Shown: in pieces, positions 1-64,000 of the stretch
Numbering within the stretch: the first letter of the stretch is position 1
Layout: every line of letters starts with the position of its first letter
DNA from: Propionibacteriaceae bacterium
GTDB taxonomy: Bacteria > Actinomycetota > Actinomycetes > Propionibacteriales > Propionibacteriaceae
Direction of reading: 5' to 3'
DNA: 64,000 bases
Assembly (NCBI GenBank): GCA_009780915.1
Contig: WQZD01000001.1
Coordinates: 1 to 64,000, forward strand
Made by a program: the position numbers and the translations under genes
Notes under the pieces: model-generated
The model's database searches: none
What the model was told of the DNA's origin: nothing
The model's input: only the letters and a program-made list of their open reading frames with translations

Positions 1-219
1 GCCGTTGCTGTCCAAAGCTCGCTGGAATAGGACAGTCAGACTAGGCGCCAAACGAGCGGAGTTGTCTGGCTCAGATGAGGGATCTGGTCCAGGCGGGGGG
101 GCCGAGCATCCACTCATGAGCAACATGACGATGAGTATCACTCCTAGAGTAGGAATGACCCATGGGACACTCCCTCGGCGAGTGTCCCACAGACGTGGCG
201 TTCTAGTGAGACGAGCCAC
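1..219 (-). CDS. Putative lipoprotein, partial (C-terminus beyond the left edge)
   Basis: The minus strand is open for 73 codons from a GTG at 219 to the window edge. It encodes a basic N-terminus (about 20 residues), a hydrophobic stretch (residues 21-36, VIPTLGVILIVMLLMS) and a lipobox-like LMSGC with the cysteine at residue 38, followed by a Pro/Ser-rich linker. This is the layout of a bacterial lipoprotein, although Met at -3 and the long n-region are not ideal. The GTG lies directly after the stop of the upstream secreted-protein gene (220-222), so the two are probably one transcript with coupled translation. No family was recognised in the visible part. A single-pass membrane protein is the alternative. 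Confidence 0.55.
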   Translation of the reverse strand, partial: MARLTRTPRLWDTRRGSVPWVIPTLGVILIVMLLMSGCSAPPPGPDPSSEPDNSARLAPSLTVLFQRALDSNG

Positions 220-540
220 CTAGCCGACCTGATTCGCCAGCACCCAGGTACAGTAACCCGAGGCGCCGGGTTGCACGGTGGCTGCCGAAATCCCGATGTA
301 TGCGACCACACCTTGGGCGCCAAGAGGACTAGTGCCTATCATGGACCCAAGGGTAACATGGGCTTGCGCCTTCGTAGACGTGTTTGGTGTGCACTTCGTG
401 CTCGCTGAAGTGAGTGGTGTGTTGTATGTGGCGGTCGTCGTGCCCCCTGGTGTAGCCGCAGATGCTTGTGGCATCCCTGCCACAAGCATTCCTGGGATCA
501 TACATGATGCGGCAAGTGCCACAATCCATTTGGTTTTCAT
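220..540 (-). CDS. Small secreted protein, function unknown
   Basis: The product is 106 residues. A classic signal peptide (MKTKWIVALAASCMIPGMLVAG...) has a likely cleavage after ASA near residue 28. The mature part is about 78 residues, rich in Ser/Thr/Ala/Gly, and holds two cysteines (about residues 49 and 97) that could form a disulfide. On the coding strand a GGAAG stretch (549-553) could serve as ribosome binding site upstream of the ATG at 540. The partial lipoprotein gene follows at once, which suggests a two-gene exported unit. I do not recognise the family and no catalytic motif is visible. Confidence 0.6.
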   Translation of the reverse strand: MKTKWIVALAASCMIPGMLVAGMPQASAATPGGTTTATYNTPLTSASTKCTPNTSTKAQAHVTLGSMIGTSPLGAQGVVAYIGISAATVQPGASGYCTWVLANQVG

Positions 541-729
541 GAGCTGAATCTTCCTGAGGTAGAGACCGCCTGCAGGTTTCGCCCATCAACTTCGCTGAGC
601 TTCTGCGTCGGTGGCGGTCGGTATCGGTACGCTTATGCTATTTAAATACTAGATATTTGTCAAATGTGCTTCTCCATTCCGGATATGATTCCTTCCCGAA
701 GTCCCTGAACCGGGATGACCGGATGGAGC

Positions 730-754
730 GTCCGGAAAATGTCAGTGGTGACTG
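730..754 (+). repeat. Direct repeat, copy 1, upstream of the RhuM gene
   Basis: The core TGTCAGTGGTGACTG contains the inverted pair CAGT/ACTG. Over 25 bases it matches positions 1898-1922 at 22 positions, so the intact RhuM gene lies between two near-identical direct repeats. A third copy of the core starts at 3242. The CCAGAATGG that follows copy 1 also follows copy 3 but not copy 2. It could be a promoter/operator element or the footprint of a duplication. Confidence 0.6.
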
Positions 755-812
755 CCAGAATGGTCCTGTGGGCGCCCAAGCCGGGGGTCAGTGAGCAGGA
801 AGGGAGCACATC

Positions 813-1895
813 GTGCTTGAGGGGCGGGGCGAGATAGTCGTCTATCGGCGCAAGGGTGCCAGCGAAGTGCAACTTCGGGCAGTCGGTGGCACGGTCTGGC
901 TGTCGCAGCGAAGTCTGGCTGATCTGTATGCCACTACGGTCACCAATGTGAACCACATCGTTCGGCGCATACTGGACGATGGCGAGTTGACGGAGGCAAC
1001 TATTGACTCTGAGTCAATAGTTCGAATCGAAGGCAACCGCCAAGTTCGCCGCAATGTTGCTGTATACAACCTGGACATGATCTTGGCAGTGGGTTATCGG
1101 GTGACCACTCGTCAGGCCGTGATGTTCCGGCAGTGGGCAACCACTATCCTTTCGGAATACCTCGTCAAGGGGTTCGCAATGGATGACGAACGACTGAAGA
1201 ACCCCGGCTCGGAACCTGACTACTTCGACGAGGTGTTGCGACGCATCCGCGAGATCCGGGCGTCTGAGAAGCGGTTCTACCAGAAGGTTCGCGACCTGTT
1301 CGTGCAAACCAGCTCTGACTACGACAAAGCGTCCCAGACCGCTGGGGATTTCTTCACCACGATCCAGAACAAGCTGCTGTTCGCTGTCACTCGCCACACC
1401 GCAGCTGAGCTGGTTCGGATGCGCATCGACCCACGATCGTCGACGTTCGGCCTCACGGCCTGGCAGGGTGATCGTCCCGTCAAAGCCGATGCGACTATCG
1501 CTAAGAACTATCTCAATGAGGACGAGATCATCGACCTGGACCTGCTGGTGTCACAATTCTTGGACTTCGCTGAAGGCCAAGCACGCCGCCGCCTGGTGAC
1601 GACGATGGAGCAATGGGTCGTCGTGACTGATCGGCTTCTTGAGGCCAACAGCCTGCCGCTATTGCAGGGGTCAGGTTCGGCGTCGCGCGAATCCGTCGAA
1701 ACTTTGGTCGATGCCTCTTGGGCGGGCTTCGCCGAAGCACGCCAAAGACGCGAATACGACGAGTCATGGGAAGTCGCCGCCGCTGACCTCACAGAGTTAC
1801 TCGAGTTGGGCGCGAACAGACCAGTTGCAAAGAATCCCTTGATGGCTGACGTAGACGATAGGGAGAACAGGAGCGCCGATGACGATTCAACATGA
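813..1895 (+). CDS. RhuM family protein
   Basis: The 360-residue product matches the RhuM family (named after a Salmonella SPI-3 gene; molecular function not established). Recognisable parts are the N-terminal section with VWLSQRSLADLYATTVTNVNHI, the central YNLDMILAVGYRV..RQAVMFRQWA block, and a C-terminal half with RFYQKVRDLF and NKLLFAVTRHTAAELV. The GTG start at 813 follows a GGAAGGGAG Shine-Dalgarno at 798-806. RhuM genes are often found inside type I restriction loci. Here an ATG at 1879 that overlaps the RhuM stop opens a reading frame (MTIQHEG) like the start of an hsdR, which is cut off at once by the direct repeat at 1898. Codon choice is less GC-biased than in the nuo genes, which suggests acquisition by transfer. 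Confidence 0.85.
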   Translation: MLEGRGEIVVYRRKGASEVQLRAVGGTVWLSQRSLADLYATTVTNVNHIVRRILDDGELTEATIDSESIVRIEGNRQVRRNVAVYNLDMILAVGYRVTTRQAVMFRQWATTILSEYLVKGFAMDDERLKNPGSEPDYFDEVLRRIREIRASEKRFYQKVRDLFVQTSSDYDKASQTAGDFFTTIQNKLLFAVTRHTAAELVRMRIDPRSSTFGLTAWQGDRPVKADATIAKNYLNEDEIIDLDLLVSQFLDFAEGQARRRLVTTMEQWVVVTDRLLEANSLPLLQGSGSASRESVETLVDASWAGFAEARQRREYDESWEVAAADLTELLELGANRPVAKNPLMADVDDRENRSADDDST

Positions 1896-1897
1896 GG

Positions 1898-1922
1898 GTC
1901 CGAAAACTGTCAGTTGTGACTG
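1898..1922 (+). repeat. Direct repeat, copy 2, downstream of the RhuM gene
   Basis: This is the downstream partner of 730-754 (22 of 25 bases identical; core CTGTCAGTTGTGACTG). It starts right after the truncated hsdR-like start that overlaps the RhuM stop. IS-end-like sequence (GTGATGTCTTGGGATATTGG, 1924-1943) follows. The same 16-base core reappears at 3243-3258 on the other side of the IS481 remnant. Confidence 0.6.
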
Positions 1923-1943
1923 TGTGATGTCTTGGGATATTGG

Positions 1944-1980
1944 AAACGGGTGAGCCTACGGTTTGTGGGCTCACCCGTTT
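1944..1980. terminator. Strong bidirectional rho-independent terminator
   Basis: A perfect 13-bp stem pairs AAACGGGTGAGCC (1944-1956) with GGCTCACCCGTTT (1968-1980) around an 11-base loop. A T-run on the plus strand and the matching A-run on the other make it usable from both sides. It ends the RhuM transcript (plus) and abuts the stop codon of the IS481 transposase remnant (minus). Confidence 0.8.
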
Positions 1981-2189
1981 TAACGTTTATTGCGTGGTTG
2001 GTAGTCCCTGGTGGGGTCGAGGATGAGGTCGCGGAGGATCTCTCCGGTCGCGGTGTTGATGATGGTGATCTGGAGGTCGTGGATGAGCATGGTGACGTGG
2101 GTTCCGTTGTGGGTTCGTCCGATGCCGGTGTGGTGGAGGGTCGCGTGTCCGGATTTGTCGGGTGTGTCGGGTGGTGCCCCGGTATGACC
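1980..2189 (-). pseudogene. IS481 family transposase, C-terminal remnant
   Basis: The last ~65 residues of this reading frame (HATLHHTGIGRTHNGTHV ... INTATGEILRDLILDP ... RDYQP) match the conserved C-terminal end of actinobacterial IS481 transposases: the RLHHIGIGR-type strand, the ATGE(I/L)LR turn and the terminal DPTRDYQP. Upstream the frame continues to 2405 but no longer resembles the catalytic domain, and no DDE region is visible on this strand before 3.2 kb. The gene is therefore a 3' fragment of a once ~330-residue transposase. The frame ends in the terminator at 1944-1980. Confidence 0.7.
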
Positions 2190-2377
2190 GTACGCTGATT
2201 CTGTGCTCACGGTACAGATCATCATGGACTCGGCCCATCCTGTTGCTGACCTGGGGGGTGTTCCTGGGGGCTCGAGTGGGTTGTCGATGGGTCGATGAAT
2301 GGCACATCCGGCGTTGACGAGGTGGTGGTTGATCCTCCTGCCACGACAATCCGGCACGACCTCTTCGAGCCGAGCAC

Positions 2378-2914
2378 GTGATGGCACGGTTGGTGTTGAC
2401 CTCATCCAGTGGCAGAATCCTCAACGGTCTACTGGTCTACTCGGCAACCGACTACTCGTTCGGTTTTGACGTTGATTCGCGGTTTGGTCGCGACACACGT
2501 CTGGGTGGACGTGGAGAGGCGTACCTCGCGATTGGGACGCTCCTGGTCGTGGTGGACGTGGAAAGCGGAGCCGCTCGGTGCGTCATGGGTTTGCACCCCC
2601 ATACCCGTTGGCAAGCTGGGCTCGTCAGTCCGGAGTCGAGTCGAGAGGGTACTGTCCGGGTGGTCGGCAGCCAGGAGTTCGTAGCGGGTGCTGGTTATTG
2701 TGTGGCTGAGGTCGGTGAGTGGGCGACAACATACGATCATGACAGCGGATGGGTGCGGGTTTCGCCCGACGTGGTTGATGACGACGAGCGCGTTGTGATA
2801 GCGACAGGCACAGTTCTCGGTTTGAAAGCCGACCACTTGAACTCTGTGTGGCTTCACCCCGTGTTTCAGTCTGGCCCGCTCTCACTCAACGGACTTGTTG
2901 CCTGGCGTGGGTGA
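2378..2914 (+). CDS. Hypothetical protein between IS remnants
   Basis: The frame encodes 178 residues from GTG 2378 or ATG 2381, with no good Shine-Dalgarno in front of either. The composition is that of a real globular protein (balanced hydrophobic and acidic residues, no Arg/Pro excess), with blocks such as YLAIGTLLVVVDVESGAA and DDDERVVIATGTVLGLKADH. No signal peptide or membrane segment is seen. I do not recognise the family; the size and strand-rich look would fit a small immunity-type protein, but that is only a guess. Wobble GC is lower than in the housekeeping genes nearby, and the gene sits between an IS481 transposase fragment and an IS-end-like sequence, so transfer is likely. Confidence 0.5.
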   Translation: MMARLVLTSSSGRILNGLLVYSATDYSFGFDVDSRFGRDTRLGGRGEAYLAIGTLLVVVDVESGAARCVMGLHPHTRWQAGLVSPESSREGTVRVVGSQEFVAGAGYCVAEVGEWATTYDHDSGWVRVSPDVVDDDERVVIATGTVLGLKADHLNSVWLHPVFQSGPLSLNGLVAWRG

Positions 2915-3240
2915 AGACGACACAAAGGACCGTGACGACGATCCCTTCCGTCGAGCGAGGATATGACGCCTGGATTGCGAAGTTGCTGAGCGCGGAGCTA
3001 CCTGTCGATGTCGAGGCGCACGGCACGGAGATGGTCAAGAATCCTGGTGTCGGCGTTCACTTGGGGGCTGTATCGTTGGGCGCTGATATCTGGCGGCGTC
3101 AGACTGGGTGAGCCCCTGAACGCTGACCGCAGGGATGATCAATGTCGCGATAGACATTCACCCATCGTCGGGTTTCCTATATCGCGAGAGATCAGTTTCC
3201 TATCTACCGAGACAGGGGTTTCTTATGTCCTGAACCAAGG
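2915..3240. other. Gene-free stretch with IS-end-like sequence
   Basis: No supported gene lies here. At 3169-3236 the motif TTTCCTAT..CGAGA occurs twice, then TTTCTTATGTCCTGAACC. This resembles the terminal inverted repeats of actinobacterial IS481-type elements. Read on the minus strand (TTCAGGACATAAGAAACCCC) it matches the sequence at about 1928-1950 at roughly two thirds of positions. The two would be the left and right ends of one element of about 1.3 kb. Confidence 0.35.
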
Positions 3241-3267
3241 CACTGTCAGTTGTGACTGCCAGAATGG
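3241..3267 (+). repeat. Third copy of the RhuM-flanking repeat
   Basis: The core CTGTCAGTTGTGACTG (3243-3258) is identical to that of copy 2, and the CCAGAATGG that follows is identical to that after copy 1 (755-763). It lies directly before the second, broken RhuM gene, so both RhuM genes have the same upstream element. Confidence 0.6.
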
Positions 3268-3958
3268 ACCCATACCCGATGAGGGGGATCACGGCTGACA
3301 GTAAGCAGCTTCGTATCAGGAACTCAACGGCCGAGTTTCTGATCTTTACCGCCCAGGCTGGCGAGGAGTCGATCGAGGTGCGGTACCAGGGCGAGACGAT
3401 TTGGCTGAAACAGCCGCTGATGGCGGAACTCTTCGCCGTCACGCGCGAAAACATCACGATGCACCTGAGGAACATCTACGAGTCAGACGAACTACGTGAA
3501 GAGGCAACCCGTAAGGATTTCTTACAGGTTCTATCAGAAGGTTCGTGACCTGTTTGTCCACACCACCTCTGACTACGACAAAGCGTCCCAGACCGCTAGG
3601 GATTTCTTCACCACGATCCAGAACAAGCTGCTGTTCGCTGTCACCGGCCACACCGCCGCTGAGCTGGTACGGATGCGCATCGACCCACGATCGTCGACGT
3701 TCGGCCTCACGGCCTGGCAGGGTGATCGTCCCGTCAAAGCCGATGCGACTATCGCTAAGAACTATCTCAATGAGGACGAGATCATCGACCTAGACCTGCT
3801 GGTGTCGCAGTTCTTGGACTTCGCTGAAAGCCAAGCACGCTGCCGCTGACCTCACAGAGTTACTCGAGTTGGGCGCGAACAGACCAGTTGCAAAGAATCC
3901 CTTGATGGCTGACGCAGACGATAGGGAAAACGGGAGCGCCGATGGCGATTCAACATGA
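3264..3958 (+). pseudogene. Broken second RhuM gene (chimeric, frameshifted, internal deletion)
   Basis: The 5' part (to about 3530) encodes a RhuM N-terminus different from the first copy (ETIWLKQPLMAELFAVTRENITMHL). It runs out of frame into a 3' part almost identical to the first copy from its RFYQKVRDLF block (frame open 3496-3849). That frame stops at 3847-3849 because about 191 bases present in the first copy (between short CGCCGCCGC repeats at 1584 and 1775) are missing here. After the gap the sequence again matches the first copy to the former stop at 3956-3958. There are thus at least two disabling events: a junction frameshift near 3525 and the deletion. Confidence 0.8.
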
Positions 3959-4080
3959 GAAGCGGTTCGAGACGGATATGTGAGCCTGCCTGGACGATCA
4001 CGACTCGTGGTACTGCGACGAGACTCCGTATAACCTCGACTATGACAAGGCATCGGCGTTGTGCCTGCCGAGTCGGGCTT
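3942..4080 (+). pseudogene. hsdR (type I restriction subunit R) N-terminal remnant
   Basis: An ATG at 3942, overlapping the former RhuM stop, opens the frame MAIQHEKRFETDM, which meets a TGA at 3981-3983. Reading through, it continues ACLDDHDSWYCDETPYNLDY and DKASALCLP. This matches the first ~45 residues of one type I restriction HsdR subfamily (FE.DIEA.L....Y....P..YD...AL...). It then ends in unrelated sequence. The start-stop overlap with RhuM is also visible in the intact copy (ATG 1879), so an ancestral rhuM-hsdR gene pair has been duplicated and cut. Confidence 0.5.
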
Positions 4081-4197
4081 GGGCGAGGTTGATGGCGCCA
4101 ACGCCGTCCTGTCTGTTGTCAACGACCCCACCCAATCGACGGGCCTAAGAGCCGAAGCGATGGCCACCTCCGTGCCCCCATGCAAGTCCCTACAAAT

Positions 4198-4342
4198 CCC
4201 GGGGGCACGAACCGTACACATCCATCCACGGGGGCACGAATCGTGCTTTTCGGACCGAAAACGGACGGTTCGCGCCCCCACGAAAACTGCGGGGGCACGA
4301 ACTGTTCATTTCGGACCGAAAAATCACGGTTCGCGCCCCCGC
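4198..4342. repeat. Hairpin-forming GGGGGC[A/G]CGAAC repeats (locus A)
   Basis: Two hairpins stand in a row, each with arms of the type GGGGGCACGAA(C/T)(C/T)GT and ACGGTTCGCGCCCCC (4230-4278 and 4291-4340), preceded by a half unit at 4200. The loops contain the palindrome TTTCGGACCGAAA. The same family occurs at 45355-45616 and 48526-48672. All three loci are intergenic. An open frame across this region on the plus strand (4061-4378) looks like chance coding of the repeats. Confidence 0.75.
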
Positions 4343-4447
4343 GGCACCACACCAGGCTTATCTATCCGGTTATGCTGAACTTCCCACACGACCCAGCCAG
4401 CACCGGCCCCGCCACCCGCCTCGACCGCCACCCAGGCCCCACGGGTA

Positions 4448-4489
4448 CCACCCACGAGCACCCCCACGCTTGACGCGCATAAGAACACC
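4448..4489. repeat. Element upstream of nuoA shared with the clpB upstream region
   Basis: GAGCACCCCCACGCTTGACG followed by CGCATAAGAACACCC matches 48753-48794 (GAGCACCCCCATGCTCGACT, CACATGAGAACACCC) at roughly three quarters of positions. In both places it follows a hairpin-repeat cluster and lies about 130-160 bases before the start of a plus-strand gene (nuoA, clpB). Confidence 0.55.
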
Positions 4490-4524
4490 CGCCGGCGTCC
4501 ACAATCTGAGACCTCTTAAGATGA

Positions 4525-4550
4525 CTCAAGCCTTGAGCGTGCACTAGGAT
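4525..4550 (+). promoter_or_regulatory. Probable nuo promoter region with palindrome
   Basis: The palindrome CTCAAGCCTTGAG (4525-4537, six-base arms around a single C) lies just upstream of a -10-like TAGGAT (4545-4550), which would put transcription start near 4557 and give an ~80-base leader before nuoA. The palindrome covers the -35 position, where a repressor or activator would act. The arm CTTGAG also occurs in HspR HAIR sites, but the orientation and spacing here are different. Confidence 0.4.
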
Positions 4551-4640
4551 CGACTGTGGACCGGATACGTGAAGACGCGTGTTGCGCGGACTCACACAGT
4601 GACCCCGATCCTGCATTGAGACTCATGCAAAGGACATGGA

Positions 4641-5000
4641 ATGAATCTGTACACGCCTATCGTCGGGCTGCTCGCGATCGCGGCGGGATTCATGGCTTTC
4701 GCGATTCTGCTGAGCAAAGTCATCGGTCCGAGACGCAAGAACAAGGCTAAGTACGACGCGTACGAGTGCGGCATCGAGCCGACTCCGCAACCGCAAGATG
4801 GCGGACGGATCCCCGTCAAGTACTACATCACGGCCATGCTGTACATCGTCTTCGACATCGAGATCGTCTTCCTCTATCCTTGGGCGGTCTCCTATCAGCA
4901 GATGGGCGTGTTCGCGCTCGTGGAAATGGTGCTATTTATCGTGACGGTCTTCGTCGCGTACCTGTACGTGTTCCGCCGCGGCGGGTTGAATTGGGATTGA
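4641..5000 (+). CDS. nuoA: NADH-quinone oxidoreductase subunit A
   Basis: The 119-residue product is a membrane subunit of respiratory complex I. It has three transmembrane segments (about residues 5-28, 63-85, 90-112) and the family landmark KYDAYECGIEP on the loop after segment 1, whose Cys lies near the quinone cavity in known complexes, followed by YYITAMLYIVFDIE. The start ATG has AAAGGA about seven bases upstream. It is the first gene of a complete 14-gene nuo operon; nuoB follows after six bases. Confidence 0.95.
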   Translation: MNLYTPIVGLLAIAAGFMAFAILLSKVIGPRRKNKAKYDAYECGIEPTPQPQDGGRIPVKYYITAMLYIVFDIEIVFLYPWAVSYQQMGVFALVEMVLFIVTVFVAYLYVFRRGGLNWD

Positions 5001-5006
5001 GGCGAG

Positions 5007-5557
<551 letters not shown>

Positions 5558-5561
<4 letters not shown>

Positions 5562-6235
5562 CCGACACCACATCGTCAGGAGTGGTCGCTCCCCAGTCCG
5601 CGCCGGTCGTTCGGACCGTGCGCAAGGGCATGTGGGGGACGGGCCCCGGCGACGTCTCCGGCTTCGGCGGGATATCCCGCCCGGTCGAACGCCACCTGCG
5701 GGCCTCGAGGCCGTACGGCGCCTGGTACGACGAAGTGGTCGACCGCTTCCTCTCCCTGGTTCCCGGGCTTCCCGACCAGGTGAACACCGAGTACCAGGAG
5801 TTGACCCTGTACGTCCCCAAGGACCGCCTCCTCGACGTGGTCAGGGTCGCCCGTGACGACGCCCGGCTGCGGTTCGAGACCTGCACCTCGGTGTCGGGCG
5901 TCCACTACCCCGACGAACCGGGGACCGAGTTCCACATCGTGTACACGCTGCTGTCAATGACCCACAACCGGCGCGTGCGCCTGGAGGTGACCGTGCCGGA
6001 CGAGGATCCCGTCCTGGACTCCGTGACGTCGGTGTATCCCCATGTCAACTGGCATGAGCGTGAGACCTGGGACATGTTCGGCGTGATCTTCACCGGCCAC
6101 CCCGGCCTGACCCGCATCCTGATGCCCGACGACTGGGACGGGCATCCCCAGCGCAAGGACTATCCCTTGGGAGGCATCCCGGTCGAGTTCAAGGGCGCGG
6201 TCGTGCCGCCGCCGGACGAGAGGAGGTCGTACTGA
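5558..6235 (+). CDS. nuoC: NADH-quinone oxidoreductase subunit C (30 kDa)
   Basis: The 225-residue product of the hydrophilic arm has the 30-kDa signature [16 protein letters not shown] followed by [20 protein letters not shown] near residues 165-205. The reading frame is open further upstream to 5459, but the ATG at 5558 is chosen because it overlaps the nuoB stop (ATGA) and gives the expected length. NuoC is separate from NuoD here, not fused as in enterobacteria. The stop overlaps the nuoD start by one base (TGATG). Confidence 0.95.
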
Positions 6236-7626
6236 TGGTTGACGACAAAGACACCCGCGACGACCGTGTGGACGACGCACCGACCCACGCCGTGGTCGAC
6301 GACGAGCCCCGTGACGCCACGGATGCGAACCCCCGCAGGGCGATGGAGTACCTGGTCCAGGGCGGAGACTTCGACGAGGTCGTGGCCGCCCAGCGCCAAC
6401 GCGGCGACGAGACCGTCGTGATCAACATGGGCCCCCAGCACCCCTCGACCCACGGCGTCCTGCGCCTGGAGGTCGAACTGGACGGCGAGACGGTCACGTC
6501 GATCCGCCCGGGCATCGGCTTCCTGCACACCGGCATCGAGAAGTCGATGGAGTACCGCACCTGGGCCCAGGGGTCCGCGTACGTGACCCGCATGGACTAC
6601 GTCGCCCCCATCTTCAACGAGGTCGTGTACTGCCTGGCTGTGGAGAAGATGCTCGGCATCGAGGTGCCCGAGCGCGCGGACGTCCTGCGTGTGCTGGTCA
6701 TGGAACTCGGACGCATCTCCTCCCACCTGGTCGCCATCGGCACCGGAGGCATGGAGATCGGCGCCCTGACCGTCATGACGGTCGGCTTCCGTGAGCGCGA
6801 GATGATCCTCGACTTCTTCGAAGCCCTGTGCGGGACCCGCATGAACCACGCGTACGTGCGTCCGGGCGGGGTCAGCATCGACCTCCCCGAGAACGGGCTC
6901 GCGCGTCTGCGCACCGTCATCGAGTGGCTGCACAAGCACCTCCCGGAGTACGCCGGGTTCTGCAACGAGAACCCGATCTTCAAAGCTCGTATGTCCAACG
7001 TGGCGACCATGGATCTGGCCCAGGCCATGTCGATGGGCGCGTCCGGTCCGGTCCTGCGGGCCACCGGCTACCCCTGGGATCTGCGCAAGAAGCAGCCATA
7101 CTGTGGGTACGAGGGGTACGACTTCGACGTCATCACCTGGGACACCTGCGACGCGTACGGCCGCTTCCGCGTCCGCCTGTCGGAGATGTGGGAGTCGCTG
7201 AAGATCATCGAGCAGTGCTACCAGAAGCTGGAGCAGACCGCCGGACAGCCGCACATGTGCACCGATCCGAAGTTCGGGATGCCCGGCGACCTGACGGTGG
7301 GCCCCGACGGACAGGGCAACTCGTTCGCCCACGTCAAGAACGTCATGGGCCAGTCCATGGAAGGGCTGATCCATCACTTCAAACTGGTCTCCGAGGGCTT
7401 CAGGGTCCCGCGCGGCCAGGTCTACCAGACCATCGAGTCCTCCAAGGGCGAATTGGGCTGTCATCTTGTCTCCGACGGTGGAACCAGGCCGTACCGGGTG
7501 CATTTCCGCGACCCCGGCTTCCACCATCTGCAATCCGTGCCGACGATGTGCGAAGGTGGAATGCTGAGTGATGTTATCGTGGCGATCGCCGGTCTCGACC
7601 CGGTGCTGGGAGGTGTGGACCGATGA
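6235..7626 (+). CDS. nuoD: NADH-quinone oxidoreductase subunit D (49 kDa)
   Basis: The 463-residue product forms the quinone site together with NuoB. Landmarks are [20 protein letters not shown] and [16 protein letters not shown] in the N-terminal half and the C-terminal [21 protein letters not shown] and DPVLGGVDR end. About 55 residues rich in Asp/Arg/Thr precede the conserved core ([16 protein letters not shown]...), longer than in most homologues. The start is coupled to the nuoC stop (TGATG) and the end overlaps nuoE by ATGA. Confidence 0.96.
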
Positions 7627-8342
7627 GCGGACACGAGTTTGAGCACACATTCGACAACACCGGAAGCGTGGACATGACTGACACGTCGACCAACATCGAC
7701 AAGGCCGCCATCGACCAGTTGACGGCCATCGCCGAGAAGTACCCGCGTAAGCGGTCCGCCCTGATGCCGATGCTGCACTTCGTGCAGTCCGTCGACGGGC
7801 GCGTCTCGCCGCGAGGCATCGAGGTGTGCGCCGAGATCCTGGGCATCACGCCGGCGCAGGTCTCCGGCGTGGCCACGTTCTACACCATGTACAAGCGCCG
7901 CCCCGCGGGCAAGCACCACATCGGTGTGTGCACCACGGCCCTGTGCGCCGTCATGGGCGGGGACGCCCTCCTGGAAGCCGTCGAGCGCAAGCTGGGCATT
8001 GGCGAGGAGGAGACGACGGCCGACGGGATGTTCTCTCTGGAGAAGGTCGAGTGCAACGCCGCGTGTGATTTCGCCCCGATCATGATGGTCAACTGGGAGT
8101 TCATGGACAACATGACCCCCGAGAAGGCCGAGCAGATCCTGGACGATCTGGCCGCCGGCCGCGAGGTGCGCTCCACGCGCGGCCCGGTCCTGTCGAGTTG
8201 GGCCCACACGGAGTCGGTGCTCGCCGGCATCTACGACGGCCAAGCCGACGAGGGACCCTCGGCCGGTGAGCCGTCCCTGCGCGGGCTGCAAGCCGCCGCC
8301 GCCCACGGGTGGACGGGCGTACCCGAGGGGAGCCAGAAATGA
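7623..8342 (+). CDS. nuoE: NADH-quinone oxidoreductase subunit E (24 kDa)
   Basis: The 239-residue subunit binds a [2Fe-2S] cluster (N1a type). The ligands are C..(4)..C in [13 protein letters not shown] and C..(3)..C in [13 protein letters not shown]. The core resembles thioredoxin-fold NuoE proteins, preceded by the helical [23 protein letters not shown] region. The start at 7623 has GGGAGG nine bases upstream and overlaps the nuoD stop; an internal ATG at 7674 is less likely. About 45 residues after the core are low-conservation tail. Confidence 0.95.
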
Positions 8343-9658
8343 CTGACACGTTGACCCCTGTCCTCACCCGTAACTGGGGGACCGACCGCTCGTGGACCTT
8401 GGACGCCTATCGCGCCCAGGGCGGGTACGAGGGTCTGAAGAAGGCCCTGACCATGGCGCCGGTCGACGTCATGAACGAGGTCAAAGCCGCAGGGCTCCGC
8501 GGCCGTGGAGGCGCGGGCTTCCCCACCGGCATGAAGTGGAGCTTCGTCCCCCAGGACAACCCGAACCCCAAGTACCTCGTGGTCAACGGCGACGAGTCGG
8601 AGCCGGGGACCTGCAAGGACATCCCCCTGATGATGGCCAGCCCCCACACGTTGGTGGAGGGCGCGATCATCTCGGCGTACGCCATCAACGCCCACACGGC
8701 CTTCATCTACATCCGTGGCGAAGTCGTCCATCCCATCCGCCGCGTCCAGGCCGCCGTCAAGGAGGCGTACGAGGCCGGGCTGCTCGGGACGAACATCCTC
8801 GGCACGGGGTACGACTTGGAGCTGATCGTCCACGCCGGCGCGGGCGCGTACATCTGCGGCGAGGAGACCGCCCTCCTGAACTCCCTCGAAGGGCTGCGCG
8901 GACAACCCAGGCTGCGTCCCCCCTTCCCCGCCGTCGCCGGGCTGTACGCCTCCCCGACGGTCATCAACAACGTCGAGTCCATCTCCACCGTCCCCTCGAT
9001 CCTGAGGTACGGCAAGGAGTGGTTCGCCTCGATGGGCACGGAGAAGTCCCAGGGGTTCACCATCTACTCCCTGTCGGGGCACGTGAAGAACCCCGGCCAG
9101 TACGAGGCGCCGCTGGGCACGACCATGCGCCAGTTGATCGAGTTGGCCGGCGGCATGCGCGACGGCCATGAGCTGAAGTTCTTCACGCCCGGCGGGTCCT
9201 CGACCCCGATCCTCACCGCCGAACACCTCGACGTCCCCCTGGACTACGAGGGCCTCGCCGCCGCGGGGACCATGCTCGGCACCAAGGCCATGCAGGTCTT
9301 CGACGAGACCGTGTCCGTGGTGCGCACCACCAAGCGGTGGCTGGAGTTCTACAAGCACGAGTCCTGCGGCAAATGCACCCCGTGCCGTGAGGGCACCTGG
9401 TGGCTCGTGCAACTGCTCGCCAAGCTGGAAGCCGGACAGGGCGAGGAAGGCGACGTGGACAAGCTGTTGTCCGTGGCCGACACGATCACCGGGAAGAGCT
9501 TCTGCACGCTGGTCGAGGGCGCCATCGCCTGTGTGACCAGCGCCGTGCGGCACTTCCGCCCCGAGTTCGAGGTCGGATGCCACACCCCCGCGTGGGACTA
9601 CCTCCCGTACTCCGCCAGCGCCCTCTTTCCTATCTCTGACAAGGAGGTTCACGCATGA
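8339..9658 (+). CDS. nuoF: NADH-quinone oxidoreductase subunit F (NADH/FMN binding)
   Basis: The 439-residue subunit oxidises NADH through FMN and carries the N3 [4Fe-4S] cluster. Visible are the nucleotide-binding RGRGGAGFPTGMKW (residues about 52-65), the FMN-site NGDESEPGTCKD, AYICGEETALLNSLEG, and the cluster ligands ESCGKCTPCREG with a further Cys at SFCTL. The frame is open 30 bases upstream, but ATG 8339 overlaps the nuoE stop (ATGA) and gives the usual length. Confidence 0.96.
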   Translation: MTDTLTPVLTRNWGTDRSWTLDAYRAQGGYEGLKKALTMAPVDVMNEVKAAGLRGRGGAGFPTGMKWSFVPQDNPNPKYLVVNGDESEPGTCKDIPLMMASPHTLVEGAIISAYAINAHTAFIYIRGEVVHPIRRVQAAVKEAYEAGLLGTNILGTGYDLELIVHAGAGAYICGEETALLNSLEGLRGQPRLRPPFPAVAGLYASPTVINNVESISTVPSILRYGKEWFASMGTEKSQGFTIYSLSGHVKNPGQYEAPLGTTMRQLIELAGGMRDGHELKFFTPGGSSTPILTAEHLDVPLDYEGLAAAGTMLGTKAMQVFDETVSVVRTTKRWLEFYKHESCGKCTPCREGTWWLVQLLAKLEAGQGEEGDVDKLLSVADTITGKSFCTLVEGAIACVTSAVRHFRPEFEVGCHTPAWDYLPYSASALFPISDKEVHA

Positions 9659-12048
9659 GCGAACCCGTACCCATGGCTGAGATGATCCAGGTCACCATCG
9701 ATGGCGTCGAGGTCACCGTGCCCAAGGGCACGCTGGCCATCCGGGCCGCCGAGGCGGCGGGGATCGTCATTCCGAGGTTCTGCGACCACCCGCTGCTGGA
9801 CCCCGCCGGCGCCTGCCGCCAATGCATGGTGGAGATCGTCGATATGGGCAATGGTCGCGGGTTCCCCAAGCCGCAGCCCTCGTGCGCCACCGAGGCGGCC
9901 CAGGGCATGGTGCTGAAATCCCAGGCCACCTCCGAGCAGGCCGCCAAGGCGCAGGCCGACATCCTGGAGCTCCTCCTCATCAACCACCCCCTCGACTGCC
10001 CGGTCTGCGACAAGGGCGGGGAATGCCCCCTCCAGAACCAGGCGCTGGCACAGGGACGCGGCGAGACCCGGTTCGACGGGGTCAAGAGGGAGTACCCGAA
10101 GCCCATCGCCCTGTCCGACCTCGTGCTGTTGGACCGTGAGCGCTGCGTGATGTGCACCCGCTGCACCCGCTTCGCCGACCAGATCGCGGGCGACCCGATG
10201 ATCTCGCTCGTCGAGCGCGGCGCCAAGCAGCAGATCGGCATCTACCCCGAGCAGCCCTACGACTCGTACTTCTCGGGCAACGTCGTCCAGATCTGCCCGG
10301 TCGGCGCCCTGACCTCGGCGGACTACCGCTTCTCGGCCCGTCCCTTCGACCTGGTCTCCACCGTCACCACGTGCGAGAACTGCGCCTCGGGGTGCCAGAT
10401 GCGCGTGGACGCCCGCCACTACGAGGTGAGGCGTCGGTACGCCGGCGAGGACATGGATGTCAACGAGGAGTGGACCTGCGACCGTGGCCGCTTCGGATTC
10501 GTCTCCGCTCGCGGCGACGACCGTGTCACGCGCCCCATGGTCCGCAAGGACGGCGAGCTCGTCCCTGTCTCCTGGCCGGAGGCCCTCGACGCGGCCGTCC
10601 ATGGACTGGAAGCAGCCGCGGGAAGCGTGGGCGTCCTCACCGGAGGCCGTCTCACGTGGGAGACGGCGTACGCCTACTCCGTCTTCGCCCGCACAGTGGC
10701 GAAGACCAACTCCATCGACTTCAGAGCCCGATCCGCCAGCGAAGAGGAAGCCCGCTTCCTCGGCGCGAACGTCGCCGGGAAGACCCTGGAGGAGTCCGTG
10801 ACCTATGCCGACCTGGAGCAGGCCGGCAAGGTCGTCTTGGTGTTCTTCGAGCCCGAGGACGAGTCTCCGGCGATCTTCCTGCGTCTGCGCAAGGCCAATC
10901 GGAAGAAGGGCCTGGCCATCCAGACCGTGTCGACCTTCCTGTCCCGGGGGTCGGCGAAGCTCAACGCCACCTTGGTCCCCGCCCGTCCGAACGACATCCC
11001 GCAGAGGCTGGCGGAGCTCGACATCGACTCCGACACGATCATCCTCGTCGGCGAGCGCGCCACGAGGATCCCGGGGACGCTGACCGTGCTCATGGACAAG
11101 GTGCGTGCCACCGGGGCCCGCATGGCGTGGGTCCCGCGTCGCGCCGGTGAGATCGCCGCGATCGAAGCCGGATGCCTGCCGGGCCTCCTGCCGGGCGGGC
11201 GTCCTGTCACCGACGCGAGGGCCGTGGCCCAGATGGCCGACCTGTGGGGCGGCGACATCCCCACCGCCCCAGGCTTGGACGCGGTGAGCCAGCTCGCCGC
11301 CGCCGCCCAGGGAGATCTGGCGGCCCTGATCGTCTCCGGCGTCGAAGTGTCAGACTTCGACGATCCCGACCAGGCCGAAGCCGGTGTCGAGCGGGCCTTC
11401 GTCGTCTCCCTGGAGTCGCGTCTTTCGGACGTGGCGCGTCGCGCCGACGTCGTCCTTCCCGTGGACGTCCTAGAGCAGACGGAAGGCACCTTCCTCGACT
11501 GGGAGCATCGTCCGCGCCCGGTCAACCAGGTCGTGACCAACCCGCGTTCGCCGATGACGGAGATCCGCGTCCTGGCCGCCCTCGCCGAGGCGATGGGCGT
11601 CGACTTGGGCTTCCGTACCCCGGCGGGCGCACGGGAATCCATGGCCGACATCCCGGCCTGGGACGGGCCCAGGACCGAAGAGTTGGCTGTCCGCCCCGAG
11701 GAGGTCGACGCGAAAGGCGTGGTCGTCTCGACATGGCGAGAGCTCATCGACGACGCGCGGTGCCTCGACGGCGCCGACTCCCTGCTGGGCACGGCACGTC
11801 CGGAGGTCGCCAGGATCTCGCCGCAGACCCTGCGCACCGAGGGGCTGGCCACCAGCTCGTATGTTCGTCTGACCGGTCCGAAGGGATCGGTGACCCTCCC
11901 GCTGCTCGTCGACCCCACGATGGTCGACCAAGTCGTCTGGGCCCCCTTCAAGGGCCGGGACATGGCGCTTGCCTCGATCGGCGTCGGCGTGGGCGTGCCG
12001 GTCACCTTGGCAGCCGCGCCCGACCCCAAGAAAGAAGGTGAAGAATGA
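9655..12048 (+). CDS. nuoG: NADH-quinone oxidoreductase subunit G
   Basis: The 797-residue iron-sulfur subunit begins with a plant-type ferredoxin domain ([2Fe-2S]; [15 protein letters not shown]) and the [18 protein letters not shown] segment containing His/Cys ligands. Then come [4Fe-4S] motifs [10 protein letters not shown]...CPVGAL and CENCASGC of the molybdopterin-type N-terminus, followed by a molybdopterin-oxidoreductase-like domain that binds no cofactor in complex I. The length is typical for actinobacteria. ATGA overlaps are seen at both ends. Confidence 0.95.
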
Positions 12049-13424
12049 GTCTTCTTGACACGGTGGTATTCGGCGCCGATCCTTGGTGGATCGTCCTGAT
12101 CAAGATCGTGGTCCTCGTCGTCTTCCTCCTCGCGTACACCATCTTCAACGTCTGGTTCGAACGCCGGGTGGTCGGGAAGATGCAGCACCGCCTCGGTCCC
12201 ATCATGAACGGCCCCCTCGGCCTGGGACAGGCGCTCGCCGACGGCACGAAGGCCCTTCTCAAAGAGGACTTCCGCCCGACGGGCGCCGACAAGGTGATCT
12301 TCTCCCTCGCGCCGCTCGTGACGGGCGCGGCGGCCTTCACCGCCTGGTCGGTCATCCCCATCGGCGGGCAGGTGACCATGTTCGGCGTCACCACCAACCT
12401 TCAGTTGACCGACCTGCCGATGGGCGTGCTGTTCATCCTGTCCGTCGCGGCGGTCGGCATCTACGGCATCGTCCTGGCCGGGTGGGCCTCCACCTCGGAG
12501 TACTCCCTGTTGGGCTCGATCCGTTCCACAGCGCAGATGATCTCCTACGAGATCGCCATGGGCTTGTCGCTGGTCGCGGTGTTCATGTACGCGGGGTCCA
12601 TGTCGACCTCCGACATCGTCGGCGCCCAGATGTCCACCTGGGGAGTCCTGCCGCAGCTGCAGTTCCCGAGCTGGTACGGGATCCTCCTGCTGCCCAGCTT
12701 CGTGATCTACGTCATCTCCATGGTGGCCGAGACGAACCGCGCGCCCTTCGACCTCGTCGAATGCGAGCAGGAGATCGTCTCCGGGTACATCACCGACTAC
12801 TCGGGTTTCCGGTACGCGATCTACTTCCTGGCCGAGTACATCAACATGGCCACCGTGTCCGCCGTGGCGACCACCCTCTTCCTGGGCGGCTACCATGCCC
12901 CGTGGCCGATCACGCCGTGGCTCACGAACCACGCGGGCTTGGCCTGGCTCGACGGCGGATGGATGGGCATCGTCTGGTTCCTGATCAAGGTCCAGTTGTT
13001 CATCTTCTTCTTCGTGTGGCTGAGAGGGACTCTGCCCAGGCTCAGGTACGACCAGTTCATGCACCTGGGCTGGAAGGTGCTGATCCCGGTCAACCTGGTG
13101 TGGATCGTGCTCGTGGCCGTGGCCCGCGTCGGGTCGACGCAGAACTGGTTCTCGTCCACGACCTTGCTGATCATCGCGGCCGTCGTCGTGGTCATCCTGC
13201 TCGTCATGGTCCTGTGGCCGTCGAAGGGCGGCCAGACCGACTCGGGCGACATCCGCTCCGAGGTGTCCCGCGTCCCCTCGGTCGCCCCAGGGGTCTTCGA
13301 TCCGTTCGCCGGGGGATATCCCGTCCCGCCGATGTCCGGCCAGATCCTGCCTGAGTACGCCGACGTCCTCGTCGGGCCCGGCGGCGAAGTGCTGAACGAC
13401 AACGACCAGACAAAGGAGGCCTAG
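12045..13424 (+). CDS. nuoH: NADH-quinone oxidoreductase subunit H
   Basis: The 459-residue membrane subunit at the junction of the two arms lines the quinone channel. It has about eight to nine transmembrane helices and the landmarks [15 protein letters not shown] and [21 protein letters not shown]. The last ~60 residues after the final helix (from about residue 400) are hydrophilic and Pro/Gly/Asp-rich ([20 protein letters not shown]), an extension seen in some actinobacteria but not needed for the fold. Confidence 0.95.
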
Positions 13425-13425
13425 T

Positions 13426-13992
13426 ATGGGATTGCTAGACGGCTGGAAGGGATTCGGGATCACCTTCGCCACCATGTTCCGCAAGCCCTTCACGCAGGGG
13501 TACCCCGAGAAGGGCAAGGAGAAGGTCACAGAGGCCCGCTACCATGGCCGCCACCAGCTCAACCGCTGGCCGGACGGCTTGGAGAAATGCGTCGGCTGCG
13601 AACTGTGCGCCTGGGCCTGCCCCGCGGACGCCATCTACGTCGAAGCCGGGCCGAACACCGATGAGGAGCGCTTCTCCCCGGGTGAGAGGTACGGCAAGGT
13701 CTACCAGATCAACTACCTGCGCTGCATCTTCTGCGGGATGTGCATCGAGGCGTGCCCGACCAGGGCGCTGACGATGACCAACGAGTTCAAGTTGGCCGAT
13801 CGCTCCCGGGCGAGCCTCATCTACACCAAAGAAGAACTCCTGGCCCCTCTGCTGGAGGGCATGGAGGCGCCGCCGCATCCTCGCCGACTGGGGGATGACG
13901 AGCGGGACTACTTCCTCGGGCTCCCCGACGCGGGCGCCGACAACCGTGTGCCGACACCCGTCGTGTCGGGGCAGAAGGGGGATCACGAATGA
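13426..13992 (+). CDS. nuoI: NADH-quinone oxidoreductase subunit I (two 4Fe-4S)
   Basis: The 188-residue ferredoxin-like subunit has two [4Fe-4S] motifs: [15 protein letters not shown] (about residues 47-61) and [15 protein letters not shown] (about 101-115). These are N6a/N6b, the last steps of the wire before N2. The start has a strong GGAGG (13414-13418), one of the few nuo genes with its own strong Shine-Dalgarno rather than a start overlapping the previous stop. The C-terminal ~50 residues are variable. Confidence 0.95.
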
Positions 13993-14990
13993 TGCTGATA
14001 CCCATGGTCACGGGCGTGGAGGTCACCTTCTGGATCTGCGCCGTGCTCGCGATTCTCGGCGCGGTCGGATTGGTGACCTTCCGTAAACCCGTCTACTCGG
14101 CCCTGTGCCTGGCGCTGGTCATGATCAGCCTGGCCGTGATCTACGCCAGCTTGGGGGCGCCGTTCCTCTTCGCCGTGCAGATCATCGTGTACACAGGCGC
14201 CATCTTGATGCTGTTCTTGTTCGTCATCATGCTGGTCGGCGTGGCGTCTGAGGACTCCGTCACGGAGACTCTGAAAGGCCACCGCGTCGCGGTCGCCATC
14301 GCCGGACTGGGCGTGTTGGTCCTGCTGGTCTTGGCCGTGGCCCAAGGCGTCCACGGAACCCCCGTGGGCGTCGACTCCGCCAACACCAGCGCCGGAGGAA
14401 ACGTCCAAGGTCTGGCCGATCTGATCTTCTCCCGGTACGTGATCGCCTTCGAATCGACCGCGGCCCTGCTCATCACCGCGGCTGTGGCCGCCATGGTGCT
14501 CGCCCATCCGGAGCTGATCAAGAAGAAGGCGGGTCAGACCCAGATGGCAGCCGCCAGGCTCCAGGCGTACGCACGCGACGGCGTGGACCCCGGACCTCGC
14601 CCGAGCTCCGGCATCTTCGCCCGTCACAACTCCATCGCCACTCCGGCCCTGTTGCCCGACGGCACCATCGCCCAAGAGTCGGTGTCCAAGGTCCTGGCGG
14701 ACCGTGTGGGGCTACGCTCGGTCGACGAGCTGTGGGGCCCGCACGACGAGGTCCTGGCGGCGATCGAGACGGCCGGGGAAGAGCCCCTGGACGTCGAGGA
14801 TCTGGACTGGGACGACGACGAGACCGCTCCTGGTGAGCTCGAACCCGCGGACGACCACGTGGTCGACGAGACCGCCGACGAGCCCGCTCCTGGCGAGCCC
14901 GACACAACGGACGACCAGAACGAATCCGAAGAATCCCATGCCGATGCAGTCGCTGAGACCCCGGCGGACGAGGAGAAGCGCAATGACTAG
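13989..14990 (+). CDS. nuoJ: NADH-quinone oxidoreductase subunit J with acidic tail
   Basis: The 333-residue product has five transmembrane helices in the first ~185 residues, with the conserved [20 protein letters not shown] and [20 protein letters not shown] stretches around the pi-bulge helix. The remaining ~150 residues are soluble, ending in ~65 strongly acidic residues ([19 protein letters not shown] and so on). Most NuoJ proteins stop at 160-220 residues. The tail would face the cytoplasm or periplasm after an odd helix count. The ATG doublet at 13989/13992 leaves the exact start open. The stop overlaps nuoK. Confidence 0.93.
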
Positions 14991-15279
14991 TTTGTACGCC
15001 ATCCTCGCGGTGATCCTGTTCACGATCGGCCTGGTCGGCTTCCTAGTACGCCGCAACGCCTTGGTCATCTTCATGTGCGTGGAGTTGATGCTGAACGCGG
15101 CCAACCTGCTGTTCGTGGCCTTCAGCTCCCACTGGGGGATCCTGGACGGACAGGTCGCGGCTTTCTTCGTGATGGTCGTCGCCGCCGCCGAAGTCGTGAT
15201 CGGGTTGTCCATCATCGTCATGATCTCCCGCTCCCGCCGTTCGACCTCGGTCGACAATGAGATTGTGCTGAAGGGCTGA
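14983..15279 (+). CDS. nuoK: NADH-quinone oxidoreductase subunit K
   Basis: The 98-residue product is a three-helix membrane subunit with the expected glutamates in [13 protein letters not shown] and [15 protein letters not shown]. The reading frame is open far upstream (to 14704), but the start at 14983, overlapping the nuoJ stop TAG by its frame, gives the family length of about 100 residues. Confidence 0.95.
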
Positions 15280-15284
15280 TAGAC

Positions 15285-17189
15285 ATGCTAGAGACACTCA
15301 CACCCGTCGCGGCACAAGGCCTGTTCCAGTACGCCTGGCTCATGGTCGCCATCCCCGCGGCCGTGGCGGCCCTGCTGCTCATCCTCGGCAAGGTCACCAA
15401 CTCCTTCGGGCACTGGCTGGCCACCCTGGCGCCCATCGCGTCCTGCGTGTTCGCCGTCATCTACTTCGTGGACCTGCTGTCCATGTCGCCGGATTCACGC
15501 GCGGTCAGCCTGCACCTGTACACCTGGATCGCGTCGGGCGCCTGGCAGATCGGCGTCGGGATCCTGCTCGACCCCCTGTCGATCCTCTTCGCCCTGTTGA
15601 TCACCGGCGTCGGGTCGATCATCCACATCTACTCCATCGGGTACATGGCCCATGATCCGAACAGGCGTCGCTTCTTCGCGTACCTGAACCTGTTCATCGC
15701 CGCCATGCTCATCCTGGTGCTCGCCGACAACTACCTGGTGCTCTTCATTGGATGGGAGGGTGTCGGCCTGGCGTCGTACCTGCTCATCGCTTTCTGGCAG
15801 GAGCGCCCGAGCGCCGCCGCCGCCGGGAAGAAGGCCTTCGTCATGAACCGCGTGGGCGACCTGGGTCTGCTCCTCGCGGCGTTCACCATGCTGGCCATGT
15901 TCTCGTCGACCAGCTTCTCGGCCGTCGACGCCGGCGCCTCGAAGCTCTCCCTCGGATGGGCGACCTTCATCGGCTTCATGCTGCTGCTGGCCGCCTGCGG
16001 CAAGTCCGCCCAAGTGCCCCTGCAAGCCTGGCTCCTGGACGCCATGGAAGGCCCCACCCCGGTGTCGGCCCTCATCCATGCGGCCACCATGGTGACAGCC
16101 GGGGTCTACCTGGTCGTACGATCCTCCGCCATCTTCGAGCAGACCCCCGCCGCGCAACTGGCTGTGGCCATCGTCGGCACGGTCACCCTCCTCGTCGGCG
16201 CCTGGATCGGCTGCTCCAAGGACGACATCAAGAAGGTCCTCGCCGGATCGACCATGTCCCAGATCGGGTACATGATGCTGGCTGCTGGGATCGGCCCTGC
16301 CGGGTACGCCTTCGCGATCTTCCACCTGCTGACCCACGGCTTCTTCAAGGCCAACATGTTCCTCGGGGCCGGGTCGGTCATGCACGGGACGAACGATGAT
16401 GTGAACATGCGCCACTACGGCGCCCTGGCGAAGGCCATGCCGGTCACCTTCGTGACCTTCGGCATCGGCTACCTGGCCATCATCGGCTTCCCCTTCTTCT
16501 CCGGGTTCTATTCCAAGGACCACATCATCGAAGCGGCGTTCCACGCGCAGCCCGCCCTGGGCATCCTCGCCCTCATCGGCGCCGGCGTGACCGCCTTCTA
16601 CATGACGCGGCTCATGATCATGACGTACTTCGGCGCCAAGAGGTGGGAGCCCAAAGTCCATCCGCACGAATCGCCGGCCGTCATGTGGATCCCGTTGGTC
16701 CTGCTAGCCATCGGCTCCATCGCCGGCGGCATGGTCCTCAACGGCTGGATCGGCTCGTGGCTGTCGGTCGTGGGCGCTGACGCTGGTGAGCACGCGACCT
16801 GGATGCCCGAGTTCACCTGGCTCGGTGTCGTCACTCTCGTGGTGGTGGCCCTCGGCGTGGTGATCAGTTGGCTCGTCTTCCGCAAGGACGTGCCGAAGGA
16901 GGCGCCCGCCCAGGTGACCGTGATCACCACGATCGGACGCAACGACCTGTACGGCGACGCTTTCAACGACACTGTCATCGTCCGTCCCGCCGCCTTCCTC
17001 TCCCGGGCCGCCACGGCCATCGACGACGTGGGCATCGACCCCGCGTACGAGGGGGGCGGATGGCTGGTCTCCAAGCTCGGCGACAAGGTGCGCCACATCC
17101 AGAACGGGTACGTGCGCACCTACGGCGTGACGATGGCCCTCGGGGTCGTGTTGGTCGGCCTTGCACTACTGATCAGTCGACTGGTCTAG
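15285..17189 (+). CDS. nuoL: NADH-quinone oxidoreductase subunit L (antiporter-like)
   Basis: The 634-residue proton-pumping subunit is related to Mrp antiporters. Landmarks are FIGWEGVGLASYLLIAFW (the glutamate of TM5), KSAQVPLQAWLLDAMEGPTPVSALIHAATMV (split into its LPDAM-type lysine helix) and KKVLAGSTMSQIGYM. About 16 helices include the C-terminal lateral helix region. It starts five bases after nuoK. Confidence 0.95.
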   Translation: MLETLTPVAAQGLFQYAWLMVAIPAAVAALLLILGKVTNSFGHWLATLAPIASCVFAVIYFVDLLSMSPDSRAVSLHLYTWIASGAWQIGVGILLDPLSILFALLITGVGSIIHIYSIGYMAHDPNRRRFFAYLNLFIAAMLILVLADNYLVLFIGWEGVGLASYLLIAFWQERPSAAAAGKKAFVMNRVGDLGLLLAAFTMLAMFSSTSFSAVDAGASKLSLGWATFIGFMLLLAACGKSAQVPLQAWLLDAMEGPTPVSALIHAATMVTAGVYLVVRSSAIFEQTPAAQLAVAIVGTVTLLVGAWIGCSKDDIKKVLAGSTMSQIGYMMLAAGIGPAGYAFAIFHLLTHGFFKANMFLGAGSVMHGTNDDVNMRHYGALAKAMPVTFVTFGIGYLAIIGFPFFSGFYSKDHIIEAAFHAQPALGILALIGAGVTAFYMTRLMIMTYFGAKRWEPKVHPHESPAVMWIPLVLLAIGSIAGGMVLNGWIGSWLSVVGADAGEHATWMPEFTWLGVVTLVVVALGVVISWLVFRKDVPKEAPAQVTVITTIGRNDLYGDAFNDTVIVRPAAFLSRAATAIDDVGIDPAYEGGGWLVSKLGDKVRHIQNGYVRTYGVTMALGVVLVGLALLISRLV

Positions 17190-17202
17190 AGGGAGTACGA
17201 GT

Positions 17203-18720
17203 ATGGCATTTCCATTTCTGACTGTTCTAGGGTTGCTTCCCCTGGTCCTGGCGATCCTGGTGTGGCTGTCTAAGCCGACCGCCGGGCGCGTCGTCGGCCT
17301 CGTCGGCGCCCTGGTCACACTCGTCTACACCGGTGGCGTGATCGCGTACACCAAGGTGACCTCGACCCCGGTGACCGAGTCCCTCGACTGGCTGCCCATC
17401 ATCGGCGCCAAGTACTCCATGGATCTGGACGGCATGGGCCTGCTCATGGTCGCCATGACGGTCTTCCTCGTCCCGGCGGTCCTCATCGCCGAATGGAAGA
17501 CGGGTATCGGCGAGACGGGGCGGTTCTCGTCCAAGTCGTTCGTGGCCCTCGTGCTCCTCGTGGAGTCCTTCTCGCTGTTCTCCTTCATGAGCTTCGACCT
17601 GCTGGTGTTCTACATCTTCTTCGAAGCCACGTTGATCCCGATGTACTTCCTGATCGGCGGATGGTCGGGGGCGAAGCGGGGCAAAGCCGCCGCGAAGTTC
17701 CTGCTGTTCGGCCTCGCCGGCGGTCTCATCATGCTCTTCGGCGTGATCGGCACCGCGGTGGTGTCCTCCAGCCAGGGCACGGTCTCGCTCAACTTCCTGG
17801 ACCTGGCCACCACCTCCTTCCAGGACTCGGTGGCAGTGAAGGTCATCTTCTTGTGCTTCTTCATCGCCTTCGCGTTGAAGGCGCCCATGGTGCCCGGCCA
17901 CATCTGGCTGCCCGACGCCGCTGAGGAGACCACTCCTGGCGCGGCGGCCCTCATGGTGGGCGTCCTGGACAAGCTGGGGACGTTCGGGATGATCCGCATC
18001 TGCATCGGCGTCTTCCCCGTCCAGTCCCAGTGGGCGACCCCGGTCATCATGATCCTGGCTGTTATCTCCATCCTGTACGGCGCCTTCGCGGCCCTCGGGT
18101 CGAAGAACCTGATGCGCCTGATCGCGTACACGTCCATCTCCCACTTCGGGTTCATGGTCATGGGCATCTTCGCCCTCACGAGCCAGTCCCTGTCGGGGTC
18201 GATCTTCTACATGGTCAACCACGCCCTGTCGACCGGTGCGCTGTACTTGGTGATCGGGTACATGATCCACCGGCGCGGCTCGGCCCGCGTCGACGACTTC
18301 GGAGGGGTGGTGAACGTCGCGCCGCTGGCGGCCGGGTTCACCCTCGTCGCCGGTCTGGCCTCCTGCGCCCTGCCCGGCACGTCCAGCTTCGTCTCGGAGT
18401 TCATGGCCATCGCCGGAACGTGGACGCGCCACCCGGTGATCGCCGGTGTGGCGGTGTTGGGCACGGTCCTCGCGGCCGTGTACATCTTGTGGACTTACCA
18501 GCGGATGATGACCGGGCCGGTCACCGAAGCGACCAGGGACCGCATCACCACCGACCTCAGCTGGAGGGAGCGCTGGGCCCTGATCCCCTTGGTCGCGGCG
18601 TTCCTGGTCTTGGGGTTCTGGCCTCATCCGGCCCTGCAAGAGGCTGCCCCCACAGCCGACTACTACATGGTCACCGCCGCCGCCCATGATCCGGTGGCAG
18701 TAATCGAGGAGGGTCGATGA
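17203..18720 (+). CDS. nuoM: NADH-quinone oxidoreductase subunit M (antiporter-like)
   Basis: The 505-residue product is a second antiporter-like proton channel of complex I with about 14 helices. It has FYIFFEATLIPMYFLIGGW (TM5 glutamate), FALKAPMVPGHIWLPDAAEE and LIAYTSISHFGFMVMGI. Shine-Dalgarno AGAGGGAG lies at 17188-17195. The stop overlaps nuoN by ATGA. Confidence 0.95.
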   Translation: MAFPFLTVLGLLPLVLAILVWLSKPTAGRVVGLVGALVTLVYTGGVIAYTKVTSTPVTESLDWLPIIGAKYSMDLDGMGLLMVAMTVFLVPAVLIAEWKTGIGETGRFSSKSFVALVLLVESFSLFSFMSFDLLVFYIFFEATLIPMYFLIGGWSGAKRGKAAAKFLLFGLAGGLIMLFGVIGTAVVSSSQGTVSLNFLDLATTSFQDSVAVKVIFLCFFIAFALKAPMVPGHIWLPDAAEETTPGAAALMVGVLDKLGTFGMIRICIGVFPVQSQWATPVIMILAVISILYGAFAALGSKNLMRLIAYTSISHFGFMVMGIFALTSQSLSGSIFYMVNHALSTGALYLVIGYMIHRRGSARVDDFGGVVNVAPLAAGFTLVAGLASCALPGTSSFVSEFMAIAGTWTRHPVIAGVAVLGTVLAAVYILWTYQRMMTGPVTEATRDRITTDLSWRERWALIPLVAAFLVLGFWPHPALQEAAPTADYYMVTAAAHDPVAVIEEGR

Positions 18721-20333
18721 CACCGACATCTTTCACCGCGCCAACCCTGGATTACCTGCTGTTGGTCCCCTTCCTGATCGTGCTCGGCGTGGCCTGCCTC
18801 GGCGTCCTCGTCGAAGCGTTCGTGCCGCGCGCCCCACGATTCGCCACCCAGGTGGCTCTGGCCGTCGTGGGCCTGGCCGCCGCGATCGGCACGACCGCCT
18901 GGCTCTGGGTGGACGGCAAATCCGGTCTGATCGACCCGTTCTCGTCCACGATCGTGTCGGGGACGGTCCTGGTGGATCCCCCCGTGCTGGCCATGTGGGC
19001 GATCCTGTTCGGCTTCGGCCTGATCAGCGTCATCGGCTTCGCCGAGCGCCGCCTCCATTCAGGGGCGACGGCGTTCACCCCGATGGCCGCCGCCATCCCC
19101 GGGTCCACGGCTGAGTCTGGGGCCCGCGAAGCCGGGCTGGTCCATTCCGAGGTCTTCCCCCTGGCGTTGTTCTCCTTGGCCGGCATGGCGCTCCTGGTGA
19201 GCGCGAACGACCTCCTCGTGCTCTTCGTCGGCCTGGAGATCCTGTCCCTGCCGTTGTACGTGATGTCGGGCCTCGCCCGTCACCGCCGCCTGGTCTCCCA
19301 GGAGGCGGCGCTGAAGTACTTCCTCCTCGGCGCGGCCGCCTCGGCGATCTTCCTGTTCGGCGTGGCGTTCCTCTTCGGTTTCGCCGGCAGTTTCTCGTAC
19401 GACCGTGTGGCCTCCGCTGTGACCTTCACCGCCGGGTCGGATCCGCTCCTGCTGGCCGGTCTGGGCCTGGTCGGGGTCGGGATGCTGTTCAAGATCGGCG
19501 CCGTCCCCTTCCACTCGTGGGTGCCGGACGTCTACCAAGGCGCTCCCACCCCTGTCACCTCCTTCATGAGCGTGTGCACGAAGATCGCCGCCGTGGGCGG
19601 CCTCCTGCGCCTCTTCTACGTGGCGTTGGGCGGCATGCGCTGGACCTGGCAGCCCCTCCTGGCGGGGGTGGCCATCCTGACCATCGTCGTCGGCGCGATC
19701 ATCGCGATCAACCAGGCGGACGTCAAGAGGATCCTGGCGTACTCGTCCATCGCCCATGCGGGCTTCATCCTCGTGCCTGTGGTCGGCGCCGTCACCGTGG
19801 GCAACATGCTCGTCGACGGGCAGGCCGGTTCCGTGGCGTCGATCCTGTTCTACCTTGTCGCATACGGTTTCGCGACCATCGGCGCCTTCACCGTGGTCAC
19901 CCTCGTGCGCTCCCAAGGGCACGAGGTGACCGATCTGAGCGCCTGGGCCGGAGTCGGACGACGCCACCCGGTGATCGGGTTCGCGATGCTGGTCTTCCTC
20001 CTCTCCCTGGCAGGCATCCCGCTCACCGGCGGGTTCGTCGGCAAGTTCGCCGCCTTCGCCGCCGCCTGGCGCGGCGGGTACTGGTGGCTCGCCTTGGTCG
20101 CCATCGCAGGGTCCCTGATCGCGGTGTACATCTACATCCGCGTGATCCAGGTCATGTTCTTCCGCGCGCCTGAGTCCGACTCCGCCGAGGTGGACGTGGC
20201 CTTGCCGGGCGGGGCGACCTGGATCGTCCTGGCCCTGTGTTTCGTGGGCACTCTGGGACTTGGCCTGGCGCCGGGGCCGGTGCTGGATCTCCTCCAGTCG
20301 GCCGCCGCCTTCGTCATTCCGAGCGCCGGGTAA
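18717..20333 (+). CDS. nuoN: NADH-quinone oxidoreductase subunit N (antiporter-like)
   Basis: The 538-residue product is the third antiporter-like subunit. It has LLVLFVGLEILSLPLYVMSG, FKIGAVPFHSWVPDVYQGAP and RILAYSSIAHAGFIL. It ends the nuo operon proper. The polyprenyl synthase gene starts 18 bases downstream with its own Shine-Dalgarno and is likely cotranscribed. Confidence 0.95.
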   Translation: MTPTSFTAPTLDYLLLVPFLIVLGVACLGVLVEAFVPRAPRFATQVALAVVGLAAAIGTTAWLWVDGKSGLIDPFSSTIVSGTVLVDPPVLAMWAILFGFGLISVIGFAERRLHSGATAFTPMAAAIPGSTAESGAREAGLVHSEVFPLALFSLAGMALLVSANDLLVLFVGLEILSLPLYVMSGLARHRRLVSQEAALKYFLLGAAASAIFLFGVAFLFGFAGSFSYDRVASAVTFTAGSDPLLLAGLGLVGVGMLFKIGAVPFHSWVPDVYQGAPTPVTSFMSVCTKIAAVGGLLRLFYVALGGMRWTWQPLLAGVAILTIVVGAIIAINQADVKRILAYSSIAHAGFILVPVVGAVTVGNMLVDGQAGSVASILFYLVAYGFATIGAFTVVTLVRSQGHEVTDLSAWAGVGRRHPVIGFAMLVFLLSLAGIPLTGGFVGKFAAFAAAWRGGYWWLALVAIAGSLIAVYIYIRVIQVMFFRAPESDSAEVDVALPGGATWIVLALCFVGTLGLGLAPGPVLDLLQSAAAFVIPSAG

Positions 20334-20351
20334 GCCAGAAGGAGTCCAAGC

Positions 20352-21329
20352 GTGCCTCTCACCGACGAGCAATTTGCCGACTGGGTCGCCGACCGCGTGA
20401 ACGACGTGGTCGTACGTCTCCATGAGACCGTGAGCACTCCCAACACCTTCGTCGAAGAGGTCGCGCGTTACCTGCCCAAAGCCGGTGGCAAGATGTACCG
20501 TCCCGCTCTGGTCATGGCAGTCGGCGGCTTGGGCTTCGACGCCGGGCAGGTGGACGTCGACGCGCTGGTCGACGCGGCCGTCGTGGTCGAACTGACCCAC
20601 GTGGCGTCGCTGTACCATGACGACGTCATGGACGAGGCGCAGGTGCGTCGAGGCCAGCCCACCGTGAACGTGAACTGGTGCAACTCCGTGGCCATCCTGG
20701 CCGGGGACTTCATGCTCGCCCAGGCCTCTCTCGTCGGGGCGAAGCTGGGCGTGGACTTCATGGCCTATCAAGCCCTCACCTTGTCACGCCTCGTGCAGGG
20801 CCAGATCGCGGAGTCCCGCCGGCCCGATCCGGGGGTGGACCCCATCGACCATCACCTGGGCGTCCTCGCGGGCAAGACCGGGGCGCTGATCGCCGCGTCC
20901 GCCCGGTACGGCGCCGTGTTCGCAGGGCTCTCGCCCGACCAGATCGACGCCCTGACCCTGTACGGCGAGCGACTCGGCATGGCGTTCCAACTGGCCGACG
21001 ACCTGATGGACATCCTCTCCCAGGAGTCGGGCAAGAACCTCGGGACCGACCTGCGCGAAGGCGTGCCGACTCTGACGACTTTGCTGGTCCAGCGCGCTCG
21101 CCGTCCCGAGGACGCGCGCCTGCTCGACCTGCTGTCCGGCCCTGTCGTGGTGGAGGACCTCCCGGAAGCCCTCGCGTTGTTGAAGGCGCACCCCGCCCTC
21201 GTCGAGGCGCGATCCGAGGTGCGCCGCTGGGCCGATTCAGCCGAGACCTGCTTGGCGCCCTTCCCCGACAGCCCCGCCACGAGGGTCCTGCACACCTTGT
21301 GCGAGCAGGCGGTGTCGCGCACGGCCTGA
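20352..21329 (+). CDS. Polyprenyl diphosphate synthase (menaquinone side chain)
   Basis: The 325-residue trans-isoprenyl diphosphate synthase has a first Asp-rich motif DDVMD (residues 90-94, followed by RRGQPT), a second Asp-rich motif DDLMD (216-220) and the GKTGALI region between them. It elongates farnesyl or geranylgeranyl diphosphate to the long side chain of menaquinone, the electron acceptor of the Nuo complex encoded just upstream. That neighbourhood is common in actinobacteria. The GTG start has AGAAGGAG eight bases upstream. The residues before the first Asp-rich motif (ASLYH) are small/medium, as in long-chain enzymes. Chain length cannot be read from the sequence. Confidence 0.9.
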   Translation: MPLTDEQFADWVADRVNDVVVRLHETVSTPNTFVEEVARYLPKAGGKMYRPALVMAVGGLGFDAGQVDVDALVDAAVVVELTHVASLYHDDVMDEAQVRRGQPTVNVNWCNSVAILAGDFMLAQASLVGAKLGVDFMAYQALTLSRLVQGQIAESRRPDPGVDPIDHHLGVLAGKTGALIAASARYGAVFAGLSPDQIDALTLYGERLGMAFQLADDLMDILSQESGKNLGTDLREGVPTLTTLLVQRARRPEDARLLDLLSGPVVVEDLPEALALLKAHPALVEARSEVRRWADSAETCLAPFPDSPATRVLHTLCEQAVSRTA

Positions 21330-21376
21330 GCCGTGGCGCCACGCCCTGCCCGCACTCGTCTGTGCGGTCGTCGCCC

Positions 21377-21865
21377 TTAGAACGTGAACTGCTCGTTCGC
21401 CGTGGCGTACTCGATCACCTGATCCTCCGTGAACCACAAGGCCAGTTCGTACGCCGCTTCCTCGGGGGAGCCCGACGCATGGATGAGGTTGCGGATCGGG
21501 CGGATCTCGCCGTCGATCGTGAGCGGGCCGTGATGGCAGAAGTCTGCGCGGATGGTGCCAGGGGCGGCCTGGGCGGGGACGGTGGCGCCGATGAGCTTGC
21601 GCACAACGGGCACGGCGTCGTGGCCCTCGACTGCCATCGCGAGCACCGGCCCGGACTGCACGTACCGGGCGACGGCCGCGAAAGCCGGGGCGCCGATGCG
21701 CTCCTCCAGGTCGGCGTAGTGGCGGCGCGTGAGGTCCTCGTCCATGGTCGTCATCCGCATGGCGACGATCTTCAAGCCGGCGTCTTCGAGTCGGGCGATG
21801 ATGCGCCCCACTAGTCCCCGCTGGATCGCGTCGGGCTTGAGTAGCACCAAAGTGCGTTCTGTCAT
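21377..21865 (-). CDS. ndk: Nucleoside diphosphate kinase
   Basis: The 162-residue enzyme transfers phosphate from ATP to nucleoside diphosphates through a phosphohistidine. It starts with the typical TLVLLKPDAIQRGLVG. The active-site histidine is H129 in RNLIHASGSPEEA, which corresponds to the NxxHGSDS motif of usual Ndk. It has an insertion of roughly 20 residues (HHGPLTIDGEIRP) before that motif, so it is longer than the ~135-residue classical enzyme. The ATG is preceded by CAGGAGGATCC. It converges on the polyprenyl synthase gene. Confidence 0.93.
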   Translation of the reverse strand: MTERTLVLLKPDAIQRGLVGRIIARLEDAGLKIVAMRMTTMDEDLTRRHYADLEERIGAPAFAAVARYVQSGPVLAMAVEGHDAVPVVRKLIGATVPAQAAPGTIRADFCHHGPLTIDGEIRPIRNLIHASGSPEEAAYELALWFTEDQVIEYATANEQFTF

Positions 21866-21977
21866 GGATCCTCCTGTTGTCTCAGTCGTGTGCGTACGAT
21901 CCTAGGGCATCGGCGCACGGGCTGACCAGGGGAGGCGCGGACGCGGGGAGGCGGAGGACGAGGACGCGGGGACGCCC

Positions 21978-23444
21978 TCAGGACTTGCGTCCAGCCTGCC
22001 CGGTCAAGAAGATGGCCAGGACGGCCCCCACGGCGAACCCCCCGGCGGGAAGCCACATGGACTGCGACATCGCTTCGGAGAAACTGGCGGCGGTCGCGGG
22101 GCTCAGGGCGCCCGCATGGTGGGAGGCCACGGCGGGGTCGATGCCGTGCGCCGTCAATCGGGCGTTCATCAGGGTGTTCATCAGCGCCGCACCGAGGGCG
22201 GAGCCGATCTGGCGCATCGTGTTGTACAGCCCCGCGCCCGCGCCCGCGTCGGCGGGGGGCATGTGGTGGGTGGCGGACAGGGACACCGGGCTCCACATGC
22301 AGGCGTTTCCGACACCGGCGACCACGCCGGGCAGGAGGGCGAGCCAGATCACCGAGGTCGCGGTGAGGAACATGGTGTACCACGCCATCGAGACGGCCAT
22401 ACAGGTCAGACCGAAGAAGGCCACGCGGTTGGCGCCGATGCGGCCCACGACCTTCCCGCCGACGAAGGGGGCGAGCACCCCGCCCATGACGGCTGACGGC
22501 ATCATGAACAGGGCGGACATGATCGGCTCCAGGCCGCGGGCGACTTGGACGTAGTACAACAACGGCAGCGACATCCCGGTGATGGAGACGCCGATGAGGA
22601 AGATCGTGCCCGTCCCCAAGGCGAAGTCACGATCGCGGAAGAGCCTCAGCGGGATCAAGGGGTGGCTGGCGCGCGCCTGGTAGACCACGAACACCACGCC
22701 GAGGATCACACCTGCGGCGATCACCTCGATGATCGTGATCGGGCCCCATACCTGTCCCCAGTCGCGGGACACTCCTTCCTGGAGGCCGAAGACCACCAAC
22801 AGGATGGCCAGGCCGGACAGGGCGACTCCGAGCCAGTCGAATCGTGGGCGCGTCGTGGCGAGGACCGGCAGGAAACGCCAGGCGAGGATGAGCCCCACGA
22901 TCCCCACGGGGATGTTGATCAGGAAGATGGCTTGCCAGCCCGAGTACTGGACGAGGAGTCCGCCGAGCATCGGGCCTACCAACAAGGCGATGCCGGACGT
23001 CGACCCCCACAGCCCCATCGCGGCGCCACGCTTGTGAGGAGGGAAGATGCGGACGATCATCGCCTGGGTCTGGGGGGACATGAAGGACCCGCCCACCCCC
23101 TGGACGGCCCTGGCGGCGATGAGCGTGCCGATGTCCGGGGCCAGCCCGCAAGCCAGGGATGACAGGGTGAACACCGTCATGCCGATCATGAACATGGTCT
23201 TCTGGCCGAAGCGGTCGCCCAGACGTCCCGACACGAGCAGAGGCACGGCGATCCCCAGGAGGTACGCGCTCGTCACCCAGATGGTCGCCGTCAAGGAGGC
23301 GCCCAGCCCGACCTGGATGGACGGGTTCGCCACCGACACGATGGACGAGTCGACCATGAGCATGAAGAACCCCACCAACATGGACCAGACCGCGGCCCAC
23401 GGACGGGCGCACACGCTCGTCGGGTCCATGGGCGGGGAGGTCAT
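21978..23444 (-). CDS. MFS drug exporter, DHA2 (14-helix) family
   Basis: The 488-residue transporter is of the EmrB/QacA type. It has 14 predicted helices and the motif SGRLGDRFGQKTMF after helix 2 (motif A). The early helix FMLMVDSSIVSVANPSI has the family's charged Asp in helix 1, and GGLLVQYSGWQAIFLINIPVG marks the motif C/helix 5-6 region. It would export hydrophobic compounds with proton antiport; the substrate is not predictable. The frame is open to a GTG at 23486, but the ATG at 23444 overlaps the stop of a 10-codon leader ORF with a strong Shine-Dalgarno, so the shorter start is preferred. It is divergent from the surface protein at 23702. Confidence 0.85.
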   Translation of the reverse strand: MTSPPMDPTSVCARPWAAVWSMLVGFFMLMVDSSIVSVANPSIQVGLGASLTATIWVTSAYLLGIAVPLLVSGRLGDRFGQKTMFMIGMTVFTLSSLACGLAPDIGTLIAARAVQGVGGSFMSPQTQAMIVRIFPPHKRGAAMGLWGSTSGIALLVGPMLGGLLVQYSGWQAIFLINIPVGIVGLILAWRFLPVLATTRPRFDWLGVALSGLAILLVVFGLQEGVSRDWGQVWGPITIIEVIAAGVILGVVFVVYQARASHPLIPLRLFRDRDFALGTGTIFLIGVSITGMSLPLLYYVQVARGLEPIMSALFMMPSAVMGGVLAPFVGGKVVGRIGANRVAFFGLTCMAVSMAWYTMFLTATSVIWLALLPGVVAGVGNACMWSPVSLSATHHMPPADAGAGAGLYNTMRQIGSALGAALMNTLMNARLTAHGIDPAVASHHAGALSPATAASFSEAMSQSMWLPAGGFAVGAVLAIFLTGQAGRKS

Positions 23445-23473
23445 GCCGACGCGCCCTCGGTGTGGAAATCCAT
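23441..23473 (-). CDS. Possible 10-residue leader peptide of the MFS gene
   Basis: The ATG at 23473 has AAGGAG four to five bases upstream and opens MDFHTEGASA, whose TGA overlaps the MFS ATG (ATGA at 23444-23441). The strong ribosome site belongs to this small frame rather than to the transporter, so the exporter may be translated by coupling. This is inferred from sequence only. If the GTG at 23486 were the real transporter start, this frame would be a chance overlap. Confidence 0.4.
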   Translation of the reverse strand: MDFHTEGASA

Positions 23474-23701
23474 CACGCTCCTTCACGCAGATGGCACCAA
23501 CGATATCTCATCTCGGCTTGAGGGACGGCAGATGTCGCCATGCGGCGAGCCCGGGTGCGCGTCCCTCCGCACGAGTGACGCCCGTCTTGATCATTGCCGT
23601 CTCAGGGTGTGAACCGACTGGCAATAAATTGGTCAATGGAATATCATCGATATTGAAATATCCCGCATTGACGAGGGAGAGCACCGAGGAGGGAATCCAC
23701 C

Positions 23702-26700
23702 ATGGGGTTTGGATCGCGTGCGAGAGCTTGGGCCGTCGTGTCAGCTCTCGGCTTGGCTGTGAGTTCAGTCACGGTCGCGTCAGCGGCCCCGGGGGCGGCG
23801 CCGTTCACCCCTGACTCCTATCCGAGGGTCGACGGCTCGACGGCGACTCAGCCGTTGGGGGTCGCTTTTCAGTCCCTGTTCACCGGCCAGCCAGTGTCCA
23901 GCGGTGACGTGGTGTTCAACACCACGGACGCCGCGTACCACAACCTGATCAACGGCGACGCCGATCTGATCCTGGTGACGAGTCCTTCCTCGGACGAACT
24001 GGCGGCGGCTGCCGCCGCAGGAGTCGACCTCGAGGTCATCCCGGTGGTGGACGAGGGTTTCGTCTTCCTGACCAACGCCGACAATCCTGTGGACTCCCTC
24101 AGCGTCGATCAGATCCGCCAGATCTACTCCGGCCAGATCGCGAACTGGAAGGCGGTGGGAGGGCCTGACCAGGCGATCACGGCGTATCAGCGCCCCGCGA
24201 ACTCCGGCTCTCAGACGGGGATCGAGGATCTCGTCATGCAAGGGACGCCCATGGTCGACGCCCCCACGCTGTCGATCCCGAGCATGCTCGGCCTCGTCAA
24301 TCAGGTGGCGGCGAGTTTCAACGGAGGCGCCGGTTCCCTGGGGTATTCGTACTACTATTTCGTCACCCAGATGTACGGCGACCTGGCGGCCAATCCTCAA
24401 TTGAGCAAGATCAAGCTCATGGGCGTCGATGGCGTGATGCCGTCGGCTGACACGATCCGCTCCGGGGCCTACCCGCTGCACACCGCGTACTACATCGTCA
24501 TCAACAAGGCCGACGCCGCCGACAGCCCGGCGCGTCAGCTCGCGAACGCGATGCTCGCCCATGACGGGCAGCAGGCGGCGTTGGACGCGGGCTATGTGCC
24601 GGTGGACACGACGATCCCTCTGCCCGTGCCCCCGCCGCCGGACCCTGATAGGGTCATGAGCCTGGACGAGACCTATCCGGTGAACCCGCTGACCTTCACG
24701 ACGTATACGGAGTACAGGGTCAGCGACAAGGTCATGATCTCCGAGAATCCGTGCACCATGGTGACGCGCGTGACGGTGTCGGGGTTGGCGGACGCAGCCC
24801 TCCAGGATCAGATCAACACACGCTTCTACGCGCTGCAGGACGAGTTGGGAGGACTCACGTACTCCCTCCCCGACGGGACGACGGTCGACGCGGACGCGCC
24901 GGGGGCCCTGCCGGTGGTGTGCGACGGCGTGCCGTGGGTGGATGCCGCTGGCGATCCCGTCGAGAGAGACGCGGGCGCCACTCCAGACTATGGTCAGTAC
25001 ACGATGACGAGGCCCGGTATGAGGCTCACGGGGGAGGCTGTGGCGAACTTCTCCAATGTTCTGTCCCTTCAGGCTTCGTTCAGTCACATGGCGCCCATCA
25101 TCGGCATACCCGAGATCCCGAGGACGACAGGGTTGAACGTCCGCCTGGACACAGGCGCGGACCTGACGCCCGCCGACCTGTTCACCACCAGCGCCTATGT
25201 GGCGGGGATGATCCAACTCGAGGCCCAAGCGTCGAACACGACGTGTGACGAGGCCTGTGCCACGACCCTGGCCACGACCTATCTGGACGATCCGAACCAG
25301 CCCTTCTCCTTCACTTCGACCTCTGCCCAGATCCTCGGGGTCACGATCCCGTTCCAGTCGTACTGGCCCCAGGTCGCCGTCTACAGGAAGTTCGCGAGCG
25401 TGCCTGCGGCGTACGTGGACGCGTCGCCTGCGTCCTGCCAAGTGGTGAGCACCGTGTGGGACGCGAGTTTCCAAGCCTGCATGCCCACGCAGATCACTGT
25501 CTCGGACTTCGGGACGGTCGCTGCTCACATCCCGGGCGCCGGCGGTGTCGCCCGGGCGCACATCCCCGCGACAGCGGGGGAGACGTGGACGGTACGCTCC
25601 TTCGGGCCGTGCTCGTCGATGTCGTCCTCGCCAGCGCCATCGGTGACCGCGTCGACCGGGGTGGGACCGGCTGACATCGGCATCACCGTGGCCGCCAACC
25701 CGACCTACGAGGATCAGGCCTTGACGGTGTGCGTCATGGCCATCAACACGACCACCCGTGCCGTGCGTTTCGGAGAGATCACGATCAACCAGGACGTGGT
25801 GCCCGCGCTGTGGATCATCACGGTCGACCCGGGCGACGGCGCCACCCTCACCACGGGCACTCCGTCGTTCCATGGCACTCTGACCACGCCCGAGGGGATC
25901 CCCCTTGATAACGTGGACGTCAAGGTGACGGCTCCGCAAGCGCCGGCGTCGTCGTGTGAGGCTCTCAGCGACGCCCAGGGGGCGTGGTCCTGCACTATCG
26001 ACACCCCGCTGCCCGCCGGATCGCAGCAGATCGCCGTACGCGCGTATGGCCTGGATGTGAACGGCAGCCTGGAATGGGGGAAGAAGGACCTGACGGTGAT
26101 GGTGGACACGGCCAAGCCCGCCGCCCCCGTGATCCTCGGCCCCGTCAACGGGCAAGAGGTGAGGGTTCTCGCGGGTGTGAACATGTGCTCGTTCATGTGC
26201 CCGACCATCATCCACGTGTGGGGGACGGCCACGCCGTTGTCGACGGTGCTGCTCACCAACATCGGCGCCGGCATGGACTATGAGCGCACGACGACCGACA
26301 AGGATGGGAACTGGGACGTGATGCTGTTCCAGTGGATGTCGGCGCCGAGCAGCGCATCGATCTCGTTGACCGCCAGCACCATCGTCGGCGACACCCGCTC
26401 GGTGGAGTCGTCGCGGGTGGCTTTCACGGTCCTGTCCGACGCGTCGTACTCCCCTGAAGTCACGACCGACAATGCGAAAGCGGATGGCAGCGATGCGAAT
26501 GAGGTGACCGTGACCATGGTCGACCCGTTCGGCAAGCCCAAGGTGACCGGGCCCGTGTTCTCGGTGTCAGCCGAGAGCGACGACCCCACGGTAGAGGTCG
26601 TCACCGACCCGGTGACGTCCGCCAACGGGAAAGCCGTGGTGCGTTTCACCTCCACCACGCCGGGCGCGCACGAGGTGTGGATCAGCGTGGACGGCGAGCC

Positions 26701-27847
26701 GACTCCTGTGGACCTGGACATGTCCGGGTCGGATCCTTCGGTGGAAGTGCTTCCCCTCACCTTGACCTTCGTCCAAGCGCCACATCCGCCAGCGGCGGCG
26801 GTGTCGTTGACCCTGTCCTCGCCCTCCATCAACGTGGCCTATGACACCTGTGCGGGGACGAAGACGGTCACCCCCCAGACGGTGACGGCGACGATGACGG
26901 TCACGGATGCGTCAGGGGCGCCGGTGCCTGACGCGACGGTCGACCTCGGAGTCGCCGACCCTGTCATCCTGGACGGGGCGTCGAGCGTGGTGACCGACGC
27001 GAATGGGCAGGCGCAGGCCACCCTCACAGTGGACTCTCCCACCAGGGGTGCGGTCGTGGACGTGACGGCGACCGTGGCGAACACCTCGATCTCCGCGTCG
27101 GCCCCCCTGGCTGTGGGCGTCCTCATACCGGTGCCGCCAGCGCCCGGGCAGATCATCCTGACGGCGGTTCCGACCAATGGTGGACGAGTCATGGCGGACG
27201 GCGTCTCGACGTGGACCTTGTCGGCGCTGGTCGTCCCTGGCGGGTGCCCGGCCCCGGTTGGTCCCGTTCAGGTCCAGTTCACGGTGACGGGTGACGCGGT
27301 GTTGTCCGCCTCCTCGGCGCCCACGGATGCCAATAGCCAGGCCAGTGTGACTGTGACCGACGTCACTCCTGAGACCGTCACCGTGACGGTGGGGGCCACC
27401 GGGAACTACTGGGCGACAGAGCCCATGGAGATCGAGTTCGTCCCTGATCCCGCGCCGAATCACCTGTCCGTGTCGGTGACCAATGCGGGGCGTGACTACA
27501 CGTTCGTCGGCACGGGCTTCCAGGCCGGAGAACTGGTGCGGGCCCAGATCAACTCGACGCCGGTGGTGTTGACTCCCCAGGCGGCGGACGGATCGGGCGC
27601 CGTGACGTTCCGGTGGACCGCCCCCGCGGATTTCCCGACTGGCGCCCATCAGATCGTCTTGAGCGCGGATTCGGGAACGGTGTCGCAAGGGTTCACCGTG
27701 CAGGCCGATGAGAATATTCCCAGCGGCGGCATGGTCCTCGGTGGCGGCTGGTCGGGCGGCATGCCGTTAGCCCTTGTCGGTGTCCTCTCGTGCCTGATCG
27801 GGATCGCGGTGCTCATCGGGTCCCGGCGCTCGCGCATGGGTCGCTGA
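23702..27847 (+). CDS. Surface protein: phosphate-binding-like domain fused to Ig-like repeats
   Basis: The product is 1381 residues. Signal peptide: residues 1 to about 28 (cleavage near ASA). Residues ~37-300 are a periplasmic-binding-protein domain of the PstS type (YPRVDGSTATQPL, SSDELAAAAAAGVDLEVIPV, DQIRQIYSGQIANWKAVGG). About 333-583 hold a Cys-containing domain resembling DUF3298/RsiV-type domains (ANFSNVLSLQASFSH, LDTGADLTPADLFT). From ~700 to 1245 come several Ig-like folds, including invasin/Big_1-like ones (TDANGQAQATLTV). About 1250-1335 form a terminal module (GRDYTFVGTGFQAGELVRAQ) that is repeated in the next gene. A transmembrane helix and basic tail (~1350-1381) close it; no LPxTG was found. 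GGAGG lies before the ATG. It is probably a membrane-anchored surface receptor or adhesin; the ligand is unknown. Confidence 0.85.
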   Translation: MGFGSRARAWAVVSALGLAVSSVTVASAAPGAAPFTPDSYPRVDGSTATQPLGVAFQSLFTGQPVSSGDVVFNTTDAAYHNLINGDADLILVTSPSSDELAAAAAAGVDLEVIPVVDEGFVFLTNADNPVDSLSVDQIRQIYSGQIANWKAVGGPDQAITAYQRPANSGSQTGIEDLVMQGTPMVDAPTLSIPSMLGLVNQVAASFNGGAGSLGYSYYYFVTQMYGDLAANPQLSKIKLMGVDGVMPSADTIRSGAYPLHTAYYIVINKADAADSPARQLANAMLAHDGQQAALDAGYVPVDTTIPLPVPPPPDPDRVMSLDETYPVNPLTFTTYTEYRVSDKVMISENPCTMVTRVTVSGLADAALQDQINTRFYALQDELGGLTYSLPDGTTVDADAPGALPVVCDGVPWVDAAGDPVERDAGATPDYGQYTMTRPGMRLTGEAVANFSNVLSLQASFSHMAPIIGIPEIPRTTGLNVRLDTGADLTPADLFTTSAYVAGMIQLEAQASNTTCDEACATTLATTYLDDPNQPFSFTSTSAQILGVTIPFQSYWPQVAVYRKFASVPAAYVDASPASCQVVSTVWDASFQACMPTQITVSDFGTVAAHIPGAGGVARAHIPATAGETWTVRSFGPCSSMSSSPAPSVTASTGVGPADIGITVAANPTYEDQALTVCVMAINTTTRAVRFGEITINQDVVPALWIITVDPGDGATLTTGTPSFHGTLTTPEGIPLDNVDVKVTAPQAPASSCEALSDAQGAWSCTIDTPLPAGSQQIAVRAYGLDVNGSLEWGKKDLTVMVDTAKPAAPVILGPVNGQEVRVLAGVNMCSFMCPTIIHVWGTATPLSTVLLTNIGAGMDYERTTTDKDGNWDVMLFQWMSAPSSASISLTASTIVGDTRSVESSRVAFTVLSDASYSPEVTTDNAKADGSDANEVTVTMVDPFGKPKVTGPVFSVSAESDDPTVEVVTDPVTSANGKAVVRFTSTTPGAHEVWISVDGEPTPVDLDMSGSDPSVEVLPLTLTFVQAPHPPAAAVSLTLSSPSINVAYDTCAGTKTVTPQTVTATMTVTDASGAPVPDATVDLGVADPVILDGASSVVTDANGQAQATLTVDSPTRGAVVDVTATVANTSISASAPLAVGVLIPVPPAPGQIILTAVPTNGGRVMADGVSTWTLSALVVPGGCPAPVGPVQVQFTVTGDAVLSASSAPTDANSQASVTVTDVTPETVTVTVGATGNYWATEPMEIEFVPDPAPNHLSVSVTNAGRDYTFVGTGFQAGELVRAQINSTPVVLTPQAADGSGAVTFRWTAPADFPTGAHQIVLSADSGTVSQGFTVQADENIPSGGMVLGGGWSGGMPLALVGVLSCLIGIAVLIGSRRSRMGR

Positions 27848-27914
27848 GAGGTGGATCGGCTCACCCGAACTGATATCACATACAACGCAGGGTAAAATTC
27901 TTCACACTGTAGGT

Positions 27915-27938
27915 GGGTTCCTCAAGAGCGAGGAGCCC
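27915..27938 (+). promoter_or_regulatory. Hairpin in the leader of the second surface-protein gene
   Basis: GGGTTCCTC (27915-27923) pairs with GAGGAGCCC (27930-27938) over nine positions (one G-U) around a six-base loop. It lies directly before the Shine-Dalgarno GGGAGGA (about 27942) and after a -10-like TAAAAT (27893-27898). It may act as a weak terminator of the upstream gene or a leader structure. No T-run follows. Confidence 0.35.
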
Positions 27939-27955
27939 TCAGGGAGGACTCTGCA

Positions 27956-28990
27956 ATGATACGACATCGGCGCTACGCGATGAAGGGCCTCGGCTTGGTG
28001 TGCCTGGCCTCGATGATGGGTCTGGCATGGTCGGGCGTGGCCGCTCAGGCGACCGCAGACGACCCGGCGGCGGCCCCTGAGGCTGTGACCAGCACGGAGG
28101 TCGGCGTGGGCACGGACGCCACCCCCACGACGATGACATCGTCCGCGGATCAACCGGCGGCCAGTGATGAGGTCGCGATTGATGGCACGGCATCCGGTGA
28201 CGCGGTCCCCGAAGGCGTGACATCCGTGGGCGCGGCGCCTGTCGACGCGGCGCCACTGGGCGTGGTCCACGACGGTATGGTTCCTGTCGGCGCGGTTCCC
28301 GAAGGCACGGATCCCGCGGATGCGGACCCCGCCACGGCAGGGCCCGACATCTCACCCGCTGACGCGGCCCCGGCCGTCGCTCTCGCCGGTGGCGATCCGT
28401 CCCTGGCTGACCCGTCGCCAGTCGGAGACTCGCCCCTCCCTCCGGCGTACATCCAGCTTCCTGAAGGGTTCGTCACGGTGGAGCAGTCGGGACGCGACTA
28501 CACCTTCATCAGCACGGCCTTCACCGCCGGCACGACCGTGTCCGCCCAGATCGACTCCATGCCGGTGTACCTCGATCCTCAGGTCGTGGACTCCTCCGGG
28601 ATGGTGACCTTCCATTGGTCGGCGCCGATCGACTTCGAGGCTGGCGCCCACGAGGTGCGCCTGTCGACCGAGTCCCTCGGCGCGTCCGAGACCTTCACGG
28701 TCGCCGACGCGAGCGACTCCGGATCACCGACCTCGGACCCAGGGCAGTCGCAGTCGGGCACGGCCGACCCGGGCACGACTGGCACGACTGGCACGCCGGT
28801 CGTCGAGGCGGACGTCACGCCCCCGCAAGGATCCACCACGGGCACCACGGGCGCCACGGTCACGAACGCGACCACCATCACCACGGGTGGCAGTGTCGCC
28901 CGCGCCTCGTACCTGGTCGTCGCTGGGCTCCTGCTGTGCGCCCTCGGCGGCACGATCATGATCGTGAAGAGAGCAGGCAGTCACCGATAG
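27956..28990 (+). CDS. Secreted membrane-anchored protein sharing a module with its upstream neighbour
   Basis: The product is 344 residues. Signal peptide: residues 1 to ~37 (ends AAQATA). Then comes ~125 residues of low-complexity Ala/Asp/Pro/Gly sequence with repeated GAVPEGTDPADADP-like units. A folded module follows at ~165-250 (RDYTFISTAFTAGTTVSAQ ... VTFHWSAPIDFEAGAHEV), clearly homologous to residues ~1250-1335 of the preceding protein. A Thr/Gly-rich linker (TGTTGTPVVEADVTPPQGS), a transmembrane helix and a short basic tail finish it. It has a good Shine-Dalgarno. The shared module suggests partners or a common anchor. No enzymatic motif is seen. Confidence 0.8.
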   Translation: MIRHRRYAMKGLGLVCLASMMGLAWSGVAAQATADDPAAAPEAVTSTEVGVGTDATPTTMTSSADQPAASDEVAIDGTASGDAVPEGVTSVGAAPVDAAPLGVVHDGMVPVGAVPEGTDPADADPATAGPDISPADAAPAVALAGGDPSLADPSPVGDSPLPPAYIQLPEGFVTVEQSGRDYTFISTAFTAGTTVSAQIDSMPVYLDPQVVDSSGMVTFHWSAPIDFEAGAHEVRLSTESLGASETFTVADASDSGSPTSDPGQSQSGTADPGTTGTTGTPVVEADVTPPQGSTTGTTGATVTNATTITTGGSVARASYLVVAGLLLCALGGTIMIVKRAGSHR

Positions 28991-28995
28991 TCGAG

Positions 28996-29012
28996 GAGGC
29001 GTGAGGCGCCTC
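28996..29012. terminator. Small hairpin between convergent genes
   Basis: GAGGCG (28996-29001) pairs with CGCCTC (29007-29012) around five bases, in the gap between the stop of the plus-strand surface protein and the stop of the minus-strand peptidase. There is no T-run, so it is at best a weak terminator. Confidence 0.3.
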
Positions 29013-29019
29013 GCCCGAC

Positions 29020-30984
29020 TCACCAGATCGTGACCCTCTCCTGCGGGGGGAGCCACGCGGCGTCCGACTCGGTCACGTCGAAAGCGTCGTAGAACTCGTC
29101 GATGTTGCGCACGATCTGGTTGCAGCGGAACTCCGGCGGCGAGTGCGGGTCGGTGGCCAGTCGCTGGGCCACCAGCTCCTCACGGGAGCGATAGCTCCAC
29201 GTCACGCCCCAGGAGAGGAAGAGGCGCTGCAGGCCGGTGTACCCGTCGATGAGCTCCACGTCCCCGCCGGTGGCCAGGCGCCAGGCTTTGATGGCGATGC
29301 CCAGCCCGCCCAAGTCGCCGATGTTCTCTCCGATGGTCAGGGCGCCGTTGACGTGCAGTCCCGGTGTCTGGGCGGGGGACAGGGCGTCGTACTGGGCGAT
29401 CAGGGCCTTGGTGGCCTGCTCGAACGCCTCACGGTCTTCGGGCGTCCACCAGTCGCGCAGGCGGCCCTCCCCGTCGCAGGTGGCGCCCTGGTCGTCGAAG
29501 CCGTGCCCGATCTCGTGCCCGATCACAGCGCCGATCGCGCCGTAGTTGACCGCGTCGTCGGCGTCCACGTTGAAGAAGGGCGGCTGCAGGATGGCGGCAG
29601 GGAAGACGATCTCGTTGCGCAAGGGGTGGTAGTACGCGTTGACCGTCTGCGGGAACATCAGCCACTCGTCGGGGTTGATCGGCCCGCCGAGCTTGCTCAA
29701 CTCGTACTGCGTGGCGAACTCGCCCTCAGCCAAGACGTTGGCCATCAGATCGGCGCCGACGCTCAGCCCGGAATAGTCGCGCCACGTCTTCGGGTGGCCG
29801 ATCTTCGGGCGGAAGTTGTCCAGCTTCCGCAGGGCCTCCTGCTTGGTCTGGTCGCCCATCCACGTCAGGTTCGTGATCGAGTCCCGGTACGCGGCCAGCA
29901 GATTGTCCACCAACTCGGTCATGCGCTGCTCGGCCGCAGGCGGGTAGTGGCTCTGGACGTACACCTTGCCCAGGGCTTCGCCCATCGAGCCCTCCACGAA
30001 GGAGACGGCCCTCTTCCAGCGCGGGCGGATGGCGGTCTGGCCGGTCAGCACAGTGGTGTAGAAGTCGAACCGGGCCTGCACGAAGGCGGTCGACAGGTAG
30101 GGGGACAGGTCGGTGACAAGGTGGAACCGTGCCCAGGCCTTCCATGTGGACAGGCGGTCGGCGCTCACCAGTCCGGCCGCCTCGGTGAAGAAACTGGGCT
30201 GGCAGTTCACGACCTCGTGGACCTTGTCGCCGATCTGGGCGGCCGCGATGATCGCGGACCAGCCGAAGTCGGGGGCTTCAGCCGTGAGTTGGTCCACGGT
30301 GCGCAGGTTGTACATCTGCACCATGTCCCGTACCCGCACGATGTCCCAGTGCGTGGCCGCGATCTCGCACTCCAACTGCCACACCGCTTCGGCCTGGGCC
30401 AGGTCCTCCTCAGAGGGCTCGGCGCGGTCGGCCGCCAGGGCGAGGGTACGGGCGAGGTGGGCGCGGTACTGGCCACGCACATCCTCGTGCTGAGGCTCGT
30501 GGTAGTACGACTCGTCGGGCAGGCCCAGCCCGTCCTGGCCCACGAACAGCAGGTAGCGCGTGGGGTCACCGGGGTCGGAGTCCACATCGGTGTCGAACAG
30601 GGTGGTGAATCCGTGCCGCACACACCAGCCGAACCAGGCGCGCAGATCCTCCACGCTTGCGATGGCGTCGACCCGGGCCAAGAGAGGCGCCAGGGGTGAC
30701 GCGCCCTGGGCTTCGATCGTGTCCTCGTCCATGAAGGATCGGTACAGGGCCGCCAGTTTGCCCTCCTCGCTGGCCGGATCGAGGTCCGCGCGCGCGATCA
30801 GGTCCTCGCAGATCGCGTGGATGGCCTTCTCCGATTCGTCCCGCAATTCCTCGAAGGCGCCGATGGACGGCTTGTCGTCGGGAATGGTGGCCGTGTCCAG
30901 CCAATGGCCATTCACATGCCGGAAGAGGTCGTCGGCCGGGCGTACGGCCATGTCGAAACGGGAGAAGTCGAGGGCAACAGTCAT
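29020..30984 (-). CDS. M13 family zinc metallopeptidase (neprilysin/PepO-like)
   Basis: The 654-residue endopeptidase is of family M13. The zinc motif HEIGH is at about residues 490-494 (VIGHEIGHGFDDQGA), the third ligand in the downstream GENIGDLGG (ExxxD), and the substrate-binding NAYYHPLRNEIVFPA lies before the zinc site. There is no signal peptide, so a cytoplasmic oligopeptidase is likely, as in PepO. The frame extends seven codons upstream, but the ATG at 30984 (MTVALDFSRF) fits the family better. The length is standard. It stands alone and is divergent from the cell-wall hydrolase gene at 31157. Confidence 0.92.
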   Translation of the reverse strand: MTVALDFSRFDMAVRPADDLFRHVNGHWLDTATIPDDKPSIGAFEELRDESEKAIHAICEDLIARADLDPASEEGKLAALYRSFMDEDTIEAQGASPLAPLLARVDAIASVEDLRAWFGWCVRHGFTTLFDTDVDSDPGDPTRYLLFVGQDGLGLPDESYYHEPQHEDVRGQYRAHLARTLALAADRAEPSEEDLAQAEAVWQLECEIAATHWDIVRVRDMVQMYNLRTVDQLTAEAPDFGWSAIIAAAQIGDKVHEVVNCQPSFFTEAAGLVSADRLSTWKAWARFHLVTDLSPYLSTAFVQARFDFYTTVLTGQTAIRPRWKRAVSFVEGSMGEALGKVYVQSHYPPAAEQRMTELVDNLLAAYRDSITNLTWMGDQTKQEALRKLDNFRPKIGHPKTWRDYSGLSVGADLMANVLAEGEFATQYELSKLGGPINPDEWLMFPQTVNAYYHPLRNEIVFPAAILQPPFFNVDADDAVNYGAIGAVIGHEIGHGFDDQGATCDGEGRLRDWWTPEDREAFEQATKALIAQYDALSPAQTPGLHVNGALTIGENIGDLGGLGIAIKAWRLATGGDVELIDGYTGLQRLFLSWGVTWSYRSREELVAQRLATDPHSPPEFRCNQIVRNIDEFYDAFDVTESDAAWLPPQERVTIW

Positions 30985-31156
30985 GGGACCCATTCTAGTG
31001 GGCAATCCTCAACCACATCTTGAGTCTTCCCGCGAGGGCTGGCACGAAGCTACGTCGGTTTCTGTCCTGACGGGCGGCGAGCGACTAGTGTCGCCTGTGT
31101 CGTGTTCTGATCGATGGGGGGACGTCCCTCGGATCATCGAGAATGGAGGAACTCTC

Positions 31157-32461
31157 GTGGCCCGAAAGCCAGTCAGGCGTCATGTCGTGGCGGTCGCATG
31201 CGCCATCGCGCTTGCGTGCGCCATGGGGGTGGCCCCTGCCGCGGCGGACGACACCCTCAACGCCAAGAAGCAGCAGGCCGAATCGGCCGCCAACGCCGCC
31301 CAGACGAACGTCGACAACGCGACCGCCCAGCTCAACGCGGCGAACGCCCGAGTCCAGTCCGCGCAAGCCGATGTCGCGTCGGCCCAGCAGGCGCTCGTGG
31401 CCGCCCAGGCCGCGTGGGACCTGGCTCAGCAGGTCCAGGCTCAGAAGGCCATCGAGTTGTACCACGCCAACCAGGTCCTCGCCGACGCGCAGAGGGACGT
31501 GGAGGAGAACCAGGCGAAGATCGACGCGCAGAAGGACGCGATCAACGCGTACGCACGGGCCATCGTGCAAGACAACATGCCCATGATCAATGTGGCCATC
31601 CTCATCGATTCCACATCCACGGCATCCTTGGCCAACCGCATCCAATGGACCGACACTGTGCTGACCACCAACCAGGTCGATCTCGACCAGTTGCGGCAGA
31701 TCCAAGCCGACCTGCTGGACGCCCAGACCAGGGCCCAGTCGGCGCAGGAGGCGGCCGACCAGGCCCAGCAAGAGGCGGACGCCCAGTCCGCCGCCGCACA
31801 GGCAGCCCAAGACGCCGCCCAGCAGGCCGAGGCCAGCGTCGAGGCGGCCCTGGCGGGGGAGCAGAAGGCTCAAGACGCGGCCGCACAGCTGCTGTCCACG
31901 AACAAGAACCAGCTCGCCCAGGCGCAGTCGGTCGTCAATGACGTCAACGCGCAGATCGCCGAGCAGGCACGTCAGGAGGAGGAGGCCCGCCAGGCCGCGG
32001 AGAAGGCTCGCCAAGAGGAAGAGGCCAAGCAAAAGGAGCAAGAGAACCAGAACAACTCTGGCGGAGGCTCCGGTGGTGGCAACTCTGGCGGTGGTGGGAA
32101 CTCCGGTGGCGGAAACTCTGGCGGTGGTGGCTCCGGTGGTGGCGGAGGAAACCTGTCCCCGGCCCAGGCCCAGTCGGCCGCGTACGGCCTGATCCAGGGG
32201 TACGGCTGGGGCGACTCCCAATTCCAGTGCTTGGTCTACCTGTGGAACCGCGAGTCGGGGTGGCGGTGGAACGCCGAGAACCCGTACTCGGGCGCCTACG
32301 GGATCCCGCAGTCCTTGCCCGCGTCCAAGATGGCGTCGGCGGGCGCGGATTGGCGTACGAACGCCACCACCCAGATCCGGTGGGGGTTGAACTACATCTC
32401 AGCGAGGTACGGTTCCCCCTGCGGCGCCTGGGCGCATTCAGAATCCACCGGCTGGTACTGA
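31157..32461 (+). CDS. Secreted coiled-coil cell-wall hydrolase (lytic transglycosylase-like)
   Basis: The product is 434 residues from a GTG with GGAGGA six bases upstream; the frame is open further upstream but without a start signal. Signal peptide: 1 to ~33 (ends APAAA). A long Ala/Gln-rich coiled coil covers ~35-290, of the kind found in NlpC/P60 and FtsX-activated hydrolases. A Gly/Ser/Asn linker follows (~300-332). The C-terminal ~100 residues (YLWNRESGWRWNAENPYSGA, YGIPQSLPASKM, IRWGLNYISARYG) form a lysozyme-like domain of the aggregation-promoting-factor/lytic transglycosylase type; E in NRESGW is the likely acid. It probably cuts peptidoglycan glycan strands, and the coiled coil may hold it inactive until a partner binds. 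Confidence 0.85.
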   Translation: MARKPVRRHVVAVACAIALACAMGVAPAAADDTLNAKKQQAESAANAAQTNVDNATAQLNAANARVQSAQADVASAQQALVAAQAAWDLAQQVQAQKAIELYHANQVLADAQRDVEENQAKIDAQKDAINAYARAIVQDNMPMINVAILIDSTSTASLANRIQWTDTVLTTNQVDLDQLRQIQADLLDAQTRAQSAQEAADQAQQEADAQSAAAQAAQDAAQQAEASVEAALAGEQKAQDAAAQLLSTNKNQLAQAQSVVNDVNAQIAEQARQEEEARQAAEKARQEEEAKQKEQENQNNSGGGSGGGNSGGGGNSGGGNSGGGGSGGGGGNLSPAQAQSAAYGLIQGYGWGDSQFQCLVYLWNRESGWRWNAENPYSGAYGIPQSLPASKMASAGADWRTNATTQIRWGLNYISARYGSPCGAWAHSESTGWY

Positions 32462-32540
32462 TCCCACCATGAGCGGTCGGGGATCTCGGCTAGGGATCTC
32501 GGCACGCGCGTGGGTCCGATGATCGATCACCCGTGGAGGA

Positions 32541-33938
32541 TCACGGAATCGGCAGCTGGTCGTCGTACCCGCCATCGCCGCTGTCAGCACCGGCGCTGTA
32601 GTAGAAACCTGTGCTCGGAAAGATATCAGTGAACACAAATGTTGGCTCCGGGCTAGTCGGGCTCTCCGTGGGAGGGGTCGGCGGCTGGGTGGTCACCGGC
32701 GGAGTCGTGGGCGGCACGGTGGGCGGAGTCGTGGGTGCCACGGTGGGTGGTGTCGTGGGCGCCGGCGGTGGAGTGGCCGGTTGGGTCACCGGCGGATGGA
32801 CGGGCTGCGCCGTCGGGGGCGCCTGAGTCGTCTGGACTGGCCGAGGCGGCGCCGGGTTGGGCGGCACGTAGTACACGGGCTGCTCTGCTGGCGGCTGTTC
32901 GGTCTCAGCGGCGTCCTGCGTCGGGGTCGCCTCGTCGGTGGGCGTCGGTGTCGGGGTCACGGTGTGCGTGGGTGTGCGCGTGGGCGTGGGCGCCGGAGTC
33001 CTGGTGGTGGCGCTCGGGGACGGGAAGGAGTCGGGCGGGGGCTGGTTCAACGCCGACGCCCCGAGGATCCCTCCCATGGCCAAGGCGGCGGCGACGATCG
33101 TGACGGCGCCGACCCGTACCGGGGTCGACATCCCCCGCCATCCGTTCTGCATACTCCCACCCACGGTGCGCAGGGAGGTCGCCGCGAATCGGAACGGCGC
33201 CGACTGTTGGGGCGGGGGAGGCGTGATCACCTGCCGGGAGTCCAAGGGGACGCCACGGTCGTCGAAGACCTCTTCGGTGCACCCGAGCAATCCTTGGATC
33301 AGGGCGCCGCGGCTCCACGAGGGATCGGTCCGACCAGGATCAGGCGCCACGTCGAGCAGGATCGCGGCACGCTCCACGAAGTCGATGAACTGCGCGTCGG
33401 CCCGCTCGATCCGGGACGCGGCGAAATCGGGGAGGAACCCCAGCTCCTGGGAGAGCTGCCCGACGCTCCAGCCGTCGACGTGGCTGCGCCACACTATCGT
33501 CCTGTTGACTTGGTCCATCGAGTAGAAGGCCCAGCACACGGCTTTCTGGGCGGCGTCGGGGGGCTGGCTCGAACCGATGTCGTTGAACCACCCGCCGAGG
33601 AAGGTGCTGATACGCGTCTGCTGTTTCTCCGCATGGGCCATCCAGTGGCGGAAGGTCGTGGCGACCACATGGGCGGGATGCTCGTGCCGACTCGCTGTCG
33701 CGGCGGCCGCCATGAAAGCAGCGGGGTAATAGCGGTTCCACAACTGCACGACGGCGGCCTGGTCGTCGAATCGTGCGAGGACTAACAGGCGGATGTCGGA
33801 CTCCACGGCCTCGTGGGGCCGGACCGATTCCGAGGCGCTGTCATCCGTCTCCGGTGACCCGAATATGTCACGGAGACCTGCATCGTCTGCTGTGTCGTGC
33901 GGACGTTCAGAACCCAGCCGGTTCCTGTTGTCGTCCAT
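32541..33938 (-). CDS. Sigma-factor-like protein fused to a membrane anchor and Pro-rich outer domain
   Basis: The product is 465 residues. The start ATG 33938 follows GAGGTGGG; the frame is open 60 codons upstream without a better site. Residues ~45-220 look like an ECF sigma-factor core (LLVLARFDDQAAVVQLWNRY as region 2, WSVGQLSQELGFLPDFAASR as a region 4 helix-turn-helix). A transmembrane helix is at ~272-295. The outer part (~300-465) is Pro/Thr-rich (TPTPTPTDEATPTQ and similar) and ends in an aromatic/Asp-rich tail. Membrane-tethered sigma-like proteins with Pro-rich outer tails occur in actinobacteria; whether this one contacts RNA polymerase is unknown. Confidence 0.7.
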   Translation of the reverse strand: MDDNRNRLGSERPHDTADDAGLRDIFGSPETDDSASESVRPHEAVESDIRLLVLARFDDQAAVVQLWNRYYPAAFMAAAATASRHEHPAHVVATTFRHWMAHAEKQQTRISTFLGGWFNDIGSSQPPDAAQKAVCWAFYSMDQVNRTIVWRSHVDGWSVGQLSQELGFLPDFAASRIERADAQFIDFVERAAILLDVAPDPGRTDPSWSRGALIQGLLGCTEEVFDDRGVPLDSRQVITPPPPQQSAPFRFAATSLRTVGGSMQNGWRGMSTPVRVGAVTIVAAALAMGGILGASALNQPPPDSFPSPSATTRTPAPTPTRTPTHTVTPTPTPTDEATPTQDAAETEQPPAEQPVYYVPPNPAPPRPVQTTQAPPTAQPVHPPVTQPATPPPAPTTPPTVAPTTPPTVPPTTPPVTTQPPTPPTESPTSPEPTFVFTDIFPSTGFYYSAGADSGDGGYDDQLPIP

Positions 33939-34155
33939 TGGCCCACCTCGCGAACAGATACTTGTCAGGCTTGGATGCGCGTGGTTTTCACCCCGGTGGG
34001 ACAATTCTAGCAAGGCTTGCTCCTCCTGGGCTAGCCAATTCCTGGCGGACGGACGGCACGCGGGGAGGATGAAGGTCCGAGGACACGCGAAAACGGGACA
34101 CGGAATTCGCCCTTCCACGCCTCATGATCGGCGTATGACAAGGGAAAACATGCCC

Positions 34156-34200
34156 GTTGTCAATCTGTTCACCTTCCGTTAACCTGCGGGTTGGTATGAT
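34156..34200 (+). promoter_or_regulatory. PHO box (three 11-base units) and promoter of pit
   Basis: Three tandem 11-base units start at 34156 (GTTGTCAATCT), 34167 (GTTCACCTTCC) and 34178 (GTTAACCTGCG). The second carries the exact GTTCACC of actinobacterial PhoP sites and the third one mismatch. A -10-like TATGAT follows at 34195-34200, so the units cover the -35 region, the position expected for activation by PhoP~P or for tuning transport to phosphate supply. Confidence 0.65.
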
Positions 34201-34238
34201 CGCCTCTGTGACGAAAATATTCGCTCGAAGGGACTTCC

Positions 34239-35579
34239 ATGTCCATTGAGCTCATGGTTCTCATTGTCGTTATCACGGCTCTCGTCTTCGACTTCACCAA
34301 TGGTTTTCATGACTCCGCCAACGCCATGGCGACGTCTGTGGCGACCGGGGCTTTCAAGCCCCGAGTAGCAGTCCTTCTGGCTGCTGTCATGAACCTTCTG
34401 GGCGCCTTGATGTCGACCGAAGTGGCCAAGACCATCTCGTCGGGGATCGTCGACGATTCCCTGGTCACTCCACAGACGGTGTTCGCCGCCTTGGTGGGCG
34501 CGATCATATGGAACCTCGTCACATGGCTGTTCGGCTTGCCGTCCTCGTCCTCGCACGCGATCTTCGGGGCGCTGATCGGCGCCGTCTTGGTCCAGGCTGG
34601 GATGGCCGGCGTCCACATGTCGACGATCGTGTCCAAGATCCTCCTCCCGGCCCTGGTCGCCCCCTTCGTGGCGGGCCTGGCGTCGTACCTCGCGACCAAG
34701 ATCTCGTACCACGGCGCCCATAACGCTCCCAAGGGGGCGAAGAAGCGCTACCGCATGGCGCAGAGGGTGTCGTCGCTGCTCGTCGCCTTGGCCCACGGCA
34801 CCTCCGACGGCCAGAAGACCATGGGCATCATCACCCTCGTCCTCGTGGCTGGCACCCTGGAACTCCAGCAGCTCAACCCCGCCGCCGCTCCGTGGTGGGG
34901 CCAGGCGCCCGGCACCGCTCCGCACTGGTGGGTGATCTTCGCGGCAGGCCTCGCCATCGCGCTGGGCACCTACTCCGGCGGATGGCGCATCATGCGCACC
35001 ATGGGCAAGGGCATGGCCGACATCGAGTCCCCGCAGGGCTTCGCAGCCGAGACGTCCGCGATGGCCGCCATCCTGGCCTCCTCCCACCTCGGCTTCGGCT
35101 TGTCGACCACCCACGTGGTCTCGGGCGCTGTGATGGGCACCGGCCTGGCCCGTACCCCGGACGAGGTACGCTGGTCGACCGCCGGCCGCATGGTCACCGC
35201 CTGGCTGCTCACCCTGCCCGCCGCCGGACTCGTCGGCGCCCTCGCCGCCTGGCTGGCGCACCAGGGCACCTGGGGCTTCATCGCGGTGCTCATCGTCCTC
35301 GTGGCATGCGCCTCCGTGATCAAGATCATCGGCTCGTACAACCACGTGTCCCATGAGAACGTCACCGACTCTCACGAGGTGAAGATCCTGACCAAGGCGA
35401 CACTGTCCGCCCCGGCGCGTCCCGTGGTCAATCCCCTCCAGCCGGCCCTGCCCGGCAAGATCGCCGACCACCCCATGGCGACCACCCCGCTCCGCTTGAC
35501 CAAGCTGAAGAAGCCGAAGAACAAGCAGTTGAGGAAGCCGCCCGAGGCGCCGAGCAAGAAGGGGTCGATCAATGTCTAG
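34239..35579 (+). CDS. pit: Low-affinity inorganic phosphate transporter (Pit family)
   Basis: The 446-residue PHO4-family transporter has the N-terminal repeat signature NGFHDSANAMATSVATGAF and its inverted partner further on (AHGTSDGQKTMGIITLVL). About ten helices lie in two halves, and the SSSHAIFGALIGA and STTHVVSGAVMG motifs are typical. It imports metal-phosphate with protons. The last ~80 residues are a basic cytoplasmic tail (LKKPKNKQLRKPP). AAGGGA lies before the ATG and a PHO box upstream. The stop overlaps the small membrane gene that follows. Confidence 0.93.
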   Translation: MSIELMVLIVVITALVFDFTNGFHDSANAMATSVATGAFKPRVAVLLAAVMNLLGALMSTEVAKTISSGIVDDSLVTPQTVFAALVGAIIWNLVTWLFGLPSSSSHAIFGALIGAVLVQAGMAGVHMSTIVSKILLPALVAPFVAGLASYLATKISYHGAHNAPKGAKKRYRMAQRVSSLLVALAHGTSDGQKTMGIITLVLVAGTLELQQLNPAAAPWWGQAPGTAPHWWVIFAAGLAIALGTYSGGWRIMRTMGKGMADIESPQGFAAETSAMAAILASSHLGFGLSTTHVVSGAVMGTGLARTPDEVRWSTAGRMVTAWLLTLPAAGLVGALAAWLAHQGTWGFIAVLIVLVACASVIKIIGSYNHVSHENVTDSHEVKILTKATLSAPARPVVNPLQPALPGKIADHPMATTPLRLTKLKKPKNKQLRKPPEAPSKKGSINV

Positions 35580-35796
35580 CGTCAACTGGATGGCACTCCT
35601 CCAAGTCGCACTCGTCACCGTCGGCGCGGCTGTGGTGATCGCGGGACTGATGAGCTTGTCCAACTGGTGTTTCACACCCGTCGGGGAGACCGAGGAGCCG
35701 ACCGCGTCACGCAAGGCCTTGGGCTTCGCCCTGATCGGGGTGATCGTGGTGATCGTCCTCTTCGGCCTCTACCTGATGATCCCGTACTTCCACTGA
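35572..35796 (+). CDS. Small two-helix membrane protein downstream of pit
   Basis: The 74-residue product has two transmembrane helices (~8-28 and ~50-70) joined by a short polar loop (CFTPVGETEEPTASRKA). The ATG overlaps the last eight bases of pit, so it is translationally coupled and probably an accessory subunit. Small membrane proteins in this position are common next to pit in actinobacteria; their function is not established. Confidence 0.8.
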   Translation: MSSVNWMALLQVALVTVGAAVVIAGLMSLSNWCFTPVGETEEPTASRKALGFALIGVIVVIVLFGLYLMIPYFH

Positions 35797-35815
35797 CCGG
35801 CGCTTGGGCGAAAGG

Positions 35816-37111
35816 TCAGCGCACGGCTTTCGCCGCTGTCGCGATCGCGGCGTCCAGGCGCTCCAACTCGGCGTCCGTGTGGACGGCTGAGATGAACCAG
35901 GCCTCGAAGGCCGAGGGGGGCAGAAGGATGCCTTGGTCCAGCATGGAATGGAAGAACGTGGCGAAGAGCGCCGTGTCCTGCGCCTGGGCGTCGGCGTAGT
36001 TCACCACGGGCGCGCCGGCGGGGCCCTCGCCCCAGAACACAGACAACAACGACCCGGCGCGCTGGACCCGGTGGGGGACCCCCGCCTCGGTCAGCCGCGT
36101 CGTCAGCACGCCGGACAATTGGTCGGCGAAGGCGTCGATGGTGGCGTAGACGCCGGAGTCGGCGAGGGTGAGCGTCGTCAATCCCGCGGCCACGGCCAGC
36201 GGGTTGCCGGAGAGGGTGCCGGCCTGGTAGACCGGGCCGACAGGCGCCAGCAGGTCCATGAGCTCGGCGGGTCCGGCCAGGGCGGCCAACGGCATCCCGC
36301 CGCCAGCCACCTTCCCGAAGGTGAACAGGTCGGGGCACCATCCCTCGTCGCGCCCTTCGAGCCCCCACCATCCGGCGGAGGAGACGCGGAATCCGGTCAA
36401 CACCTCGTCCTGGATCAACAGGGCGCCGTGCTCGCTCGTCAGTCGTCGCAGTCCCGCGTTGAAGCCGGGGACGGGGGGTACGACGCCCATGTTCGCGGCT
36501 GCGGCCTCGGTCACGACGGCGGCGATCTGGTCCCCACGCGCGGCGAAGGCCTCCTCGACGGCGGCCAGGTCGTTGTACGGCAGCACGAGGGTGTCCGCGG
36601 CGGCGCCGGGGGTCACCCCGGCGGAACCGGGCAGCCCGGCGGTGGCCACCCCCGAGCCGGCGGCCGCCAGCAGGGAGTCGGAATGTCCGTGGTAACACCC
36701 GGCGAACTTGATGATCAGGTCGCGACCCGTCGCGCCTCGGGCCAGGCGTACGGCGGTCATCACGGCCTCCGTGCCCGTCGAGGTGAAGCGCACTTTCTCG
36801 ATTCCGCCCACACGGGAGATGATCATCTGGGCCAGGGCCGTCTCCGCGCGTGTCGGCGCTCCGAAGGAGAGGCCACGGGAAGCGGCTTGGCGCACAGCCT
36901 CGATCACCTCTGGACGGGCGTGGCCGAGGAGGGCGGGCCCCCAGGAGCCGACCATGTCGAGGTAGGGGGTGGAGTCGGTGCTCATCACGTACGCGCCCCG
37001 CGCGGACTCGATGAAGACCGGCGAGCCCCCGACAGAGCCGAAGGCCCTCACCGGCGAGGAAACCCCACCCGGCATTACTCGTTGTGCTTCCGCGAACTCG
37101 TTGCTCGTCAT
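35816..37111 (-). CDS. hemL: Glutamate-1-semialdehyde 2,1-aminomutase
   Basis: The 431-residue PLP enzyme converts glutamate-1-semialdehyde to 5-aminolevulinate, the second step of the C5 tetrapyrrole route. The PLP lysine is K267 in [12 protein letters not shown]; the cofactor ring Asp is in QDEVLTGFR (~234-242); the [15 protein letters not shown] phosphate-binding stretch is at 111-125. It starts with the usual [19 protein letters not shown] region. It lies 30 bases downstream of hemA on the same strand, so the pair makes ALA from glutamyl-tRNA. Confidence 0.96.
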
Positions 37112-37141
37112 CTCACTACCGCCAGTTCTCTCGTCGTGCGT

Positions 37142-38398
37142 TCAGGGTTTCGGCTCCACCAGGATCCCGAAGAGGGTTTCCAGGGCCTGGTTGTATTCTT
37201 CCATGCGCCCGATCCGGGCCAGTTCGACGGCGGCCACGCTCGGGTGGTGCAGCAAGGCGCTCGTCGCACGGTGCAGGGACCACTCGATGGCGTCGGCCAC
37301 CTCGGGGGGGTACATCCCGCGGGCGCGGGTCAGTTCCGCGTCGATGATGTTGCCCACGTACCCACGCATGGCGGTCACGGCGGGCGCCGCGCCGCGGCCC
37401 AACTCGTCCTGGAGGAACTCGGTCACACCGTCGGTGATCATCTGCTCGGCTTGGTCGATGGACGTCTGGCACGCCGGCGGCGCGTGGACGCCGATCTCCA
37501 CGAGGTCGATCACGCGGACGGGGAGTTCCCCGGTCACGTCGGCCCCGCCGGACAGATCCACCACCACCCGTACCGAGGAGGACTCCAGGGTCGCGGCGGT
37601 GATCTTCGCCGGGCCGTTCCCGCTGGCTGCGACCAACACGTCGGTGCTCTTCAGAGAGGCCGCCAGGTCATGGGTCGGAGTCACCGCGTGCCGGTCGGCG
37701 AAGCTGGCGGCGTTGCCCGATCCCGAGTAGACGACCAGATGATCGCACCCGCGTCGCAGCAGATCCGCGACGACCGTACCGGCGTACTGTCCCGTGCCCA
37801 CGATCAGCACCCGGGCCGAGGCCCACGGATCGACGGCGTCGGTCGTGTCGGTGCCGTCGGTCAGGTCAGGACGGGGAAGGTCGGCGGTGGCCAGATCCAG
37901 CCCCACCGAGGCCAGCGAGCGTCCCACCGAGCCGAGGCCCGTCTGCGTCGCGACGGCTTTGGCTGTGCTCAAGGCGCCCTGGAAGGCGCGGCGCAACCGG
38001 GGGGAGACCCGCTCGCCGGAGACGGACAACGCCGTCTTGACTTGGCCGAGGATCTCGGATTCGCCCACGACCATGGACTCCAGTCCCGTGGCCACACGGT
38101 ATAGATGCTCGACCGCGCCAGGCCCGGAGTGGCTGTAGAAGGCGTCGACCAACTCGTCCGACAGGTGCGGGATCAGTTCGCGGATGGTCCCCATCGCCAA
38201 ACCCACGGCGCCGTGGAAGGTGTTGGCTTCGAGATAGATCTCGAATCGGTTGCAGGTCGCTAGCATCACCTGGCCGTCCGTGTGGACGCCGATGTGACGG
38301 GCTAGGGAATTGCCGATTTCTTTGGACGATTCTGCGAGTGCGGCTAAATCACTGGGCTGAGCCTCCCTGTGGCTGATACCGACGCACAACAATGGCAT
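37142..38398 (-). CDS. hemA: Glutamyl-tRNA reductase
   Basis: The enzyme of ~418 residues reduces glutamyl-tRNA(Glu) to glutamate-1-semialdehyde with NADPH. It has VGISHREAQ at the N-terminus, the active-site Cys in LATCNRFEIY, and SGPGAVEHLYRVATGLESMVVGE followed by ILGQVK. The NADPH-binding VLIVGTGQYAGTVV and the C-terminal dimerisation helix region are present. The frame begins at 38407, but a -10-like TAAGAT at 38411-38406 ends seven bases before the ATG at 38398, so a leaderless mRNA starting at that ATG is preferred. The first step of heme/cobalamin supply, next to B12-dependent mutAB. Confidence 0.94.
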   Translation of the reverse strand: MPLLCVGISHREAQPSDLAALAESSKEIGNSLARHIGVHTDGQVMLATCNRFEIYLEANTFHGAVGLAMGTIRELIPHLSDELVDAFYSHSGPGAVEHLYRVATGLESMVVGESEILGQVKTALSVSGERVSPRLRRAFQGALSTAKAVATQTGLGSVGRSLASVGLDLATADLPRPDLTDGTDTTDAVDPWASARVLIVGTGQYAGTVVADLLRRGCDHLVVYSGSGNAASFADRHAVTPTHDLAASLKSTDVLVAASGNGPAKITAATLESSSVRVVVDLSGGADVTGELPVRVIDLVEIGVHAPPACQTSIDQAEQMITDGVTEFLQDELGRGAAPAVTAMRGYVGNIIDAELTRARGMYPPEVADAIEWSLHRATSALLHHPSVAAVELARIGRMEEYNQALETLFGILVEPKP

Positions 38399-38435
38399 GC
38401 GCGACATCTTACTGCCTCAGTGGGCCATGCACCAA
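38399..38435 (-). promoter_or_regulatory. Probable leaderless promoter of hemA
   Basis: Read on the minus strand: TTGGTG (38435-38430), 18 bases, TAAGAT (38411-38406), seven bases, ATG (38398). The spacing from -10 to ATG leaves no room for a 5' leader, and no Shine-Dalgarno is seen. Confidence 0.45.
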
Positions 38436-38598
38436 GGCGGCTGATCACGACTATCGGTCATGCGTCGTCGTTTGCAGGTTATCGACCACTGACGCGAACG
38501 CGATAGGGTGAAGATAGAGAATTCCGCAATGGAAAAACGCGCGCGTGTCGGTTGTCACGCTGGCGCGAGCGAAACCACCTACCCGAGAAGGGAAGTCA

Positions 38599-40458
38599 AT
38601 GACGGACGAACGGATGGTGCTGGCGGGTGATTTTCCCACCGCCACACAAGAAGAATGGGACACAGAGGTTCTGAAGGCGCTGAACAGGAAGCGTCCGCCC
38701 GGCTCACAGTTGACCATCGAGCAGGCCATCAAGCGCCTCACGACAGTCATGGTGGACGGTGTCGAGATCGACCCGCTCTATTTGAAGCCCGACGACCAGC
38801 GGATCGGGTACCCGGCGCAGACGCCCTTCACGCGTGGCGCCGCCCTGGCTGATCCCGCCGCGCCCTGGGTGGTCGCCCAGTTGATGGAGGACCCGGACGT
38901 CGCCCGCGCGGCCGAGGCCATCCTCGCCGACCTGAACGCCGGCGCCACCGGCGTGTGGGCACGCGTGGACGCCGACGCCGTCAAACCCAGCGACCTCGGG
39001 ACCGTCCTCGCCGGCGTCGAGCCCGAGGCCGCGTCCATCGCGGTCAGTTCCGTGTCGCGCCAGGCGGAGGCGGCCGACGCCCTCCTGGATTTCTGGGCTG
39101 CGACCGGGAAGACGGACGTGAGCGGCAACCTCGGCATCGACCCGATGGCCGCCGCGGCCGTGACAGGCGACGGCGCCGACCTGAGCCAGCTCGCGTCGTG
39201 GGTGGGCAAAGCCAAGGCCTATTCACGTGTGCGTGCCCTGACGGTCGACGTCACGCCGTACGACAACGCCGGGGCCGGCGACATCGACCAACTGGCGTTC
39301 GCGATCGCCACGGGCATCGAGTACGCCCGTGCCCTGGACGACCAGGGCCTGTCGGCCCTCGACGCGTTCGACCAGATCGCCTTCCGCGTGTCGGCCACCG
39401 CCGACGAGTTCCTCACCATCGCCCGTCTGCGCGCCCTGAGGCGTGTGTGGGCCCGCGTGGGCGAGGTGCTGGACGTGCCGGAATCCCATCGCGGCGCCAT
39501 CCAGCACGCGGTGACCAGTTGGCGCATCGTCTCCAAGGACGATCCGTGGGTCAATCTCTTGCGTCACACGATCGCCACCTTCTCGGCCGCCGTGGGCGGC
39601 GCGGAGATCGTCACGGTCCTGCCCCATGACACGGCGTACGGCCTGCCCACCCCCTTCTCTCGCCGCGTGGCCCGCAACATCCAGTTGGTGGCCGCCGAAG
39701 AGTCGCACCTGGGCGCGTCCAAGGACCCGGCCGGAGGCGCGTGGGTCTTCGAGTCGCTCACCGAGCAGTTGGCGCAGAAGGCCTGGGCGCGAGTCCAGCA
39801 GATCGAGTCCCTCGGCGGGATGTCGCAGGCGCTGGCCGGCGGCCAGGTCGCCGCGTGGATCGACGCCACCGCGACAGAGCGAGCCGCACGACTGGCCACG
39901 CGCAAACTGCCGTTGACTGGCGTGTCCATGTTCCCGAAGCAGGACGAAGAGCCACTGGCGCAGTTCGTCCCCCGGCCGGCTCGTCCGGCGTACGCGGGGC
40001 TCGTGCCCCACCGGGACTCGGAGGTCTTCGAGGACCTGCGTGACCGCTCGCGCGCCCACGAGGCGTTCACCGGGCGCAAGCCGAGGGTCGTCCTGGCCTG
40101 TCTGGGCGAGCGGCGCGACTTCGGCGCCCGCGAGCAGTTCACGACCAACCTCTTGCTCGTCGGAGGGCTGGAGTTCATCGAGGTGGAAGGCCCCACGCCC
40201 GACGAGATCGTCGCCACAGCCCGCGAGGTGGAGACCCCTCTGGTGATCCTGGCCTCGTCCGGCAAGGTGTACGCCGAGCAGGCGATCGCGGCGGCCGAGG
40301 CCGCCAGGACCGCCGGGCTCGAGGTGTGGCTCGCAGGCCGTATCACTGAGATCGACGACGATCGGGCCCAGGGCCTGATCGCTGGCGAGATCTTCGACGG
40401 CATGAACGTCGTCGCCTTCCTCACCGACACTCTGGATAACTTAGGAGTTGCAGAATGA
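38599..40458 (+). CDS. mutA: Methylmalonyl-CoA mutase, small (beta) subunit
   Basis: The 619-residue non-catalytic partner of MutB belongs to the heterodimeric enzyme typical of propionibacteria. It is homologous to MutB over the TIM-barrel and flavodoxin-like domains, but the C-terminal domain ([20 protein letters not shown]) lacks the DxHxxG cobalamin-binding motif, as expected. The frame is open 18 codons upstream; the ATG at 38599 follows GAGAAGGGA. It is divergent from hemA across 200 bases, with no cobalamin riboswitch recognised there. The stop overlaps mutB (ATGA). Confidence 0.95.
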
Positions 40459-42611
40459 GCATTCCACGTTTTGATTCCATCGACCTGGGCTCGCCGGTCC
40501 CACCGGCGGGACAGGCCGCGCCATCGACCAGCGGCGGTTGGGAGACTCCCGAGCAACTCCTCGTGCCCCCGCTGTACACCGACGCCGACCTGGTAGGTGT
40601 GGACTTCCTCCACACCTACCCCGGACTTCCGCCGTACCTGCGCGGGCCGTACCCGACCATGTACGTCAACCAGCCGTGGACGATCCGTCAGTACGCCGGG
40701 TTCTCCACCGCCGCCGACTCCAACGCCTTCTACCGGCGCAACCTCGCGGCCGGTCAGAAGGGGTTGTCCATCGCCTTCGACCTCGCCACCCACCGCGGGT
40801 ACGACTCGGACAACCCCCGAGTGACCGGTGACGTGGGCATGGCCGGCGTGGCCGTGGACTCGATCCTGGACATGCGCCAACTGTTCGCCGGCATCCCGCT
40901 GGACCAGATGAGCGTGTCCATGACGATGAACGGCGCTGTCCTCCCGATCATGGCCCTGTACATCGTGGCCGCCGAAGAGCAGGGCGTGAAGCCGGAGCAG
41001 TTGAACGGCACGATCCAGAACGACATCCTCAAGGAGTTCATGGTCCGCAACACGTACATCTATCCGCCCACCCCCTCGATGCGGATCATCTCGGAGATCT
41101 TCGCGTACACCACGGCCCACATGCCGAGGTTCAACCCGATCTCGATCTCCGGCTACCACATGCAGGAGGCCGGCGCCACCGCCGACCTGGAGATGGCGTA
41201 CACCCTGGCCGACGGCGTGGAGTACATCCGCGCCGGCGAGTCCGTCGGGCTGAAGGTCGACGACTTCGCGCCCCGGCTGTCCTTCTTCTGGGGGACGGGC
41301 ATCAACTTCTTCATGGAAGTGGCCAAGCTGCGGGCGGCTCGCTTGCTCTGGTCGCGTCTGGTCCGCCAGTTCAACCCGTCCAACCCGAAGTCGATGAGCC
41401 TGCGGGCCCACACACAGACCTCGGGGTGGTCGCTGACCGCGCAGGACGTGTACAACAACGTCGCCCGTACCTGCATCGAGGCCATGTCCGCGACCCAGGG
41501 GCACACCCAGTCCCTGCACACGAACTCCCTCGACGAGGCCATCGCCCTGCCGACCGACTTCTCCGCCCGTATCGCCCGCAACACTCAGTTGTTCATCCAG
41601 CAGGAGTCGGGCACCACGCGCTCGGTCGACCCGTGGGCCGGGTCGGCGTACGTGGAGAAGCTCACCCACGACCTGGCGAAGCTGGGCTGGGAGCACATCC
41701 AGGAGGTCGAGCAGGCCGGTGGCATGGCCAAGGCCATCGAGGCCGGCATCCCCAAGATGCGCATCGAGGAGGCCGCGGCCCGTACCCAGGCCCGCATCGA
41801 CTCCGGGACGCAGACGATCATCGGCGTGAACAAGTACCTCGTCGAGGACGATCAGTTGCCCGAGGTCCTCAAGGTCGACAACAAGGCCGTACGCGACGAG
41901 CAGATCGCCAAGCTGAACCAGTTGCGCGCCGAGCGCGACGAGGGGCAGACCCAGGCCGCGTTGGAGAAGCTGACATGGGCGGCTGGCAACCAGGACTCCA
42001 CAGATCCCGACCGCAACCTGCTGAAACTGGCCGTGGACGCGGCCCGTGCCAAGGCCACGGTGGGCGAGATCTCCGACGCCCTGGAGAAGGTCTTCGGCCG
42101 GTTCACAGCCCAGATCCGTACGATCTCGGGGGTGTACTCCGCCGAGACCGGATCGACTCCGGCTGTGGAGAAGGCGCGTGGCTTGGTCGAGGAGTTCGCT
42201 GAGAAGACCGGACGGCGTCCGCGTATCCTCATCGCCAAGATGGGGCAGGACGGCCATGACCGAGGGCAGAAGGTGGTCTCCACCGCGTACGCCGACCTCG
42301 GGATGGACGTCGACGTGGGCCCCCTGTTCCAGACCCCCGAGGAGGCCGCCCGTCAGGCGGTGGACTCGGACGTCCATGTGGTCGGTGTCTCGTCCTTGGC
42401 GGCGGGCCACCTGGTCTTGGTGCCTGCCCTGCGTGCGGAACTGGATCGCCTCGGCGGCCAGGACATCCTCATCACCGTGGGCGGCGTGATCCCACCGGCC
42501 GACTTCGACACCTTGTACGCCGAAGGCGCGGTGGCCATCTATCCGCCGGGGACCATCATCCCCGAGTCGGCCATCGAACTGATGGAGAGGCTGTTGAGCG
42601 TCACGGCGTGA
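40455..42611 (+). CDS. mutB: Methylmalonyl-CoA mutase, large (alpha) catalytic subunit
   Basis: The 718-residue enzyme interconverts succinyl-CoA and methylmalonyl-CoA with adenosylcobalamin, the rearrangement at the heart of propionate formation or use. It has the barrel entry [20 protein letters not shown] (residues about 56-75), [20 protein letters not shown], and the C-terminal base-off cobalamin motif D599-G-H601-D-R-G604 ([12 protein letters not shown]). The length matches characterised enzymes. It is cotranslated with mutA. Its G-protein chaperone meaB lies 4.8 kb downstream. Confidence 0.97.
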
Positions 42612-42659
42612 GCGAGTCAGCCGGAGCGCGTTGATGACGTGCGATGGGCGATCATCGAT

Positions 42660-42690
42660 GTGTGGCGGGTCCTGTGTGGGCCCGCCACAC
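42660..42690 (+). terminator. Hairpin terminator after mutAB
   Basis: GTGTGGCGGG (42660-42669) pairs perfectly with CCCGCCACAC (42681-42690) around an 11-base loop, about 50 bases after the mutB stop. The stem is strong and GC-rich; there is no T-run, which is common for actinobacterial terminators. Confidence 0.55.
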
Positions 42691-42769
42691 GCGTATGTTG
42701 GGCCGGGGGTCGTGCTCAGCGGCGGGGTGCTGTCTGCGGGAACGCTGCGCGGGCGTACGGACGCCCCAT

Positions 42770-42787
42770 ATCTGATAATCTGATTTT
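42770..42787 (+). promoter_or_regulatory. -10 region with direct repeat before the antitoxin gene (leaderless)
   Basis: ATCTGAT occurs twice (42770-42776 and 42778-42784) with one base between. A -10-like GATAAT (42774-42779) lies inside, and the GTG start at 42788 comes eight bases after it, with no Shine-Dalgarno. The repeat over the promoter fits autoregulation by the antitoxin. Confidence 0.4.
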
Positions 42788-43090
42788 GTGAGCACTGTGG
42801 ACATCCCAACCCTTCTGAGCGCGACCCAAGCGAGCCGCCATTTCGCGGATGTCTTGGAACGCGCTCGTCATGGTGAGAGTTTCATGGTGACGTTACGCGG
42901 CGAACAGGTGGCCCGGATCGTGCCGCCACCAGAGGCGGCGCCCAACGGGGCGGCCGTCCTGGCTTTCCTCCAGTCGTGGAAACCCGATCTGGAGGGGTTC
43001 ACTCAGGAGATCATCGACGCGGTGGAGTCAGTGCGCAGCCCCCATGATCGTGACAGGGAGAGGCTGGCATGGGTCGACGACTATCGCTAG
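42788..43090 (+). CDS. Antitoxin, Phd/YefM family
   Basis: The 100-residue product has an N-terminal DNA-binding half (LLSATQASRHFADVLERARH, then GESFMVTLRGEQVARIVP), typical of Phd/YefM antitoxins, and an acidic C-terminal half (WKPDLEGFTQEIIDAVESVR) that would wrap the toxin. The GTG start appears leaderless. It overlaps the PIN toxin gene by 22 bases, so expression is coupled. Confidence 0.85.
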   Translation: MSTVDIPTLLSATQASRHFADVLERARHGESFMVTLRGEQVARIVPPPEAAPNGAAVLAFLQSWKPDLEGFTQEIIDAVESVRSPHDRDRERLAWVDDYR

Positions 43091-43470
43091 ACACGTCCGT
43101 CCTCATCGGTCTGGAGCGGGGATCCTTGGACCACTCGATCTTGCGTCCCGACGATGACATCTGCGTCCCGCTGATCGTCGTCGCCGAGTACATGGTCGGT
43201 GTGGCTCTGGCTCAGCCGGCGTACCAACCGAGGATGCGAGACTTCCTCGATGGGCTCCTCTCAGTGGTGAGCGTGCTGCCCTATGACGAGGAGACTCTCG
43301 ACACCCATGTCGGCTTGTTGGCATGGACGATCCAGCACGGGGTCGCACGCGGCCAGCATGATCTGATGATCGCGGCTGCGGCGGTGGTGACAGGTCGTGT
43401 CCTGATGACATGTGACAAGCGTGCTCGATTCGAGGAATTGCCAGGGCTCCAGGTCGACCTGCTGGGGTGA
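43069..43470 (+). CDS. vapC: Toxin, PIN domain ribonuclease (VapC-like)
   Basis: The 133-residue PIN-domain protein has acidic residues at the expected places: D in SLDTSVLIGLE (strand 1), E in VAEYMVGV, and D in QHDLMIAAAA followed by TCDKRARFE. These coordinate Mg for RNA cleavage. It forms a type II toxin-antitoxin pair with the upstream Phd/YefM protein. The target RNA is unknown. Confidence 0.87.
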   Translation: MGRRLSLDTSVLIGLERGSLDHSILRPDDDICVPLIVVAEYMVGVALAQPAYQPRMRDFLDGLLSVVSVLPYDEETLDTHVGLLAWTIQHGVARGQHDLMIAAAAVVTGRVLMTCDKRARFEELPGLQVDLLG

Positions 43471-43495
43471 GACGCTGTGGTGTCAACGAGACCGT

Positions 43496-43957
43496 TCACG
43501 CCTCCATGATCAGCGTGACCGGACCATGGTTGGTCAAGGTGACCTCCATCATGGCGCCGAAGACGCCCGTCTCCACGTGGGCGCCGAGGGCGCGCAGGGA
43601 CGCGACGAAATGGTCGAAGAGGGGTTTGGCGACGTCGGCCTTGGCGGCGTCGTCCCAGGAGGGACGCCGTCCCTTCCGCGTGTCGGCGTACAAGGTGAAT
43701 TGGCTGACGGCGAGGATGGGGGCGCCGATGTCGCTGGCTGAGACGTCCCCTCGGCTCCACGCCTCGGGGTCGGGCGCGTCGGTCGCGTCGAGGACGCGAA
43801 GGTTCCAGATCTTGGAGGCCAGCTTCTCGGCGGTGGCCGGTGTGTCGTCGTGGGTCACGCCGACGAGGAGCAACAGGCCGGGCGAGGGCAGGCGGCCCAC
43901 GACCTGAGAGTCCACGCTGACATGCGCGTGCGCGGCTCTTTGCAGGACGACTCTCAT
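43496..43957 (-). CDS. dtd: D-aminoacyl-tRNA deacylase
   Basis: The 153-residue enzyme hydrolyses D-amino acids (and glycine) from mischarged tRNA. It has [17 protein letters not shown] (residues about 78-94), the canonical SQxTL motif, and the C-terminal cross-subunit motif [10 protein letters not shown] (NxGPV). The start is [15 protein letters not shown] at ATG 43957, preceded by AAGGAGA; the frame continues 54 codons upstream through repetitive intergenic DNA and is rejected. It stands convergent to the toxin gene. Confidence 0.92.
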
Positions 43958-43965
43958 GATTCTCC

Positions 43966-44177
43966 TTGTCGGGTGGTGATCGGTGGAGTGTGGCCGGGTC
44001 GGCGGGTGGTCGTTGGAATGTGGCCGGGTCGAACGGTGGACCGGGGGTCCGACTTCCGTCGAGTGACACCTTTTTGAGGCCATGCAGTCGTGATCACGCG
44101 AGAATCGCCACAAAACCATGTCACTCGATCACGTGGGTGAACGATGCTAGTGGGCGTGCAACCGGGTCGGGGAGTGG
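43966..44177. other. Intergenic region with short tandem and inverted repeats
   Basis: TGTGGCCGGGTCG occurs at about 43988 and 44021 (33-base spacing). An inverted pair CGAGTGACA (44060-44068) / TGTCACTCG (44119-44127) flanks a stretch containing CGTGATCACG (44089-44098). No gene is seen. The arms are too far apart for a simple terminator. Confidence 0.4.
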
Positions 44178-44954
44178 TCATAGGCGTACGGCGAGTTCGG
44201 CGGCGATGCGCAGATAGCGTGCCCTGGGTTCAGCCGGGAGGGTGCCGAGCAGCCGGGGATCCCAGGTCTGGTCGGTCAGCGCGTCGGCGGCGTACAGGAA
44301 CTGGTGGATGGCGACCTGGCGGAACCGGGCCACGGCGGCCAGTGCCGACGCTTCCATGTCCACGGCGACGCAGCCCTCGCGTACCCGCTTGGCCGTGGTG
44401 GCCTGGGTCTCGCGGAAGAAGGCGTCGGTCGTCCACACCTTGCCCAGGGTGTGGGGGACGCTCAGCGCGTCGAGGATGGCGGCGGTCTTGGCCGCCGAAG
44501 GGATCGCGATCTCGTCGGAGGCGGGCGCGTAATGGTAGCTGGTCCCCTCGTCGCGGTAGGCCGAGGTCGGGACGATGAGCCCGCCGGACTCGATCTCGGG
44601 GACGAGCGCGCCGCAGGTGCCGAAGACCACGAAGGTGGTCGTGCCGTAGGCGATGGCCGTCTCCACCAGGGCCACAGCCGCCGGGGCGCCGATGGGGGAC
44701 AGGGCGGCGCCCAGGACGCGGCCGGAGTGGGAGAAGGAGTACGCCCGGCCCATGATGCCCGGGGAGTCCGAGAGGGGGGCCTCCTCGAGGTCCAGGCTCG
44801 CCAGCGGCGTGGTGTCGTACTGGTCGAGGAAGACGGCGAACGTACGCGGCTGGAAGGTCACGAGCATGGTGTCGGGGAACCCCGGGATGGGCTTCACCAT
44901 GTCCCTCGGCGAGATGATCTCGGGGGTGTACGGGTCGTAGCTGTGCGTGATCAT
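44178..44954 (-). CDS. Nucleoside phosphorylase (uridine phosphorylase-like)
   Basis: The 258-residue product belongs to the PNP/UDP phosphorylase superfamily, which splits nucleosides with phosphate into base and ribose-1-phosphate. It has FGTCGALVPEIESGGLIVPT (phosphate/ribose region) and CVAVDMEASALAAVARF, where the M-E pair binds ribose. WTTDAFFRET is the typical specificity strand before it. The ATG at 44954 follows GAAGGG; the frame stays open 163 codons further upstream, but that part is encoded by 42-base tandem repeats and is not considered coding. Confidence 0.85.
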   Translation of the reverse strand: MITHSYDPYTPEIISPRDMVKPIPGFPDTMLVTFQPRTFAVFLDQYDTTPLASLDLEEAPLSDSPGIMGRAYSFSHSGRVLGAALSPIGAPAAVALVETAIAYGTTTFVVFGTCGALVPEIESGGLIVPTSAYRDEGTSYHYAPASDEIAIPSAAKTAAILDALSVPHTLGKVWTTDAFFRETQATTAKRVREGCVAVDMEASALAAVARFRQVAIHQFLYAADALTDQTWDPRLLGTLPAEPRARYLRIAAELAVRL

Positions 44955-45120
44955 CCTGACGCCCTTCCTGATCGGCAATAGGTGATGTGCATGGCGGTTC
45001 GCTGAGTCCATGATAGCCGTCCTGGGTGCCCTCGGGGTCCCACGCACGGCGGGTCGTCGGCCCGAACGATCAGGACATCGGTGACGTTGGGGCGTCGGGT
45101 CGTCGGTGACGGTTGTGGGT

Positions 45121-45383
45121 GTGGTGGGGGTGCCTGTTTCTTCGTGGGGGCGTGAACTGTTGGTGGTGGTGGTGCCTGTTTCTTCGTGGGGGCGTGAACC
45201 GTGGGTCGTGGTGGTGCCTGTTTCTTCGTGGGGGCGTGAACCGTGGGTCGTGGTGGTGCCTGTTCCGTCGCGGGGGCGCGAACCGTGGGTCGTGGTGGTG
45301 CCTGTTCCGTCGCGGGGGCGCGAACCGTGGGTCGTGGTGGTGCCTGTTCCGTCGCGGGGGCGCGAACCGTGCGTTTTAGTCTG
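45121..45383. repeat. Tandem array, 42-base unit, six copies
   Basis: TGCCTGTT recurs at 45131, 45173, 45215, 45257, 45299 and 45341: an exact 42-base period. Each unit contains GGGGGCGTGAACCGTGG or GGGGGCGCGAACCGTGG, i.e. one arm of the hairpin-repeat family. The first three units read TTTCTTCGTG and the last three TTCCGTCGCG at the same place, so the array grew in two steps. Because 42 is a multiple of three, all frames stay open across it. Confidence 0.85.
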
Positions 45384-45616
45384 AAAAAGCACGGTTGGTG
45401 CCCCCGCAGATTTCCAGGGGGCGCGAACCGTGCGTTTGTGCATGGATGTGCACGGTTCGTGCCCCCGCGGTTAGTGGTGGGGGTGCCTGTTTCGTCGTGG
45501 GGGCGTGAACTGTTGGTTTTGCCCCGGGAAATCGCAGTTCGTGCCCCCATAGTTTTTCGGGGGGCGCGAACTGTCGGTTTGGTGCATGATTATTCGCAGT
45601 TCGTGCCCCCGCGAAT
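45355..45616. repeat. Four hairpin repeats with covarying stems (locus B)
   Basis: The hairpins start at about 45356, 45416, 45499 and 45559, each with a GGGGGCG(C/T)GAAC arm and a GTTCGTGCCCCC-type return arm. Two have arms GAACCGTGC / GCACGGTT and two have GAACTG / CAGTTC: the stem bases change on both sides together, so pairing is kept. Loops differ, which argues against simple copying. Confidence 0.75.
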
Positions 45617-45670
45617 GGGTGAACTCCCGGGGTGGGTGGGTCCCCGCGGTAGGCGGTACCCCGGGGTCAG

Positions 45671-45845
45671 GTGGCGCCCGGGTGAGGTGGTGTCCCCGGG
45701 TCGGGTGGCGCCCGGGTGAGGTGGCGCCCGGGTGAGGTGGCGCCCAGGTCGGGTGGCGCCCAGGTCGGGTGGCGCCCAGGTCGGGTGGCGCCCGGCTCAG
45801 GTGGCGCCCGGGTCGGGTGGCGCCCCGGGCAAGGTGGTACCCCCA
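45671..45845. repeat. Minisatellite, 16-base unit GTGGCGCCCAGGTCGG
   Basis: Units start at 45671, then (after one 18-base variant unit at 45687) at 45705, 45721, 45737, 45753, 45769, 45785, 45801 and 45817, with variants GGGTGAG and GGCTCAG at the end of the unit. Each holds the palindrome GGCGCC. Degenerate relatives extend to about 45620 and 45880. It abuts the C-terminus of the YcaQ-like gene. Confidence 0.85.
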
Positions 45846-45881
45846 GGTCAGATGGCCCCCTTCAGTGGTACGTGGTGCGCC

Positions 45882-47117
45882 TCAACCGAGCGCATCGCGT
45901 AGGTCGGACGCCACATCTCCGTTGGCGTCCACGTGGATATCGTCCATCCCCAACCACTCGGCCAGGCGGCGGAGTTCGTCGCCGAAGCGAGAGGCGATCC
46001 GCTGGCGCTGGGGGTCCAGCCCGGGTTCGAGCCACGCGGACCTCACCATCAAGGTCGACGCGGCCCGGTCGGCTTTGAGGTCGGCACGGGCGACGAACCG
46101 GTCGTCGAGCAGGAACAAGTACACATAATATCCGTGAATGCGCTTGTGGGCGGGGGTGTAGAGCCCCAGGGAGTAGTCAGTGTCGAAGAATGCGGCCAGA
46201 CGTTTGCGCTCGAACACCAAGGAGTCGAAGGGGCTGACGAGGGCGCATCCGGCGACCTGGCGCGGCCGGGCGGCGTCGTGCCAGACCCACGCCGGTTCGC
46301 GGACCCCGTCGACTTCGGCGGGGATCAGTTCTCCCGACGCCACGAGGTCGGCGATGGCGGCCCGGGTGGGGGCCGGCGCTGTACGGAAGTAGTCGCCCAG
46401 GCACCGGGCTGTGCCAACGCCCAATGCTCGTGCTGCACGGCGCGCCAGCGCCACGTGGCTACCATGCGTCATCTCCGCACGTTCGGTGGCGGTGGCGTGA
46501 GCCCACGGCTCGCATACGGCGATCTGATCGGCGGGGATCACCCGCTCGGGGATGTCGTACACCCTCTCGAACGAGGAGTTCCGCCCCGCGACGGCGACCC
46601 GCCCGCACCAGAACAGCCACTCCAACGCGGTCTTCGCCAGCGACCAGTTCCACCCCCATTGATCGCGGCTGCGGCTCTCCCGATAGTCGAGGTCGCGGGC
46701 CGTGACGGGCCCCGACGCCGCGACCGCGTCGGCGACCTCCTCGATGATCCGCGGATGGGCGTCCACCACATCCCGGATCCCGCTCCAGGTCTGGGCGTAC
46801 GCGGCGTCCCGGCGGAACTGGAAAGCAGGGTAGGCACGAATGTCGATCAGGCTGGCCGCGTGTCCCCAGTACTCGAACAGGCGGCGTGGCGCGGTGGAGG
46901 CGGCGCGGGTCAGCAGGGCGGGGTCGTACGCTCCCACGCGCGTGTACAGGGGCATCAGATGCGCCCTGGCAAGCACATTCACCGAATCGATCTGGAACTG
47001 TCCGAGACGGGTGATCGTGGACTGAACCTGGCGCATCCCCACGGGTCTGTCCCGATCTGCGCCGATCCCCTGTGCGGCCAGCGCGATCCGGCGGGCCTGG
47101 GGTTTCGTGAGACGCAT
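45882..47117 (-). CDS. YcaQ/AlkX-type DNA glycosylase (winged-helix HTH_42)
   Basis: The 411-residue product of the HTH_42 family (COG3214) has E. coli YcaQ/AlkX as a member that unhooks interstrand DNA crosslinks. The catalytic Q-x-D triplet of that branch is visible as Q42-I-D44 in LGQFQIDSVNV. Other family landmarks are RRLFEYWGHAASLIDIRAYP, ALEWLFWCGRVAV and LVSPFDSLVFERKRL followed by HKRIHGYYVYLFLLDDRFVAR. The ATG at 47117 (MRLTKPQARRIAL) gives the usual length; the frame is open far upstream only because of repeats and the complementary strand of meaB. Confidence 0.88.
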   Translation of the reverse strand: MRLTKPQARRIALAAQGIGADRDRPVGMRQVQSTITRLGQFQIDSVNVLARAHLMPLYTRVGAYDPALLTRAASTAPRRLFEYWGHAASLIDIRAYPAFQFRRDAAYAQTWSGIRDVVDAHPRIIEEVADAVAASGPVTARDLDYRESRSRDQWGWNWSLAKTALEWLFWCGRVAVAGRNSSFERVYDIPERVIPADQIAVCEPWAHATATERAEMTHGSHVALARRAARALGVGTARCLGDYFRTAPAPTRAAIADLVASGELIPAEVDGVREPAWVWHDAARPRQVAGCALVSPFDSLVFERKRLAAFFDTDYSLGLYTPAHKRIHGYYVYLFLLDDRFVARADLKADRAASTLMVRSAWLEPGLDPQRQRIASRFGDELRRLAEWLGMDDIHVDANGDVASDLRDALG

Positions 47118-47164
47118 GGGCTCATTCTTCCACCAGCGGCGCCTCGGCCGGATCCTTCCCATGC

Positions 47165-47320
47165 CGGGGCCCCGCGTCGGCTGGGAACGCCCTCGGGTGG
47201 TACGCCCAGTATCGTTCGGGCGGCGGGGCTCCGCGTCGGCTGGGGACGCCCTCGGGTGGAGTACGCCCAGTACTGTTCGAACGGCGTGGCTCCGCGTCGG
47301 CTGGGGATGCCCGGTGTGCC
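47165..47320. repeat. Tandem repeat, ~60-base unit, 2.5 copies, upstream of meaB
   Basis: CGCGTCGGCTGGG recurs at 47173, 47232 and 47293 (59 and 61 bases apart), each followed by (A/G)CGCCCTCGGGTGG and GTACGCCCAGTA in the first two units. It fills the space between the glycosylase start (minus) and meaB (plus). Confidence 0.75.
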
Positions 47321-47415
47321 CAAGAGGAGGGCGGTTTTCGGTAGGGTACTGAATGTCAGGTTTTTCATCGGGGGACGCGCCCACCTCTCGCCCGGTGGGT
47401 CCCAAGGAGGTTGCG

Positions 47416-48414
47416 ATGAGCCAAGTCCAGGATCTCGCAGACGGCGTCTTCGCGGGCAACCGCCGCCAGGTCGCCCGCGCCATCACGCTGGTCGAGTCCA
47501 TGCGCATGCAGGACCGCGCCCAGGCGCGCGAGTTGTTGGGGATTCTGCGCGAGCACCCGACCCAGGCGGTACGAGTGGGGGTGACGGGCGTCCCCGGCGC
47601 GGGGAAATCGACCTTCATCGACGCCCTGGGCGTACGCCTCGTCGACCAGGGCCACAAGGTCGCCGTGTTGGCGGTGGACCCCTCGTCCTCCAAGACCGGC
47701 GGGTCCATCCTGGGGGACCGTACGCGCATGTCCGCCCTGGCCATGTCCGAGCAGGCGTTCATCCGTCCGTCCCCCTCGGGCAACCACTTGGGCGGTGTGG
47801 CGCGGGCCACGCGCGAGTCGATGCTCGTCGTCGAGGCGGCGGGGTACGACGTGGTCCTGGTCGAGACCGTCGGGGTCGGCCAGTCGGAGGTCGCGGTGGC
47901 CGGGATGGTCGACACCTTCCTGCTGGTGACGCTGGCGCGCGCCGGGGACCAACTCCAGGGGATCAAGAAGGGGATCTTGGAGATGGCCGACCTGATCACC
48001 GTCAACAAGGCCGACGGTGACAACGAGGCCGCTTCGCGAGTCGCCGCGCGGGAGCTGACGACCGCGATGAAGCTCATCACCTCCGACTCGAAAGCGCGGC
48101 GTCCACCTGTGTTGACCTCGTCCTCGTACACCGGCGCCGGCCTGATGGAGATCTGGGAGGCCATCCTCACCCACCGGGCCTACCTGGAGACGTCCGGCGG
48201 CCTGGCCGCCCGTCGCGCCCGCCAGCAACGGGACTGGATGTGGTCCCTCATCGACGACGAGTTGCTGGAGTCCGTACGCCAAACCCCGTCCGTCAAGGCG
48301 ATACGTTCCCAGCTAGAGGCCGATGTCATGGCCGGAGGCGCCTCCGCCATGGAAGCCGCCCAGGAGATCCTCTCCTCCTTCGCCCGGAATCTGCCCTCCA
48401 CGTGGATGGAATGA
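47416..48414 (+). CDS. meaB: MeaB-type GTPase, methylmalonyl-CoA mutase chaperone
   Basis: The 332-residue G3E-family GTPase has Walker A GVPGAGKS (58-65), the ETVGVGQSE switch (about 156-164) and NKADG for guanine. It protects methylmalonyl-CoA mutase, gating adenosylcobalamin loading and release. The start MSQVQDLADG at 47416 follows AAGGAGG; the frame is open 21 codons upstream without a ribosome site. Its client genes mutAB lie 4.8 kb upstream, separated by accessory genes and repeats. Confidence 0.95.
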   Translation: MSQVQDLADGVFAGNRRQVARAITLVESMRMQDRAQARELLGILREHPTQAVRVGVTGVPGAGKSTFIDALGVRLVDQGHKVAVLAVDPSSSKTGGSILGDRTRMSALAMSEQAFIRPSPSGNHLGGVARATRESMLVVEAAGYDVVLVETVGVGQSEVAVAGMVDTFLLVTLARAGDQLQGIKKGILEMADLITVNKADGDNEAASRVAARELTTAMKLITSDSKARRPPVLTSSSYTGAGLMEIWEAILTHRAYLETSGGLAARRARQQRDWMWSLIDDELLESVRQTPSVKAIRSQLEADVMAGGASAMEAAQEILSSFARNLPSTWME

Positions 48415-48446
48415 CTCGTCACTGACGATCTGATGGATCGCGATGA

Positions 48447-48492
48447 TGTACTCGTGGTCTCGAGTACATGTCTACTCGACATCACGAGTACA
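48447..48492. other. Nested inverted repeat after meaB
   Basis: The outer arms TGTACTCGTG (48447-48456) and CACGAGTACA (48483-48492) pair perfectly over ten bases. Inside, CGAGTA (48461-48466) pairs with TACTCG (48473-48478). It is located about 30 bases after the meaB stop, so it could terminate transcription although no T-run follows; a protein-binding site is the alternative. Confidence 0.5.
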
Positions 48493-48525
48493 AATGTGGG
48501 ACCGCCTCATGGAAGCGGTGGCCCC

Positions 48526-48672
48526 GGGGGGCGCGAACCGTGCGCCACGATCTCCGGGGGGCGCGAACTGTGCTTGACAGACTGAAAAACCACGGTTCGC
48601 GCCCCCGCCATCATCACGGGGGCATGAACCGTGCTTTTCGGCTCGAAAAAGCACGGTTCGCGCCCCCGCGGC
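48526..48672. repeat. Hairpin repeats (locus C)
   Basis: A half unit (GGGGGGCGCGAACCGTGCG) is followed by a hairpin GGCGCGAACTGTGC / ACGGTTCGCGCC (48556-48607). A near-perfect one follows, GGGGGCATGAACCGTGC / GCACGGTTCGCGCCCCC (48619-48667), with the loop TTTTCGGCTCGAAAAA, close to the TTTTCGGACCGAAAA loop of locus A. Short GCCGCGACTCACCCC tandem units follow (48697-48745). Confidence 0.75.
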
Positions 48673-48752
48673 CACATCAAGGATCCACACGGCCCCGCCG
48701 CGACTCACCCCCGCCGCGACTCACCCCAGCCACGACTCACCCCAGGTTGCGC

Positions 48753-48794
48753 GAGCACCCCCATGCTCGACTCACATGAGAACACCCCCCCACC
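48753..48794. repeat. Element upstream of clpB shared with the nuoA upstream region
   Basis: GAGCACCCCCATGCTCGACT followed by CACATGAGAACACCC is the partner of 4448-4489. Each copy lies between a hairpin cluster and a promoter. Confidence 0.55.
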
Positions 48795-48830
48795 CGTCGC
48801 AAGTAGACAGATACCACCCCTCGTACTAAA

Positions 48831-48851
48831 CTTGAGTCTAGTACGCTCAAC
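48831..48851 (+). promoter_or_regulatory. HAIR-like HspR site upstream of clpB
   Basis: CTTGAGT, seven bases, GCTCAAC: the consensus HAIR element is CTTGAGT-N7-ACTCAAG, so the left arm is exact and the right arm has five of seven bases. HspR represses dnaK and clpB in actinobacteria through this element. It lies 74 bases before the clpB start. Confidence 0.65.
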
Positions 48852-48924
48852 TTTGATGGAGCATGAGAATCCTCCACGGAGATGAGCCCATGAATCACCA
48901 CCTCACAAGGAGAAACTCCACACG

Positions 48925-51504
48925 ATGGATACCGAGAAGCTCACAGCGATGAGTCGGGATGCCTATTCTGCGGCCGTCCGGCTCGCCCTCGCGGGCGGCA
49001 ACCCAGCCGTCGAACCAGCACACCTCTTGTCTGCTCTGCTGCTGATCCCCGACAACACTGTCGGGCCATTGCTTGCCTCCCTGGGCGGCGACCCGGCCGA
49101 GATCGCGGCGGACGCGAAGCAGTTGGTCTCGCGGCTCCCGTCCACATCCGGCGCGTCAGTCTCCCAGCCGAACCTGTCAGGAGCTCTGGCCCGCGTCCTG
49201 GCCGAGGCTGAGACTCAGGCGCAGAAGTTGGGAGACCAGTTCGTGGCCACCGAGCATCTTCTCATCGGCCTGGCCACGGTGGAGTCCGATGTGAAGCGCC
49301 TGCTCGCCAGCCGCTCCATCACCGCGGGCTCGCTGATCGAGGCGTTCAACGCCCGCCGTGGCGACAAGCGGGTCACCTCGGCCCAGTCCGAGGGAGGGGA
49401 GTCGGCCCTGGACAAGTACTCCGTCGATCTCACCCGTCTGGCCCGCGAGGGCAAGCTCGATCCGGTGATCGGGCGCGACTCCGAGATACGCCGCGTCGTG
49501 CAGGTGCTCGCGCGGCGTACCAAGAACAACCCGGTCCTCATCGGCGAACCCGGCGTCGGCAAGACGGCGGTCGTGGACGGCCTGGCTCAGCGCATCGTGG
49601 CCGGCGACGTGCCCGACTCCCTCAAAGGACGCCGTCTGGTCGCCCTCGACTTGGCGTCCATGGTCGCCGGGGCCAAGTACCGTGGCGAGTTCGAGGAGCG
49701 GTTCAAGGCCGTACTGACCCAGATCCGCGAGGCCGAAGGCCACGTGATCACCTTCATCGACGAACTGCACACGCTCGTGGGCGCCGGGGCGTCGGGGGAT
49801 TCCGCCATGGACGCCGGGAACATGATCAAACCGATGCTCGCGCGCGGAGAGCTGCGCATGATCGGCGCCACGACCCTGGACGAGTACCGCGAGCACATCG
49901 AGAAGGACCCCGCCCTCGAGCGCCGGTTCCAGCAGGTGTACGTGGGCGAGCCCTCCGTCGAAGACACCATCGCCATCCTCAGGGGGCTCCGGGAGAGGTA
50001 CGAGGCCCACCACAAGGTGCGCATCACCGACTCCGCCCTCGTGGCGGCGGCGACCCTTTCGAACCGCTACATCACCTCTCGGCAGTTGCCGGACAAGGCC
50101 ATCGACCTGATCGACGAGGCGGCGTCCAGGCTCCGGATGGAGATCGACTCCTCGCCGGAGGAGATCGACGAGTTGCGCCGCCACGTCGACCGGATGACGA
50201 TGGAGCAGTTCGCCCTGGAGAAAGAGCAGGATCCGTCCTCGCAGGAGCGGCTCCACCGCCTCCAGGCGGAGTTGGCCGATCAGCAGGAGAGGCTGCGTAC
50301 CCTCGAAACGCGCTGGGAAGCCGAGAAGAGCGGGCTCAACGAGGTCGGCGACATCAAGGAGATCATCGACAGGGTTCGCATCGAGGCCGACCGTGCTCAG
50401 CGCGAAGGCGACCTGACCCGCGCCTCGGAGCTGTTGTACGGGGAACTGCCCAAACTCGAGGCCCGCCTGGCCCAGGCCGCCGAGATCAAGCAAGCCAACA
50501 CCATGGTCTCCGAGGAGGTGGACGCCACCGACATCGCCGAGGTCGTCTCCGCGTGGACGGGGATCCCCGTCGGCAAGATGCTCCAAGGCGAATCCGAGAA
50601 GCTGCTCTCGATGGAACAGCACATCGGCCGCCGTCTGATCGGGCAGGACCTGGCGGTGGCCGCGGTCGCCGACGCCGTACGGCGCGCACGCGCCGGGATC
50701 TCCGACCCGCACCGTCCAACCGGCTCCTTCCTCTTCCTCGGGCCGACCGGGGTGGGCAAGACCGAACTGGCCAAGGCGTTGGCGGAGTTCCTCTTCGACG
50801 ACGAGATGGCGATGGTCCGCATCGACATGAGCGAGTACTCCGAGAAGCACGCCGTCTCACGGCTCGTGGGCGCGCCTCCCGGGTACGTCGGGTACGAGGA
50901 GGGCGGCCAGCTCACCGAGGCCGTACGGCGCCGTCCGTACTGTGTGATCCTCCTGGACGAGGTGGAGAAGGCCCACCCCGAGGTGTTCAACATCTTGTTG
51001 CAGGTGCTCGACGACGGGCGTCTGACCGATGGCCAGGGGCGTACCGTCGACTTCCGCAACACCATCGTGATCATGACCTCCAACATCGGGTCGCAGTACT
51101 TGACCGACCTGACCTTGGACGACGAGGAGCGAGACGAGTCCGTGATGACGGCCGTGCGGATGATCTTCAAGCCGGAGTTCCTCAACCGGCTCGACGACAT
51201 CGTCATCTTCGAGCCGTTGACCAGGGAGGACCTCGCCCGCATCGTCCTCATCAGCCTGGATCGGCTGAACGCGCGGCTGGCTGATCGTCGGATCCGCGTC
51301 GAGGTCACGGACGGCGCCCGGGACTGGCTGGGCGAGAACGGTTTCGACCCCGTGTACGGCGCTCGGCCCCTGCGCCGGTTGATCCAGACCGCCGTGGAGG
51401 ACCCCTTGGCGCGCCTAGTGCTCGCCGGCAAGGTCGCCGATGGGGATGTCGTCAGTTTCGACGTCGACCCGACGTCGGACGGCCTGGTCGTGACGGGGTC
51501 GTGA
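48925..51504 (+). CDS. clpB: ATP-dependent disaggregase ClpB
   Basis: The 859-residue Hsp100 protein rescues aggregated proteins together with DnaK. The N-domain repeats cover residues 1-145. The first AAA+ module has Walker A GEPGVGKT (207-214) and the Walker B region with [13 protein letters not shown] middle coiled-coil domain (~395-525, [20 protein letters not shown] and on) distinguishes ClpB from ClpA/ClpC. The second AAA+ module has GPTGVGKT (606-613), the pore loop GYVGYEEGG, and [20 protein letters not shown] lies 12 bases before the ATG. HspR-type control is suggested by the HAIR-like site upstream. Confidence 0.97.
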
Positions 51505-51671
51505 GCCGGAGCCAGGGCAGGCCAGGAGGGGTCAGGCGTACGTGGGCCCGGGACGCTCCAGGCGTCCAGGCACGCCCGACCCGTGCTCGTCCCTCACACG
51601 TCCCATCGCGGGCCGAGTGAGAGACCGAGCAAGGGTCGGTCGAACAGTCGGACTCGGTTGAGCAGTCGGCC

Positions 51672-54098
<2,427 letters not shown>

Positions 54099-54183
54099 GG
54101 GACTGCTGGGCCGCCCCGCGCCATGATCGGCTGGATCCGGCCCTGGGCCACACCCCTGACAGGGGTGCTAGATGCCCATGCGT

Positions 54184-54212
54184 TTGGCCATCTTGGACTA
54201 GCACGGTAGGAT
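54184..54212 (+). promoter_or_regulatory. Probable promoter of the bS22 gene
   Basis: TTGGCC (54184-54189), 17 bases, TAGGAT (54207-54212). Transcription would start near 54219, about 60 bases before the GTG, and the leader contains GGTAGGAAAGG as ribosome site. Confidence 0.45.
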
Positions 54213-54281
54213 CAGGAGTCGGTCGCCATTTGTGCGATCGTCACATCTCGTGTGTGGGTACTCCGGTAGGAAAGGTCAACA

Positions 54282-54383
54282 GTGGGTTCGGTCATCAAAA
54301 AGCGCCGCAAGCGCATGGCGAAAAAGAAGCACCGCAAACTGCTGAAGAAGACGCGTATTCAGCGTCGTCGCGCAGGTCGCTAA
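54282..54383 (+). CDS. Mini ribosomal protein bS22 (AURKAIP1/COX24 domain)
   Basis: The product is 33 residues, starting [18 protein letters not shown] after the initiator and ending RRRAGR; more than half the residues are Lys or Arg. This is the actinobacterial small-subunit protein bS22 described in mycobacterial ribosomes, where it lies near the decoding centre; its domain is shared with mitochondrial mS38. The GTG start has AGGAAAGG about nine bases upstream. It is too short for routine gene callers, but composition and sequence match the family along its whole length. Confidence 0.92.
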
Positions 54384-54430
54384 TCGCGTGCATCGGCTGA
54401 TCGGGCCCATGCGGACGCCGTAGGAGTCTC

Positions 54431-55066
54431 ATGTCCATCGTTCATGTGATGCGCCACGGGCACGTGGATAATCCCCAAGGTGTGTTGTATGAACGCATGC
54501 CTGGTTTCCACCTGTCCGACCTCGGTCGGGCGATGGTCGAGAAGGCTGCGTCATTCTTCCAGTCCTTGCCGATCTCTCATCTGAGATGCTCGCCGTTGGA
54601 GCGCACCCAGGAATCGATGAGGCCTGTGGCTGCTCTCTTCCCCCACCTTGACGTCGAAACCGACGTGCGGGTGATCGAGGCGGGCAACCTCTTCGCCGGC
54701 CAAATCATGGGCTCGACCGCCCAAGCAGCCAAAGTGCCCAGCAATTGGCGCTATCTGCTCAATCCTTTCCGTCCCAGCTGGGGCGAGCCGTACGCCCAGA
54801 TCGCCGACCGTATGCGGGCCGCCATCCTCGACAGCGCCGACCTCGTGGGCGACCAGGGCCAGGCCGTGATCGTCTCCCACCAGTTGCCCATCTGGGTCTC
54901 TCGTCTGCGCGTCGAAGGACGTCACCTGTGGCACGATCCGCGCAAAAGGCAATGCACCCTCGCCTCTGTCACGAGCTTCCACGTCCACGAGGGCATGATC
55001 ATCGGCGTCGACTACGCCGAGCCAGCCCGCGATCTCCTTCCCACGGGACCACGCTTCGGTTTCTGA
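54431..55066 (+). CDS. Histidine phosphatase family protein
   Basis: The 211-residue phosphoglycerate-mutase-like phosphatase has the catalytic RHG near the N-terminus (HVMRHGHVDNPQG), the second Arg in SPLERTQES (about residue 57), and the late His in VIVSHQLPIWVSRLR. The substrate is unknown. TAGGAG lies before the ATG. It follows bS22 by 47 bases; the same order (bS22 then a phosphatase) may reflect a shared transcript. Confidence 0.88.
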   Translation: MSIVHVMRHGHVDNPQGVLYERMPGFHLSDLGRAMVEKAASFFQSLPISHLRCSPLERTQESMRPVAALFPHLDVETDVRVIEAGNLFAGQIMGSTAQAAKVPSNWRYLLNPFRPSWGEPYAQIADRMRAAILDSADLVGDQGQAVIVSHQLPIWVSRLRVEGRHLWHDPRKRQCTLASVTSFHVHEGMIIGVDYAEPARDLLPTGPRFGF

Positions 55067-55106
55067 CCCCGCCCCACCGCCGGAAGACCTCGTCGAGGTC
55101 CGGGCG

Positions 55107-55514
55107 CTAGGGAAGGTTGTTCCAGATCACTGTCACACCAGGGGCGCTCGCGAAAGCGGAGTCCGCTGTGACAAGGGGAATGTCCTCCACGATGGCCTGG
55201 GCCGCCAAGAGACGGTCGAAGGGATCCTTGTGGTCCCAGGGCATCTTTCCGGCGAGTAGCGAATGGCGAGTGCTGACTGACAACTCGTCACCTCGCAGGC
55301 GGATGAGGGCTTCCGCCCAGGCGGCGTCGGTGATCAGGGGCAATGCTTCAGGTAGCTTCCCGAGGTGCGCCTTCGTGGCGGCTTCCATGGCCGAGGCGCT
55401 GGACACGACGAGTCTCACGCCAGGTGCGCTCAGTGCCTCGCGTAGGGACGTAGGAAGTCGATGAGGCGTGTACACCATCCAGAGAAAAATGTGAGTGTCA
55501 ATCAAGTATCTCAT
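55107..55514 (-). CDS. vapC: Toxin, PIN domain ribonuclease (COG3744 type)
   Basis: The 135-residue product has RYLIDTHIFLWMV at the N-terminus (first Asp), SSASAMEAATKAHLGKL (Glu on the second helix), and KDPFDRLLAAQAIVEDIPLVTADSAF carrying the later Asp residues. It is a Mg-dependent RNase toxin. The ATG at 55514 overlaps the antitoxin stop by ATGA; an upstream GTG at 55520 is less likely. Confidence 0.87.
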   Translation of the reverse strand: MRYLIDTHIFLWMVYTPHRLPTSLREALSAPGVRLVVSSASAMEAATKAHLGKLPEALPLITDAAWAEALIRLRGDELSVSTRHSLLAGKMPWDHKDPFDRLLAAQAIVEDIPLVTADSAFASAPGVTVIWNNLP

Positions 55515-55744
55515 TCCCACAACGCCAGTTCTTCATCGGGAAGGGGATCGAAGAAAGCCGAGTCGGGAATCTCGTGATCTCCCAGATCCATGAACCCGAA
55601 CTGTCGTGGAGGCAGTTCCTCGATGGGGACCAGGCGTACGACCGGCTTGCCGGCGCGCGCCACGATGATCTCCTCGCCCTGCTCGGCTCGGGCGAGGAGC
55701 TTGGAGAAATGCGTCTTCGCTTCCAGGACGTTCACAATGGCCAT
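55511..55744 (-). CDS. Antitoxin, Phd/YefM family
   Basis: The 77-residue product has NVLEAKTHFSKLLARAEQGE and EIIVARAGKPVVRLVP, the classic Phd/YefM DNA-binding fold, then an acidic tail (DSAFFDPLPDEELALWE) for toxin binding. The frame is open far upstream, but the ATG at 55744 is chosen because a full promoter ends six bases before it, giving a leaderless mRNA. It overlaps the toxin gene by ATGA. Confidence 0.87.
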   Translation of the reverse strand: MAIVNVLEAKTHFSKLLARAEQGEEIIVARAGKPVVRLVPIEELPPRQFGFMDLGDHEIPDSAFFDPLPDEELALWE

Positions 55745-55780
55745 AGGAGGATGATATCTCGAAAATTGGTGGCTGGTCAA
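55745..55780 (-). promoter_or_regulatory. Leaderless promoter of the second toxin-antitoxin operon
   Basis: On the minus strand: TTGACC (55780-55775), 18 bases, TATCAT (55756-55751), six bases (CCTCCT), ATG (55744). Both hexamers are close to the housekeeping sigma consensus and there is no Shine-Dalgarno. Confidence 0.6.
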
Positions 55781-55843
55781 GGGTTGACTAGCCTCCCTGG
55801 AGGCTCGTCTCTCCCGAATGATTCTTCGCTGATGTGTTCTTTT

Positions 55844-55937
55844 CATACCCATGACTATGGCTGCCGATCGTGCCTGACTGTCGCAGTTCACGGAATCTGT
55901 GGATAACTCGCCATGGGTATGACGATCCTGTGGACAA
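55844..55937. promoter_or_regulatory. Two DnaA boxes and a long-range inverted repeat
   Basis: TGTGGATAA (55898-55906) is the complement of TTATCCACA, and TGTGGACAA (55929-55937) of TTGTCCACA: two perfect DnaA boxes in the same direction, 31 bases (three helix turns) apart. CATACCCATG (55844-55853) and CATGGGTATG (55912-55921) form a ten-base inverted repeat around the first box. No replication genes are near, so this is not oriC; it could be a DnaA-titrating or regulatory site. Confidence 0.45.
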
Positions 55938-55996
55938 TGGACACTAGGCGAAAGACAATCGACATGGAGTGACTTGTTGAGGGGAGGGCTAGTCGC

Positions 55997-56701
55997 GTGA
56001 TCACAGTTCTCATCGGGGCCACAGGTCTCGTGGTCGGGGAGATCCTCAGACGGCGGGTGAACAGGCTCGGTTACCGGCTCCCCGCTCTGAAGCCGGACGA
56101 GGTGGACGAGGTGGACGGCGTGGACGAGTCGGACGAGGTGGACGAGACCGCGCTGCCGTCTCCGGGCCCGCGCTGGTGGATCCCCATCGTCCTCGGGCTC
56201 GTATGGGCGGCCACGACAGTGCTCGGTCCCGAGGTCGGGGGTTCCCATGGGGGATGGTCGCTGTCCGCGGTCGTCCTCCACGCCGGCTGGCTCGCGTTCT
56301 CAACCGTCGCCCTGTGGTTGGCGGTCATCGACCTCGACGTGCGCCGCCTGCCGGATTCGGGGCAGGTCCTCCTCGCGGTCATCGTCGTGACCTGCTCGGT
56401 CCTGCTCACCTGGGGTCACCCCGGACGGTTGCTAGCCTGTGCCGGGGCGGCCATGGGCTGCGGGCTGGTCTTCTTCGCCATCCACGCGATCGGCAAGGGC
56501 AGCATGGGTCTCGGAGACGTGAAACTGGTCATGACATGCGCCTGGTGGCTCGCCCTCACCTCGATGACGACGGTCTTCGCGGGCCTCGTGGCCGCCTGCC
56601 TGCTGGCCGTGCTCTTCGCGGCTCTCACGCGGGCACGGACCTTGGCCTTCGGCCCCTGGCTCGCCGCAGGAACCCTTGTCGCCGGACTGCTGGTCGCGTG
56701 A
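55997..56701 (+). CDS. Prepilin peptidase (type IV leader peptidase, A24)
   Basis: The 234-residue aspartic membrane peptidase cleaves prepilin leaders. The two catalytic aspartates are in AVIDLDVRRLPDSG and in the GxGD motif G171-L-G173-D174-VK. There are six or seven helices. Between the first helix and the next is an acidic insert of repeated DEVDEVDGVDESDEVDE. The N-terminal methylase domain of PilD is absent, as in TadV-like short forms. The GTG start has AGGGGAGGG upstream. No pilin genes are in the window. Confidence 0.83.
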   Translation: MITVLIGATGLVVGEILRRRVNRLGYRLPALKPDEVDEVDGVDESDEVDETALPSPGPRWWIPIVLGLVWAATTVLGPEVGGSHGGWSLSAVVLHAGWLAFSTVALWLAVIDLDVRRLPDSGQVLLAVIVVTCSVLLTWGHPGRLLACAGAAMGCGLVFFAIHAIGKGSMGLGDVKLVMTCAWWLALTSMTTVFAGLVAACLLAVLFAALTRARTLAFGPWLAAGTLVAGLLVA

Positions 56702-56834
56702 TCGCGAGACACCGCGACCCGGGAGGAGCGGGCACAGCCGGGTGGGTACGCCAAGGTGGGTACGACCGACCTGGTATCCCTGGCCGGGTGCCCCTGGCCC
56801 AGTACGCCTGGCCGGGTACGTCTGGCCCGGGGCC
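56702..56834. other. Gap with degenerate short repeats
   Basis: GGTGGGTACG occurs twice and CTGGCCGGGT twice (about 56780 and 56809), interleaved with CTGGCCCAGTACG and CTGGCCCGGGG. These are degenerate tandem units like those at 45.6 and 47.2 kb. No gene is seen. Confidence 0.5.
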
Positions 56835-58076
56835 TCAGCCCCCGAAGAACACCGTCAACGCCGAGGCCAAGTGGTCCACGTCCGTGGGCGAGCACATCTC
56901 CCGCGCGGAGTGCATCGACAACAGCGGGATTCCCACGTCGACGGTCGCCAGCCCCAGGCGTGCGGAGATGATCGGCCCGATGGTCGTACCACACGACACG
57001 GCGTTATTGGACACGAAGGTCTGGCAGGGGACTCCGGCCTGCTCGCACACCGACTCCCACATGGCCTGCCCGGCGCCGTCGGTGGTGTACCGCTGCTGGG
57101 CGTTCACTTTGAGCATGGGGCCGGCACCCATGAGCGGTTGCTCGTCCGGGTCGTGCATACCCGGATAGTTGGGGTGGACGGCGTGCCCGGCGTCCGCGGA
57201 GACGACGAAGGAGCGGGCTCGCGCTCGGTGCGCCTCGTCCTCGCTCAGCCCCCACCCGAGGCTGACACGCGCTAGGACGTCGTCGAGGAAGCTGCCGCCC
57301 GCGCCGGATCGGGTCTGCGACCCGACCTCCTCGTGGTCGAAACACGCCAGGACGGGGACGACGCCCTCGCCCGGCGTCGCCGTGATCAGGGCCTGGACTC
57401 CAGGGTGGACGCTCGACAGGTCGTCCAGCCGTCCTGCTGCGAGGAACTGCGAGTCAGAACCGAACACCTCAGGGGGTTGGACGATGTGCGCGAACAGGTC
57501 ATGTCCACGGATCTCGTCGCGACGGCACCCGGCTGCCTCGGCGACGGCCTCCATCAGGTCGACGCCGTCCCCCGCCATCGCGAAGATAGGCATCAGGTGC
57601 TGCTGCTTGTCGAGTCGCAGGGCCTCGTTGACGCTCCGATCCAGGTGGGGCGCCAACTGGGGGATGCGCAGCCACGGCCCGGTCGCGATCAGGCGCTGCT
57701 CGCCGGAGCGCAGATGCACACGTCCGGCCAGCCCGAACTCACGGTCGAGCCAGGAGTTGAGCAGCGGACCCCCGTAGACCTCCATCCCGGCCTGCGACCA
57801 CCCGACCGACGTGTGCTGGGGATGGGGTTTGAGTTTGAAGGTCGGGGAATCCGTGTGCGCGCCGACGATGCGGAACGAGGTGGCAGGCGTCGCCCGCTCG
57901 GGGATCCGGTACGCGATGATCGCGCCGTCGCGGATCACGTACCTCCCACCGGGGCCCGTCTCCCACGCCGAGTCCTCGCGCTGCTGGGTGAATCCTGCGT
58001 CCTCCAGCATGCGCGCGACGGCCGCGCAGGCATGGTACGAGGTGGGCGAGGCGGCCAAGAAATCAACGAACTCCAT
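56835..58076 (-). CDS. M18 family aminopeptidase
   Basis: The 413-residue zinc aminopeptidase (aspartyl aminopeptidase/ApeB group) has its zinc ligands in IVGAHTDSPTFKLKP (His, with nearby Asp), ACFDHEEVGSQT (the Glu pair) and SADAGHAVHPNYPGMHD. The C-terminal CGTTIGPIISARLGLATVDVG is the last ligand/active-site segment. It starts MEFVDFLAASPTSYHACA, the usual beginning, at ATG 58076; the frame runs nine codons further upstream. It is cytoplasmic and takes part in peptide turnover. Confidence 0.93.
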   Translation of the reverse strand: MEFVDFLAASPTSYHACAAVARMLEDAGFTQQREDSAWETGPGGRYVIRDGAIIAYRIPERATPATSFRIVGAHTDSPTFKLKPHPQHTSVGWSQAGMEVYGGPLLNSWLDREFGLAGRVHLRSGEQRLIATGPWLRIPQLAPHLDRSVNEALRLDKQQHLMPIFAMAGDGVDLMEAVAEAAGCRRDEIRGHDLFAHIVQPPEVFGSDSQFLAAGRLDDLSSVHPGVQALITATPGEGVVPVLACFDHEEVGSQTRSGAGGSFLDDVLARVSLGWGLSEDEAHRARARSFVVSADAGHAVHPNYPGMHDPDEQPLMGAGPMLKVNAQQRYTTDGAGQAMWESVCEQAGVPCQTFVSNNAVSCGTTIGPIISARLGLATVDVGIPLLSMHSAREMCSPTDVDHLASALTVFFGG

Positions 58077-58257
58077 GGGCACTAGTCTGCTATGCCCGTC
58101 CAAAGGAGCACAATCCTGGTGGGGATCATGCTCGCATCATGCAGGGCAAGGCCAAGGGGTGATCAATGTCTGGTGTCGACTTGGCTGCCGTGTTGCTGAT
58201 CTAGCCATGGCCAGCTCGTCGCATCCATATGTCAGTGCCGTTGATTAGGATGGGCGT

Positions 58258-58440
58258 ATGACCAATCCGGGTGGCCCAACTGAACACGACACGATTGAGG
58301 AGTCGATCCTCCCCGTCGTGCGTGCCGCCGGATGGGTGAACGATCAGATCGTTAGGGAGTATGCGCTGAAGGCTCAGCGCGTCATGTCGTCGGGTGGTGT
58401 CAGTCGCAACATCGGCGACCGCTTCGCTGATAGAGAAAAC
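58258..58440 (+). pseudogene. hsdR N-terminal fragment (type I restriction, EcoEI-like)
   Basis: The frame 58258-58497 begins TNPGGPTEHDTIEESILPVV, RAAGWVNDQIVREYALKAQR, VMSSGGVSRNIGDRFADR. This follows the opening of EcoEI-type HsdR subunits (T..K.I.P.L..AGW....VREEY....GR...RG.....RADY). The resemblance stops where ADYVLEY would follow, and the rest is unrelated. It is therefore a ~60-codon stub of a ~800-1000 residue gene, cut by whatever brought the adjacent Abi gene. An unrelated mini-frame (58167-58205) before it has no support. Confidence 0.45.
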
Positions 58441-58489
58441 CCCGGGCTCAATCACCGCTCAAGGCGGGAGAGGAGTTCCCGGGGATTAC

Positions 58490-59233
58490 ATGATTAGTCT
58501 ACCTCAGCCCAGTGGGCACATCAATCCACGCCACGTCGCCGCTCTGCGCCGCTCTATCTCAACCGACCGGTTCGTCCCATTCGCCGTGTCATCCGGACAA
58601 GACGCCGAGTTGGCGTGCCGTCTGTACGTGTGGGACGGCGATCTGGAGGCGGCCATCTTGCGTGACATCGCCGTCGTCGAGGTTGCCCTCCGTAACGCCT
58701 TATCCCGCCAACTCGAAGCCGCGCTCGGGCCGCAATGGTACGGAGACCGGGCACTGCACCGTGACCGCCGTCTGGAGGCCATGCGAGACCGGGCCGAGGA
58801 TGAGCTACACCGGTCTGGGAAGGCGATCACTTCTGGCAGGATGACCGCCCAACTCACTCTCGGTTTCTGGGTCGGTCTTTTGGACTTGCGCAGCGATGCG
58901 CTATGGCGGCAAACGCTTCACCAGGCGTTCCCAGGCGGCAGGTACGAGGCCCGCCAGTCTGGGCAACGCTACAGTCGTGCATGGGTTCACGAACAAGCCC
59001 GAACCACTCAGGTGCTACGCAATCGCTGCGCCCACCACGAGACGGTGCTGAACGGCTTTCCTCTGCCTGGCCAACTCAAACGATTGGCCGTTTCCGACGG
59101 CATGGACGCGTACATGCTGCTATGCCGCATGATCGACCGCGACCTCGCGGACTGGCTTCAGCAGACAACCTCCACAAACTCCATTCTCGCGGCACGGCCG
59201 CAATCGACCCAGAAGGCAGGAGGTTGCCCATGA
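58490..59233 (+). CDS. Abi family protein with HEPN motif
   Basis: The 247-residue product is of the AbiD/AbiF (Abi_2) group: VWDGDLEAAILRDIAVVEVALRNALSRQLE at the N-terminal helix and LTLGFWVGLLDLR. The HEPN RNase motif Rx4H appears as R177-N-R-C-A-H182 (VLRNRCAHHETVLNGFPLP). Family members cause abortive infection, most likely by RNA cleavage on phage signal. The ATG at 58490 is preceded by GGGGA; the frame extends 32 codons upstream into the hsdR stub. Codon use is less biased than in neighbours. A 49-codon frame overlaps its stop. Confidence 0.85.
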   Translation: MISLPQPSGHINPRHVAALRRSISTDRFVPFAVSSGQDAELACRLYVWDGDLEAAILRDIAVVEVALRNALSRQLEAALGPQWYGDRALHRDRRLEAMRDRAEDELHRSGKAITSGRMTAQLTLGFWVGLLDLRSDALWRQTLHQAFPGGRYEARQSGQRYSRAWVHEQARTTQVLRNRCAHHETVLNGFPLPGQLKRLAVSDGMDAYMLLCRMIDRDLADWLQQTTSTNSILAARPQSTQKAGGCP

Positions 59234-59379
59234 CAAAGACAGACACACTCGCAACTCAGGCCAGACTCCAGAACGCAGACGGTCCTGGAAGTGCACTGGA
59301 AATCAACCGCCAACTGGATTGGGCACCGACCTGCCAGGGGGTCGCAGCCCCGCGTCCACCCGTTAGAATCGATCTATGA
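59230..59379 (+). CDS. Short frame overlapping the Abi stop, doubtful
   Basis: The ATG at 59230 overlaps the Abi stop (ATGA) after GGAGG, a strong sign of coupled translation, and 49 residues follow (TKTDTLATQARLQNADG..., ending PPVRIDL). No family is recognised. It could be a truncated second gene of the defence unit, since it ends where the isochorismatase-like gene begins. Confidence 0.35.
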   Translation: MTKTDTLATQARLQNADGPGSALEINRQLDWAPTCQGVAAPRPPVRIDL

Positions 59380-59927
59380 GCCTGTTTTCAGATCGTCCTG
59401 GGACCGCGTTATTGGTTGTCGATGTGCAGGTGGGGGTCGTGGCCGACGACTGGCGTCGCGCCGAGATCGTCAACCGGATCGCCGCCCTGGCGGACAGGGC
59501 CCGGGCCGCATCGGTCCCGGTGGTGTGGGTGCGCCATTCCAACGCGTCCTTGATCCCGGGGACCGACGACTGGCGTCTCGTGCCCGAGTTGGCGCCGCGC
59601 CGCGACGAGCACATCGTCGAGAAGAAATACGGCGACGCGTTCGAGGACACCGACCTCGAGTCCGTCCTCGCCGACAAGGGAATCGGCCACCTCGTGGTCT
59701 GCGGCGCCCAGTCGGACGCCTGCGTCGTCTCGACCTGTTTCGGGGCGCTGGTGCGCGGATGGGACGTGACCCTAGTCGGCGACGCCCATACCACCTGCGA
59801 CCGTTCGGGGGCAGGGGTACGGGCCACCCCCGACGCGGTGATCCAGGAGATCAATCTCATCTGGCGCAATCGCACGGCCCCCGGCCGTACCTGCTCGGTC
59901 GTGACCGCGGACTCGCTCTGGGGCTGA
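59376..59927 (+). CDS. Cysteine hydrolase, isochorismatase family
   Basis: The 183-residue alpha/beta hydrolase has its catalytic triad visible as Asp in LLVVDVQVGVVAD (about residue 15), Lys in HIVEKKYGDAFEDT and Cys in VVCGAQSDACVVSTCFGAL (the Cys of the SDACV loop). Members hydrolyse amides such as nicotinamide or ureidoacrylate; the exact substrate is open. A -10-like TAGAAT (59364-59369) ends six bases before the ATG, so the mRNA is probably leaderless. Confidence 0.9.
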   Translation: MSLFSDRPGTALLVVDVQVGVVADDWRRAEIVNRIAALADRARAASVPVVWVRHSNASLIPGTDDWRLVPELAPRRDEHIVEKKYGDAFEDTDLESVLADKGIGHLVVCGAQSDACVVSTCFGALVRGWDVTLVGDAHTTCDRSGAGVRATPDAVIQEINLIWRNRTAPGRTCSVVTADSLWG

Positions 59928-60084
59928 GGGCACGCGCGAGGTCCAGCGCCTCTGTGCCTGACGCGGCGACGATGGGAGCGTGAGCGACCAACTCATACTG
60001 ACCCACAGGCGCCTCCACTCATCGCCCGAGGAGCAGGAAGCCCGTGTCGGCCCGCTCCTTGGCGTCCATGGGAGAATAGACCTC

Positions 60085-61731
60085 ATGGCGTCACTTCCCG
60101 AGATCCTTTCCGCACGTTTCGAGGCCGTCACCGGGGTCGACCCGGAGCTTCGACCTGCGACCAAGCCCCAGTTCGGCCACTACCAGTGCAATGTCGCGTT
60201 GCGCCTGGCCGCCGACCGAGGGCTCAAGCCCCGCGAGGTCGCGCAGAGCATCGTCGACACCGTCGACGTGGCCGACCTGTGCGAGCCCCTGGAGATCGCC
60301 GGTCCCGGGTTCATCAACATCCGCATCCGCACCGACGTGCTGGCCCACGCGGTGGCTGAACAACTGCGTGATCCGCACGCGGGGATCGTCCCCACCCAGA
60401 AACCGGCCGTCGTGGTGGTCGACTACTCCGCGCCCAACGTCGCCAAGCCCATGCACGTGGGCAACCTGCGCTCCACGATCATCGGCGACTGCCTGGCCCG
60501 TGTGCTGCGGTCGACCGGCGACACGGTCATCGCCCAGAACCACATCGGCGACTGGGGGACCCAGTTCGGCATGCTCGTCGAGCAGATCCTCGACGAGGGC
60601 ATCGACGCCTCGGCCCTGACGCTCGACACCTCGGTCGAGTTGTACAAGCGCGCCCAGGCCCATTTCCGTTCCGACGAGGTCTTCGCCGAAGCCGCCCGCC
60701 GCCGCGTCGTGGCCCTCCAGGCCGGCGACGAGCAGACCCGTGCGATCTGGCAGTGCTTGATCGACGTGTCCAAGGCCGGGTTCAACCGCGCGTACGCCCG
60801 GCTGGGCGTCCTCCTCACGGACGCGGACCTGGCGGGGGAGTCCATGTACAACCCCATGCTCGACGCGGTCGCGGCCGACCTGGAGGCCATGGGTGTGGCC
60901 ACGATGGACGCCGGCGCCCTGTGCGTGTTCATCCCCGGCGACGACGCGCCCCTGATCGTGCGCAAGTCTGACGGGGGGTACGGGTACGCCGCCACTGACC
61001 TGGCCGCGATCCGCCACCGCGTGGGGACCTTGCACGCCGACCGCCTGATCTATGTCGTCGGCGCCCCCCAGTCCCACCACTTCGCGCAGGTCTTCGCCAC
61101 CGCGCGTCTGGCCGGGTGGCTTCCCGAGGCGGTGTCCGCCGAGCATGTCGGGTTCGGGTCGGTGCTCGGGGCGGACGGCAAGATGTTCAAGACCCGCGAC
61201 GGCAAGGCCGTCACCCTCGACACGTTGCTGGACGCCGCCGAGGAGGTGGCCGCGACCGAGGTGGCGATGGCGGCGGTGAAGTACGCCGACCTGTCCAACG
61301 CTTTGCACAAGGATTACGTCTTCGATGTGGATCGTATGACGGCGACCACGGGCGACACCGGGCCGTACCTCCAGTACGCCCATGCCCGCGTGTCCCAGAT
61401 CCTGCGTCGTGCGGCGGCTGACTCCCTCGTCGTGGACGACGCGACCGCGGTCATCGCCTGCTTGGGCGAGCCCGCCGAGCAGACCTTGGCGCTGACCCTG
61501 ACCCGCTTCGGCGAGGTCGTGGCCGAGGTGGCCTCGTCCCTGCAGCCGCACAAGCTGTGTGGGTACCTGTTCGAGCTGGCCACCCAACTGTCGAGCTTCT
61601 ATGAGCAATGCCCTGTGCTGAAGAGCGAGGACGAGATCCGCGCGTCCCGGCTGGTGCTCTGTCGGGCGACACAACGAGTCTTGGCCACTGGCCTGGATCT
61701 GCTCGGCATCCACGCGCCCGAGTCCATGTGA
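60085..61731 (+). CDS. argS: Arginyl-tRNA synthetase
   Basis: The 548-residue class I synthetase has the HIGH-type motif in SAPNVAKPMHVGNLRSTIIGD and a KMSK-type loop KMFKTRDGK. QNHIGDWGTQFGML and the C-terminal anticodon-binding region with SSFYEQCPVL are typical of ArgRS. The N-terminal tRNA D-loop domain covers ~1-105. The ATG at 60085 (MASLPEILSARF) gives the usual length; the frame is open 35 codons upstream, including a GTG at 59980, without better support. Confidence 0.95.
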   Translation: MASLPEILSARFEAVTGVDPELRPATKPQFGHYQCNVALRLAADRGLKPREVAQSIVDTVDVADLCEPLEIAGPGFINIRIRTDVLAHAVAEQLRDPHAGIVPTQKPAVVVVDYSAPNVAKPMHVGNLRSTIIGDCLARVLRSTGDTVIAQNHIGDWGTQFGMLVEQILDEGIDASALTLDTSVELYKRAQAHFRSDEVFAEAARRRVVALQAGDEQTRAIWQCLIDVSKAGFNRAYARLGVLLTDADLAGESMYNPMLDAVAADLEAMGVATMDAGALCVFIPGDDAPLIVRKSDGGYGYAATDLAAIRHRVGTLHADRLIYVVGAPQSHHFAQVFATARLAGWLPEAVSAEHVGFGSVLGADGKMFKTRDGKAVTLDTLLDAAEEVAATEVAMAAVKYADLSNALHKDYVFDVDRMTATTGDTGPYLQYAHARVSQILRRAAADSLVVDDATAVIACLGEPAEQTLALTLTRFGEVVAEVASSLQPHKLCGYLFELATQLSSFYEQCPVLKSEDEIRASRLVLCRATQRVLATGLDLLGIHAPESM

Positions 61732-61845
61732 CTTTCACGCCCGGGAACGGCCCGTTCGCGGGCGCCCGCGTAATACTGCGATCCATTTGCCGTTGGGCCT
61801 TGACTTGACGGCGATTCACCCTTCATACTCGTCTTTAGTAACAGG

Positions 61846-61879
61846 GTGGTCGGGGCACATCGCACATGTAGCCGACCAC
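61846..61879. other. Inverted repeat in the leader of the membrane-protein gene
   Basis: GTGGTCGG (61846-61853) pairs with CCGACCAC (61872-61879) around 18 bases, starting about where transcription from a TTTAGTA -10-like site would begin. A 5' hairpin or operator is possible. Confidence 0.3.
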
Positions 61880-61916
61880 GCCGTTCCCCGCTCTAAGCCC
61901 GCGAGAAGGAAGTGAA

Positions 61917-63695
61917 ATGACCGTTACGTTCCTGCTCGGGAGCTGGGCGCTGGCGGCATGCGCACTCTTGTTTCTTCTCGTCGCGATCGGGACGGCCCAC
62001 CGGGTGCGTCAGCGTCATCCGCTGCTGCGGTACAAGCGGCTCGGCGGAATCGACCAGGTCGTCCGCTGGACTCGGATCGGCTGGCTCCTCGTCGGTCTTG
62101 TCGCCGGTGTCGCGGTGACCCTGGCGACCCCGCACTATCAGGCGATCTTGGTCGCTCCGAGCCTGTGGGCCGCCATCGGCATCATCGGCGTGGTGGCCGT
62201 GGATTGGTTCCTCCTGGGGCGTCACGAGAATCTGCAGCCGCAGCGCCCCACGATCCACGTGGCGCGCTCCTTGCCGTGGGGCTCCCTCGTCCTGACTGTC
62301 GTCCTGACCGTCGTCATCCAATTCGCGGCCCGGTGGGCGGAGGCGCAATCCTCCCTCGACCAGCGCAGCCACGTCTACAGTTGGGTCCTCGACGGTGTTT
62401 TCGGATGGGGCTCGGCGAGCCCATTCCCGGGGACCTTTTACACCGCGAACCTGGGCCTCGTGCTTCCATTCGTCTTCTTCCTGGCGGCTGTCGGAATAGC
62501 GGGGGTCTTCCTGAGGCCGGCCTATGTGCCCGATCCGAAGTACGCCCGGCTCGACCAGGGTTTTCGGCAGCGCACCATCCGTGACATCGGCTTGTTCTGC
62601 CTGGTCGCGGTCGCACCGACACTGGCCCTGATGAGCATCGACGTCGCCTGGGTCTTCGCCACGCTGGGACCAGGATCGCCAGGGCGTACGCTCGTCGTCG
62701 TCGTGTCGGTCGCGGTGGGAGCCGGCGCGTTGGTGGTGTCCTGCTGGGTCCTCGCGAATCTCCTCTTCCTTCCGGTCGTCGTCGAGCACGAGCCGGACTT
62801 CGTCCCGAACACCGCCCGGGTGGACCTGAAGCTTCCTGCCGTCTGGCCTGTCGGGGTCAAGCCGACCAAAGCCCTGCTCACTCTCATCGCGGCGTTGGCG
62901 CCATCCACCAGCCGACCTGACGAGACGCGGGCGGACACCCCCCTCGCTGAGGAGTCCGGAGTGGGCGTCGCCGAGGCACCGTCGCCGAGCATCGGCAAAG
63001 AGCTCATGGTGTACGTCGCATCGGTGCTGGATGTGGTTCTGTGGACTCCATCTCGTCTCACGTTCGGTTCTCGGGCCTCTACTGATGGTCGGGGGGGCGA
63101 GCCGGGTGTTGAGCCAGGTGCTGAGTCGGGTGTCGAGTCGGGTGTTGAACCAGGGGACATGGCAGGCGTACGTGTGGATGCCGGTGATTCCGTGGAGACG
63201 AGTGAGCCGGTGGAGGCTGTCGAGTCGGTTGAGTCTGTCGAGTCGGTTGAGCGTGGCGAGCCGGTTGAGTGTAGCGAGCCGATGGAGATCGTGGAGGTCC
63301 TGGAGGCGGTAGAGGCTCATGGCGAGGCAGGGACCGTGTCCGGCGGGCTGGAGGGCGACGCTGTGTCGATCACGACCGGGGTCGATGACCTGGAGGGCGA
63401 CACTGCTCCGACGACCATGGATGCCGACCTGGATGCCGAACTCAATGCCGACATGGATGCGGCCCTCAATGCCGACATGGATGCCGACCTGGAGGCCGAC
63501 CTGGAGGCGTGCGGCCCCGATGAGGACGAGTTGGAACTGGTCGCCGTGGGAGAGCCGTCGCGGGGCTCGACCATGGATGAGGCGATGGAGAGCGTGGACG
63601 CGGCGCCCGGTCTGGCCGGGGGAGGCCGTACGAAGTCCCGCTCCGGTCAGAAGACGGCTGGAATGGCGAAGGTCCGGGTCAAGCGGCGTCGGTGA
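61917..63695 (+). CDS. Multi-pass membrane protein with long acidic repetitive tail
   Basis: The 592-residue product has about seven transmembrane helices in the first ~295 residues (GSWALAACALLFLLVAIGTA, the W/A-rich helices to ~110, then about 120-140, 180-200, 225-245, 255-285). The C-terminal half is soluble and highly acidic, built of short units such as GVEPGAESGVESGVEPG, EAVESVESVESVE and ADMDAALNADMDADLEADLE, and closes with a basic KVRVKRRR. No enzymatic motif or known family is recognised. AGAAGGAAG precedes the ATG. It lies between argS and ispE; the repetitive half is probably disordered and variable in length. Confidence 0.8.
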   Translation: MTVTFLLGSWALAACALLFLLVAIGTAHRVRQRHPLLRYKRLGGIDQVVRWTRIGWLLVGLVAGVAVTLATPHYQAILVAPSLWAAIGIIGVVAVDWFLLGRHENLQPQRPTIHVARSLPWGSLVLTVVLTVVIQFAARWAEAQSSLDQRSHVYSWVLDGVFGWGSASPFPGTFYTANLGLVLPFVFFLAAVGIAGVFLRPAYVPDPKYARLDQGFRQRTIRDIGLFCLVAVAPTLALMSIDVAWVFATLGPGSPGRTLVVVVSVAVGAGALVVSCWVLANLLFLPVVVEHEPDFVPNTARVDLKLPAVWPVGVKPTKALLTLIAALAPSTSRPDETRADTPLAEESGVGVAEAPSPSIGKELMVYVASVLDVVLWTPSRLTFGSRASTDGRGGEPGVEPGAESGVESGVEPGDMAGVRVDAGDSVETSEPVEAVESVESVESVERGEPVECSEPMEIVEVLEAVEAHGEAGTVSGGLEGDAVSITTGVDDLEGDTAPTTMDADLDAELNADMDAALNADMDADLEADLEACGPDEDELELVAVGEPSRGSTMDEAMESVDAAPGLAGGGRTKSRSGQKTAGMAKVRVKRRR

Positions 63696-63815
63696 GGGGC
63701 TGACCGAAGTCATCCGGGGACGATGAGCGTTCTGCCCGTGATGACCGCGAACGGTTGGGACGCTGTCCGGCCGCTGGGGCGCCCGTACATTCCCCGATGA
63801 GGTACTCTGCTTGAT

Positions 63816-64000
63816 ATGAGTGTTGCGCAATCATGGGACGACCTCGCGCAGGTCAGGGTGCGAGTCCCCGCGAAGATCAACCTCGCTTTGTGCGTGGGCG
63901 GCGTGCGGGCGGACGGATACCATGAGTTGGCGACCATCTTCCAGGCGGTGTCGTTGTACGACGATGTGACCGCGATCAGCGCCGAGGGGGATGTGAGCTG
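63816..64000 (+). CDS. ispE: 4-diphosphocytidyl-2-C-methyl-D-erythritol kinase, partial
   Basis: The first 61 codons are visible: VRVPAKINLALCVGGVRADG and YHELATIFQAVSLYDDV are the hallmark opening of IspE, a GHMP kinase of the non-mevalonate isoprenoid pathway, with the catalytic-site Lys in PAKINL. It runs off the right edge. A TACTCT (63803-63808) lies seven bases before the ATG, so the transcript may be leaderless. It supplies precursors for the polyprenyl side chain made by the gene at 20.4 kb. Confidence 0.9.
   Translation, partial: MSVAQSWDDLAQVRVRVPAKINLALCVGGVRADGYHELATIFQAVSLYDDVTAISAEGDVS

Follow-up and report, generated by a model that had tools for sequence, protein, structure and literature searches.

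A dispersed family of hairpin repeats with a REP-like layout in a Propionibacteriaceae genome

The 2.78-Mb genome of a Propionibacteriaceae bacterium (2,783,130 bp in 45 contigs, rated 99.37% complete) carries a family of at least 103 short hairpins, 99 of them distinct, which lie in at least 44 clusters, or 47 when single arms are also counted. We consider it probable, at about 0.7, that the family is a lineage-specific, non-autonomous, REP-like palindromic mobile element that expands locally by tandem duplication, and whose mobiliser is another enzyme than the REP-associated tyrosine transposase (RAYT), has been lost or lies in unassembled DNA. The family came to light in the window, the whole 64,000-nucleotide stretch analysed here (assembly GCA_009780915.1, contig WQZD01000001.1, positions 1 to 64,000). 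There, a first-pass annotation had described about eight hairpins at three distant intergenic places and listed a REP/BIME-like element or a miniature mobile element among the possible explanations, a suggestion that is supported. The window has no Rfam hit at gathering score, in line with the annotation, which knew of no named family with this consensus, and the sole weak hit in 45000-48900 reaches 21.9 bits against a gathering threshold of 50 (E 0.92).

All eight hairpins are present at the annotated places with the proposed consensus, and a covariance model of the family, run on the window, returns these eight and no others (16 hits over both strands, up to E 10). At 4.2 kb, upstream of nuoA, a plus-strand single arm or half-unit (4201..4216), with the next arm 29 bp on, precedes doublet A, which has model polarity + and consists of two 50-bp hairpins (4230..4279 and 4291..4340) separated by an A-rich 11-bp spacer (4280..4290). 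Both hairpins have TTTCGGACCGAAA centres, in agreement with the palindromic loops reported earlier. Two RhuM-family matches, of which one is nearly full-length and the other partial, lie upstream of this cluster (813-1895 and 3496-3849).

The second cluster, at 45 kb, sits between two minus-strand genes, an AlkZ-like gene and a phosphorylase-family gene. It includes a 42-bp tandem array of 5.9 copies (45124..45371), with one arm per copy, which reaches into doublet B at its first hairpin, and five unpaired arms are found at 45146-45327, 42 bp apart. Doublet B is composed of two 50-bp hairpins (45356..45405 and 45417..45466) and an 11-bp spacer (45406..45416), while doublet C combines a 50-bp hairpin (45499..45548), an 11-bp spacer (45549..45559) and a 51-bp hairpin (45560..45610). 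The polarity of this cluster is undecided, as the orientation model alternates, and the arms are seven of the GT type and none of the AC type. Directly after the hairpins there is a separate tandem array at 45664-45860 (10.7 copies of a 16-bp unit, GGGTCAGGTGGCGCCC), and the gap between the AlkZ-like gene and meaB contains a 61-bp tandem repeat of 2.5 copies (47165-47312) that has the period of the hairpin units and a different sequence. The third cluster, between meaB and the gene of a Clp-type ATPase, comprises a plus-strand single arm (48527..48542; next arm 30 bp on) and doublet D, again of model polarity +, with two 50-bp hairpins (48557..48606 and 48618..48667) around an 11-bp spacer (48607..48617).

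Across the source genome the family exceeds chance by a wide margin. The 16-base arm pattern, with at most one mismatch, has 196 matches compared to 2 for its reversed control, and the pattern of the whole hairpin has 89 matches per strand compared to none. Hairpin length is tightly constrained: 63 members are 50 bp long, 38 are 51 bp and two are 60 bp, and thus all 103 display two conserved inverted arms around a length-constrained centre, which takes up 22-23 bases in the 50/51-bp forms. In an alignment of 58 of the 50-mers, made without two rows that had a damaged end, 18 of 50 columns are invariant, and conservation extends about 3-4 bp past the arms. Neighbouring hairpins are separated by exactly 11 bp in 41 pairs, and the usual form of the element is two units head to tail, spanning 111-113 bp. 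Unpaired arms account for 43 of the 236 arms found with at most one mismatch, and 28 of these lie 28-31 bp and six lie 42 bp from the next arm in the same direction.

The family has a polar, direct-copy structure. According to the orientation model, the consensus arms are GGGGGCRCGAACYGT and ACRGTTCGCGCCCCC, the variable centre is rich in T toward its left side and in A toward its right, and the spacer tends to ACGAAAATCCG in the model direction; the two units share the same polarity in 35 of 40 doublets (binomial p 1.4e-6). Moreover, among 40 distinct doublets the loops of neighbouring hairpins are directly alike (identity 0.639 and 0.620, compared to 0.511 and 0.505 in shuffles; z 6.1 and 5.6), whereas their complementarity is below chance both within a hairpin (0.459 and 0.420 versus 0.499 and 0.508) and across the doublet (0.450 and 0.439 versus 0.501 and 0.502), which gives the copies the appearance of polar direct repeats. 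Between clusters polarity is mixed, with 22 in the plus and 19 in the minus orientation and six undecided.

Among the genomes searched, the family is restricted to its source. The whole hairpin pattern occurs in one of 198 genomes of the bacterial family (141 of them with completeness of 90% or more and contamination of 5% or less), namely the source genome, and its reversed control occurs in none. Similarly, a covariance model (R2), with up to 150 candidates scored per genome, has at least 150 matches in the source genome and none in its 18 congeners, hence in one of 19 genomes of the genus, 12 of which reach the same limits of completeness and contamination. The only exact arm match among the congeners, in G006, was set aside as isolated and unrelated, since by eye it falls in an apparently coding, proline-rich stretch. 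A stricter pattern had no match in the genome_contigs collection, from which the source genome itself may be absent, and one query each of viral_contigs, plasmids and phages returned no match, on which ground a phage, plasmid or viral origin was rejected. No description of such hairpins appears in the titles and abstract beginnings of the literature matches listed.

With regard to gene context, the 47 clusters divide into 14 between convergent genes, 20 between genes of the same direction, six between divergent genes, five with one called neighbour and two inside genes, and these classes rest on a home-made gene caller, which missed the AlkZ-like gene, so that the 45-kb cluster was reclassed from divergent. 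On this basis, among the intergenic clusters for which both neighbours were called, 14 of 40 fall in convergent gaps, compared to 16 of the 103 other spans (p 0.011). Polarity as a signal of gene direction was rejected, because in clusters between same-direction genes it agrees with the genes in eight, opposes them in ten and is undecided in two. A replication-strand signal, judged from the alternation of polarity within contigs, was set aside as well.

The two intragenic clusters (L051 and L074) leave the frames of an ABC transporter and a GcvT-like protein open, and the copy in the transporter is placed between the membrane and ATPase domains. In alignments, the peptide encoded by the element is absent from the congeneric proteins that cover the sites, that is, 16 GcvT-like proteins (one from each of 16 congeners, as the remaining two of the 18 yielded only fragments) and 17 of 18 aligned ABC proteins. 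The element is thus present in frame in coding genes in two of 47 clusters, with its peptide missing from the alignable congeneric proteins. Both sites are linkers of variable length among congeners: the GcvT-like site carries a long unrelated segment in one congener (L175), and several have long unrelated sequence in the ABC linker, one of which (L195) is longer than that of the source genome, and consequently the proteins alone give no exact empty site.

Taken together, these features suggest the following course. The unit would be two facing conserved arms held at a fixed distance by a centre of free sequence (50/51 bp in all), plus the 11-bp spacer. A mobilising protein probably recognises the arms, and this would account for their conservation and for a centre that keeps a fixed length and is poorly conserved in sequence. 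Copies would have settled at no fewer than 44 places, mainly intergenic and twice within open reading frames at protein linkers, where we infer arrival by insertion and where the absence from congeneric proteins is directly seen. After placement, units and single arms may have multiplied locally by tandem duplication or slippage, as suggested by the resemblance of adjacent copies and by local periods of 29-31, 42 and 61 bp among arms and units, and any effects on the host, such as protection of mRNA 3' ends or termination, would be secondary. Mobility is inferred here from one genome of the species. Counting against it, this genome showed neither an excision product nor an exact empty site at the DNA level, nor a target duplication, the last being readable only with near-identical empty sites.

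The main alternative is that the hairpins are a true REP/REPIN family whose RAYT gene has been lost or lies in unassembled DNA, which we regard as possible although clearly less likely. The architecture is close to that of REPINs, which in the available excerpt of PMC3116915 consist of two invariant 16-mers with a spacer constrained by length and are linked to RAYTs. Furthermore, five clusters lie no more than about 450 bp from the end of a contig, at points where the assembly breaks, and the Y1 transposase profile PF01797 has matches in two of 18 congeners (G007 and G015). The match in G015 is flanked by GGGGACWGTCCCC palindromes (L212:1112-1269 and 2002-2096), the arrangement to be expected if a RAYT were accompanied by REPs of its own. 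However, the RAYT proposed in the annotation did not turn up in the source genome, which at 99.37% completeness has no match to PF01797 or NF047646 at E 0.001, while an Escherichia coli control was positive for both. Terminal tags point in the same direction: GTAG is found within 6 nt of an end in none of the 103 hairpins, and CGTC is found in nine, compared to four at a control distance. As no RAYT is detectable, the mobiliser of a REP-like element here would be another enzyme, lost, or encoded in unassembled DNA. Among the examined proteins that neighbour clusters, no transposase bounded by the arms was seen.

A second alternative, which we find improbable, is that the hairpins are a structured RNA element (an mRNA 3'-end hairpin, attenuator or bidirectional terminator) under selection on base pairing. 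It draws on the mostly intergenic position of the family, its enrichment between convergent genes and its stable folds, as seven sequences folded with single-stranded DNA parameters gave z from -4.1 to -9.6 relative to shuffles. It also matches the proposal of a dispersed non-coding RNA in the first-pass annotation, which had reported compensatory stem changes and concluded that pairing rather than sequence is kept. This conclusion does not hold genome-wide. The arms are conserved as sequence, as their invariant columns show, and in the 58 aligned 50-mers 83.0% of cells are paired compared to 82.7% after shuffling, double-sided pair changes number six compared to 7.1, and the covariation score is equalled by 83 of 500 shuffles; the covariation test that the annotation had proposed hence reveals no excess, and the RNA reading loses this support. 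Within the window, the change from GAACCG to GAACTG is answered by CAGTTC only in the neighbours at 45499 and 45560, while the other two of the four GAACTG hairpins, at 4291 and 48557, keep CGGTTC.

Single stem positions give a mixed picture. At position 7 the two arms agree less often than in shuffles (0.30 versus 0.52; 83 distinct hairpins, first set). Position 13 leans toward covariation in the same 83 hairpins (0.61 versus 0.48, p 0.004), as it does in the first hairpins of doublets (z +2.7), and in the full set agreement within a hairpin is 0.63 compared to 0.45 at random. However, arms of neighbouring hairpins agree at this position about as often as those of one hairpin (facing arms 0.62, same-side arms 0.60 and 0.62), the outer arms less so (0.52). 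Position 16 exceeds shuffles in 50-mers (0.53 versus 0.41, p 0.03) but falls below them in 51-mers (0.16 versus 0.34). Compensatory covariation was rejected, as it is not borne out in any of four analyses. More generally, seeming compensatory changes among repeats can reflect the shared descent of neighbouring copies, for which the arms of different hairpins serve as the control. A whole doublet can also fold into one long hairpin (three of four doublet strands folded, from two of three doublets tried), and this was dismissed as a covarying structure because loop complementarity is below that of shuffles. An intrinsic terminator was rejected for want of a T-run, since the share of T stays at or below 17% throughout the 14 positions 3' of the outer ends; likewise, A stays at or below 26% throughout the 14 positions 5' of them, and the mixed polarity relative to genes also argues against an RNA function.

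A protein that organises or partitions the chromosome might bind the hairpins, with the arms as sites and the palindrome reflecting dimer binding, and this would fit the strict 50/51-bp arm-to-arm distance, the conserved arms and the arrays of single arms 28-31 bp apart. Yet we deem it highly improbable, because sister species should share a housekeeping site and it was found in none of the 18 congeners examined, cluster polarity is mixed and copies lie inside genes. The replication or segregation mark suggested at first is likewise not supported, given the negative search of these congeners and the mixed polarity.

Several known repeat systems can be compared with the REP-like mobile element favoured here. 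Like MITEs, it is short, non-autonomous, dispersed and built of inverted repeats; unlike them, it has tandem units and half-units, and no matching-ended parental insertion sequence is seen in its examined neighbourhoods. BIMEs of Escherichia coli are mosaics of palindromic units with short linkers, in which REPs alternate in orientation. The present family has a similar mosaic of palindromic units and short linkers, whereas most of its units repeat in the same direction. REPINs and GTAG-type REPs with a RAYT, such as those of Pseudomonas fluorescens SBW25, share with it inverted arms of about 16 bp, a variable spacer constrained in length, a place in convergent or unidirectional gene gaps, an occurrence as singlets, doublets and tandem clusters, and intragenic copies, as far as the excerpts of PMC3116915 and PMC3733652 describe them. 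It differs from them in having no detected RAYT, no GTAG tag and covariation no better than shuffles, where the same excerpt of PMC3116915 calls compensatory changes common, and in its actinobacterial host (PMC3733652 nowhere uses the word 'Actinobacteria'). Doublets of a RAYT-mobilised family would be expected to be mostly inverted (HH or TT), unlike the head-to-tail doublets here.

Likeness to the CGTC REPs, including Rickettsia RPE-4 and RPE-6 and Neisseria dRS3, lies in the palindromic form, in having no dedicated transposase known and in in-frame insertions into genes, which the consulted portions of PMC3733652 and PMC10969869 report, the latter for RPEs. The present family has no CGTC tag, and two of its 47 clusters are intragenic, whereas nearly half of RPEs were in their first report, according to the excerpt of PMC10969869. 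The hairpin family hence works like a REP/RPE-type element and is not filed as one, because it shares the layout, context and intragenic copies and does not have the tags, the transposase or the usual dimer direction. That it might represent a new class of Actinomycetota REP-like mobile element, with a non-Y1/RAYT enzyme, head-to-tail doublets, tag-less ends and in-frame insertion into linkers, is a doubtful proposition that we put forward tentatively. The parts of the literature consulted link REP-like repeats to a single transposase family and to two end tags. An abundant, apparently recent family with neither of these, in a genome so close to complete, would imply either a further mobiliser or the persistence of copies after the loss of their enzyme.

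Two of the sites occupied in the source genome carry other repeats in relatives. The closest relatives of the MeaB protein come from Propionibacteriaceae metagenome-assembled genomes, several of whose isolate codes we take to denote termite guts. In two related genomes of this kind, the gap between meaB and clp contains unrelated repeats with palindromic parts, TGCGCGAAGTCGCAGAATCC four times in one (L087:7038-7640) and TCATCCTGC four times in the other (L102:3147-3654). In the ABC linker of congener G015 (L206), a different palindrome, TCATCCTGAGCGCAGCGAAGGATC with its return arm, stands at the site of the element and is also in frame. Since these palindromic repeats at two same sites are unrelated to the family, each species may carry a family of its own.
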